In this document: positions 1-35,396 of the stretch, one piece after another
Numbering within the stretch: position 1 is the stretch's first letter
How the letters are laid out: the number at the start of each line of letters is the position of its first letter
Source of the DNA: a virus
Direction: 5' to 3' (one strand)
Virus record (IMG/VR): IMGVR_UViG_3300033153_008198
Location: 1 to 35,396 of that record
Length of the DNA stretch: 35,396 bases
Position numbers and translations under genes: made by a program
Notes under the pieces: generated by a model
The model's database searches: none
Told to the model about the DNA's origin: nothing
What the model saw: only the letters and a program-made list of their open reading frames with translations

Positions 1-63
1 AGCTTTATTCATTGGAAAGATCTTTGGCAGTAATGATATGTACTTTTCAGGCATACTCCTTTT
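1..63. repeat. Terminal direct repeat, copy 1
   Basis: The first 63 bases are identical to bases 35334-35396. An exact overlap of odd length at both contig ends is what an assembler leaves when a circular or terminally redundant molecule is closed on itself. It is more likely an assembly overlap than a biological terminal repeat. A gene reads continuously across the joined ends, which supports a complete genome. Confidence 0.95.
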
Positions 64-189
64 GCCGTTTATAAGCTGTCCTGCGTATGATTCTGACACT
101 CTTAGTATTTGAGCTACATATCTTTTAGTAATTTTGTTGTTGATTAAAAAACGATTCGCTTTGTCTGATTGTTCTTTTGAAAATTGCAT
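1..189 (-). CDS. Small HTH transcriptional regulator, N-terminal part (gene crosses the contig junction)
   Basis: The start ATG is at 189, with AGGAGA seven bases upstream. It encodes 63 codons down to base 1. Joined to the other contig end it runs on for 13 more codons to a TAA at 35292, giving a 76-residue protein. Residues about 20-50 (ITKRYVAQILRVSESYAGQL, then INGKR) look like a Cro/CI-type helix-turn-helix in which the recognition helix follows VSESY. The gene is first in a leftward unit that continues into the small zinc protein, annealing protein and SSB genes. Two near-perfect palindromes sit directly upstream, so autoregulation is likely (inference). Whether it is a repressor or a Cro-like protein cannot be told from the sequence. 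Confidence 0.85.
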   Translation of the reverse strand, partial: MQFSKEQSDKANRFLINNKITKRYVAQILRVSESYAGQLINGKRSMPEKYISLLPKIFPMNKA

Positions 190-218
190 AATTATATCTC
201 CTGTTAAAAGTTAAACCT

Positions 219-242
219 AAACTATGCTAATTAGTATAGTTT
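219..242. promoter_or_regulatory. Operator O1 for the junction HTH regulator
   Basis: A 24-base near-perfect palindrome with half-sites AAACTATGC and GTATAGTTT around a short AT centre. It shares half-sites with O2 31 bp away (about three helical turns, same face of the DNA). It overlaps the predicted -10 of the leftward HTH promoter, so a bound dimer would block transcription. The binding protein is inferred. Confidence 0.7.
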
Positions 243-247
243 GTAAA
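219..247 (-). promoter_or_regulatory. Leftward promoter of the junction HTH gene
   Basis: On the minus strand TTTACA (247-242) is followed after 17 bases by TAGTTT (224-219). The -10 is weak, as expected for a regulated promoter, and it lies inside operator O1. The predicted transcript would carry an AGGAGA ribosome site before the ATG at 189. Confidence 0.45.
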
Positions 248-249
248 AT

Positions 250-272
250 AAACTATACTATTTGTATAGTTT
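250..272. promoter_or_regulatory. Operator O2 for the junction HTH regulator
   Basis: A 23-base palindrome with half-sites AAACTATAC and GTATAGTTT, the same as in O1. It lies between the leftward promoter and a possible rightward promoter at 277-305, so it could control both. A shorter direct repeat TTAAACCTA flanks the pair at 211-219 and 285-293. Confidence 0.7.
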
Positions 273-276
273 AGTA

Positions 277-305
277 TTGACGGGTTAAACCTAGTAGTTT
301 AGTTT
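277..305 (+). promoter_or_regulatory. Possible rightward promoter next to operator O2
   Basis: TTGACG (277-282), 17 bases, then TAGTTT (300-305). The -10 hexamer and spacing match those of the divergent leftward promoter. Predicted transcription would start near 312 and run straight into the terminator at 338-385. Confidence 0.4.
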
Positions 306-311
306 GCGTCT

Positions 312-385
312 ACACAAAAACCACCCCTGTCTTTGTGAAGAACGACTCTGTTATTCTTAATTGACTAATAGAGTCGTTCTTTTTT
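312..385 (+). ncRNA. Possible short RNA (~74 nt) or attenuated leader
   Basis: It is bounded by the predicted start of the 277-305 promoter and the strong intrinsic terminator at 338-385. It holds no ORF of useful length. Its position beside the regulator operators recalls short terminated control-region RNAs of lambdoid phages, but this is inference from layout only. It could equally be an attenuator leader for the genes at 536 onward. Confidence 0.35.
338..385 (+). terminator. Strong intrinsic terminator
   Basis: Arms 338-353 and 366-381 pair over 16 positions (core AAGAACGACTCT with AGAGTCGTTCTT, plus one G-T wobble) around a 12-base loop. A T-tract follows (377-385). The T-tract is on the plus strand only, so it acts rightward. 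No coding gene lies immediately upstream on this strand. Confidence 0.8.
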
Positions 386-440
386 AGTTTACACTTCATA
401 ATTTCTGCTTAAACTTTGATATAAGTTTTCGCGAACTCAA

Positions 441-520
441 TTAAATTTAGCCGAGCAATCGGGTAGAATATTAGACCCTTACTCTTATCTTGCGAAAACT
501 TAGAGTAAGGGTCTGCTTTT
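441..520 (+). promoter_or_regulatory. Leader module A: palindromic promoter followed by a 5' stem-loop
   Basis: TTAAAT (441-446), 17 bases, TAGAAT (464-469). Between them is the palindrome CCGAGCAATCGG (451-462), which could be an operator. A 13-bp perfect stem follows (473-485 with 502-514, AGACCCTTACTCT and its complement), then GCTTTTA. A transcript starting near 476 would have this terminator-like hairpin as its 5' end. The same order recurs at 2515-2583 and 4442-4526; module B repeats GCCGAGCAATCGG exactly. Confidence 0.5.
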
Positions 521-535
521 ATCAGGGGTGGTAAA

Positions 536-691
536 ATGCCTGTAAGATTCATTAAGCCATCACCTATTAAAAGCGTAAGTTTATTAGCCCTCAACTTATT
601 AAACAAAGGGTTAACAGTCTACAACCGTAGAGCGCAAGTGCTGTATGCGATGAGTATGCAGTTAAGGGACTTGGGAGATTTGGGCAGCTAA
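536..691 (+). CDS. Small protein of unknown function (51 aa)
   Basis: ATG at 536 follows GGGGTGG with good spacing, directly downstream of leader module A. The product begins MPVRFIKPSPIKSVSL, is basic with a Leu-rich centre, and ends LRDLGDLGS. I recognise no family. It is shorter than usual ORF cut-offs and would be missed by many gene callers. The leader stem-loop places it first in its transcript, so it may be an early product. No signal peptide or clear membrane segment is seen. The minus-strand ORF across the same bases starts with TTG, has no ribosome site and is treated as a shadow. Confidence 0.55.
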   Translation: MPVRFIKPSPIKSVSLLALNLLNKGLTVYNRRAQVLYAMSMQLRDLGDLGS

Positions 692-953
692 TTCACTTAG
701 AACAACCTATAGCAAGGTAAGTAACGTAGCGTGCGATAGATATTCCCATTTAAGATAGTTCGTTAAGATAGATAGACTGTTTCGCTAGGCTATTCTGAAA
801 AGAAGATGCCGACGGTTGGTTGGTTGTTCCTTGACTAATGTGGTGAGAGAAAAAATAGGCGCTTCAGATTTATTTATATACCGAATGTTTAAGTCTAATA
901 CGCAAGTGTGGAAGAATACCACCTTAAGCCTTGCTATACCCAGAGGAGATGTC
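692..953. other. Gap without a convincing gene
   Basis: The frame of the HNH gene stays open back to about 816 but offers only TTG/GTG starts without a ribosome site, plus one ATG near 885. The gap contains two copies of TTAAGATAG (750-758 and 763-771). I see no tRNA, promoter pair or terminator I would defend. Confidence 0.4.
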
Positions 954-1598
954 ATGGTTTTGAAGAAAAGAGAAAAGAAAAAGTCCAAAAAGTCCAAGAA
1001 GCCTAAGAAGTCAGTGAAGCGCCCAATTAAGTGTCCATTATGCAAGCAGACAAGGAGCCAGCGGTCCATGGTTAGAGGGTACTGTGACTGCTGTGCAATT
1101 AAAAAAATAGAGCGTAAAGTCATTTTGCTGAATGGCGAAGAGCACTCTGCAGATGTCGAAGTATATAAACAGCACGAAGAGTGCAAGCGTATATTTGAAG
1201 AAAAAGAAGTATTGGCAAAATCGGAAAAAGCTTTAATTGAATGTCGAAGAGCAGAAAAGCAAAAAACAAAGAAGGCCCTAGAAAGAGCAAGCGACGAGCG
1301 AAATGAAAATTATGCTGCATTAACAATAACTCACAAAAAATCTCGCATACCTAAAAAAGATAGACGAGCATTCTTGGCATCGAATGAATGGAAGAGATTA
1401 AGATATTTAACTTTTAAAGAGCAAGGCAAGCAATGCAATTGTTGCGGAGAAAGCGGCAAAAGAGCGATTTATCATGTGGATCATATTAAACCGATGTCAC
1501 TTTACTGGAACTTGAGGGCTAATCCTAAAAATTTACAAATACTATGCGAACATTGCAATCTTGGTAAAAGCAACATTGACACTACTGATTGGAGATAA
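954..1598 (+). CDS. HNH endonuclease with lysine-rich N-terminus
   Basis: The start is set at ATG 954 because AGAGGAGA lies just upstream; earlier in-frame starts lack a ribosome site. The 214-residue product has three parts. Residues 1-23 are an extreme Lys tract (KKREKKKSKKSKKPKK), probably for DNA contact or a disordered linker. Residues 27-47 hold a CPLC...CDCC zinc knuckle. Residues 75-125 are a charged helix. Residues 150-207 are a McrA-type HNH domain, with zinc pairs C161/C164 and C198/C201, the His-rich strand YHVDHIKP (H174, D176, H177) and the Asn of PKNLQIL. HNH proteins often sit near terminases and assist packaging cuts; here terminase is about 4 kb away with genes on both strands between, so a free-standing mobile or host-directed nuclease is equally possible. 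Its stop overlaps the next ORF as TAATG. Confidence 0.85.
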   Translation: MVLKKREKKKSKKSKKPKKSVKRPIKCPLCKQTRSQRSMVRGYCDCCAIKKIERKVILLNGEEHSADVEVYKQHEECKRIFEEKEVLAKSEKALIECRRAEKQKTKKALERASDERNENYAALTITHKKSRIPKKDRRAFLASNEWKRLRYLTFKEQGKQCNCCGESGKRAIYHVDHIKPMSLYWNLRANPKNLQILCEHCNLGKSNIDTTDWR

Positions 1599-1603
1599 TG
1601 AAA

Positions 1604-1870
1604 ATGAATGAAGAGATTGAAGAGTGGGAAGGGTATTGGGAAATGAGAGACCATTTCACTGAAATGAGAGAGGAGGAGTTGGTTATTGAATCTCTAGTTA
1701 TTCTAGGCCACCCCAAATACCAAAAGACCCCATATACAAAAATGGTTATTAGTGTTTGCAATAAATGGTTGCTAATAGAAAAGATGTCATTTAGGCAGAG
1801 ATTTGCACTTATTAATCATTGCGCATTCGCTCATAGTGATTCACCAAAGAGCGTCAATATTATGGAGTAG
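1604..1870 (+). CDS. Small acidic protein of unknown function (88 aa)
   Basis: ATG 1604 is preferred over ATG 1598 because GGAG (1591-1594) is correctly spaced from it; starting at 1598 would give a TAATG overlap with the nuclease gene. The N-terminus is strongly acidic (NEEIEEWEGYWEMRDHFTEM) and is followed by a mixed helical body containing Trp and Cys. No known domain is recognised. The gene is between the HNH gene and a short basic gene, in the same direction and almost without gaps, so the three are probably co-transcribed. Confidence 0.6.
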   Translation: MNEEIEEWEGYWEMRDHFTEMREEELVIESLVILGHPKYQKTPYTKMVISVCNKWLLIEKMSFRQRFALINHCAFAHSDSPKSVNIME

Positions 1871-1873
1871 AGT

Positions 1874-2068
1874 ATGAAAAGCGGACTACAGGAATTCATG
1901 AAGAAAACATGGCCTGAGAAAAAGATCGCATTGTTAAGAGAGGCTTGGCCATATCGTGATGCTAGACCTGAAAGCGTTAAAGACAAGTCTTGTCGTATGC
2001 GGATTAGATATCACCAGATGCTACAAGAGTTGAGAATGGAATATAACAAAGTGAATAAATCAAACTAA
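1874..2068 (+). CDS. Small basic protein of unknown function (64 aa)
   Basis: ATG 1874 has GGAG seven bases upstream, overlapping the end of the previous gene. The product is rich in Lys, Arg and Trp (FMKKTWPEKKIALLREAWPY) and predicted helical. It resembles in style small DNA-binding or SANT/GcrA-like helices, but I cannot assign a family. Its last nine bases overlap the 3' end of the convergent RusA-like gene. Confidence 0.6.
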   Translation: MKSGLQEFMKKTWPEKKIALLREAWPYRDARPESVKDKSCRMRIRYHQMLQELRMEYNKVNKSN

Positions 2069-2461
2069 AGGAATGATTTCAATTGCTACATGCGGATCAT
2101 TCTTTTTAACTTCACCTGTATAGTAATGTGATGCAATAATATAATTATCATTATCATCCTCAACGCAACCCAACTCTACTAGCGAGTCAGCAAAAAACTT
2201 CTCATGAATTGAAAGCACGTTAGCGCGGTCTACACGTCTTTTATCTTTCCGATGCATGGTAAGTCGCAATTCAAATTTAGAAAGTTTTAAATGGGCAATC
2301 TGTGACGATATGAGTGCTTTGTATTTAATCTTGAGGTTGTTATTCACTTGGAAGCAAATATTGCGATATACGTTGAGATTTAAATAGTATCTTTTAACCT
2401 TTCTAACGCCTAGCTCAATATATAAAGGCGACTTGATTATAATTTTGTTATTGATTTCCAT
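2060..2461 (-). CDS. RusA-like Holliday junction resolvase
   Basis: A 133-residue protein from ATG 2461; the open frame further upstream has only a TTG start. RusA enzymes are dimeric metal-dependent nucleases that cut four-way DNA junctions in phage recombination. Seen here: an N-terminal SPLYIELG strand followed by KRYYLNLNVYRN, and the C-terminal signature RRVDRANVLSIHEKFFADSL then VELGCVEDDNDNYI (residues 75-107). By family knowledge the acidic site in E. coli RusA is RDLDN plus a later Asp. D78, D92 and D102/D103 are candidates here, but the second Asp of the first motif is Ala80. No ribosome site is visible and a promoter places the start of transcription next to the ATG, so the mRNA may be leaderless. 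Confidence 0.75.
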   Translation of the reverse strand: MEINNKIIIKSPLYIELGVRKVKRYYLNLNVYRNICFQVNNNLKIKYKALISSQIAHLKLSKFELRLTMHRKDKRRVDRANVLSIHEKFFADSLVELGCVEDDNDNYIIASHYYTGEVKKNDPHVAIEIIPLV

Positions 2462-2469
2462 TAGTAGAT

Positions 2470-2497
2470 ATTGTAGATCAATAGCAAGGACTAGCAA
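2470..2497 (-). promoter_or_regulatory. Leftward promoter of the RusA-like gene
   Basis: On the minus strand TTGCTA (2497-2492), 16 bases, TACAAT (2475-2470). The predicted start is near 2463, two bases before the ATG at 2461, which fits the absence of a ribosome binding site. Confidence 0.5.
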
Positions 2498-2514
2498 CCT
2501 CAAAATTACATTCT

Positions 2515-2583
2515 TTTTGCCGAGCAATCGGTTAAATATTATAGGCCCTCATTTATCTTTGCTAGACCTTATGGGGGCTTATT
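2515..2583 (+). promoter_or_regulatory. Leader module B: palindrome, -10 and 5' stem-loop
   Basis: GCCGAGCAATCGG (2519-2531) is an exact copy of the palindrome in module A. It is followed by TATTAT (2537-2542) as a -10. A 10-bp stem follows (AGGCCCTCAT at about 2543-2552 with ATGGGGGCTT, two wobbles) and then a T-rich run. The predicted mRNA start is at the stem. The next gene begins about 15 bases later with its own ribosome site. No good -35 is seen. Confidence 0.5.
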
Positions 2584-2595
2584 TTGTGAGGATAT

Positions 2596-2835
2596 ATGCG
2601 ACATGGATGTGAATTATGCGAATTAATGGGCAAAGATTGTAACACTATCGGGTGTGAGACTGCCAAAGTTCAAGCACAAGTCGATAAGCTCTTTACAGAA
2701 GTGGGTAGAGCATTTCATATCACATGGTTGTCAAATTGGTTGTTGCGCAGATTGACCGATAGGAAAATAAAGAGAGCTAGTAGAAAGAAATTAGCAAATA
2801 TCAAAAAGGTACTTAGAGGCTTATCAAATGGGTAA
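2596..2835 (+). CDS. Small Cys-rich protein of unknown function (79 aa)
   Basis: ATG 2596 follows GAGGATAT. The first 20 residues carry five cysteines (CELC, then CNTIGC), a possible zinc site. The rest is basic and helical, ending RASRKKLANIKKVLRGLSNG. It is first in a three-gene rightward unit downstream of leader module B and overlaps the next gene by eight bases. Small cysteine-pair proteins of this kind are common among early phage gene products that bind host proteins or nucleic acid. No specific function can be given. Confidence 0.65.
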   Translation: MRHGCELCELMGKDCNTIGCETAKVQAQVDKLFTEVGRAFHITWLSNWLLRRLTDRKIKRASRKKLANIKKVLRGLSNG

Positions 2836-3052
2836 CGTAGAACTTAAAACACACTTACAAATATCAGACTCGAAGTTGGCATGTGGGAAATCGATTTATT
2901 ACAATACTGAGTACTCTACCCAGCTAAAAGATATTACGTGTCAGACTTGTCAGGAGTCTTACATGGCAGAGGTTGGCGTTAGAAGATATAGATCATATGA
3001 AGTTGAAACAGAGACTATTGAAGAGTCTTGGAAAAAGGTGGTTACGAGATGA
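2828..3052 (+). CDS. Small zinc-ribbon-like protein (74 aa)
   Basis: ATG 2828 lies inside the end of the preceding gene. The product has the pattern H-x(9)-LACG...TCQTC (residues 9-41), like a widespread group of tiny phage proteins with His, CG and a C-terminal CxxC that probably bind one zinc. The C-terminal third is charged (ETETIEESWKK). It overlaps the next start by ATGA, so translation is probably coupled. The role is unknown. Confidence 0.65.
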   Translation: MGNVELKTHLQISDSKLACGKSIYYNTEYSTQLKDITCQTCQESYMAEVGVRRYRSYEVETETIEESWKKVVTR

Positions 3053-3435
3053 AAGTATTATTAAAATCGATTCCTGAACTTATGGAAACTTATAACGGTT
3101 ATTTTCATGAATGCGGGAGTTTTATTATAGAACGTGATCCTATTTATATAGAACGTGATCCTATTTATATAGAAGAACGGGCGGATACTCACTACTCTTT
3201 TTCAAACGAATCTCTGCATAAATTTGGAGCAGTTGTTGAACTGGATACGTGGATGATTTCAGAGATAGTCAAAAAAGATATTGAAGAAGAAACATTCACC
3301 ATGGAAGCGTGGCTTATTGGATGGGACGACAATGAAGAAGAGCTTGTTTGGGTAAGAGAGAATACGTGGACAGTTGATGATGCTGTTATATCGGCCATTC
3401 GTATCCCATCTGAAGATAAGAAAATAACATTGTAA
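3049..3435 (+). CDS. Acidic protein of unknown function with internal tandem repeat (128 aa)
   Basis: ATG 3049 overlaps the previous stop (ATGA); an in-frame TTG further upstream is not needed. The protein is acidic, with many Glu and Trp (MEAWLIGWDDNEEELVW). Residues about 26-41 contain the repeated heptapeptide IERDPIY, caused by a 21-bp tandem duplication. I recognise no domain. It is last in the 2596-3435 unit, followed by a non-coding stretch with a terminator-like stem. Confidence 0.65.
   Translation: MKVLLKSIPELMETYNGYFHECGSFIIERDPIYIERDPIYIEERADTHYSFSNESLHKFGAVVELDTWMISEIVKKDIEEETFTMEAWLIGWDDNEEELVWVRENTWTVDDAVISAIRIPSEDKKITL
3126..3173 (+). repeat. 21-bp tandem repeat inside a coding region
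   Basis: Two perfect 21-bp units (3126-3146 and 3147-3167) plus the first six bases of a third. Each unit keeps the reading frame and adds seven residues (IERDPIY), so unit number could vary between isolates without breaking the gene. Confidence 0.9.
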
Positions 3436-3499
3436 TCTTTACACACTCCATTGCTAATAATTCAATTTAGAGTAAACTTGATACAACGCGAACATATAT

Positions 3500-3549
3500 A
3501 GCGTGGGGGATCTAGTTATTATGTTTTACTTTTCCTCCACGCTTTATTA
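3500..3549 (+). terminator. Stem-loop with T-rich tail, terminator-like
   Basis: Arms 3500-3510 and 3533-3543 (GCGTGGGGGA with TCCTCCACGC, one G-T wobble) pair over 11 bp around a 22-base loop, and TTTATTAAT follows. It lies 65 bases after the stop at 3435, so it can end that unit. It also follows an AT-rich TATATA (3495-3500) and may be a fourth, weaker member of the leader stem-loop group. Confidence 0.6.
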
Positions 3550-3556
3550 ATCTCTG

Positions 3557-3586
3557 TTCAGAGAGACTTCTCGCAATTCCTATAAT
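3557..3586 (+). promoter_or_regulatory. Possible rightward promoter
   Basis: TTCAGA (3557-3562), 18 bases, consensus TATAAT (3581-3586). Inverted 9-bp arms AGAGAGACT (3560-3568) and AGTCTCTCT (3618-3626) flank it and could be half-sites for a bound regulator. It would drive the ORF at 3674. Confidence 0.45.
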
Positions 3587-3673
3587 AATAAAACAACTAG
3601 CAGAAAAAAATCAGAGCAGTCTCTCTATTTCCATGTCATAATTAAATTATTACCCTTCAAAAAAGGTAAGACC

Positions 3674-3928
3674 ATGGATGATCTTGTTTTGCGTACTAAA
3701 TTCCGAATTCAGGAATTAAAAGAATTAATCGATATCCGAAGAGAGAGCATTGACAATCTTGGTGATCGCTATAACTCTCTCATCGCCAGAAACAATAGAG
3801 AGATCAAGTTCTTCAAAGGTCTCTTGCAAGTCAACGTCTACATTCTTGCTAAGTTGAAGGGCCAACCATTTACAGGCATTAGGGATACTTTGAAAGACAT
3901 CGACAAGGATGTTTACTTCCCTATCTGA
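3674..3928 (+). CDS. Possible small helical protein, antisense to 3725-3955
   Basis: ATG 3674 follows AAAGGTAAG and lies downstream of a TATAAT promoter. The 84-residue product is basic and helical, with a probable coiled coil (residues 8-45, FRIQELKELIDIRRESIDNL), and no known domain. Most of its length is antisense to the minus-strand gene 3725-3955, which also has a start and ribosome site. By my count of third codon positions, about 46% are G/C against about 41% for the opposing frame, so composition does not exclude either. It may be a true antisense-overlapping gene or a shadow. Confidence 0.45.
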   Translation: MDDLVLRTKFRIQELKELIDIRRESIDNLGDRYNSLIARNNREIKFFKGLLQVNVYILAKLKGQPFTGIRDTLKDIDKDVYFPI

Positions 3929-3955
3929 CAATCTTACTGATCTTACTTTGCGCAT
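3725..3955 (-). CDS. Small protein of unknown function, third gene of the leftward triad (76 aa)
   Basis: ATG 3955 has a strong AAAGGAG at good spacing, inside the end of the preceding leftward gene (35-bp overlap). The product starts MRKVRSVRLSDREVNILVDV, has one Trp-Leu-rich helix and an acidic C-terminal half. The opening (R/V-rich strand, then a helix) is reminiscent of ribbon-helix-helix or short antitoxin-like folds, but this is only an impression. No terminator is visible after its stop on the minus strand. Confidence 0.62.
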   Translation of the reverse strand: MRKVRSVRLSDREVNILVDVFQSIPNACKWLALQLSKNVDVDLQETFEELDLSIVSGDERVIAITKIVNALSSDID

Positions 3956-4145
3956 AAAACTCCTTTATTCTCTCTCTTCTATCTTTGATACATAATAGAA
4001 TCCCAATTACATATTTGTGCTCAATCCCCGAGACACTGGATCTCCCGAGAGAGTGCATAAACTTTTCAAACATCTCTAGTTCAAAGGGGTTCATCTCTGG
4101 GAGATCTCCTAGAAGTGAATTAATTATTTTATTCATCATCATGAT
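3921..4145 (-). CDS. Small protein of unknown function, second gene of the leftward triad (74 aa)
   Basis: Several in-frame starts are stacked here (GTG 4151, ATG 4145, 4142, 4139); ATG 4145 is chosen, overlapping the end of the upstream gene, so coupling is likely. The product has an acidic N-terminal helix (LGDLPEMNPFELEMFEKFMH) and a hydrophobic HKYVIGILLCI segment before a basic tail (KDRRERIKEFYAQSK). The hydrophobic stretch is too short and interrupted for a confident membrane helix. No family is recognised. Confidence 0.6.
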   Translation of the reverse strand: MMMMNKIINSLLGDLPEMNPFELEMFEKFMHSLGRSSVSGIEHKYVIGILLCIKDRRERIKEFYAQSKISKIVR

Positions 4146-4290
4146 CACCATCTTCGATTATTTCGATTACAACATTTTTCTCACCAAAAAATTCGATAAG
4201 CCGACGCTTCATAATCTCTACTAGTTCAGAGTTATGCAGAACCTCTTCCATTTCAGTGTTTTTAACTGTGATTTTGTATGTAGTTGCCAT
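4129..4290 (-). CDS. Small protein of unknown function, first gene of the leftward triad (53 aa)
   Basis: ATG 4290 follows AGGAGA. The product reads MATTYKITVKNTEMEEVLHN at the start, continues SELVEIMKRRLIEFFGEKNV, and ends in a very acidic run (EIIEDGDHDDE). An N-terminal strand followed by a helix and a second strand suggests a compact alpha/beta fold. A good promoter lies at 4342-4370, 50 bases upstream, so this is the head of a three-gene leftward operon. It is shorter than 60 residues and easily missed. Function unknown. Confidence 0.65.
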   Translation of the reverse strand: MATTYKITVKNTEMEEVLHNSELVEIMKRRLIEFFGEKNVVIEIIEDGDHDDE

Positions 4291-4341
4291 GATGGTCTCC
4301 TGGGTATGTATTACACTTATATTTTAACACTGTATTGCGTC

Positions 4342-4370
4342 ATAATATAGCCTAAAATTGGGCATTGCAA
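4342..4370 (-). promoter_or_regulatory. Leftward promoter of the triad
   Basis: On the minus strand TTGCAA (4370-4365), exactly 17 bases, TATTAT (4347-4342). This is one of the best sigma70-type matches in the window. Its start near 4335 leaves a 45-base leader before the AGGAGA site. Confidence 0.6.
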
Positions 4371-4395
4371 TAATATCAATGAGTTATGTAACACT

Positions 4396-4407
4396 GCGTA
4401 ATTACGC
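4396..4407. promoter_or_regulatory. Perfect 12-bp palindrome between divergent units
   Basis: GCGTAATTACGC reads the same on both strands. It lies between the leftward triad promoter and the rightward late unit. Half-site-like TTACGC (4424-4429) and GCGT (4337-4340) occur nearby. A regulator could use it; which one is unknown. Confidence 0.35.
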
Positions 4408-4441
4408 CAATATCCAAACTATTTTACGCCGTGATACAATA

Positions 4442-4526
4442 TTAACTAGTGATGGCACGGATGCCGTACTATATTGTGTGCATTGGGCCCTTAGTTTTTC
4501 TCATCCATTTACTAAGGGTCTTTAAA
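4442..4526 (+). promoter_or_regulatory. Leader module C upstream of the late unit
   Basis: It shows the same order as modules A and B. TTAACT (4442-4447) and TACTAT (4467-4472) are 19 bases apart, with the palindrome GGCACGGATGCC (about 4454-4465) between them. A 10-bp stem GGCCCTTAGT with ACTAAGGGTC (about 4487-4521, one wobble) follows, then TTTAAAT. This is the only promoter-like region I see ahead of the 26-kb late unit. The hairpin would be near the 5' end of the late mRNA. Confidence 0.45.
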
Positions 4527-4561
4527 TAGTTCCAGTGGAACACCTTTATGACCCAGTGGGC

Positions 4562-5770
4562 ATGGAGCAAAAATTGAATATCAAATGCAGTTACACTGAT
4601 CTTGTTGATCTAGTGAATTTAGTCCCTCATCCAAAAAACTCTAATAAGCATCCTGATAAGCAGATCGATGTTTTAGCGAAGATAATTAAAGCTCGTGGCA
4701 TGAGACATCCTATTATCATTTCTAAAAGATCAGGGTTTATTACAGCTGGTCATGGCCGTCTAATGGCGCTTAAGAAGTTAGGTGTTGAACAGGCACCAGT
4801 TGATTATCAAGACTTTGAGAATGAGGCAGATGAGATCTTTTTCCTTGAGGCAGATAATCATATTGCTGAATTTGCCGATCATGATAAAAGCATGATGTTG
4901 GATAACTTGAAAGATTTAGATATTGATCTAGATGATTTCGACTTTGAAGAGTTGGGGTTGATTGACTTCGAACTACCGGAAGTTGAGGTTTTGCCGCCTA
5001 GTGAGCAAGACGATGTTGTGCCTGAATTGAAAGCTGATCCAATTAGTAAACGTGGTGATGTTTGGTTGTTAGGTAATCATAGAGTCATGAATGGTGATAG
5101 TACGATGATTGACGACGTGGAAGATCTCATGGATGGGCATAAAGCTGATATGGTTTTTACTGATCCTCCTTATGGAATTTCTGTGGTTAAAAATGGATCT
5201 ATAGGAACAGGCGGTCAATATGCAAAAGGTGGCGACTATAGACCTATAATCGGAGACGATGAGAGGTTTGATGTTTCTTTTATTAGAGAATACTTTGATT
5301 GTGATTTATTTTTATGGGGAGCCAATTACTATTGTCACGATTTAGAAGAAAGTAATAACTGGGTAGTTTGGCAAAAAATAGAATCTTCATTAACATTTTC
5401 CGATGGTGAGTTAGCATGGACGACACTGAAAACCCCATTGAGGATTTATAAGCACATATGGGCAGGATCAATGAGGTCTGGAACGCACAAAGATGAGCTT
5501 AAAAAGAGAGTACACCCCACTCAAAAACCGGTGACTCTTTTCTGTGAAATATTTAAAGACCTAATGGAAGAAAAAAAAGCAATAGTAGATTTATATTTGG
5601 GTTCAGGCTCAACTCTCATCGCCTGCGAAAAAACTAATCGTAAATGCTACGGAATGGAATTATCGGAAGCATATTGCGACGTTATCATTAAAAGATTCCA
5701 AGACTTCACTGGCAAAGAAGCGATATTAGAATCAACTGGCGAAACTTATAATAGCTTAATCAAGGAATAG
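4562..5770 (+). CDS. ParB-like domain fused to DNA methyltransferase (402 aa)
   Basis: It transfers a methyl group from S-adenosylmethionine to DNA (N6-adenine or N4-cytosine class). ATG 4562 is chosen over GTG 4535; neither has a strong ribosome site. Residues 18-100 resemble the ParB/sulfiredoxin N domain (PHPKNSNKHP, then a GHGR loop). An acidic linker follows at about 105-165. The methyltransferase has DPPYG at 201-205, HPTQKP at 318-323 and the SAM loop LYLGSGST at 344-351, so motif IV comes before motif I (beta-type order). No restriction enzyme is nearby, so it is an orphan methylase that may shield phage DNA from host nucleases or mark it for packaging (inference). It stands just before the terminase genes. 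Confidence 0.9.
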   Translation: MEQKLNIKCSYTDLVDLVNLVPHPKNSNKHPDKQIDVLAKIIKARGMRHPIIISKRSGFITAGHGRLMALKKLGVEQAPVDYQDFENEADEIFFLEADNHIAEFADHDKSMMLDNLKDLDIDLDDFDFEELGLIDFELPEVEVLPPSEQDDVVPELKADPISKRGDVWLLGNHRVMNGDSTMIDDVEDLMDGHKADMVFTDPPYGISVVKNGSIGTGGQYAKGGDYRPIIGDDERFDVSFIREYFDCDLFLWGANYYCHDLEESNNWVVWQKIESSLTFSDGELAWTTLKTPLRIYKHIWAGSMRSGTHKDELKKRVHPTQKPVTLFCEIFKDLMEEKKAIVDLYLGSGSTLIACEKTNRKCYGMELSEAYCDVIIKRFQDFTGKEAILESTGETYNSLIKE

Positions 5771-5773
5771 ACT

Positions 5774-6133
5774 ATGGCAGGCGGTAGACCGACAAAGTAC
5801 GATCCTAAGTATTGCGAGATGCTAATTGCTCATATGAAGCAAGGCTTATCTTATGAATGTTTCGCTGCTGTAGTTGAAACACACAAGCAAACTTTATACA
5901 ATTGGGAGAAACAATTCCCAGAGTTTTTCGACGCCAAAAAGACCGGAGTCGCCCAATGCAACCTATTCTGGGAGAAAATGGGCATACATGGTGCTGCTGG
6001 AAAACTCGCAGGCTTCAATGCTTCATCTTGGATTTTCAACATGAAAAATAGATTCAGATGGACTGATAGACAAGAGACTGTAGAAACATCAAAGATAGAA
6101 ATCTCAATTAATAACGAAGATGAGCGACTTTAA
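5774..6133 (+). CDS. terS: Terminase small subunit (119 aa)
   Basis: It recognises the phage packaging site and loads the large subunit. ATG 5774 follows AAGGAA. The sequence opens MAGGRPTKYDPKYCEMLIAH, the typical start of this family, followed by a helix-turn-helix (EMLIAHMKQGLSYECFAAVV, then THKQTLYNWEKQFPEF, residues 15-51). GAAGKLAGFNASSWIFNMKN at 76-95 is typical of small terminases, and an acidic tail follows. It overlaps the large subunit gene by 14 bases, which implies coupled translation. Confidence 0.9.
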   Translation: MAGGRPTKYDPKYCEMLIAHMKQGLSYECFAAVVETHKQTLYNWEKQFPEFFDAKKTGVAQCNLFWEKMGIHGAAGKLAGFNASSWIFNMKNRFRWTDRQETVETSKIEISINNEDERL

Positions 6134-7382
6134 AAAAACCGATACACAATCGGACCTCATCCATCGAATAGTAGACTCACTCGCTAATAACTTTTGTGTT
6201 TATGGAAGTTCACGCTCAGGTAAGTCCTTCATTATAATGTATATCTTAATAGTAAGAGCGGCACGCGTAGTATCTGATCATATCATTGTAAGAGAAACGT
6301 TTAGCGCGGTTAAAATATCTATATGGCAAAAGACGTTGCCCGATGTATTGAGAATTTGTTTTCCTAATCTACCATGTAAAATGAATAAGTCTGATTACGT
6401 TTGCACGCTACCTAACGGCTCAACGGTGCGTATAGGTGGTTTAGACGATGATAAGAGAATTGAGCGATTACTTGGAACTGAGTACAGTTCGCTATGGATT
6501 AATGAATCTAATCAGGTTCCATACTCGGGTGTTAACAAATTAAAAACAAGATTAGCGCAAAGAAATAGTCTTAGAAAGATGGTATATCTTGATCTTAACC
6601 CGACTAATACTAGCTCATGGGTGTATCAATTATTTGAGCAAAAAGTTGATCCTCAAGATGGTGAGATGCTAGAAAATCCCGAGGACTTTGATTCGTTTCA
6701 AATGAATGTCCAGGGCAATTTAGCTAACGTTGATGAAGAGTATTTAAAGATGCTCGAAAAGTTACCAGAAAAGGAGCGTAAAAGATTTCTTCTAGGTGAA
6801 TACAACGCTGATAATAGTGGTGCTGCAGTTTACGCTTTTAATCGTGATGAGCACGTAACTGAAGATGCAATTCGATTGCCTGGTACTATATTGGTAGGTA
6901 GTGACTTTAACTTTAAATATAATAGCGACATCATTGCATCGCAAACCGCTACACAATTATTCGTATGGGATGAAGTCCAATTAGAGGGTGATACTTTTAA
7001 GAAGTGTGATGCCCTTAAGAAGAAAGGTGCTAGAGGTGCTTCAGTTGTAGCTGACGGAACCGGAAAAGCGAGGCGTACAAGTGGGATATCAGATCATCAA
7101 ATATTAGAAGATGCTGGATTTAATTTAATCTATCAAACGAACCCTAGAGTGAACGATAAGATTGCTAATCTTAATCGATGTTTCACATTAGGTATTATCA
7201 AGATACATCCAAGGTGTAAGAAACTTATAAGAGACCTCACGCAATTGGTTTGGGATAAGAATGATCAACTTGATCAAAAGACTGATCCAAGTCTTTCCCA
7301 CCTTGTCGATTCACTTGCCTATTTATGCTTCAAGCTTTACCCTTTAATTAATTCCAAAAAAACAAGGACGATTCAACTATGA
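6120..7382 (+). CDS. terL: Terminase large subunit (420 aa)
   Basis: The packaging motor ATPase and nuclease that pumps DNA through the portal and cuts it. The ATPase domain has Walker A GSSRSGKS (residues 29-36), Walker B with catalytic Glu in SSLWINE (123-129) and a coupling motif LDLNPTN (157-163). The RNase H-like nuclease has acidic positions D262 (GSDFNF), D312 (VADGTG) and D397 (SHLVDSLAY). The length is normal for the Terminase_3/6 groups and all key residues are present. Neighbouring small subunit and portal genes confirm the assignment. Confidence 0.95.
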   Translation: MSDFKKTDTQSDLIHRIVDSLANNFCVYGSSRSGKSFIIMYILIVRAARVVSDHIIVRETFSAVKISIWQKTLPDVLRICFPNLPCKMNKSDYVCTLPNGSTVRIGGLDDDKRIERLLGTEYSSLWINESNQVPYSGVNKLKTRLAQRNSLRKMVYLDLNPTNTSSWVYQLFEQKVDPQDGEMLENPEDFDSFQMNVQGNLANVDEEYLKMLEKLPEKERKRFLLGEYNADNSGAAVYAFNRDEHVTEDAIRLPGTILVGSDFNFKYNSDIIASQTATQLFVWDEVQLEGDTFKKCDALKKKGARGASVVADGTGKARRTSGISDHQILEDAGFNLIYQTNPRVNDKIANLNRCFTLGIIKIHPRCKKLIRDLTQLVWDKNDQLDQKTDPSLSHLVDSLAYLCFKLYPLINSKKTRTIQL

Positions 7383-8794
7383 ACATTCAAGCGCAAATTG
7401 ATTTTTATGTTAACTACATCAAGCAGAATCAGCAGTACATCCAAACGAATAAGACAATCTTTGATATATATGAAGGAAATCTTTTACCGTATGTGAAAGA
7501 CGTTCTTAAAAAGACGCTCTCACCTCAATACTACGACAAGATAGAAGAGAGAATTATTCCAATCAATATTCTTAAGCGACTGATTGATAAGATGGCAAAA
7601 GTTTATGCTACTAGTCCGATTAGAACTGCGACTACTCAACAAGAGATGCTTGACGAGTACGAAAAAACATATGCGATGAATCGCCGAATGAACTTAGCGG
7701 ATGAATACGCCAACATGTTTAAGGGATATGCATTAGAGCCTTTCATTGATAAAGGCAAGCCAAAGCTTAGAACAATTCCATTAGATAGATTCTTAGTTGG
7801 TAGTCTCGATCCAATTGACCCACTTGAAAAGACGTTCTTTATTAAGTTCATGGGTGCTAGATCAGTCGAAAAAGACGGCCAGATGAAAGAAGAGCAGATC
7901 TACTACGCTTACACTAATGAGCATTTTATTCCATTTACTGAGGGTGGTGAAGTTTATTTGTCAGCATTATCTGATAACGAGATAGAAGATTTTGTGAACC
8001 CAGTAGGATTTATTCCTTTTATGTATGGCAATAGATCTAATACTAAAATACTACCTACTCAAGACTCTGACTTACTAGCACTTACTAAGATGATTCCAGT
8101 ATTTCTAAGTGATCTTGGTGGTGCGATCATGTTTCAATGCTTCAGTATAATTTATGGAGTAGATGTTGATTCAGAGAATCTATTAATGTCACCTAATGCA
8201 TTCTGGTCATTTGAATCTGATAAGTCGAGTGACAAGAACCCACAGATTGGAACCATCTCACCTGAAGCTAAAGTTGACGACGTTCTAAAGTTTATCGAAA
8301 CAACATTTGCGTTTTGGTTAGAAACTAAAGGAATCAAAGTTGGATCACTAGGCTCAATGAGTGGTGCTAACATGGCATCGGGAATCTCAAAAATCATCGA
8401 TGAAATGGACACGTTCGAAATTAGAAAGGTTTCAATGGAGTCATTCAAAGAAGAGGAGACTCTATTCTGGAACTTGAACGCTAAGATGCATAACTTTTGG
8501 GTTGAGTCTGGACAACTTAAAGGTGCGACTACTTTCAAAGATAACTTTGAGGTGACAGTAGTATTCGACGAACCTAAAGCGATTATCTCAAGAAAGGAAG
8601 AAGTTGAGACTGTTAAATTGGAAGATGACAGTGGTTATCTCGATAGAGAATCAGCAATTAAAATTCTATATCCAGACTTAAGTGAAAGTGAAGTAGCAGA
8701 GAGAATTTCTAAAATTGAAACATCAAAAGGATTTGTAATCGATGGGCAAGCAACAGAAAAAGATAATAACGTTGCCGAAAAAGCTGAAACCTAA
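7379..8794 (+). CDS. Portal protein (471 aa)
   Basis: It forms the dodecameric ring at the capsid vertex through which DNA passes. ATG 7379 overlaps the terminase stop (ATGA). The N-terminal helical part (YIKQNQQYIQTNKTIFDIYE), the IERIIPINILKRLIDKMAKV-like segment around 58-78 and the acidic C-terminus fit SPP1-type portals; length and position directly after terL support it. The 3' end overlaps the next gene by 53 bases. Confidence 0.9.
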   Translation: MNIQAQIDFYVNYIKQNQQYIQTNKTIFDIYEGNLLPYVKDVLKKTLSPQYYDKIEERIIPINILKRLIDKMAKVYATSPIRTATTQQEMLDEYEKTYAMNRRMNLADEYANMFKGYALEPFIDKGKPKLRTIPLDRFLVGSLDPIDPLEKTFFIKFMGARSVEKDGQMKEEQIYYAYTNEHFIPFTEGGEVYLSALSDNEIEDFVNPVGFIPFMYGNRSNTKILPTQDSDLLALTKMIPVFLSDLGGAIMFQCFSIIYGVDVDSENLLMSPNAFWSFESDKSSDKNPQIGTISPEAKVDDVLKFIETTFAFWLETKGIKVGSLGSMSGANMASGISKIIDEMDTFEIRKVSMESFKEEETLFWNLNAKMHNFWVESGQLKGATTFKDNFEVTVVFDEPKAIISRKEEVETVKLEDDSGYLDRESAIKILYPDLSESEVAERISKIETSKGFVIDGQATEKDNNVAEKAET

Positions 8795-9272
8795 GCAAAG
8801 GTTAGCAGTAGCGACTGAAGTTATAGATTACATTGTTAAGAGAACCAGGGAACTCAACCGTGACAAAGACGGTAAAAAGTTTGCTGGCTCTTATAGCAAG
8901 GAATATAAGAAGAGTTTGGATTATAAAAATGCCGGTAAACCTAAATCTGGTAGGCCTATCAATTTAACTCTATCTAGTGAGATGTTGGACTCGCTCAAAC
9001 TACTCGACCATAAATCAAACAAGATCACTATCGGCTATGATTCAGGCAATTCTAAATTGAATGGCAAGGTAGAGGGCAATCGAAAAGGTACATACGGCAA
9101 TAAGAAGCAAGTAGCACCTAAAAGAGACTTCCTAGGCATTTCAGGTAAGCAATTAACCAAGATCTTATCTAAGCACAAGAGTGTGGAAGAGTCTCAAGAT
9201 GTATTAGACCAATCCGACGTGGAAGAAACTTATAAGAGAGATATTAGAACAGGAGATATTCCTAATGAGTAA
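8742..9272 (+). CDS. Morphogenesis/neck-like protein 1 (176 aa)
   Basis: ATG 8742 is inside the portal gene in another frame. The central part, KDGKKFAGSYSKEYKKSL then NLTLSSEMLDSL and KRDFLGIS, has the order of residues seen in phage virion morphogenesis proteins (Mu gpG-like / tail completion), which shape the head-to-tail junction. The ends are Lys-rich and acidic respectively. The next gene has the same layout (NLTRSGKLMDSI, then HFLDLAPSE), so the two look like a duplicated pair. Confidence 0.6.
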   Translation: MGKQQKKIITLPKKLKPKQRLAVATEVIDYIVKRTRELNRDKDGKKFAGSYSKEYKKSLDYKNAGKPKSGRPINLTLSSEMLDSLKLLDHKSNKITIGYDSGNSKLNGKVEGNRKGTYGNKKQVAPKRDFLGISGKQLTKILSKHKSVEESQDVLDQSDVEETYKRDIRTGDIPNE

Positions 9273-9753
9273 TCCATTTGACAATATTAGACGACGCATT
9301 GAATTGATTTCTAGAGAGTATCGCACTAAAAAGTTTTTAACTTCTATCGCAAAACGTATGGCCGATCTAATTAGAACTCGCACGCTACTAGGAAAAGATT
9401 CATTTAATAGGCCATTTCCTGGGTTAGAGAGATCTACAAAAGATCAACGTGGACGGATTAATTTAGATAGTCGAACAACTAAAGGCAAAGACAATCTTAC
9501 TCGATCAGGTAAGTTAATGGACTCTATCACTGGTAGAGCAGTTGGCAATCATACTGCTCAAGTTTATCTGAAAGAGAATCGTGGTGATGGCGTTACGAAC
9601 GAGAATCTAGAGAAGTATCATCGTGAAGGTATCGGCAGTAAAAAGGGCAAAAAGGTTCGTCACTTTCTAGATTTAGCACCTTCAGAAAAAGATAATATTC
9701 AAAGATACATTAGAGGTGAGGTTCTCAAGTCAGTGAGAAAAAGCCTCAAGTAA
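9265..9753 (+). CDS. Morphogenesis/neck-like protein 2 (162 aa)
   Basis: ATG 9265 follows AGGAG and overlaps the previous gene by eight bases. The sequence fits the phage virion morphogenesis family: an N-terminal helix pair (IAKRMADLIRTRTLLGKDSF), NLTRSGKLMDSITGRAV in the middle, an AQVYL strand and a HFLDLAPSEKDNI helix at the end. These proteins act at head completion or the neck in Mu-like and siphophages. Similar motif order to its upstream neighbour suggests an old duplication. Confidence 0.65.
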   Translation: MSNPFDNIRRRIELISREYRTKKFLTSIAKRMADLIRTRTLLGKDSFNRPFPGLERSTKDQRGRINLDSRTTKGKDNLTRSGKLMDSITGRAVGNHTAQVYLKENRGDGVTNENLEKYHREGIGSKKGKKVRHFLDLAPSEKDNIQRYIRGEVLKSVRKSLK

Positions 9754-9781
9754 TTGACACAATATAACAATGGAGATTAAA

Positions 9782-10399
9782 ATGACATTAGAGATTAAAG
9801 ATCCCAGTGGGATGCCAGAGGATTCAGCCAGTGGCGAAACTCCGGAAAAAAGTCGTGACAAAGTAGCCTATGAAACTTACCGAAAGACTAAAAAAGAAGT
9901 TGATCTTTATAAGTCTAAAGTAGTTGAGCAGAGTGAAAGACTAAAAAGTTACGAACTTTTGGAAGAGCAAGCAGAACAAAAACGGTTGGAAGACGCTGGT
10001 AATTATCAGAAAGCTAACGAACTTAGAGATGCTAAGTTCAAAGAGTTAGAATCTAATTATCAAAACCTTCAAAATGACATTTCAGATAGCAAGAAATTAC
10101 AATCCGTTTTAACTAGATTGCCTTCAGAATTAGTAGATGAAGATTATGCGAGCTACATTAAGTATAACGACGTTGTAGTCAATCCTGAAACTGGCGAAGT
10201 AGATGAAGAGAGTGCTGAAGCGATTGCGAATGATTTTATAAAGCGACATCACATATTGTTAAAACCTACTACGAAGTCGAGACTACCTAATGAAGCTGCT
10301 AGTGGAAACATGGGTGCAACGGATTATTCGACTGCATTAAAAGCATGTAGAACACAAAAAGAATTAGAAGATACAAGAAAACGATTCGGAAGAATTTAA
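9782..10399 (+). CDS. Capsid scaffolding protein (205 aa)
   Basis: ATG 9782 has GGAG six bases upstream; an ATG at 9770 lies before that site and is rejected. The protein is acidic and largely coiled coil (about residues 35-105, rich in Lys, Glu and Gln; EEQAEQKRLEDAGNYQKANE), with a shorter C-terminal region. This composition and its position right before the capsid gene are typical of phage scaffolds, which direct shell assembly and then leave. There is no protease signature. Confidence 0.8.
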   Translation: MTLEIKDPSGMPEDSASGETPEKSRDKVAYETYRKTKKEVDLYKSKVVEQSERLKSYELLEEQAEQKRLEDAGNYQKANELRDAKFKELESNYQNLQNDISDSKKLQSVLTRLPSELVDEDYASYIKYNDVVVNPETGEVDEESAEAIANDFIKRHHILLKPTTKSRLPNEAASGNMGATDYSTALKACRTQKELEDTRKRFGRI

Positions 10400-10422
10400 A
10401 ACCATTTTAAGGAGAAATTTAA

Positions 10423-11352
10423 ATGGCCTTTACAACAAACATGACAGGTACTACACAAGTAGACAATTCAATCATTGAGGAATTTGACGCTCAATACATC
10501 ATTGCAGCTGCAGACATGGGAATCATGGATCAGTTAGTTTCTTACAAGAGAAACATTGGTGCAAAATCAATTGAGTTTCCAAAGTATTCTCAAATGGCAT
10601 TAGCTACTACTCCATTAACTGAAGATGCTGATGTAACTTCAGAAGCAATGGTAGACGCTCAAGTAATTCTTACTCCAGCAGAGTATGGAAATGTTATTAC
10701 AACTACTAAACTTGCTAATCTTCAAACTGGCGGAAAAGCAGATCTTGCAGCTGCTAGATTAGTTGGTATGAATCAAGGTAGAACTTTAGACAAGCTTGCA
10801 GTACTTGCTTGTGAAGGTTCTGCTAATGAGTTGACTGTAGATGGCGGTGCTGAATCAGCACTTACAGCTACTGACATAATGACTGTTTCTTTTTTGAATC
10901 AGCTTTATAACAAACTTTCAAGAGTTGGCGGAATTCAACCATTACTTGGTGGAATGTATGTTGCAGTTATGCATGAAGATGTTGCTTTTGACTTAAGAAA
11001 TTCTGCTGGATCAGGTTCATGGCAAGATATTTCTAAGTATCAAAAAAGTGAAGAGGTTTTAAAAGGTGAGATTGGAATGCTTGCTGGTTTTAGAATTCTT
11101 ACTGATAACAACATCACAATCAATGCTGACGCTGGTGCTTCAGCTGTTGATACTTATCACACACTTTGTATGGGATTCAATTCTCTTGGTAAAGCGGTAA
11201 GTGAAGATGCTCACGGTGTTCTTACAGGACCTTTCGACAAATTGGCAAGATTTGCTAACATCGGTTGGAGGGGATGCTTGGATTACGGAATTGTAGATCA
11301 AGATGCTCTTTGGATGGGTACTTCAGCTTCAAGTGTTGGTGCTAACGTTTAA
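10423..11352 (+). CDS. Major capsid protein (309 aa)
   Basis: It builds the icosahedral shell. ATG 10423 has AAGGAG with ideal spacing, the strongest ribosome site in the late region, matching a highly expressed product. The sequence begins MAFTTNMTGTTQVDNSIIEE and resembles the N4 gp56-type / HK97-fold capsid group: SIEFPKYSQM at about 48-57, a long spine helix in the middle, and WRGCLDYGIVDQDALWMGTS at the end. Codons are strongly biased to AT-ending forms. A terminator with a UUCG loop follows immediately. Confidence 0.88.
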   Translation: MAFTTNMTGTTQVDNSIIEEFDAQYIIAAADMGIMDQLVSYKRNIGAKSIEFPKYSQMALATTPLTEDADVTSEAMVDAQVILTPAEYGNVITTTKLANLQTGGKADLAAARLVGMNQGRTLDKLAVLACEGSANELTVDGGAESALTATDIMTVSFLNQLYNKLSRVGGIQPLLGGMYVAVMHEDVAFDLRNSAGSGSWQDISKYQKSEEVLKGEIGMLAGFRILTDNNITINADAGASAVDTYHTLCMGFNSLGKAVSEDAHGVLTGPFDKLARFANIGWRGCLDYGIVDQDALWMGTSASSVGANV

Positions 11353-11369
11353 TTAATTTTTAATTAATA

Positions 11370-11402
11370 GGGAGGGGGTTACTTCGGTAGCTCCCTTTTT
11401 TT
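11370..11402 (+). terminator. Intrinsic terminator after the capsid gene, UUCG loop
   Basis: GGGAG (11370-11374) pairs with CTCCC (11391-11395). Above a G-rich bulge, TTAC pairs with GTAG around the stable tetraloop TTCG (11383-11386). Seven Ts follow. Placed 18 bases after the capsid stop, it probably ends a share of transcripts so capsid mRNA exceeds tail mRNA, with read-through to the tail genes. Confidence 0.85.
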
Positions 11403-11404
11403 AT

Positions 11405-11617
11405 ATGGAAATAACTTCTAGTAGACATACAAAGAATTTAAATAGAGTTCGCATTGCTATAGAAGCGGACTCTCACGAAGCTCTTACAAAGAAGTGCTTA
11501 GTATTTAATTTTAAGCACAATAAAGAGTTTGATTATTCTCCCTACGTGAAAGATGGCAAGACATGGTACACAAGTTTTTACGCCACACTTGAGGTGAACA
11601 ATGACGTTGCCAAATAG
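11405..11617 (+). CDS. Small protein of unknown function after the capsid terminator (70 aa)
   Basis: The ATG at 11405 starts two bases after the terminator T-run and has no ribosome site, so the start is uncertain, though no better one exists. The product is basic and strand-rich (MEITSSRHTKNLNRVRIAIE, ending SFYATLEVNNDVAK). Its position between capsid and connector genes suggests a minor head or connector part. It overlaps the next gene by 17 bases. Confidence 0.55.
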   Translation: MEITSSRHTKNLNRVRIAIEADSHEALTKKCLVFNFKHNKEFDYSPYVKDGKTWYTSFYATLEVNNDVAK

Positions 11618-11978
11618 TATAAGAGATAGAGAAACGGAGAAGTTTTTCTCTCGCAAAAATAAGACATACGTTCGCACTGGTGACGATGGCTTTAATGAGT
11701 ACTTCAATACACTCGAAGTTAAAAAGAGCACTGTTACGAGCGCTGCCACAAAGATCACTACGCCTGACAATTCAGGTAACTTTATTTTAATACACAAGTC
11801 CCAGGACACACTTTATATAGGTGACTCTTCAGTCACCACTTCCACTGGTTATCCAGTAGAAAGAAATGATGCATTCAAGTTTGACGAATTTAAAGCAAAC
11901 GATGAAAATGAGATATACGCAATTTGTGAATCAGGGGTTTCAATAGATGTTTATGCTCTAGCTGGCATCAAGGAATAA
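11601..11978 (+). CDS. Probable minor structural protein (125 aa)
   Basis: ATG 11601 follows GAGGTGAAC. The body is strand-rich: NFILIHKSQDTLYIGDSSVT (residues about 60-79), then a conserved-looking GYPVERNDAFKFDEF and a YAICESGVSIDVYALAG end. Small beta-rich proteins of this type (strand, IGDSSVTT-like turn, GYPL-type loop) occur in many phages near capsid and tail genes, usually as head decoration or neck parts. Function inferred from context. Confidence 0.6.
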   Translation: MTLPNSIRDRETEKFFSRKNKTYVRTGDDGFNEYFNTLEVKKSTVTSAATKITTPDNSGNFILIHKSQDTLYIGDSSVTTSTGYPVERNDAFKFDEFKANDENEIYAICESGVSIDVYALAGIKE

Positions 11979-11981
11979 GAT

Positions 11982-13859
11982 ATGGCATCAAGCAAAACAT
12001 ACGATTTTTCTACAGAAACAGATTATAATTTTACCGATACTGATATTGAATTAGTAGCGGGTGAAGCTAAGTTAAAACTTAATGATTTGCCTGCGCAAAA
12101 CTTCACTGAGACTTTCACTGCAGACACTGGCTTCACATACGACTCTGATTATATAGAGTGGACTGGCACTCAAGTTCAACAAATAGACCTGCTACCCGGT
12201 GTTACAATGGGTGCTCCATTTACTGCCGATGAAGATGGTACTAGTGGCGGTGGTGATTTAACTGGATCACTTGTCAATGGTGCGACGTTATCCGGTGGCA
12301 AGTTAGACTTAACTACAGGCGATTTAAATAATTCTAAATATTGTTCGTACGATGGTGTTGGAAAGGTTAGGGCGCAAAGGGGTGCTGTTAAATTTAAGTT
12401 TACTCCAAAGACCTCAACACCTGCTCAAGATATAGTACTTTTTCAGATTGGGAATAACGGCAATTATAAGAATCAGCTATTCTTAGTTTGGCAGACAACT
12501 AGGGCGATTAGAGTCACTTCAAAGACTTCAACTGGAACGGCACTCCAAGTTGATGTACCTTTCGGGTCGTGGACAACTGCAATAATCGATCAAGAATACG
12601 AGATTTGTTACAATTGGGACTTTGATGCCGGCAAACATGAGGTCTATATAGATGGTGTACAGCAAGGTGGCACGGTCACTCATACTGGCACTCGTGACGA
12701 CGATTTAACATCATCTGATTATCTCGGTATTGGTGACCTGTACTGGTCTAATCAGATAGTAGATGATTTTCTGATCTTTGATGAGCCTCATAAAACTGCG
12801 CCATATACAGCAGGTTATTCAATTCCAGAATATAAATATAAAGAGAATTACATCCTCTCGCCAGTAGAGACTGCAACCGGTGCTCCCGATGGGACTATAC
12901 AGTCAATTGAAGCATGGGCAGAAACTCCATTAGCAGCTGCAAGATATACTTTCAATGATCCTGATACTGGACAAGCTTACTGGTATGACCACTCAATTAT
13001 GAGTTGGAATATCTCATCGACGGAATATAGTGAGTGCAACGCCGGGCAAGATCTTATAGACCACCTAATAGAATTTCCTTTCCCGGAAAACGCTCACTCT
13101 GATTTCCAATATGGACTTTGTTTTCCTGAAAGCAATTCAGTGATGGGATACATTGATAATCTATCAGTTACTTATACTCATGAAATCTATTTAACTACAA
13201 GCCCGATTATCTCTATTGCTACATGCTGTAGGGCATTTGCTGAACAGATTCTATCATGGGTATCGACGTTAGATGAAACACCGGCCAACACTACAGTGAC
13301 CTTTATTGTCTCAGTTAGTGGTACAAAGTATTGGTACAGTTCAGGTTGGACTGCATCAAATGGCACCGCTGCTCAAAGTAATGATAGCGCAACATTGACG
13401 ACGAATATAAGCACTTTGAGTATGACTAGGGATTCATTCGGCATCGACGTTTTATTGAATAGTTCCGATGGCCTTCAAACACCGACGATAGATCAAATAG
13501 ATATAACTTATAATGCAGCTTTGGATTTGCCTACGAGCCTTCCAAGGTTAGTGGATATCAATGGATTTATTTACGACAATACAGCAGCATTAGAAGATGT
13601 TCAGATAGAAGCACGGCCATACAAGAATGGATTTAATAATCCTAACACCAATATAGGTGGTGGCGTTTTCCAGGTTTACCAGTGGAAAAATCTTGGATTG
13701 CCTAGCTTGAGCGACGGCTATTTTAGTGGAAGCTTGTATTTACAACCCGTTTCTGAATACTGGGAGTTGAAGATAGGTAAGCAAAAATATCGCACGCAAT
13801 TGATCGACAAAGACGCTAACGACTTAAACGAGTTAACCATGACGTTGGTAGAGGACTAA
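11982..13859 (+). CDS. Large virion structural protein with LamG/concanavalin-like domain (625 aa)
   Basis: Residues about 90-275 look like a concanavalin A-like (LamG) fold: a run of beta strands with GAVKFKFTPKTSTPAQDIVL, NWDFDAGKHEVYIDGVQQGG and a closing VDDFLIFDEPH, the usual order in LamG domains. The remainder is Ser/Thr-rich with repeated beta modules, and the C-terminal part (about 515-625) includes a carboxypeptidase-regulatory-like strand set (VDINGFIYDNTAALEDVQIE). Such proteins bind sugars or decorate the virion surface. Its place between capsid and tail tube genes, rather than with the fibres, suggests a head or neck appendage. The start is ATG 11982, four bases after the previous stop. 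Confidence 0.65.
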   Translation: MASSKTYDFSTETDYNFTDTDIELVAGEAKLKLNDLPAQNFTETFTADTGFTYDSDYIEWTGTQVQQIDLLPGVTMGAPFTADEDGTSGGGDLTGSLVNGATLSGGKLDLTTGDLNNSKYCSYDGVGKVRAQRGAVKFKFTPKTSTPAQDIVLFQIGNNGNYKNQLFLVWQTTRAIRVTSKTSTGTALQVDVPFGSWTTAIIDQEYEICYNWDFDAGKHEVYIDGVQQGGTVTHTGTRDDDLTSSDYLGIGDLYWSNQIVDDFLIFDEPHKTAPYTAGYSIPEYKYKENYILSPVETATGAPDGTIQSIEAWAETPLAAARYTFNDPDTGQAYWYDHSIMSWNISSTEYSECNAGQDLIDHLIEFPFPENAHSDFQYGLCFPESNSVMGYIDNLSVTYTHEIYLTTSPIISIATCCRAFAEQILSWVSTLDETPANTTVTFIVSVSGTKYWYSSGWTASNGTAAQSNDSATLTTNISTLSMTRDSFGIDVLLNSSDGLQTPTIDQIDITYNAALDLPTSLPRLVDINGFIYDNTAALEDVQIEARPYKNGFNNPNTNIGGGVFQVYQWKNLGLPSLSDGYFSGSLYLQPVSEYWELKIGKQKYRTQLIDKDANDLNELTMTLVED

Positions 13860-13861
13860 TT

Positions 13862-14692
13862 ATGTTGGAATTCATATCTAATACTGTTAAGTCTTTACTT
13901 CATACGCATGATGGTAAAAATCTAAGCTACTCGAATCGGACCGATGGGAAAGCTAACCTAGATGTTGCCGTACAAGATCAAACTACGCAACCTGTTGGGT
14001 TATTTTCTTTGCAAGGGAAAGGTGCACCAACAACACTAACTGCGAACAGCACTATTAATGCTAACGTAGTCAACGTTGCAAGTGTCGCAAATATCTCGGT
14101 GGGTGATTATCTAGGCATTTTTTCTGGTGCTAGCGAAGAAGGACGCTTTTATTTTGGTGAAGTGATTAGTATTAGCTCACTAGAGTTAACCTTGGATACG
14201 CCACTAGATTTTGCTTTCGAATCAGGTGACAACGTAATCTCGACAACAAGAGATTTAAATGTAAACGGATCAGTCACTCCACAAACCTTTGAAGTGAGAG
14301 GTCCCGCCACAATAGGCAAGTCGATTGACATCACAAGAATCATTATAAAGATGATCTGCACCAATAAGCCTGAATTTGACATGTTTGGGGACATTACTGG
14401 TGGCCTTGCAAATGGCATAGTACTGAGACGCAACAATGGCATTGTTACAAATATTTTCACTGCAAAAACAAATGGTGATCTTGCTAACGTTATGTACGAC
14501 ATTTCGTTTTTAGAGCAAGCAAAAACTCAAGGCGTGAATGGCATCACTGGTCGTATGACTTTCGCAGGACAATCTAAGCATGGTGTAACCATAAGACTTG
14601 CTGCCGGTGAGTCTCTAGATATTATTATCCAAGACGACTTATCCTCCTTGGAGAGTTTTAGAATCATCGCTCAGGGTCATGTCGTAGACTAA
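13862..14692 (+). CDS. Virion-associated protein of unknown function (276 aa)
   Basis: ATG 13862 follows the upstream stop by two bases. The N-terminal part begins MLEFISNTVKSLLHTHDGKN. The central region (about 60-125) is a beta module: APTTLTANSTINANVVNVAS then SVGDYLGIF, FYFGEVISIS and a GDNVIST end. The C-terminal half (about 140-270) holds MICTNKPEFDMFGDITGGLANG, LRRNNGIVTNIFTAKTNGDL and RLAAGESLDIIIQDDLSSL. I recall similar proteins in tail-connector regions of environmental phages without a defined role. No enzyme motif is visible. Confidence 0.6.
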   Translation: MLEFISNTVKSLLHTHDGKNLSYSNRTDGKANLDVAVQDQTTQPVGLFSLQGKGAPTTLTANSTINANVVNVASVANISVGDYLGIFSGASEEGRFYFGEVISISSLELTLDTPLDFAFESGDNVISTTRDLNVNGSVTPQTFEVRGPATIGKSIDITRIIIKMICTNKPEFDMFGDITGGLANGIVLRRNNGIVTNIFTAKTNGDLANVMYDISFLEQAKTQGVNGITGRMTFAGQSKHGVTIRLAAGESLDIIIQDDLSSLESFRIIAQGHVVD

Positions 14693-14703
14693 AAAGGAAG
14701 CAT

Positions 14704-15552
14704 ATGGATTTTAAATTTTTATTTTCAGATAATGGAACTCTTACAGATTATTCTGCGGAGCTTTCTAATTATCATTCGAGCAACGCAGTCCTCCCAGTGG
14801 TAGCTGCTGAAGATGCGATGTATATAGGCGTTCGCTACCCACTAAATTCTTTCTACTTAAAAGTAGGCGTGGCTAATGATGCAGCTTCAGTTATGAGCGT
14901 CTCATATTGGGATGGCTCTACATTTCGTTCAATGGTTGAGACTATAGACGAAACTTCAGTCAATGGAGTAACACTAGCACAGTCTGGGCATGTAACATTT
15001 GTACCCGACAAGAACCATGGCATGAGATCCGAGGATACTCAAAAAAGTAATGGTTCTGAAAATATAGCGGGCCTAGGGGCGGTCAATATTTACGATAGAT
15101 ATTGGTATAAGCTTTCATTCTCAGTAGATTTGAATGCATTAACCGCCCTTTCTTTTGTAGGCAATTTGTTCAACTCCGATGATGATCTTACTGGCCTGTA
15201 TCCTGGCATCATGGATAGCGATATCCTTGCACGTTGGGAAACTGGTAAGACATCATGGGAAGAGCAATCAGTAATAGCTGGCAAGGCACTAATAGCGGAT
15301 CTGATTTCATCTAAGGTTATTACATCAGGTAATCAGATTCTTAGAAGAGAAAAATTCATGATGGCATCTTGCTATAAGACAGTGGAAATTATTTTCACTC
15401 CATTGGGTGAAGATTATGCTGAAGATAAGAAGACTGCAATCGATAATTATAGAGCAGCAAAATCTTTAGACATTTATGATGTTGATCAAAACAATAATGC
15501 AATCTTGGAAACCAAAGAGACTGCTGTTAGAACAGGAGTATTGTCTAGATGA
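14704..15552 (+). CDS. Virion structural protein, connector/tail region (282 aa)
   Basis: ATG 14704 follows AAAAGGAAG. The first half is a strand-rich domain (SYWDGSTFRSMVETIDET, YDRYWYKLSFSVDL; residues about 50-150) of the type used in phage structural proteins that carry a jelly-roll-like fold. The second half is helical (SWEEQSVIAGKALIADLISS, residues about 180-200), and ends in a metal-like acidic strand (LDIYDVDQNNNAI). It overlaps the next gene by ATGA, so the two are probably made in matched amounts. Confidence 0.6.
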   Translation: MDFKFLFSDNGTLTDYSAELSNYHSSNAVLPVVAAEDAMYIGVRYPLNSFYLKVGVANDAASVMSVSYWDGSTFRSMVETIDETSVNGVTLAQSGHVTFVPDKNHGMRSEDTQKSNGSENIAGLGAVNIYDRYWYKLSFSVDLNALTALSFVGNLFNSDDDLTGLYPGIMDSDILARWETGKTSWEEQSVIAGKALIADLISSKVITSGNQILRREKFMMASCYKTVEIIFTPLGEDYAEDKKTAIDNYRAAKSLDIYDVDQNNNAILETKETAVRTGVLSR

Positions 15553-16016
15553 GTTCATTAAGTCTAATTGTAACAGCATTGCGTACTCAAATTCCTCTAC
15601 TTAGTAGATACATCGCTAAAACGGAGCTCTCTAGTTCAATAGATATCTCACGTAACAGTGACCACGTACTAGAAGCTGGGTGGGGCGTGAGAGTTGATTC
15701 ATCTTCTAACGGCTCTATCGGCATTCTCAATTTCTTAAATGAAGCTAGAGAATTTTCAGTGATCACTACTAGAAAAAGCTTCCACAAGAAATCAGACACC
15801 GATGCATTTATGACTGATCAAGTTGCTCTCATGGAAGACCATGCAGAGTTGATTAAGTATTTAGTCGGCGATACTCAACTAGGAATTCCTGATACTGTTT
15901 CAAGAATAGACTTCGTTTCTAATAGCGGAGTAGAATTAGTGGAAGGAAAAGAGAAATTTATTCAAACGACAACAACAATATCAATCGACATTCTAGAGCA
16001 GACTGGATGTCTATAA
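15549..16016 (+). CDS. Putative tail terminator / minor tail protein (155 aa)
   Basis: The start overlaps the upstream stop (ATGA). The product has an N-terminal helix (SLSLIVTALRTQIPLLSRYI), a strand pair, a DQVALMEDHAELIKYLVGDT helix and a C-terminal strand FIQTTTTISIDILEQ. Size (about 150 aa), alpha/beta layout and location directly before the tail tube gene match tail terminator or tail-to-head joining proteins of siphophages. The sequence signature is weak, so the assignment is from position. Confidence 0.55.
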   Translation: MSSLSLIVTALRTQIPLLSRYIAKTELSSSIDISRNSDHVLEAGWGVRVDSSSNGSIGILNFLNEAREFSVITTRKSFHKKSDTDAFMTDQVALMEDHAELIKYLVGDTQLGIPDTVSRIDFVSNSGVELVEGKEKFIQTTTTISIDILEQTGCL

Positions 16017-16026
16017 GGAGAATTAT

Positions 16027-17514
16027 ATGTCAAGTGTAGTAAGCTCGACTCGCTCAGAAGTCGCAGCATTAAAAGAAGAAACGGTTTCCGGTACATTACA
16101 AGCATTAACTGCCGGTAGTGAATTCATTGCTATTAGAGAGGGCTTCTCAATGAGCAGTGAGCCTGAAACTGTAGAGACTGACACTAAGACTGGATCAATC
16201 GGAAAATCAGCACCTATTAATGTTGGTGAAAATCCTGCTGGGTCATGTCCATTATATAACAAGCATTCCGGTGTTGAGGGACAAGAACCTGAATTTGGAA
16301 TTCTTATTGAATCTGCATTAGGAGATAAGACTGTTACTGGTACTGCTCCAGTTCTAGATACCAGTTCAACTGTAGGCGCTCTTGAAATTGCTTCTGGTAC
16401 TGTCGAAGCTGGCATGTCAGTAATGATCAAGGATGCTACTAACGGTTATTCTATTAGACCTGTTTCGGATCTAACTGGAACGACTGCTACATTGGCATTC
16501 AATTTAGGCAATGCTCCTGCAGCTGCAGTTACACTTGGTAAGCCGGTACTTTATAAGCCTGCTAACGAGCAACCTACTTTTTCAGCTTATAACTTTCAAG
16601 CTGCAACAAGTGCCGACTGGAGACAAGCGCAGTCAGGTTGTAGAACCACTTCATTAAGCTTTGAGTTACCAGCAAGAGACCTTGGTGGGTTAACAGCAGA
16701 ATTCGAATCAAAGTCTTTCTTTTGGGGTTATTTTGAAATCACTGCAGCTAACGATGATTTTAGTGTTACTGACGATACTGGAGCTTTCACTGGTTCTATT
16801 ACTCAAAAAGTATATAAAACAGCTATGGCATTGGCTTCAGAGCTTGAAACTAAAATGAATGCAGCTGGGTCAGATGTTTTCACATGTGTCTACTCAAGTT
16901 CAACTGGTAAGTTCACAATCACTGGTGACGGTGCGGTTCTAACACTTACATGCTCCGCTGCTAACTCAGTATTTGCTGGAATTGGTTTTGGTGCTATTGA
17001 TTTAACAGGTGCTACTACTTATACAGCAGCGACTGCAATTTCATATGACGCTCCTTATACACCATCTTTTGATGTTGTTGATCCTAACGTTATTGTTAAC
17101 AACGAACTCTTTATTGGCGATGCTACTGACAACATTTGTAGAAAAGGTGTTACAGCTTCTTTGAGTATCAGTACTCCAAAGTCAAACGTTCTAAGTATCT
17201 GTGCTGAGAATGGAGTTGTTGAAACATTGATCAATGAGAGAACTGCAGAGTTTACGTCAACTATCATTCTAGCTCCCTATGAAGTAGCTCTATTCGATAA
17301 GATGATTAATAACACGACAGTTAAATTAGTTTTTAATGGTGGTGCTAAAGACAATGCAGGCAATTGGATGCCTGGTAGATGTTTCTCATTATACATGGCA
17401 AATGCTAAGATTAAAGCAGTGAAAACAGAACAAGATGGTTACTCGACAATCGAGCTAACAGCAACAGCGTTTGTAAGTAATACTGAACAGGATGTTTACA
17501 TTACTTACTTATAA
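16027..17514 (+). CDS. Major tail tube protein with inserted beta domain (495 aa)
   Basis: It polymerises into the tail tube. ATG 16027 has AAGGAG. The N-terminal part (EFIAIREGFSMSSEPETVET) and C-terminal part (SLYMANAKIKAVKTEQDGYS) carry the tube-fold strands. At 495 residues it is longer than most tube proteins because of an insertion at about residues 235-345, with FTCVYSSSTGKFTITGDG and a YTAATAIS end. This is a recurring phage virion module (SLA..LN..A...T.SYDSSTGKFTI.. type) that probably projects from the tube. A further small beta segment (EIASGTVEAGMSVMIKD, about 120-140) may be a second insertion. The tail chaperone genes follow directly. Confidence 0.8.
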   Translation: MSSVVSSTRSEVAALKEETVSGTLQALTAGSEFIAIREGFSMSSEPETVETDTKTGSIGKSAPINVGENPAGSCPLYNKHSGVEGQEPEFGILIESALGDKTVTGTAPVLDTSSTVGALEIASGTVEAGMSVMIKDATNGYSIRPVSDLTGTTATLAFNLGNAPAAAVTLGKPVLYKPANEQPTFSAYNFQAATSADWRQAQSGCRTTSLSFELPARDLGGLTAEFESKSFFWGYFEITAANDDFSVTDDTGAFTGSITQKVYKTAMALASELETKMNAAGSDVFTCVYSSSTGKFTITGDGAVLTLTCSAANSVFAGIGFGAIDLTGATTYTAATAISYDAPYTPSFDVVDPNVIVNNELFIGDATDNICRKGVTASLSISTPKSNVLSICAENGVVETLINERTAEFTSTIILAPYEVALFDKMINNTTVKLVFNGGAKDNAGNWMPGRCFSLYMANAKIKAVKTEQDGYSTIELTATAFVSNTEQDVYITYL

Positions 17515-17523
17515 GGAATTAAA

Positions 17524-17817
17524 ATGCACACAATTGAAACTAAAAATGGAAAAATTACTTTAAGATTGCCGAACTTTACTGAGGCATATCTTTTGATAGA
17601 TGAGTTAGGGTTAGATAGAGAAGGGGTTAGCTATTGTAAATCAGTAGCTTCCCTTTCTTCTATTGCAGATAGGTATATCGAAAAGATATCTATTAAAGGG
17701 GCCAAAGAATATGCTGACTTATTAGCAAGCCCTGATTACGCAGAAGAGGTCAATACTATCTTGTCTGAAATTTCGAATAGACTAGAGGCATTTAGCCCAA
17801 AGCCCGCAAGCGTTTAG
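17524..17817 (+). CDS. Tail assembly chaperone, short form (G-like, 97 aa)
   Basis: A 97-residue acidic helical protein between the tail tube and tape-measure genes, the usual place of the lambda G-type chaperone that keeps the tape measure soluble during tail assembly. ATG 17524 follows AAGGAATTAAA. Near its 3' end it contains a -1 slippery heptamer, and a long open extension in the -1 frame follows, so it also gives a GT-like fusion. Sequence similarity to lambda G is not visible; the assignment rests on position, size and frameshift architecture. Confidence 0.8.
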   Translation: MHTIETKNGKITLRLPNFTEAYLLIDELGLDREGVSYCKSVASLSSIADRYIEKISIKGAKEYADLLASPDYAEEVNTILSEISNRLEAFSPKPASV

Positions 17818-18056
17818 AGGAATTAATAAGCCTAACGTTTAATGAAGTCGATTTCGAAAAAGACCTTGCCGTTGCCGTAGGGCAAAACAGAGTAGATGAG
17901 TTAAATAGTATGAAGAGATATTTAAATCTATACACTGAATATAAAAAGGCATTGAAATTAGGCTTAACTCTAAACGCATCAGAGTATACAAGAAAGCAAG
18001 TTGATGCACTTTATATAATTGACCTGAAATTAGATGCATTAAGATCGAAAAAATAA
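17524..18056 (+). CDS. Tail assembly chaperone, long frameshifted form (GT-like, ~177 aa)
   Basis: The first 93 codons are shared with the short form (17524-17802). After a -1 slip at CCCAAAG, translation continues from 17802 for 84 codons to the TAA at 18054-18056, giving about 177 residues. The extension starts ARKRLEELISLTFNEVDFEK and ends KLDALRSKK. It is Lys/Glu-rich and helical, as expected for the T domain that binds the tape measure. The extension has no start codon or ribosome site of its own, so a plain ORF search leaves it as a 240-bp blank. Confidence 0.82.
17796..17802 (+). promoter_or_regulatory. -1 ribosomal frameshift site CCCAAAG
   Basis: The heptamer is phased in the zero frame as C CCA AAG, the X XXY YYZ pattern for tandem -1 slippage (lambda uses GGGAAAG). 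The -1 frame is closed by TAG just upstream and open for 84 codons downstream. The zero-frame stop TAG at 17815 follows four codons later. Confidence 0.85.
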
Positions 18057-18063
18057 GGACGTT

Positions 18064-20004
18064 ATGGCAGAAAATATCAATATTAAAATTTCAGTACAAG
18101 GGAATGATGCAGAGAAATCTCTAAAGAGAGTGTCTAAAGCCTTCTCTAATTTTGGTAATAATGCAGAAAAAAGCACAAAGAAAGTAAGTAGTGCATTCAG
18201 TACATTTAAAGGTGTATTGGGTGCTAACCTTGTCACTTCTGCCCTCCAAAGGGTAGCAGGGGCCTTTGTAGACTTTGGTAAAACTGCAATATCTGAAGCC
18301 GCTAATATAGAGAAAATTACAACTGGATTTACAACATTACTTGGATCAGCAGAAAAAGCTGGTGACATGGTAAAAGACTTACAGCAATTTGCAGCTACAA
18401 CACCTTTCCAATTACCAGGAATTACGGCATCTGCTCAAAAGCTTTTGGCCTTTGGATTTGCTGCTGATTCAATAACAGATAAGCTTCAAAAGATTGGTGA
18501 CGTTACCGCTGGTTCTAATGCAAATTTAAGTGAAGTGACTTTGGTGTATGGAAAAGTGGCCGCCGCTGGAAAATTAACTGGTGAGACTTTACTGCAATTT
18601 CAAGAACGTGCCATTCCAATCGGCCCAGCAATTGCAAAAACAATGGGCATTGCAGAGAATGCGGTTAAAGACACCGTGTCGAAAGGTAAGGTTAGTTTAG
18701 CAGTTTTCGAAAAGGCATTTGCAAGTCTCTCTCAAGAGGGGGGAATGTTTTACGAAGGAATGGTTCGGCAATCGAAAACTTTAGGTGGTGTTTTATCCAC
18801 GCTGCAAGATAACTTTTCATTAGTGGCATCAGAGGTCGGTGTTGCTTTTTTACCGGCCATAAAGTCAGCTGCAATTGGCGTGATCGAGTTGTTGCAATCA
18901 ATCCAAAAACTTGTTGGCGAAGGAAGTAAAGTTAGACGGCTTTTTACTGGTATGTTTGGTGATGACCAGGCCGTAGCGATACAAAAGATAGACGTTAGAA
19001 TGGAAAGTCTCAACGTAGGTGTTGCAAGACTTCAGGCATCTCTAAAAGCGGCTCAGTCAGACGACAAGGGTTTCTTTGGTAAACTTTTTGGCGATGCTAG
19101 ATCAGCAGAGCAAATACAAATACAATTAGACAAAAACTTGTCTACCATCAGAGAATTGCAAGCCGAAAGAGATAAGATTACTGCAAAAGCTGGCGAGGAT
19201 ACGGCCAAACAAGTTGCAGCAGAACAGGAAAAGTTCAATTTCCTAAATGCTATAAGAGAAGAGCAAAAGCTAAAAGAAGAAGAAGATAAATTGGCCGCTC
19301 AAGTAGCTGCAGATGAAACAAATATTGTTGCACTGGAAGCCCTTAGAAATAATTTAGCAGAGCAGCAAGCATTAAAAGAAACTTTTGGCAAAAAGGATAT
19401 AGATCTACAAACAAGAATCGAAAAAGAGAAGCAGACCAATGCAAAGAAAACAGAAGATGAGAGTAAGAAAAGCTTAGCATCACTATTCAGCTTTGAGAAA
19501 AACACCAATGCAGGGCGAGCAGCTAACTTTAAATCAACACTTGGAACTATCGCAACGCTTAGTTCATCCAATAACAAAACACTATTTGCAATCGGAAAAG
19601 CTGCAGCACTATCACAAGGTACAATAGATGGTATCGCAGCGACTCAAAGAGCACTAGCATCTGCACCGCCACCATTTAACTTTGCATTAGCAGCTTTAGT
19701 TGGGGTTGCATCAGCTGCGAACCTTGCAAAGATAGCATCTGCCAAACCACCAGGGTATGCCGAAGGTGGCATTGTCGGTGGCAATATAGGGGCCACAGCA
19801 GGATCTGATAATAGAACTATTCAAGCTAGAGATGGTGAAATGTTCTTGAATGCAGAGGAGCAGTCAAACCTATTTAACGGAATTAAGAGTGGTAATCTTG
19901 GTGGTGGTGGTGACATTGTAATTCAAATAGATGGCAGAGAGATAGCAAGAGCAGTACGTGAGCAACAAAACCAGGGCTTCGCTTTGATGCCAATAGGGGT
20001 ATAA
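18064..20004 (+). CDS. Tail tape measure protein (646 aa)
   Basis: It sets tail length and is ejected with DNA. AAGGAC precedes ATG 18064. The N-terminus has strand-helix pattern (NIKISVQGNDAEKSLKRVSK), then the tape-measure domain TTGFTTLLGSAEKAGDMVKD at about 86-105 with QFAATTPFQLPGITASAQKL, typical of TP901-type tape measures. A coiled-coil zone rich in Glu, Lys and Gln spans about 305-475. A hydrophobic Ala-rich segment (about 500-565) may cross the host membrane, and a Gly-rich GYAEGGIVGGNIGA region follows near 568. By the usual 1.5 A per residue rule the tail would be near 95-100 nm. Confidence 0.92.
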   Translation: MAENINIKISVQGNDAEKSLKRVSKAFSNFGNNAEKSTKKVSSAFSTFKGVLGANLVTSALQRVAGAFVDFGKTAISEAANIEKITTGFTTLLGSAEKAGDMVKDLQQFAATTPFQLPGITASAQKLLAFGFAADSITDKLQKIGDVTAGSNANLSEVTLVYGKVAAAGKLTGETLLQFQERAIPIGPAIAKTMGIAENAVKDTVSKGKVSLAVFEKAFASLSQEGGMFYEGMVRQSKTLGGVLSTLQDNFSLVASEVGVAFLPAIKSAAIGVIELLQSIQKLVGEGSKVRRLFTGMFGDDQAVAIQKIDVRMESLNVGVARLQASLKAAQSDDKGFFGKLFGDARSAEQIQIQLDKNLSTIRELQAERDKITAKAGEDTAKQVAAEQEKFNFLNAIREEQKLKEEEDKLAAQVAADETNIVALEALRNNLAEQQALKETFGKKDIDLQTRIEKEKQTNAKKTEDESKKSLASLFSFEKNTNAGRAANFKSTLGTIATLSSSNNKTLFAIGKAAALSQGTIDGIAATQRALASAPPPFNFALAALVGVASAANLAKIASAKPPGYAEGGIVGGNIGATAGSDNRTIQARDGEMFLNAEEQSNLFNGIKSGNLGGGGDIVIQIDGREIARAVREQQNQGFALMPIGV

Positions 20005-20007
20005 ATT

Positions 20008-20793
20008 ATGGCCATACTATGTGACGCCAAATGGAATATATTCAATCTTGTTGATCAAGATGAAACTGACATTACTGCTAGTAGTGAGAATGCATTCTTT
20101 CCTGCTAGTAATTTGAAACATCCTTTTAGTACTAAAGTATTTAGATCGGAAACTGGAACTGCAACGGCATCAATCGTTTTCGACTTTAAGACAGTTGAGA
20201 ATGTAAATGCCATTTTAATTAGATCAGATATCGCTAATGGTTGGGGTTTTACAGGTAATCTTACAATAGAGGCAAATATTGCCGACTCGTGGGGAACACC
20301 TGCTTACAGTACGACACTTGGATACGATGCGACATTTAATGTAGCAGCAAAATATCTAGATACGGCAGAGACTTATCGTTATTGGAGAATCACTGCTACC
20401 GGAACTTCTTACTTAGAGTTAGCTAACATATTTATTGGTGAGTACTTCGAAGCTGGCAAGAATATCTCAATGCCTATGAAGTATGAAGATAGATCACTGG
20501 ACAAGGTATCGACTAATAAGTTCGGTCAAGACTTCATTACAGAGAATGGCACTGTTCGTTACATTAGTGGTGATATTAAGATGCTTGATAAGGATGAGAT
20601 GAAGCTCTTGCTTGATCAATTTAATTACGCTGGCACTAGTAAGCCTATTTGGGTAACACTAGATCCATTAGAGCAATTTTCAAGTGATGTTGAATTATTT
20701 AGTGGTCAATTTAGACTCACCAAAAAGCCGGTTTACGATAATATAGTTTACAACTACTATAATGTTGCATTCGCTTTAAAGGAATATAAGTAA
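20008..20793 (+). CDS. Distal tail protein with discoidin-like domain (261 aa)
   Basis: ATG 20008 comes four bases after the tape-measure stop. Residues about 22-145 have the pattern ASNLKHPFSTKVFRSETGTA, VFDFKTVENVNAILIRS and YRYWRITATGTSYLELANIF, typical of the F5/8C-like (discoidin) fold used in phage distal tail proteins. The second part (about 150-260) is strand-rich. Position after the tape measure fits a distal tail or baseplate ring component. Sugar binding is possible but not shown. Confidence 0.65.
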   Translation: MAILCDAKWNIFNLVDQDETDITASSENAFFPASNLKHPFSTKVFRSETGTATASIVFDFKTVENVNAILIRSDIANGWGFTGNLTIEANIADSWGTPAYSTTLGYDATFNVAAKYLDTAETYRYWRITATGTSYLELANIFIGEYFEAGKNISMPMKYEDRSLDKVSTNKFGQDFITENGTVRYISGDIKMLDKDEMKLLLDQFNYAGTSKPIWVTLDPLEQFSSDVELFSGQFRLTKKPVYDNIVYNYYNVAFALKEYK

Positions 20794-20794
20794 C

Positions 20795-21235
20795 ATGACG
20801 ACTCACGTAATTAATGAGCTTAAGAGTACACTGTCTCAAGAGTTCACAATAATTAAAAGAAGAGAAATCATAGCTATCAGACCGAAGCTATTATTTGTAG
20901 ATGATCCTGCTGGCGAGTTTATAATAACTTTAAAGCAAGGCGCTACAACACTAGGTAGCGCATCTTTAACTATGACTGAGATTCTAGACGGTACTGGTTG
21001 GGTTGCTAATCGCTATCACTACGGCTTTCTTAGATTCCAATTCGCAGCACCTATTATTTTAAACAGAGGTTTAACTTACACGATAGAACTAAGTTCATCG
21101 GGTTACACTTATAGTAGTTCTTCTTATCTAGGTTGGATTCAAGAATATTACAATCCAATCAATCAGGGTGACGGTAGTACTTTATTAACAGATTTTGAAA
21201 GGCCATACAGTTATCAACTTTGGTCAGGCATTTAG
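20795..21235 (+). CDS. Minor tail protein, beta-sandwich type (146 aa)
   Basis: ATG 20795 is two bases after the previous stop. The product is all-beta in appearance: IRPKLLFVDDPAGEFIITLK, FLRFQFAAPIILNRGLTYTI, then a Ser/Tyr-rich SSSGYTYSSSSYLGWIQ and PYSYQLW end. This order is like the small jelly-roll proteins found with fibres in many phages, perhaps carbohydrate-binding or trimer-supporting. No enzyme residues are seen. It lies just ahead of the large fibre gene, so it probably belongs to the tail tip. Confidence 0.6.
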   Translation: MTTHVINELKSTLSQEFTIIKRREIIAIRPKLLFVDDPAGEFIITLKQGATTLGSASLTMTEILDGTGWVANRYHYGFLRFQFAAPIILNRGLTYTIELSSSGYTYSSSSYLGWIQEYYNPINQGDGSTLLTDFERPYSYQLWSGI

Positions 21236-21246
21236 GAGTAAATATA

Positions 21247-24246
21247 ATGAGCAGAGTGATTGATTTTATCGATGGTGTTTCAAGTGCTACATCACCAGTG
21301 ACAGCAGCATTAGAAGCTGGCAAATTAGCGGTATTCGCGAGCGATGCTGCATATGAAACTGACAAGGGTGCTGTCGGGAGTGGCGGAGATTTATATTTCT
21401 CGTCAACTACAAATGATATTAGATTTTATGATCCAAGTATTTCATCTTGGAAAGCAAATGAAGCTGAATTAAATAACAGTACAACTAGCTCGCCTGGAAT
21501 TTCTAATGATCAGACTGAAGGCTACGAGGTAGGAAGTATTTGGGTTAATACTAGCACTGGAAGTATGTATAGATGCGTAGATGCATCAACGGGCGCAGCA
21601 ATTTGGACAGAGATTGCAAGTAACTCTTTATTAGATGCCCACACAACTGCAAGTGCAAATGTTCATGGCGTTGGTGCTGGAAATGATGTTGTCGGAACTG
21701 GTACAACTCAAACACTAACAGCAAAGACTTTAACTAGCCCTGATATAAACGGTGGTACAATTGACGGTGCTGCAATCGCAACATCTACATACGTTCCCTA
21801 TACGGACACCACTGCAAACCTTACCACATACGCAAATTTAGGAACTCACAATGGCGAGTTAGTTCGATCTTCAGATGAATTGCTTTATTATCAAATTGAG
21901 GCAAGTCTGCTGACTGCTATCGCAGGTGGCGGTGGAGGTAGCGCAGTATATTCTACTTATGCCACGTTGGATGCTGACACTAACGCTTATGGCGATTGGG
22001 TATCTACGGGTTTAACAAACGCAACATGGAGTGAAGAAACTACCAACCATATTAGCGGTGATGCTAGTTACAAGTTAACTAACCATGCGAGTGCTGCTGC
22101 TGAATATGTAGTGAGTGAAAACCTAGACGTACCAGAGCGATCTGTAAATAGAATGACATGGCTTGAGCTTGCAGGATTATATCCAGCATCGGGAACTGAC
22201 TCTGCAATTAGTTTAATCTTAGAAGCGAATGATAGTGGTTGGGCTGAACTTCCAGAGTCAGAAGTTTTTGTTGAGGCAAATGATACTGTTAAGAGCTATG
22301 TACTCCAGGGATTTTTAAGTTCAACCGTAACTCAAATTCGGGTTAAGGTAGTTGTAGAAGTTGGAGAAGCTAAAGATTTTATCTTCTCGGATATTGCTTT
22401 TAAAGATCAAGCGGTTAACGTGAGAGAGACGATTGAAACGCAATCGGTTCAATATTACGGATATACTGGATATGGATCTACAAATAATAAGATACCTTAT
22501 TTCGCAACGGAAGTAGAGAACGTCGGGAACGACATCGTAACCGTGGCAAACGACTCAACTAATGGATTCAGTTTAACCGCATTAAAAGATTGCGAAGTAA
22601 ATGCATCCATTACAACTACCACAGGTGGTGCTGGGGTATACGTGGGATGGAGTCTAAATTCTACGCAGCTTACAACTACAATCACATCTATTACAACTAC
22701 AGACGCTAGAGGAGGCATTGCTTATACTGGATCTGGAAATGATGCGGTTTCACCATCACCAATGATCAAGATGTCGGAAGGCGATATTTTAAGAGTTCAT
22801 ACAGGTGGTGTTGCACTTGCAGGAAATACAGTAGTTTCGGTCTCAGCAACGGCTACAGCTAACAACGTTGTACTCGCTGCTGAAGCTGGTTCGCAGGTGA
22901 TTTACCATACAGCAAATGCTTCCACATTTCTAGACTCATCCGGGAACGTCAGGTTTGATCCAAGTAATTTAACGCTCGATGGACCAGGGGACTTATTCGA
23001 TATTGTAGATAATGCGGGTGGTACGCAAACTGAGTTCACTGCAAAAGTAGATTTACTTGTACATACTGCAAATATGTCCTGCACTTTTTCTGCCGACAAT
23101 AATCGAGTAGGGGTTTATCGAGCAGGCACTACAGAAATCATGACCGGAACTGGCGGTGATGCAGGGACTTATACTGGACATGCTTCAGGCTTTATTCTTA
23201 AAGCTGGCGAGTTTTTTACCTTTGCCGGGACTGGTGCTTACTCTGGCAGTCCTGTATTTGTTAACATTACAGCAAGCCCCACCCGTTCAAATTTCGCACT
23301 GGCGCTACCCTTCAATGCTCAAAGTAAAAGTGCAGATACGGTGTATCAAGGCTTTGCTGGCTACGGATCTTCTAATCTTTCAATAGTCCATTTTACAAGT
23401 GAATTAAAAAATACTGCATCGGAGTTTTACACCACAGATAATAGCACTAGCGATGGTTTCTCTCTCACTATTTTAAAAGATGTAAAACTTAACATTGATT
23501 ATACCCAATATGGATCTGGCTCAGCTGGAACGTACGCGGGCCTGAGTTTAAATTCTACCCAACTAGACACCACTATAAATTCCGTGACGGTAACAGATGT
23601 TCTCGACGCTGCTGTATTTAATGGAGCTGGCACTGATTCTAAAAAGACATCCGTGGAGCGAAATTTTACAGCTGGGGATGTTATTCGAGCACATAGTTGG
23701 AATAGTTCAGGAGGACATACTGGCACGCTTACTCAAATAACTATATCTGTTACACCAACCGTAATGAATCACTTCGTCGAACTAGCGTCGCAAAAAGTCG
23801 CTTATTTGAGCAATGAGACTACAAGCGATATTGCCTCAGTGAATAACGCAGCTAAAACATGTGCAGTTAATACGCTCAGTGGTGACACTTCTTTTATTTC
23901 GATAGATTCAGACCAAATCACTTTGCAACCTGGTGAATTTAAATATGACATAAATAATTCAGTGTATAGACCTGGATCATATCAAATCTATCTATATAAT
24001 ATTACCGATGCTGCAATAGAGAAACCAGGTGATAGCGGCTACAGCCACCCAACATACGGCGGGGAAATGAAGCCAAGGGTTGTAGGGAGCTTATCTTTAA
24101 GTGTCGTGACTACTTTTGAAGTGCGAATGTACACAGATGATATTCACTCACAAGGTATGGGCTACGGAACGGCAGCTGCTGCAGGGAACCCATTGTCAAA
24201 CAGACTTACTTTGAATGGATCTATCACAAAACTAATAGGACAATAA
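21247..24246 (+). CDS. Large tail fibre with repeated C1q-like domains (999 aa)
   Basis: Start ATG 21247 is preferred because TAGGAG lies upstream. The N-terminal part (about 1-200) holds an attachment region and the common fibre stalk pattern VHGVGAGNDVVGTGTTQTLT followed by AKTLTSPDINGGTIDG. The middle (about 240-395) is a carbohydrate-binding-like beta domain. Two related domains follow at about 402-545 and 699-848, sharing GY.GYGS, NSTSDGFSLT-type, GVYVGWSLNSTQL / GTYAGLSLNSTQL and a GD.(I/L)R.H motif. With a third, more distant copy at about 551-690, these look like C1q/TNF-type jelly rolls, which trimerise and bind receptors. The C-terminal part (about 850-999) is a further tip domain. 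It is the best receptor-binding candidate. Confidence 0.75.
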   Translation: MSRVIDFIDGVSSATSPVTAALEAGKLAVFASDAAYETDKGAVGSGGDLYFSSTTNDIRFYDPSISSWKANEAELNNSTTSSPGISNDQTEGYEVGSIWVNTSTGSMYRCVDASTGAAIWTEIASNSLLDAHTTASANVHGVGAGNDVVGTGTTQTLTAKTLTSPDINGGTIDGAAIATSTYVPYTDTTANLTTYANLGTHNGELVRSSDELLYYQIEASLLTAIAGGGGGSAVYSTYATLDADTNAYGDWVSTGLTNATWSEETTNHISGDASYKLTNHASAAAEYVVSENLDVPERSVNRMTWLELAGLYPASGTDSAISLILEANDSGWAELPESEVFVEANDTVKSYVLQGFLSSTVTQIRVKVVVEVGEAKDFIFSDIAFKDQAVNVRETIETQSVQYYGYTGYGSTNNKIPYFATEVENVGNDIVTVANDSTNGFSLTALKDCEVNASITTTTGGAGVYVGWSLNSTQLTTTITSITTTDARGGIAYTGSGNDAVSPSPMIKMSEGDILRVHTGGVALAGNTVVSVSATATANNVVLAAEAGSQVIYHTANASTFLDSSGNVRFDPSNLTLDGPGDLFDIVDNAGGTQTEFTAKVDLLVHTANMSCTFSADNNRVGVYRAGTTEIMTGTGGDAGTYTGHASGFILKAGEFFTFAGTGAYSGSPVFVNITASPTRSNFALALPFNAQSKSADTVYQGFAGYGSSNLSIVHFTSELKNTASEFYTTDNSTSDGFSLTILKDVKLNIDYTQYGSGSAGTYAGLSLNSTQLDTTINSVTVTDVLDAAVFNGAGTDSKKTSVERNFTAGDVIRAHSWNSSGGHTGTLTQITISVTPTVMNHFVELASQKVAYLSNETTSDIASVNNAAKTCAVNTLSGDTSFISIDSDQITLQPGEFKYDINNSVYRPGSYQIYLYNITDAAIEKPGDSGYSHPTYGGEMKPRVVGSLSLSVVTTFEVRMYTDDIHSQGMGYGTAAAAGNPLSNRLTLNGSITKLIGQ

Positions 24247-24780
24247 ATGGACAACTTAAAATTTAAAGATCTTATACTCGAGGTTCTCTCCGAAATATTC
24301 GGGGATAATCTTAAGCACGGTTACTCTATCTCTAAAGATGAAGATAAGAGCTTATACGAACGCTTAGAAATGAATCTACCTTTAGTTAAACCTGAAGAAA
24401 AAGCTATTACTGATATCTTTAAAAGAATTAAAGCTGAAAGAATTGCACGAGCAGAGATTAAAAGAAGATATAAAGATCTAATGAAAAGGGACGGTGGACT
24501 TCCAAGTTTTCACAGAATTAAAAAGAATATCCCAAACGCTGTTAAGTACATTAAAGATCTTTTAAAAGATAGATCTAGAGACATTGAAGCCGAATCTCTA
24601 ATATCTCAACTTGAAATAGAGCACGACAAGCTAGAGGCAGAAGAAACGGCCAGACGAAAACGAAAAGATATTCCTACATATGAAGAATTTCTTGAAGCTT
24701 TTGTTTTAGCAGAATTTAAAAACGATACTTTAAAGATGGATAAAATAAAAATAAAAGTTAGAGATGCATTAGGATTATAA
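24247..24780 (+). CDS. Charged helical protein of unknown function (177 aa)
   Basis: The ATG abuts the fibre stop with no gap. The protein is almost entirely helical and highly charged (FKRIKAERIARAEIKRRYKD; EIEHDKLEAEETARRKRKDI), with no signal peptide or membrane segment. Its composition is unlike its beta-rich virion neighbours. A fibre assembly chaperone is a reasonable guess from position next to the fibre gene, but no family is recognised. Confidence 0.6.
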   Translation: MDNLKFKDLILEVLSEIFGDNLKHGYSISKDEDKSLYERLEMNLPLVKPEEKAITDIFKRIKAERIARAEIKRRYKDLMKRDGGLPSFHRIKKNIPNAVKYIKDLLKDRSRDIEAESLISQLEIEHDKLEAEETARRKRKDIPTYEEFLEAFVLAEFKNDTLKMDKIKIKVRDALGL

Positions 24781-27321
24781 ATGAGTTACGCAACCGAGAG
24801 CAAGAAAAACGTTTTACAAAAGCACACTCTTGCAATGATAGATCCAAGTGAGCGAGTAATTTTGTGGACGCTTGACAGTGGTGCTATCTACAAGAGAAAT
24901 ACTGACTACATGGTGATTGATGTTCGTAATGATTCAACTTCATTAACCGAGGCATCTAGTGCGGCATTAAATGCAGGTGAATGGTACTTTGATAAGCCCA
25001 ACAAAGAACTGTTCATTAGAATGGGTGATGATAGTAACCCTGCAAATAGTTTCATCACCTTAACTTATCGATTATTCTTTTCAACGCACTCTGGAATTTT
25101 GCCATACGACTTGTCGCCCGGATCATTTGAGGTAGACTATTGTGGTTGTATTAAAAGCGTGTCGCCTTTTTCACAAGGTATAGACCCGCAGGATCAATCT
25201 GGGATTTCGCTTGAATCGTCTGGAAATATTTCATTTTTACTTAATAGTTTCTGGCAATCAAACTTCGATAAGTTATTCTGGGAAAACAAAAACATCACCA
25301 TTTATTCGTACTTGCCCGAGTCAACAGAATCAACAAAAATCTTCGAAGGTGAGGTTACCGATAAAACTTATTCTACTCGTGGTGTTTCCTTTCGCGTAAG
25401 AGATTTCGTTCATAAACTATCTACACCAATTACAGCTAATTTATATTCATCTAGTGATGGTGATATTTCAGATTCAGTTATTGGAAAACCTAAAAGAACT
25501 ATTTACGGTCAAGTTGATGGCGTTAGATGTCAACAACTAGATCAAACGCTATTAGGTTATGATTTGACTGGAACTGTCGGTGGCACCATTGGAAGTGCGG
25601 TTATGCCTGGTGTAGGTACTAGCTTTTTAGCAGAGTGTAGTCCAGATGATACAATCAGCTTTACGGTTAATTCCGTTGACTTGGAATTTAAGATTGAATC
25701 GGTAGACTCCGATACTCAAATAACTTTAAGCGAAGAGAGTGAGATTATTTTCAGTGGAGCATCGGCAACAATATTGCCTGCTATCCCTTATAGAGCTAAG
25801 AATAGAGAATTTATGGTGGCCGGCCATAAATTGAGGGAGCCTACTACCACAGTAAGTGCAATCATTGACACTAATAAAATCGAGGTAGCAGATGTATCGG
25901 ACATTTTTGCAGGTGATACTATTGTTATCGATGGTAATATTACTAGAACCGTTAAAAGAATCTCCGGTTCAAGAATCACGACTACACAAGTGTTCACGGC
26001 ATCGGTATCTGATTCAGTATCAAAAGCTCCGATTAGTAAGGCCTGGTTTAATTCGAGAGAATTGGTAGTTGTAAGAGATTGGACGCCAACTAACTCAACT
26101 GAGAGTAAAATTACACTTAATAGTCTAGCTGAATTTAATCAGACTCTGCCTAAATCAGTTAGGGGAACTTCAGTCGCTTTCACAAATGGCAGTAGAAATA
26201 TAGTTGGAACCGCTACTAGGTTTACTACTGATTTGAAAATAAGAGATTGGGTAAGAAGCACTGACTTAAACCACACTGACTGGTATGAAATCTTAGACAT
26301 CGTCGATGATTTAAATGCCATTGTGAGAGTCGCATATGCAGGTACTAACTTCGATGGTGATACTGAGAAAAAGAATGTTACTTACATAAATGATGAATCT
26401 ACTGTCACGGTAGATACAGCAGGCAAGGAAAATTCTAGCGGCATATGGGTCAAGACCGCTTCAGATGTTGTTAAGGATGTCCTAACGAATGCTGGGGTTA
26501 CGAATTTAAATACTGGTTCATTTGCTACATCTAAGATTGAAGCGCCTTATATCGTCTCTCTTGCATTGCCATTAGACAGAGTTGGAAATTTGCCTACCAC
26601 TAAGGCAGTCATTAACTTAATGAATCAATCAGTCTTTGGATCACTAGTGTCACGCAATGACTATACTGTAGCGTATGATATTCTAAGCGCTGAACGGCCA
26701 AGTGAAACTGAAGATATAATTGGTGATGATGATATATTAGATTTTTCTGTTAAAAGTAAATCTGAAGTGATCCAAAACATTAATGTCAGGCATTCACATC
26801 AAGACGCAGACAAGATTACAGGTGAGAGCGCATTTAGTGTCGAATCATACGCTAGTGATTTCGTCAGTAATACTATTGAGGTAACCAAGGGCAAGGAGAT
26901 TGATTTATACTTATACGAATCTGCTGACACACAGACTATGGCACAAAGAATTGTGTTTATTAATAGTCTCACGCAGTCAGTGGTAGAATTGAAAGGTGGG
27001 GGGCTTTATCTTGCCGATAAAGAGATAAATGATAAGTTGTATTTTTCCTTTGATCATATGTATTCTCGTTTCGGTTCGGCTTCAGATCAATCGAAGATCG
27101 GGATTATTAGCTCTATTAAAAAGAATGGCGACAAGGTTGATGTTAGCGTATCTGATTTGGGGAACCTGTTCAATAGGGTCGCTGCTATTTCTCCTAATAC
27201 CGCTAGTGATTTTAGCAGTGCAACAGCGAGTGAGTTAGTCTTGAACGGTTTTATTGTAGATAATGATACTGGGGTGCCAGGAGCCACAGAAGATGAACTG
27301 GAATGTAATCTTATTGGTTAA
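24781..27321 (+). CDS. Tail tip / baseplate hub-like protein (846 aa)
   Basis: ATG 24781 directly follows the previous stop. The first 90 residues include WYFDKPNKELFIRMGDDSNP, a segment common in phage tail hub proteins. Several beta modules follow (FRVRDFVHKLSTPI; SRITTTQVFTASVSDSV), then a region at about 550-700 (SSGIWVKTASDVVKDVLTNA ... PLDRVGNLPTTKAVINLMNQ) resembling the gp27/gp44 hub domains. The end has GIISSIKKNGDKVDVSVSD strands. Size and location near the fibres support a tail tip hub. Its last four bases overlap the convergent HNH gene. Confidence 0.65.
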   Translation: MSYATESKKNVLQKHTLAMIDPSERVILWTLDSGAIYKRNTDYMVIDVRNDSTSLTEASSAALNAGEWYFDKPNKELFIRMGDDSNPANSFITLTYRLFFSTHSGILPYDLSPGSFEVDYCGCIKSVSPFSQGIDPQDQSGISLESSGNISFLLNSFWQSNFDKLFWENKNITIYSYLPESTESTKIFEGEVTDKTYSTRGVSFRVRDFVHKLSTPITANLYSSSDGDISDSVIGKPKRTIYGQVDGVRCQQLDQTLLGYDLTGTVGGTIGSAVMPGVGTSFLAECSPDDTISFTVNSVDLEFKIESVDSDTQITLSEESEIIFSGASATILPAIPYRAKNREFMVAGHKLREPTTTVSAIIDTNKIEVADVSDIFAGDTIVIDGNITRTVKRISGSRITTTQVFTASVSDSVSKAPISKAWFNSRELVVVRDWTPTNSTESKITLNSLAEFNQTLPKSVRGTSVAFTNGSRNIVGTATRFTTDLKIRDWVRSTDLNHTDWYEILDIVDDLNAIVRVAYAGTNFDGDTEKKNVTYINDESTVTVDTAGKENSSGIWVKTASDVVKDVLTNAGVTNLNTGSFATSKIEAPYIVSLALPLDRVGNLPTTKAVINLMNQSVFGSLVSRNDYTVAYDILSAERPSETEDIIGDDDILDFSVKSKSEVIQNINVRHSHQDADKITGESAFSVESYASDFVSNTIEVTKGKEIDLYLYESADTQTMAQRIVFINSLTQSVVELKGGGLYLADKEINDKLYFSFDHMYSRFGSASDQSKIGIISSIKKNGDKVDVSVSDLGNLFNRVAAISPNTASDFSSATASELVLNGFIVDNDTGVPGATEDELECNLIG

Positions 27322-27869
27322 TATTTTGTGAACAAGTCTTTGTATATTCCTTTATTGTGATGAATAGCTCTTCTTATTAAATATTTACTTATTTTTAGAA
27401 ATTTGCTGGCAAAAATCAGTGAAGGAAAGGATATTCGATTATCGTACAGCACTTTATGTGTAGGCTTAATCCCCTTTCTGTTCCACGAGTTTTCATAACG
27501 CCCATCTCTGCTTGCTGCCTGAGCGTTCATTAATTGTGTAACCCACGAGAGGTTATTGGCACGATTGTTATGTTTATTGGAATCAATGTGATGAACGTAT
27601 GGATATTTCTCAGGGTTATGAATAAAAGCTTCAGCAACAAGACGGTGGATCACATACTCTATTTTGCGAACACTAATATCTTTCCTAAGTGAAACCCTTT
27701 GATATGCTCGTTTTTTGTTATTCGTAGATAGAATTTTTTCAGGAACAGTCCTTTTGAATCCGCTTCTGTATATAGTTATTCTTTCTACACTCTTTAATCT
27801 ACCAAGGCTAGATACTTGATATAACCCTTCATACCCAACAACATCTCTCCATTCTTCCACATCGCACAT
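27318..27869 (-). CDS. NUMOD4/HNH homing endonuclease (183 aa)
   Basis: A free-standing mobile nuclease on the strand opposite to the late genes. ATG 27869 has AAGGAG; the GTG two codons earlier is not used. Residues 4-30 form the NUMOD4 motif (EEWRDVVGYEGLYQVSSLGR). The HNH site lies at about residues 75-115: HRLVAEAFI, then YVHHIDSNKHNNRANNLSWV with the paired His and Asn. The C-terminal part (LIFASKFLKISKYLIRRAIH) is a NUMOD1-like DNA-binding helix pair. It does not interrupt a gene, and it carries its own promoter, so it is an independent insertion between tail genes. Confidence 0.92.
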   Translation of the reverse strand: MCDVEEWRDVVGYEGLYQVSSLGRLKSVERITIYRSGFKRTVPEKILSTNNKKRAYQRVSLRKDISVRKIEYVIHRLVAEAFIHNPEKYPYVHHIDSNKHNNRANNLSWVTQLMNAQAASRDGRYENSWNRKGIKPTHKVLYDNRISFPSLIFASKFLKISKYLIRRAIHHNKGIYKDLFTKY

Positions 27870-27889
27870 AGACACTCCTTATAGCGATC

Positions 27890-27917
27890 TCTATAATAAA
27901 AAGTGATTACATGTAAA
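27890..27917 (-). promoter_or_regulatory. Own promoter of the homing endonuclease
   Basis: On the minus strand TTTACA (27917-27912), 16 bases, TATAGA (27895-27890). The downstream ATAG-N6-CTAT inverted repeat (about 27881-27894) could be an operator. It lets the gene be read against the late transcript. Confidence 0.5.
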
Positions 27918-27939
27918 GCTAAATTAAGAAGAGGAACCT

Positions 27940-28833
27940 ATGGCATACAATTCACTAAACAGTACTGATTTAGAAGTGGGCAAGCCGTTAAAAACGGATA
28001 TCTTAACGACAATTCGAGATAATGAAGATGATCTTAATTCTCGTACTTCTGGTCTAGAAGTAACAGCAGCAAAGGTTATAGTTTTCAACGAGGTTGTTGA
28101 CCTTGCCAGCTATAGAACTGGTGATGTTAAATGGTCATTTCTTTCTACTACTCAATTCCAAGCGAAATACGGTTTGAGCTGGGTGAAGATCGACGGTAGC
28201 TCTATTAGTGGAACGGATCTAGCTGCGTTGTATGGATCGACTCTACCGGATTTTAGAAATAGATTTCCTAGAATTACAGATGAATCTACTAGAGCGATTG
28301 GATCAACTGAAGCTAATCAGAACTTAGCTCACACGCATGTGCAAAATGTTAACGGTGTTACTCAGTATGATCTTGCTGGTAGCGGCACTCAGTTACCTGG
28401 CATCATAAGCAGTACAACTACATGGAGGGGAACCGCCACATCAACTTCATCCTCTGGTAGCTCCGAAGCTAGGCCAGATTCAGGTGTACTCTCTGCATTT
28501 GTTAGAAAGGAAGATATAGCGACATCTAAAATTAGACGTTGGAAAGCACCTTCTGCATTCACTCTTACAAGTGCTATATGCTCATCTATTGTTGCTGGAT
28601 CTGCTGGCACGTTAGATGTTGATATAAAAAAGGGTGCTGATCGAAGTTCGCTTTCAACTATCTTTTCAACTAGACCAAGTGTTGGCTATGCTGCTGGCGA
28701 TGATGCAGACTCAAGCAATGCAATATTTGCAGATACAACTGTGGCATTAGGTGATTGGCTTCAAATAGAAATCCAAGGAATGCAAACCGGCCAGTCTGAT
28801 TTTCATTTTTACTTAGTCGGCGAGGCTTCTTGA
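27940..28833 (+). CDS. Tail fibre with collar-type domain (297 aa)
   Basis: ATG 27940 follows AGAGGAAC. Residues about 60-130 resemble the phage tail collar domain: GDVKWSFLSTTQF, WVKIDGSSISGTDLAALYGS, then LPDFRNRFPRI and AHTHVQNV, which closely match short tail fibres. The segment RPDSGVLSAFVRK continues the collar fold. The C-terminal 100 residues (KIRRWKAPSAFTLTSAICSS ... LGDWLQIEIQGMQTGQSDFH) form a separate small beta domain seen in other phage structural proteins. Probable host-contact protein. It overlaps the next gene by one base (TGATG). Confidence 0.8.
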   Translation: MAYNSLNSTDLEVGKPLKTDILTTIRDNEDDLNSRTSGLEVTAAKVIVFNEVVDLASYRTGDVKWSFLSTTQFQAKYGLSWVKIDGSSISGTDLAALYGSTLPDFRNRFPRITDESTRAIGSTEANQNLAHTHVQNVNGVTQYDLAGSGTQLPGIISSTTTWRGTATSTSSSGSSEARPDSGVLSAFVRKEDIATSKIRRWKAPSAFTLTSAICSSIVAGSAGTLDVDIKKGADRSSLSTIFSTRPSVGYAAGDDADSSNAIFADTTVALGDWLQIEIQGMQTGQSDFHFYLVGEAS

Positions 28834-29045
28834 TGAAGTCTCCAATTTTGCAAGGGATCGCCATAGGGCTAGCAGTCATCATGGGATCTCTTTTAACTAT
28901 TAGCTCTTTATTTTACACAAGAACTGAAGCTAATACTCTACATGCAAGAGTAGTTAGCAATGAAGGCATAGTAAGAACTCAACTAGATAGATTGCATGAA
29001 AAAATTGACAATCTTAAAGACCTTATAATTAAATTGGAAAGATAA
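28833..29045 (+). CDS. Small membrane protein, holin or spanin candidate (70 aa)
   Basis: ATG 28833 overlaps the fibre stop (TGATG). One hydrophobic segment at residues about 8-28 (LQGIAIGLAVIMGSLLTISS) is followed by a charged coiled coil (LDRLHEKIDNLKDLIIKLER). One N-terminal anchor with a soluble helix fits a small inner-membrane spanin or an unusual holin; it stands directly before the peptidase gene. The TAATG overlap with that gene implies coupling. Confidence 0.6.
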   Translation: MKSPILQGIAIGLAVIMGSLLTISSLFYTRTEANTLHARVVSNEGIVRTQLDRLHEKIDNLKDLIIKLER

Positions 29046-29392
29046 TGATTTTCAAACCTGACGTTGACCCGAGGGATTTAGACAACATGAGCCCAGCTGT
29101 AATTATGCTAATAGCTTTCTATTTCCAGTTTTGCTTCGAACACCAACTTGATTGCAAGGTGACTAGCTTAATTAGACCTAACGACAAGGGTCCTCATCGT
29201 GACGGAAGGGCGGTTGATTTGCGGATCAATACGTGGTCTGAATTTTACAGAGACAAATTTAAGCATGAGGTTGAAACTCGGTATAACTACTTGGGGGCTT
29301 ACAGCAAATCAGATGGTGTACAGAGAGTACTCATATATCACGATGCTGGCGTGCCTGATAATTTGCACTGCCATCTTCAAACAAAACACTAA
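29045..29392 (+). CDS. Endolysin-like M15 zinc peptidase (115 aa)
   Basis: A probable cell-wall peptidase that cuts peptidoglycan stem peptides at lysis. The motifs are those of the M15 / VanY-type family: PHRDGRAVDLRI (H51, D58) and LHCHLQT near the end (H108, H110), the two zinc-binding sites. At 115 residues it is shorter than most M15 endolysins but contains the whole core. There is no signal peptide, so a holin or other pore is needed for release. It sits between the small membrane gene and further lysis-region genes. Confidence 0.75.
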   Translation: MIFKPDVDPRDLDNMSPAVIMLIAFYFQFCFEHQLDCKVTSLIRPNDKGPHRDGRAVDLRINTWSEFYRDKFKHEVETRYNYLGAYSKSDGVQRVLIYHDAGVPDNLHCHLQTKH

Positions 29393-29403
29393 GGAGATCT
29401 ATT

Positions 29404-29700
29404 ATGACAAACGAAGTAGTAAACGTAGACGAAAAGAAAGAAATTATTGAACTATTAAATGGCATTGAGCCTGTAGCAATCGCAGGCGTAAAGATTGGAG
29501 CTGATGGCAAAATCAACTTTAGTGACCTTAAGCATGTTGGTGAGCTTTTAGGAAGTTTTGGCGTTATTAAAGATGGCGTTGAGGGACTTAAAGGAATGAA
29601 GCTTAAAGAGCTAGAAGGTGAAGATCTTCAGGTTATCGGAAAAGCTGCATACGAGATGGTTAAGAGAGTTATTGAAGCTTACAAGAATGAAAAAGAGTAG
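29404..29700 (+). CDS. Lysis-region protein of unknown function (98 aa)
   Basis: ATG 29404 has AAGGAG. The product is acidic and mostly helical, with a GVKIGADGKINFSDLKHVGE segment (residues about 28-47) that looks like an EF-hand-type acidic turn, and then a Gly-Leu-rich stretch (LLGSFGVIKDGVEGLKGMK). Similar short acidic proteins with a DGKI/DL turn occur beside lysis genes in other phages, with no known role. It overlaps the next gene by 14 bases. Confidence 0.6.
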   Translation: MTNEVVNVDEKKEIIELLNGIEPVAIAGVKIGADGKINFSDLKHVGELLGSFGVIKDGVEGLKGMKLKELEGEDLQVIGKAAYEMVKRVIEAYKNEKE

Positions 29701-29998
29701 TTTCAGTTCATGGTGGGGCGTTGTAAAAACGCTCCTCATCGATTTGATAGGAAGGAAGTTAATCAAGGCGGCCATTGTTAAAGTCGCTTTGTATACAGTT
29801 GTTGGGCCATTCAAAGCCTGGTTAATTAAACTGTTAGTGAATGAGCTACTAGAACATATCGTAGAACCAGCTATTAGAGAGATGGGTTATGAGATTGAAT
29901 ATCAACTAGACGTTCAAACTGGTAAAAAAAAGGTGAAGCAATTTAATGAAAACCGTAACAATGCTAACGCTGTTAGGAATTCTTTTTCTCAACTCTAG
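29687..29998 (+). CDS. Hydrophobic basic protein of unknown function, lysis region (103 aa)
   Basis: ATG 29687 (MKKSSFSSWWGVVKTLLIDL) is inside the end of the preceding gene; an earlier TTG frame is an artefact of the open frame. Residues about 9-66 are amphipathic or membrane-associated (RKLIKAAIVKVALYTVVGPF, AWLIKLLVNELLEHIV), followed by a charged, Asn-rich tail. A holin-like or membrane-bound assembly role is possible. The lipoprotein gene starts inside its 3' end in another frame (53-bp overlap), an arrangement found in spanin pairs. Confidence 0.6.
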   Translation: MKKSSFSSWWGVVKTLLIDLIGRKLIKAAIVKVALYTVVGPFKAWLIKLLVNELLEHIVEPAIREMGYEIEYQLDVQTGKKKVKQFNENRNNANAVRNSFSQL

Positions 29999-30218
29999 TT
30001 GTGTAAAAACACTAGTAGTTCAGAGAAAAATGTTCGATGGGGTAAATCAACAATGCTTAGGCCATATGCATGAGCTGCCATCAAACAAAATCGTTTCAGA
30101 GACTGTAGTTTTAGATTTAAAAGCATGTTACAACCTTGTTGGATATGACTTCGAAGTATGGGCCACAAAGATTGGACCTTACCTTAATGATCTGAATCGT
30201 CGCTCGGGAAAAGATTAG
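29946..30218 (+). CDS. Probable lipoprotein, outer spanin candidate (90 aa)
   Basis: ATG 29946 follows AAGGTGA. The N-terminus is a short signal peptide (MKTVTMLTLLGILFLNSSC), with Cys19 as the likely lipid-bearing residue. The lipobox NSSC is imperfect at -3, where Leu is usual, so processing is uncertain. The mature part is about 72 residues with three further Cys. Small lipoproteins embedded in or overlapping the previous lysis gene are typical of outer spanins, which fuse the membranes at lysis. It is the last gene of the late unit, and its 3' end overlaps a leftward gene by 35 bases. Confidence 0.65.
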   Translation: MKTVTMLTLLGILFLNSSCVKTLVVQRKMFDGVNQQCLGHMHELPSNKIVSETVVLDLKACYNLVGYDFEVWATKIGPYLNDLNRRSGKD

Positions 30219-30351
30219 AGGGACTTAAGAACTGTCTCAATTTACGTAATTCTGTAATTACAATTGCATCACCTCTATTGTAATCATTAATCACTAATAC
30301 GCCATCAACAATAGATAATTCAACATTATCAATTTCTAGCAGTGTTTTCAT
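30184..30351 (-). CDS. Small protein of unknown function (55 aa)
   Basis: ATG 30351 follows AGGGGA on the minus strand; the upstream in-frame start lacks a ribosome site. The product begins MKTLLEIDNVELSIVDGVLV, a compact strand pattern, and ends in an acidic tail (FPSDDSDH). Such short strand-rich proteins are frequent next to phage regulators. It converges on the lipoprotein gene. No family is recognised. Confidence 0.55.
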   Translation of the reverse strand: MKTLLEIDNVELSIVDGVLVINDYNRGDAIVITELRKLRQFLSPSNLFPSDDSDH

Positions 30352-30408
30352 GAATCCCCTGTATATAAGGGCCACTCAAAGTTCCAGGTAGAGACTTCAA
30401 GTGACCCG

Positions 30409-30426
30409 ATAGCTACCCCTAGCTAT
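30409..30426. other. Short perfect hairpin at the end of a leftward gene
   Basis: ATAGCTA (30409-30415), loop CCCC, TAGCTAT (30420-30426). It contains the stop codon of the 30423-30599 gene. The downstream bases on the plus strand are T-rich (TTCTCTTCT), so weak rightward termination after the late unit is possible; on the minus strand no T-run follows. Confidence 0.4.
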
Positions 30427-30599
30427 TTCTCTTCTAACTTTTTAAGCACTTCTAGTACTCGATCAACATCGCCTTTAGTGTTCGGCTCCCAACTTCTGCT
30501 CTTAGCGCAGCTACAGCTTATCTGAAATACCATGCTACAGTGAGTACACACATTGCAGTCACTAGTAACATTATCATGTGTTGATCTGGGCTCATTCAT
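30423..30599 (-). CDS. Small Cys-rich zinc-type protein (58 aa)
   Basis: ATG 30599 has AAGGA just upstream. The product is MNEPRSTHDNVTSDCNVCTH, then CSMVFQISCSCAKSRSWEP and a helical Lys/Glu end. Five Cys and a His between residues 15 and 31 (CNVCTHC...CSC) suggest a one-zinc finger. It is short enough to escape usual gene calling. It lies between the 55-residue gene and the second HTH regulator, all three leftward and probably co-transcribed. Confidence 0.6.
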   Translation of the reverse strand: MNEPRSTHDNVTSDCNVCTHCSMVFQISCSCAKSRSWEPNTKGDVDRVLEVLKKLEEK

Positions 30600-30604
30600 A
30601 TTCC

Positions 30605-30799
30605 TTATCCGATTAAATTTATTTCACATTTGCTATATTTTCTAAACTTTTGCAGCGTCGCATATGTAGGCGTAGCTCTATTATTCATGTACTTGCATAT
30701 AGAGGACTGAGACATCTTCATTTTATTAGCAAATTGCGTTTGAGTGAGGTTATACTTAAGCATGTATGCATTAATTAATTTCATTAACTTGATTTTCAT
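30605..30799 (-). CDS. Cro/CI-type HTH regulator (64 aa)
   Basis: An XRE-family fold: LTQTQFANKMKMSQSSICKY (residues 18-37) is the helix-turn-helix, and RATPTYATLQKFRKY follows as helices 4-5. At 64 residues it is little more than the DNA-binding domain, as in Cro. ATG 30799 has no ribosome site, and a promoter places transcription start on or next to the ATG, so the message may be leaderless, as in lambda cI from PRM; ATG 30784 is the alternative start. A perfect 20-bp palindrome lies directly upstream between two divergent promoters, so it probably controls both itself and the rightward unit at 30858. Confidence 0.85.
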   Translation of the reverse strand: MKIKLMKLINAYMLKYNLTQTQFANKMKMSQSSICKYMNNRATPTYATLQKFRKYSKCEINLIG

Positions 30800-30829
30800 T
30801 TGACATTATTACTCTAGTAATAATATAAA
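30800..30829 (+). promoter_or_regulatory. Rightward promoter of the small-gene unit
   Basis: Consensus TTGACA (30800-30805), 18 bases, TATAAA (30824-30829). The palindromic operator fills the spacer, so repressor binding would exclude RNA polymerase. It drives the genes from 30858. Confidence 0.75.
30805..30824. promoter_or_regulatory. Operator of the second HTH regulator
   Basis: A perfect palindrome with 9-bp arms ATTATTACT and AGTAATAAT around CT. It occupies the spacer of the rightward promoter and the -10/spacer of the leftward one. Its sequence differs from O1 and O2, so the two HTH proteins should have separate targets. Confidence 0.75.
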
Positions 30830-30834
30830 ATCAA
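30806..30834 (-). promoter_or_regulatory. Leftward promoter of the second HTH gene
   Basis: On the minus strand TTGATT (30834-30829), 17 bases, TAATAA (30811-30806). Its predicted start falls on base 30799, the A of the ATG. It overlaps the operator fully. Confidence 0.55.
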
Positions 30835-30857
30835 GTATAAAAACACGGAGTAGTTTT

Positions 30858-31166
30858 ATGGGTATAGGTAGAGGGAAAATGACGGCCATGGAGTTTTACC
30901 GAAAACACGTGGATGGTGAAATTACCGTTAAAAATGATATACAATACTATAGAGGGTCAATAATTGTCGTCTCACCAGATGATGATAAGAAGCAAAAACT
31001 AATAGACCTTGGAATACTAATCGTACCTAAACAGCGCAATTGCTTGCAGTGCTCAAAGCCGTTTCCTAGTACTCGCAATATGAGAGTTTGTAAGGCCTGT
31101 AAATCTGCACGAGGTGATTGGAGTGACGACGGGAATATTTATTATGAATCAAGTAGCGGCTTTTGA
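30858..31166 (+). CDS. Small zinc-type protein, first of the rightward unit (102 aa)
   Basis: ATG 30858 follows CGGAG. Residues 1-50 are basic and end in a hydrophobic stretch (YYRGSIIVVS). The C-terminal half carries CLQCSKPF...VCKACK (C62, C65 and C78, C81 by my count), a two-pair zinc ribbon. Such domains bind DNA or RNA or a protein partner. It is the first gene behind the regulated TTGACA promoter, so probably an early product. The next gene starts inside its 3' end. Confidence 0.65.
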   Translation: MGIGRGKMTAMEFYRKHVDGEITVKNDIQYYRGSIIVVSPDDDKKQKLIDLGILIVPKQRNCLQCSKPFPSTRNMRVCKACKSARGDWSDDGNIYYESSSGF

Positions 31167-31350
31167 AAAAATAGTCAGTGTAATTCTTTCATGTAGGAAT
31201 CTTGATCAGCTTCAATTGTGTAATCTTTGGATTGATCGAGTTATAGAAGATTCATCAACTCGCAATAATCTAAAGTCATTTATATGTAACCAAAGAAACG
31301 CATTTTTGTATGCACGAAAAAATAACGTGCCTTTATATAAGGAATATTGA
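31144..31350 (+). CDS. Small protein of unknown function (68 aa)
   Basis: ATG 31144 (MNQVAAFEKIVSVILSCRNL) is used because the frame start further up has only a non-ATG codon within the previous gene; GGGA lies upstream. The product is helical, with two Cys and an Asn/Arg-rich centre (IEDSSTRNNLKSFICNQRNA). No family is recognised. It overlaps the previous gene by 23 bases. Confidence 0.55.
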   Translation: MNQVAAFEKIVSVILSCRNLDQLQLCNLWIDRVIEDSSTRNNLKSFICNQRNAFLYARKNNVPLYKEY

Positions 31351-31353
31351 AAC

Positions 31354-31710
31354 ATGAAAAATTTATTTATTAGGATCTATCATTTTGCTTTTTTTCTAAT
31401 TCGTCCAAATTATTGGATTATGAACGAACCTTATTGCAAGAAATGGGATCAAGAACTTAATGCATTAATGGAAAATCATCAATTTAGAGACAGAGGAGAT
31501 TCTGAACATGTCTCGTTTCTTAATGGGCATGAAATATGGATAGCTAACCGCCCTTTCGCCGCGATGGTTCCTTATCCAATGACCAGAAACGGTGGCTTTA
31601 GAGCGTCCAGGATGACCATTTATAGAGCTATTAAAAAATGGGAAAAGGATATTAACTATGAGGATATTAACTATGAGGATAGAAACACTTTTCATGACTG
31701 GAGCCGATAG
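31354..31710 (+). CDS. Protein of unknown function with tandem repeat near C-terminus (118 aa)
   Basis: ATG 31354 comes after GGAATATTGAAAC. The N-terminus has a hydrophobic stretch (NLFIRIYHFAFFLIRPNYW), which might be a membrane segment or a hydrophobic core. The centre is aromatic (HVSFLNGHEIWIANRPFAAM) and the C-terminal part contains DINYE twice, from a 15-bp duplication. No known domain. It sits in the tightly spaced early unit, with the next ATG immediately after its stop. Confidence 0.6.
   Translation: MKNLFIRIYHFAFFLIRPNYWIMNEPYCKKWDQELNALMENHQFRDRGDSEHVSFLNGHEIWIANRPFAAMVPYPMTRNGGFRASRMTIYRAIKKWEKDINYEDINYEDRNTFHDWSR
31648..31680 (+). repeat. 15-bp tandem repeat inside a coding region
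   Basis: GATATTAACTATGAG occurs at 31648-31662 and again at 31663-31677, with GAT starting a third. It keeps frame and adds five residues per unit. It is the second in-frame tandem repeat found in a small gene here. Confidence 0.9.
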
Positions 31711-31917
31711 ATGAACATTAGCTGCTGTAAGAATACTAAGTGCAAAGTTAACTTTAAGTGCCTACGCTTTGTTGTCATGCCAAAGAGAGATAACTTATTT
31801 GTGTCCAAATTTGGTGAAGATAAGTGTAATCTATTTCTTAAAATACCTAATGCTAATATTGAGAAAACTAAAGATGAAATTGATACTGAATCATATGCGA
31901 GGAAATTCACATGCTAG
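31711..31917 (+). CDS. Small Cys-rich protein of unknown function (68 aa)
   Basis: The ATG follows the upstream stop without a gap. It has CCKNTKCKVNFKC in the first 17 residues and a Cys at the C-terminus, so a zinc site is possible. The middle has strands (LRFVVMPKRDNLFVSKFGED) and the end is charged (EKTKDEIDTESYARKFTC). It overlaps the next gene by seven bases. Confidence 0.58.
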   Translation: MNISCCKNTKCKVNFKCLRFVVMPKRDNLFVSKFGEDKCNLFLKIPNANIEKTKDEIDTESYARKFTC

Positions 31918-32090
31918 AACTAGTTGTCAAGAACTGCGAAAACCCTGACTGTACACAAACTTGGAAGGCATTAGAGAGCGACAAGACTCCATGCTGCTCA
32001 AGAGAGTGTGAGTATAGCATGTTAACTCCTGATCAAAGAAAGCGATTAAACATGACTCCGACGCCTAATAAGTTTGTAAAGGTTAAGTAG
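31911..32090 (+). CDS. Small zinc-finger-like protein (59 aa)
   Basis: ATG 31911 follows GAGGAAATTC. The product MLELVVKNCENPDCTQTWKA then LESDKTPCCSRECEYSML has C-x4-C and CC-x2-C spacing, as in small treble-clef fingers, followed by a basic helix. It is absent from a 60-residue ORF cut-off. Its stop overlaps the GTG start of the following gene (TAGTG), so coupling is likely. Confidence 0.62.
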   Translation: MLELVVKNCENPDCTQTWKALESDKTPCCSRECEYSMLTPDQRKRLNMTPTPNKFVKVK

Positions 32091-32341
32091 TGAAAAGCGA
32101 ATACAATCCTATAATTGAGGAGACTTATCTCTTAAATCGCAGAGGATCTCATGTAGTTGTTGCTGGTTATAGCTATGGCTACATAGTTTGCTTCAGTTTA
32201 AGTGGTGAGTACGTCCATAATTGGAGTTCAGCATTCTTTAAAGAAAGTAAAGAGTTTAGGCGCATAGGTAAGATATCTAGACCACGTTGGGATATATATG
32301 AGAAGAAATGGGTTCTTAAATTTGAGCAGGTAGAGAAATGA
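32090..32341 (+). CDS. Small protein of unknown function (83 aa)
   Basis: GTG 32090 overlaps the upstream stop as TAGTG, which decides the start. The product is strand-rich (RGSHVVVAGYSYGYIVCFSL), then basic/aromatic (RRIGKISRPRWDIYEKKWVL). No domain is recognised. It ends in an ATGA overlap with the next gene. Confidence 0.58.
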   Translation: MKSEYNPIIEETYLLNRRGSHVVVAGYSYGYIVCFSLSGEYVHNWSSAFFKESKEFRRIGKISRPRWDIYEKKWVLKFEQVEK

Positions 32342-32583
32342 CTGAACATGAATATGGGCAATGGCAACGAAAGAAGATAATAGAGCTAAAAGCTCAATCC
32401 AAAGAGGCAAGGGAAGTGATTGAGTTTTATGGAGACATGGTTAATTGGCACATGAGTGGACCTATAGAAAATTGCATACTAGATAAGGGTATACCTATAA
32501 GAGATTGCTTTGAGTTGGATGATGTGGAAGATGCCTGTGGCGGCAAGCGAGCAAGAGACTTTATTGCGAAGGTAGGTAAGTAA
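32338..32583 (+). CDS. Small helical protein of unknown function (81 aa)
   Basis: ATG 32338 overlaps the previous stop by four bases. The product begins with a charged helix (YGQWQRKKIIELKAQSKEAR), then FYGDMVNWHMSG and an acidic C-terminal half with CFELDDVEDACGGKRARDFI. No family is recognised. It lies just before three related genes that share duplicated modules. Confidence 0.58.
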   Translation: MTEHEYGQWQRKKIIELKAQSKEAREVIEFYGDMVNWHMSGPIENCILDKGIPIRDCFELDDVEDACGGKRARDFIAKVGK

Positions 32584-32584
32584 T

Positions 32585-32872
32585 GTGAAGCCTAGATTTA
32601 AAATAGCTGACTGGATAAACCCATATCACGACAGAGGCATGGATTGTTATTCTATACCTACTTATAAAGTGGAGCGACTAATGGAGGTTGAGAAAGAGAG
32701 TGAATCTCTAAAAGAGCAACTTCAAAAAGAGCAATCCGATTGCCATAAGTGCATTGATCTACTTGAGAGTGAGCGCGATAAAAACGAATATCTAGAAACT
32801 CAACTCAAAGAAGCTCGTGAGAACTATTGCCCACATGTTAAAGACTGTATTAAGAATTATGGAGGGGAGTAA
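32585..32872 (+). CDS. Coiled-coil protein with C-terminal CPHxKDC module, copy 1 (95 aa)
   Basis: GTG 32585 with GGTAGGTAAG upstream; no ATG fits the frame better. After a short N-terminal part (PRFKIADWINPYHDRGMDCY) comes a coiled coil (about 30-80) containing ESLKEQLQKEQ, and then YCPHVKDCIKNYG at the end. That last module, with two Cys and a His, recurs at the end of the next gene, and the coiled-coil part is shared with both following genes. The module probably binds zinc; function unknown. Confidence 0.6.
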   Translation: MKPRFKIADWINPYHDRGMDCYSIPTYKVERLMEVEKESESLKEQLQKEQSDCHKCIDLLESERDKNEYLETQLKEARENYCPHVKDCIKNYGGE

Positions 32873-33242
32873 TGCAAGCTTGTAATGAGTGCGGGTGCAA
32901 ACATATAGTGTGCCAAGAGTGCGGATACTATCCATGGGACTCGCATGACGATGAAATCGAATCTCTAAAAGAGCAACTCAAAGAACTCACATATTACAAA
33001 GATCAATGGCGTAGCATAGGTGGTGCATCCAACTTAAAAGAGTTAGTTAAAAAAGCTGAGAGCTATTGTCCTCACGCTAAAGACTGCATTAAGAATTATG
33101 GAGAGAAGCGATGAGTAGCTTTATAATAACCGATGCTAAAGTAGCGAGAAGCACTAAAGAGTTATCGCATGAAGAGCTTACAATAGTTCACGCAGCATTT
33201 GAAATGCAGAAAGAAGAAATCGAATCTCTAAAAGAACAAATA
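32699..33242 (+). repeat. Dispersed duplicated modules across three adjacent genes
   Basis: GAATCTCTAAAAGAGCAACT is identical at 32702-32721 and 32959-32978, and a 1-base variant lies at 33222-33240, spaced about 257 and 263 bases. A second module (ctattg...cattaagaattatggag type, about 45 bases) occurs at about 32824-32864 and 33063-33103. The pattern points to unequal duplication of a gene segment followed by divergence. Confidence 0.85.
32872..33114 (+). CDS. Zinc-ribbon plus coiled-coil protein with CPHxKDC module, copy 2 (80 aa)
   Basis: ATG 32872 overlaps the previous stop (TAATG). The N-terminus has CNECGCKHIVCQECGYYPW, two pairs of Cys in a compact zinc ribbon. A coiled coil follows (IESLKEQLKELTYYKDQWRS) and then YCPHAKDCIKNYG, nearly identical to the end of copy 1. 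It looks like a chimera of a zinc ribbon and the shared helical/CPH modules. It overlaps the next gene by ATGA. Confidence 0.62.
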   Translation: MQACNECGCKHIVCQECGYYPWDSHDDEIESLKEQLKELTYYKDQWRSIGGASNLKELVKKAESYCPHAKDCIKNYGEKR

Positions 33243-33344
33243 TCTGATACTGAGGCAATCATAAAAGAAGCTTGTCCTAGTTCAACGATAGCAATGACTA
33301 AATATTATTTCAAAAAGTGGGGAAAGATTGCTAAATCTAACTAA
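33111..33344 (+). CDS. Coiled-coil protein sharing the ESLKEQ module (77 aa)
   Basis: ATG 33111 overlaps the previous stop by four bases. The N-terminal half (SSFIITDAKVARSTKELSHE) is followed by the duplicated IESLKEQI coiled-coil module and a C-terminal basic helix (TIAMTKYYFKKWGKIAKSN). It lacks the CPHxKDC module, so it is a third, partial member of the duplicated set. No function is recognised. Confidence 0.58.
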   Translation: MSSFIITDAKVARSTKELSHEELTIVHAAFEMQKEEIESLKEQISDTEAIIKEACPSSTIAMTKYYFKKWGKIAKSN

Positions 33345-33543
33345 CCAAAAATCAGGTGTACTAACACTACTCTTTCAAGCACCAAGTAAGAAAGATTCAT
33401 GTGGTACTGGCAGAACTTATTGGTTCGCACGATGTAGTGTCTGTGGCGAGCGCAGCAAGATTAAGACAAGAGACTTTAGGCGTAAACGTCACGGTTATAA
33501 GTATTGTAAACATTGCAACCCTGGTAAGAGCTACAATTTATAG
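33328..33543 (+). CDS. Zinc-binding protein of AP2/HNH-associated type (71 aa)
   Basis: TTG 33328 is the likely start (GGGGAAAG upstream), overlapping the previous gene by 17 bases. The sequence LTNQKSGVLTLLFQAPSKKD then WFARCSVCGERSKIKTRDF and CKHCNPG follows the 'QKFGRLTVL...W.C.CdCG...C.C' pattern of a small domain common in phage HNH/AP2 proteins, where it contacts DNA. Here it stands alone, perhaps a relict of a homing endonuclease or an independent zinc protein. Its end overlaps a leftward gene by six bases. Confidence 0.6.
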   Translation: MLNLTNQKSGVLTLLFQAPSKKDSCGTGRTYWFARCSVCGERSKIKTRDFRRKRHGYKYCKHCNPGKSYNL

Positions 33544-33702
33544 CTTAAACAACCCATCTATATTGGTAATCGGAATTTGTAGAACTTGGTCTCTCTCAAT
33601 TATAATATACTCTTCAGTCTCTTCAGTTATCTTACCAGTGTACGAATGCCATTCATCTTCATCGAAATAAGATACCCAGTACAGATTATTTAATTGAAAC
33701 AT
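33538..33702 (-). CDS. Small aromatic acidic protein of unknown function (54 aa)
   Basis: ATG 33702 follows AGGGGAGA; an upstream in-frame start lacks a ribosome site. The product MFQLNNLYWVSYFDEDEWHS then YTGKITEETEEYIIIERDQV looks like a small SH3-like beta barrel (LYWVSYFDEDEWHSYTGKI). It has an extended -10 promoter at 33757-33766 and is transcribed leftward, converging on the rightward unit. Function unknown. Confidence 0.58.
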   Translation of the reverse strand: MFQLNNLYWVSYFDEDEWHSYTGKITEETEEYIIIERDQVLQIPITNIDGLFKL

Positions 33703-33843
33703 ATAAGCAGATCTCCCCTGACTAAAAGTTACAAAAAACATTAGAATCAATAGTTTATTATATCAGAGAAGATCTGCAACAACCTCTAACGCACGAAGGG
33801 GTTTAATCAAAGTGCGCTAGGAGTCGCTAACATCAAATGCCCC
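33703..33843. other. Intergenic stretch with a promoter and an imperfect hairpin
   Basis: On the minus strand it contains an extended -10 (TGATATAAT, 33766-33757). An imperfect hairpin at 33783-33823 (core GTGCG with CGCAC, two mismatches) has no T-run after it, so it is probably not an intrinsic terminator. It lies between the 3' end of SSB and the small gene, so it may end the SSB transcript in another way. Confidence 0.45.
33757..33766 (-). promoter_or_regulatory. Extended -10 promoter of the 33538-33702 gene
   Basis: On the minus strand TG, one base, then consensus TATAAT (33762-33757). A TG just before the -10 can replace a good -35; none is seen at correct spacing. The predicted leader is about 45 bases. 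Confidence 0.5.
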
Positions 33844-34275
33844 CTAGAACGGGATGGTGTCGCTAGGGAACAAATCGGATTGTACATTAGCAGGTGCTAA
33901 ATTGGTAGGCTTATAGGCATCTTTTGGAGCGCTAGCGTTGCCTTCAGGCTTACTATCTAGAAATTGCACTGACTGTGCTATGATCTCAGTCGCATATCGC
34001 TTCTCACCTGAATCAGTTTCCCATGAGCGTGTCGTGATCTTGCCCTCTAAGTAGATTTGCGAACCCTTATTAAGATATTTTGCGCAATTGTCTGCAGTAT
34101 ATCCCCAACACACAATGTTATGCCAATCTGTGTTGTCCACTTGAGTGCCATCTTTCTTTTTATACTTTTCGCTTGTAGCTACGGAGAACTTACAAACTGA
34201 TTGGCCTGATGGTATTTTTTTAAGTTCCGGATCCTGTCCTAGACGTCCAATAATTATTGCTTTATTAATACTCAT
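33844..34275 (-). CDS. ssb: Single-stranded DNA-binding protein (143 aa)
   Basis: It coats single strands during replication and recombination. ATG 34275 follows GAGGAAG. The sequence is a classic bacterial-type SSB: NKAIIIGRLGQDPELKKIPS, VCKFSVATSEKYKKK, WHNIVCWGYTADNCAKYLNK, and the GSQIYLEGKITTRSW strand, covering the OB fold (residues about 3-108). A Pro/Ala-rich linker leads to the acidic tip SDTIPF, close to the DDDIPF consensus that recruits partner proteins. Its ATG overlaps the stop of the upstream gene (ATGA), and the annealing protein precedes it, so this is a recombination operon. Confidence 0.95.
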   Translation of the reverse strand: MSINKAIIIGRLGQDPELKKIPSGQSVCKFSVATSEKYKKKDGTQVDNTDWHNIVCWGYTADNCAKYLNKGSQIYLEGKITTRSWETDSGEKRYATEIIAQSVQFLDSKPEGNASAPKDAYKPTNLAPANVQSDLFPSDTIPF

Positions 34276-34559
34276 AATACTTCCTCATATGTCATTTCAA
34301 AGATATCTGGTTTACATGCATAAAACTCACCCATCACGCCCTGAATGATATAGTCACCTTCAGTCGCAATATGTTTTGCTTTTAAACGTTTGCCATCCTC
34401 AAGTGTTAAGATTTCAGCTTCAGCTACTGCATCCATCCCTCTTTCTTTTTGTAGTTTACCAAGAGACTCACCACAAAAACTCTTTAGTTTTTCGATACCT
34501 ACAGATGTGTATTCAAACTTAATCGCCTCAATCACAACTGGTTTCTTTCGATATTTCAT
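34272..34559 (-). CDS. Conserved phage protein, PVVIEA/GEFYACKPDIF type (95 aa)
   Basis: ATG 34559 overlaps the annealing-protein stop. It opens MKYRKKPVVIEAIKF and ends HIATEGDYIIQGVMGEFYAC then KPDIFEMTYEEV, the hallmark of a small family present in many phages and prophages ('KYRKKPVVIEA...GDyIikGvkGEfYpckpdiFe.tYe'). Its biochemical role is not established. The position between annealing protein and SSB suggests a link with DNA metabolism (inference). A Lys/Glu-rich insertion separates the two conserved ends. Confidence 0.85.
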   Translation of the reverse strand: MKYRKKPVVIEAIKFEYTSVGIEKLKSFCGESLGKLQKERGMDAVAEAEILTLEDGKRLKAKHIATEGDYIIQGVMGEFYACKPDIFEMTYEEVL

Positions 34560-35113
34560 GATTCCATCTCCGGTAGTTGTTTTTTAAGGTCTGTTACAAT
34601 CTCACTTAGTTCATTAATAGTCATTTTAGATAGCTCTTTGAATATTTTAATCCTGCAATTAGACTGCATAAAAGCTACCTTTTTTTCTTGATCAAGCTCT
34701 TTAGTAAGAGTACTTAACAAATCTCTAATCTCTAATATTAGCTTCTCTTTTTCTGCTATTGCTTTAGCGTTGTTTTGAGCAGCAATAATCTCTTCTTTGC
34801 TACATTTTAAGTCAGAACAAAACCCAGCGTTGTCTAAAGCTCTACCAACAGCGGACTCTTCACAATTTTCGCACCATGATGTCTTGTTAGCGAAGCCACC
34901 TTGTCCTTTGAACTCTTGAGCGTATCCAGTTGATAAGGGCAAGTTCTTTTCTTGATCTTCCTTGTTGATATAAGTAGTAGCTTTAAAAAAAGCGCTATTG
35001 TCGTCTACAGTGAGTGCATCAAGTATAATTCTGCCATCTGAGTATTTAATGTAGAACTTGAGCTTTCTGCTTTTAACTGTATCATAATTACTAAGGTCTC
35101 TCTGTTGTGACAT
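34556..35113 (-). CDS. ERF-type single-strand annealing protein (185 aa)
   Basis: Annealing proteins of this kind pair complementary single strands in phage recombination. Seen here: an N-terminal alpha/beta domain (LKFYIKYSDGRIILDALTVD, about 18-37), and the family signature CEESAVGRALDNAGF at residues 84-98, which matches the 'ETSAVGRALanaGy' motif. A CENC zinc-like pair precedes it (81-84). The last 80 residues are a coiled coil (EKLILEIRDLLSTLTKELDQ). Its neighbours SSB and RusA-like resolvase strengthen the assignment. The exact subfamily is uncertain; there is no exonuclease gene beside it. Confidence 0.75.
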   Translation of the reverse strand: MSQQRDLSNYDTVKSRKLKFYIKYSDGRIILDALTVDDNSAFFKATTYINKEDQEKNLPLSTGYAQEFKGQGGFANKTSWCENCEESAVGRALDNAGFCSDLKCSKEEIIAAQNNAKAIAEKEKLILEIRDLLSTLTKELDQEKKVAFMQSNCRIKIFKELSKMTINELSEIVTDLKKQLPEMES

Positions 35114-35291
35114 CGTCGCCCCCTCTCTCTTTAATTAAATAACCAACATAGCTAGGCCCTACAGCATACTGCTCATGCATACACACTTCACATAATTTCA
35201 TAGGGAAATCTTTATCTTCGGTTAAGTATAGATGCGAGTGACTTGCACATGAGTCGCAGATGATTGGTACTGCAGATATGTGATCTTTCAT
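35091..35291 (-). CDS. Small zinc-ribbon protein (66 aa)
   Basis: ATG 35291 touches the stop of the junction HTH gene (TAA then ATG). The product has CDSC (residues about 12-15) and CEVC (33-36), the two pairs of a zinc ribbon, followed by YAVGPSYVGYLIKERGG. It overlaps the annealing-protein gene by 23 bases. Probably part of the same leftward transcript. Function unknown. Confidence 0.65.
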   Translation of the reverse strand: MKDHISAVPIICDSCASHSHLYLTEDKDFPMKLCEVCMHEQYAVGPSYVGYLIKERGGDDVTTERP

Positions 35292-35396
35292 TTAGAATTT
35301 TCCCTTAAGGATAAGATTTCCTTTTTTAAGTTCAGCTTTATTCATTGGAAAGATCTTTGGCAGTAATGATATGTACTTTTCAGGCATACTCCTTTT
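35292..35396 (-). CDS. Small HTH transcriptional regulator, C-terminal part (gene crosses the contig junction)
   Basis: This is the end of the gene that starts at 189. Bases 35334-35396 duplicate the start of the window; the unique end 35333-35292 encodes 13 residues (ELKKGNLILKGKF) and a TAA. Joined, the gene is 76 codons long and its stop touches the ATG of the next leftward gene. On this linear contig a gene caller would leave two fragments. Confidence 0.85.
   Translation of the reverse strand, partial: KRSMPEKYISLLPKIFPMNKAELKKGNLILKGKF
35334..35396. repeat. Terminal direct repeat, copy 2
   Basis: Identical to bases 1-63. Removing one copy gives a circle of 35,333 bp in which the HTH gene is intact. 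Confidence 0.95.

Follow-up and report, generated by a model that had tools for sequence, protein, structure and literature searches.

The loops of two strong hairpins in the leader-like regions that we call modules A and B are complementary to segments lying further upstream, a defining feature overlooked in the earlier note on this DNA. Each element is built in the order promoter, upstream segment (U) at the predicted transcription start (+1), spacer with a small hairpin, big hairpin carrying the complementary segment (L) in its loop, ribosome site and start codon. The same U/L layout was found in four related contigs (L108, L103, L102 and L109; TerL 59-68% identical), where the sequences diverge while the U:L pairing is retained. 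We tentatively propose that modules A and B may be bistable 5' leaders of early operons, subject to an antisense-type autoregulation of termination like that of the P4 CI RNA.

The DNA analysed (the window) is the whole IMG/VR virus record, 35,396 bases long. By protein scans the contig is siphovirus-like, with a tape measure protein and a block of terminase, portal and capsid genes. It also encodes RusA, SSB, HNH endonucleases and a ParB-like/methyltransferase fusion; the proteins scanned included no integrase. The TerL matches listed among isolated phages were all below 30% identity, and a host search in the contigs of a genome collection found no close relative. Two small HTH-like genes are present, at 1-189 and 30605-30799, the second recognized by sequence inspection. 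Inverted and direct repeats (AAACTAT...ATAGTTT, 210-281) are nested within one another upstream of an HTH gene on the minus strand; they resemble repressor operators around a promoter that would fire into a terminator at 337-382. A rightward promoter is predicted just before this terminator (TTGACG-17-TAGTTT, +1 ~312), and an early leader starting there should stop at once at 337-382 unless something prevents it. The second HTH-like protein, on the minus strand, is accompanied by a divergent AT-rich repeat region, ACTAGAGTAATAATGTCAAATG, and the locus (30605-30858) is a possible second regulatory switch. Two further observations concern an 11 bp GC-rich hairpin in a gap (3500-3543, AGCGTGGGGGA...TCCTCCACGCT), followed by TTATTAAT, and an ORF with a perfect in-frame tandem 21 bp repeat at 3126-3167 (7-residue unit IERDPIY).

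The earlier note had grouped three gaps, those of modules A (441-520), B (2515-2583) and C (4442-4526), as copies of one unit: a palindrome inside a promoter, a strong stem, a T-rich tail and a gene. The hairpins exist. In an exhaustive stem scan of the 35.4 kb window the four strongest, all intergenic, were 337-382 and the big stems of the three gaps (472-515, 2541-2582 and 4485-4521), and the big-hairpin cores of the gaps gave RNA folding z-scores of -4.5, -4.2 and -3.2. Arms of the CCCT/AGGG type, and a small hairpin of 4-6 bp just 5' of every big stem, are present, and the sequence said to be shared exactly by A and B, GCCGAGCAATCGG, occurs at 450-462 and 2519-2531 only (reversed control, 0). 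The "palindrome inside a promoter" is better read as the small hairpin, whose loop in modules A and B is a GNRA tetraloop. The T-rich tails are weak and interrupted (TCTGCTTTTATC, TTATTTTGTG, TCTTTAAATA), and the three big stems are missing from the output of a terminator scanner that allows loops only up to 8.

The succession of small and big hairpin does not distinguish a module, as it was found 14 times in 210 kb of family contigs vs 52 times in 882 kb of others. By these counts the tandem is not above background, and it was discarded as a defining feature for want of enrichment in the family contigs. The CCCTTA/TAAGGG arm motif was likewise rejected as a family marker, strong intergenic stems with it being found only in contigs L004 and L100. 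In a divergent gap of L004, a strong terminator-like stem (5011-5064) comes directly after a predicted promoter; its arms, GACCCTTAATA/TATTAAGGGTTTTT, resemble those of modules A and C, and it has no upstream pairing. The exact module sequence was absent from 2.9 million viral contigs, and a looser palindrome pattern, also rejected, gave 11 chance-like matches, mostly in GC-rich coding DNA. Rfam gave no match in the window or in L102, L103, L108 and L109.

Module A (features here and below are on the plus strand unless stated) follows a strong intrinsic terminator with a 17 bp stem and a T-run (337-382), which lies 5' of its promoter and outside the U/L element. The sigma70-type promoter TTTACA-16-TAAACT, predicted at 388-415, is the best of the gap (score 9.7) and sets +1 at 422, the first base of U (TAAGTTTTCGCGA, 422-434). 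U is complementary over 13 bp, with one G-U, to L (TTGCGAAAACTTA, 490-502). The small hairpin between them (446-467) has the core CCGA-GCAA-TCGG at 451-462, with a GNRA loop, extended by UUUA/UAGA, and the big hairpin (473-514; 472-515 in the stem scan) has a perfect 13 bp stem and a 16 nt loop. A 51 aa ORF of no known family follows (536-691, ribosome site AGGGGTGG). A -10 element had been placed between the hairpins, with the mRNA starting on the stem. For module A this arrangement is not supported, the candidate between the hairpins having a lower score than the upstream promoter and a +1 that would fall at 476. Because the best promoter is upstream, the module A RNA would contain both hairpins.

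In module B, U (AAGGACTAGCAA, 2486-2497) forms 11 of 12 possible pairs with L (TTGCTAGACCTT, 2559-2570). The small hairpin GCCGA-GCAA-TCGG (2519-2531) again has a GNRA tetraloop, and the big hairpin (2541-2582; 12 bp, 18 nt loop) precedes a 79 aa ORF without PHROG match (2596-2835). The gene for the RusA-like resolvase (2060-2461, minus strand) is divergent from the module, and the -35 of the predicted rusA promoter (TTGCTA, 2497-2492) overlaps U. Promoter scoring gave no good plus-strand site in module B, where the candidate between the hairpins (7.0, +1 at 2552) and one upstream (6.6, +1 at 2481) score about equally.

The three gaps are not equivalent as had been supposed. Module C comprises a small hairpin, ATGGCA-CGGA-TGCCGT (4452-4467, from the stem scan and folding), and a big hairpin (4485-4521; 11 bp, 15 nt loop) with no significant upstream complement: 5702 of 16000 loop shuffles scored as well (p ~0.36, the chance level). 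Its candidate promoter between the hairpins (+1 at 4484) is outscored by others, including one with +1 at 4447, just 5' of the small hairpin. Behind it lies the ParB-like/DNA methyltransferase fusion (4535-5770, with PHROG matches), starting at GTG 4535 or ATG 4562. Loop-upstream pairing is lacking in module C, in hairpins L098 1344-1387 and L100 15417-15452, and in a minus-strand hairpin at 30407-30369 (module D), and all four were rejected as members. At 30369-30424, minus strand, a small palindrome, ATAGCTAGGGGTAGCTAT, precedes the module D hairpin, inside an operon and just before a 55 aa ORF.

For module A, 16000 shuffles of the loop gave 2 with a complementarity score as high as the observed one, and 16000 shuffles of the upstream sequence gave 3 (p ~1.3e-4); for module B the same numbers of shuffles gave 51 and 66, respectively (p ~0.003). 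Since these hairpins had been named before any pairing search, the test is independent of their discovery. L108 was also located as a hairpin first and its pairing examined afterwards (shuffle p ~0.001), whereas L102, L103 and L109 were found by scanning for U:L complementarity itself. With the weak case of L100 there are seven instances in all. Their U/L pairs are GGTATTCGCAA/TTGCGAATACT in L108, GATTGAGCAA/TTGCTCGATC in L103, TGTCCGACAG/TTGTCGGACA in L102, GGGACTGCCAA/TTGGCAGTTCC in L109 and GATGTCGC/GCGATGTC in L100. Segment L starts with TTG in six of the seven, and the distance from U to L varies from ~67 to 90 bases. Across the six stronger elements 59 of 60 U:L cells are paired and 14 pairs have changed on both sides, a count that is descriptive: complementarity was the criterion by which U and L were picked, so it is not taken as independent evidence.

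The relatives came from TerL scans that yielded 17 contigs at 52-76% identity and then L140. In the family-wide scan, 5 hairpins scored at least 22, where 12 shuffled sets had 0.75 on average, and 3 scored at least 24 against 1 across all 12 shuffled sets together; the five that passed the leader filter lie directly 5' of an ORF. The 46 loci from a wider TerL scan, nearly all of lower identity (TerL 35-45%) and GC-rich where listed, gave little or no excess over shuffles, and these more distant relatives were not accepted as members. A scan with the helicase-loader-type ATPase for more leaders added one locus, L134, which lacks the element. On the evidence of these contigs, the element seems confined to this phage group.

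By sequence reading, the ORF after the hairpin encodes a replication-initiator-like protein in L102 and L109 and a cytosine methyltransferase in L103; those of A, B and L108 are small. On this basis the downstream genes look early. From the end of the hairpin to the start codon there are 12-21 bases in A, B, L108 and L102, and 85 in L103. In L103 a canonical terminator (CGGCGGG...CCCGCCGTTTTTT, 2490-2560) stands between the U/L hairpin and the cytosine methyltransferase gene, so this leader would need read-through. The small hairpin that separates U from the big hairpin has a GNRA loop in A and B (GCAA), L103 (GAAA) and L109 (GCAA); L108 has no such hairpin, and that of L102 is of a different kind. 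Two relatives also carry ORFs of unusual composition, one of nearly pure Gly/Ser/Asp/Tyr repeats (L102 4415-4732) and one with Ser/Gly/Trp-rich repeats (L103 4319-4492).

The +1 of the best-scoring promoter falls exactly on the first base of U in module A, in L103 (TTTACA-17-TATAAG) and in L100 (TTGACC-17-TAAGTT). In L109 the best promoter has its +1 11 bases before U; in L108 and L102 candidate promoters at U were picked by eye and are not top-ranked by scoring. In ensemble folding of growing transcripts, by a model that ignores pseudoknots, true kinetics and proteins, all six strong elements pair U with L at a probability of 0.88-1.0 in a transcript ending at L or a few bases past it. This probability drops to ~0 after roughly 8-15 more bases, as the 3' arm appears. 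Module C shows no such rise and collapse. U:L and the complete stem could hardly coexist, as 0-6 bases would have to span a helix of 10-13 bp. The leader is thus predicted to pass through one structure and to settle in another.

The mechanism that we tentatively favor would work as follows. Transcription would begin at or beside U, and as the polymerase crosses the big hairpin the nascent L would pair first with the 5' U, so that the small GNRA hairpin is closed in between the two. Synthesis of the 3' arm would then let the local stem-loop win and free U. By delaying the terminator-like stem beside the ribosome site, U:L pairing would be expected to favor read-through, while occupation of U by a second copy of the leader hairpin, from a released or processed leader RNA, would favor the stem and premature termination. 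U and L, changing fast yet always complementary, would set the specificity. Likeliest, in this model, is that the leader controls premature termination or the ribosome site of the first gene; by analogy with the P4 CI RNA it possibly also acts as an antisense in trans. Termination at the stems is not certain, because the U-tracts behind them are weak in all elements but L109. The idea of a recurrent 5' leader RNA before genes, plausibly linked to early termination, holds up for A and B, and relatives have such an element too; module C lacks the pairing.

The weak U-tracts would also suit a structure acting in cis only, in which U:L or the 5' hairpins protect the mRNA 5' end or position the ribosome site, with no antisense and no regulated termination. 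The position of U at the predicted +1 in three elements and the short distance from hairpin to start codon in A, B, L108 and L102, L103 with its 85 bases being the exception, are consistent with such a role. We nevertheless judge it unlikely: a function in stability needs no loop complementarity, equilibrium folding of the complete leader lacks the U:L helix in 6 of 6 elements, and the stem and U:L are sterically unlikely to form together.

An inverted repeat in DNA would give identical complementarity, and U and L could accordingly be half-sites for a protein, for example one of the two HTH regulators that the phage encodes, with the stem an unrelated terminator or cruciform. The overlap of U in module B with the -35 of the divergent rusA promoter would fit an operator. 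Half-sites of this kind would, however, have to tolerate the variable U-L distance, to lie always within the loop of a strong stem in the case of L, and to differ between A and B in one phage. Further copies of U or L in the window are not above chance, and operator-like repeats are found elsewhere (210-281), so that we consider this reading improbable.

It is similarly improbable that the stems are ordinary terminators or barriers against stray rightward transcription, with U:L in A and B a coincidence. In favor of this reading, the stems lie beyond divergent genes from which read-through could arrive, module C has no pairing and the tandem hairpins are not enriched. It is at odds with the independent p-values for A, B and L108, the excess of 5 over 0.75, the coincidence of +1 with U in three elements and the same position before early genes in related phages.

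Several phage RNAs invite comparison. The C4 antisense RNA of phages P1, P7 and N15 (Rfam RF01695) is cut from the leader that it controls; its covariance model gave no match in the window, L102, L103, L108 or L109. In HK022, early transcripts begin with the two stem-loops of the put RNA, and the element resembles it in this respect, compared by description only. The put stems stand almost side by side and work in cis on the polymerase, and we know of no loop-upstream pairing in descriptions of put. For the put- or nut-like antitermination raised in the earlier note we found no Rfam match, and no antiterminator among the proteins scanned, which covered the small ORFs in part. The lambda boxB/nut site places a small GNRA-like hairpin in the early leader, whereas the small hairpin here is not constant across elements; no convincing boxA was seen by eye, and no N-like protein was identified among the proteins scanned.

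According to PMC4825925 (citing Sabbattini 1995 and Briani 2000), the P4 leader is reported to be terminated prematurely when the processed CI RNA, acting as an antisense, pairs with the seqA and seqC segments there. We located in the P4 sequence a seqB-like TCCTGTGAA with two complements, TTCACAGG upstream of it and TTCACAGGA downstream; it lies between short CCGG arms and was read as a hairpin loop. P4 and modules A and B have in common a hairpin-loop segment (seqB in P4) that is complementary to an upstream leader segment (seqA), and the leader is that of an early operon in P4 and probably also in A and B. P4 differs in the ~190 nt between seqA and seqB, in having a seqC further downstream, and in a distinct terminator-like hairpin close to seqA. 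In the present element, by contrast, U is at the predicted +1 and 67-90 nt from L, L is inside the terminator-like hairpin itself, a small GNRA hairpin stands in between, and Rfam has no match. A separate intrinsic terminator after the hairpin is clear only in L103 (GGCGGG...CCCGCCGTTTTTT), and the true terminator of module A (337-382) precedes the promoter. Within 500 bases downstream of A or B there is no convincing seqC-type complement of the loop; those seen are short and chance-like by appearance, and the best for module A (+198, GCAAGGTAAG) falls on another portion of the loop. The element may work in outline like the P4 CI-type family and, having no convincing seqC counterpart, is at most a candidate member.

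The Gifsy-1 leader IsrK/STnc1160 has two alternative structures and a short isoform that acts in trans (PMC4825925). It is thus alike in being a phage leader with alternative structures, and differs in activating anrP translation through a helix of ~30 nt with orf45 downstream, whereas in modules A and B a loop is complementary to a segment at the 5' end. It is conceivable, if rather doubtful, that the elements form a hitherto unrecognized family of autoregulatory leader RNAs in phages. The first dozen bases and the hairpin loop would then be matched to each other, diverge rapidly and set specificity as a pair, and the two copies in one phage would be orthogonal, the leaders serving as compact RNA immunity or copy-control switches of early operons. 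To our knowledge, RNA control of early phage transcription is understood in detail for very few systems (P4, P1/N15 C4 and IsrK). If the proposal is true, a compact pair of 5' end and loop that sets specificity, occurs twice in one genome and changes between relatives would be a simple model for the evolution of RNA-coded phage immunity specificities.
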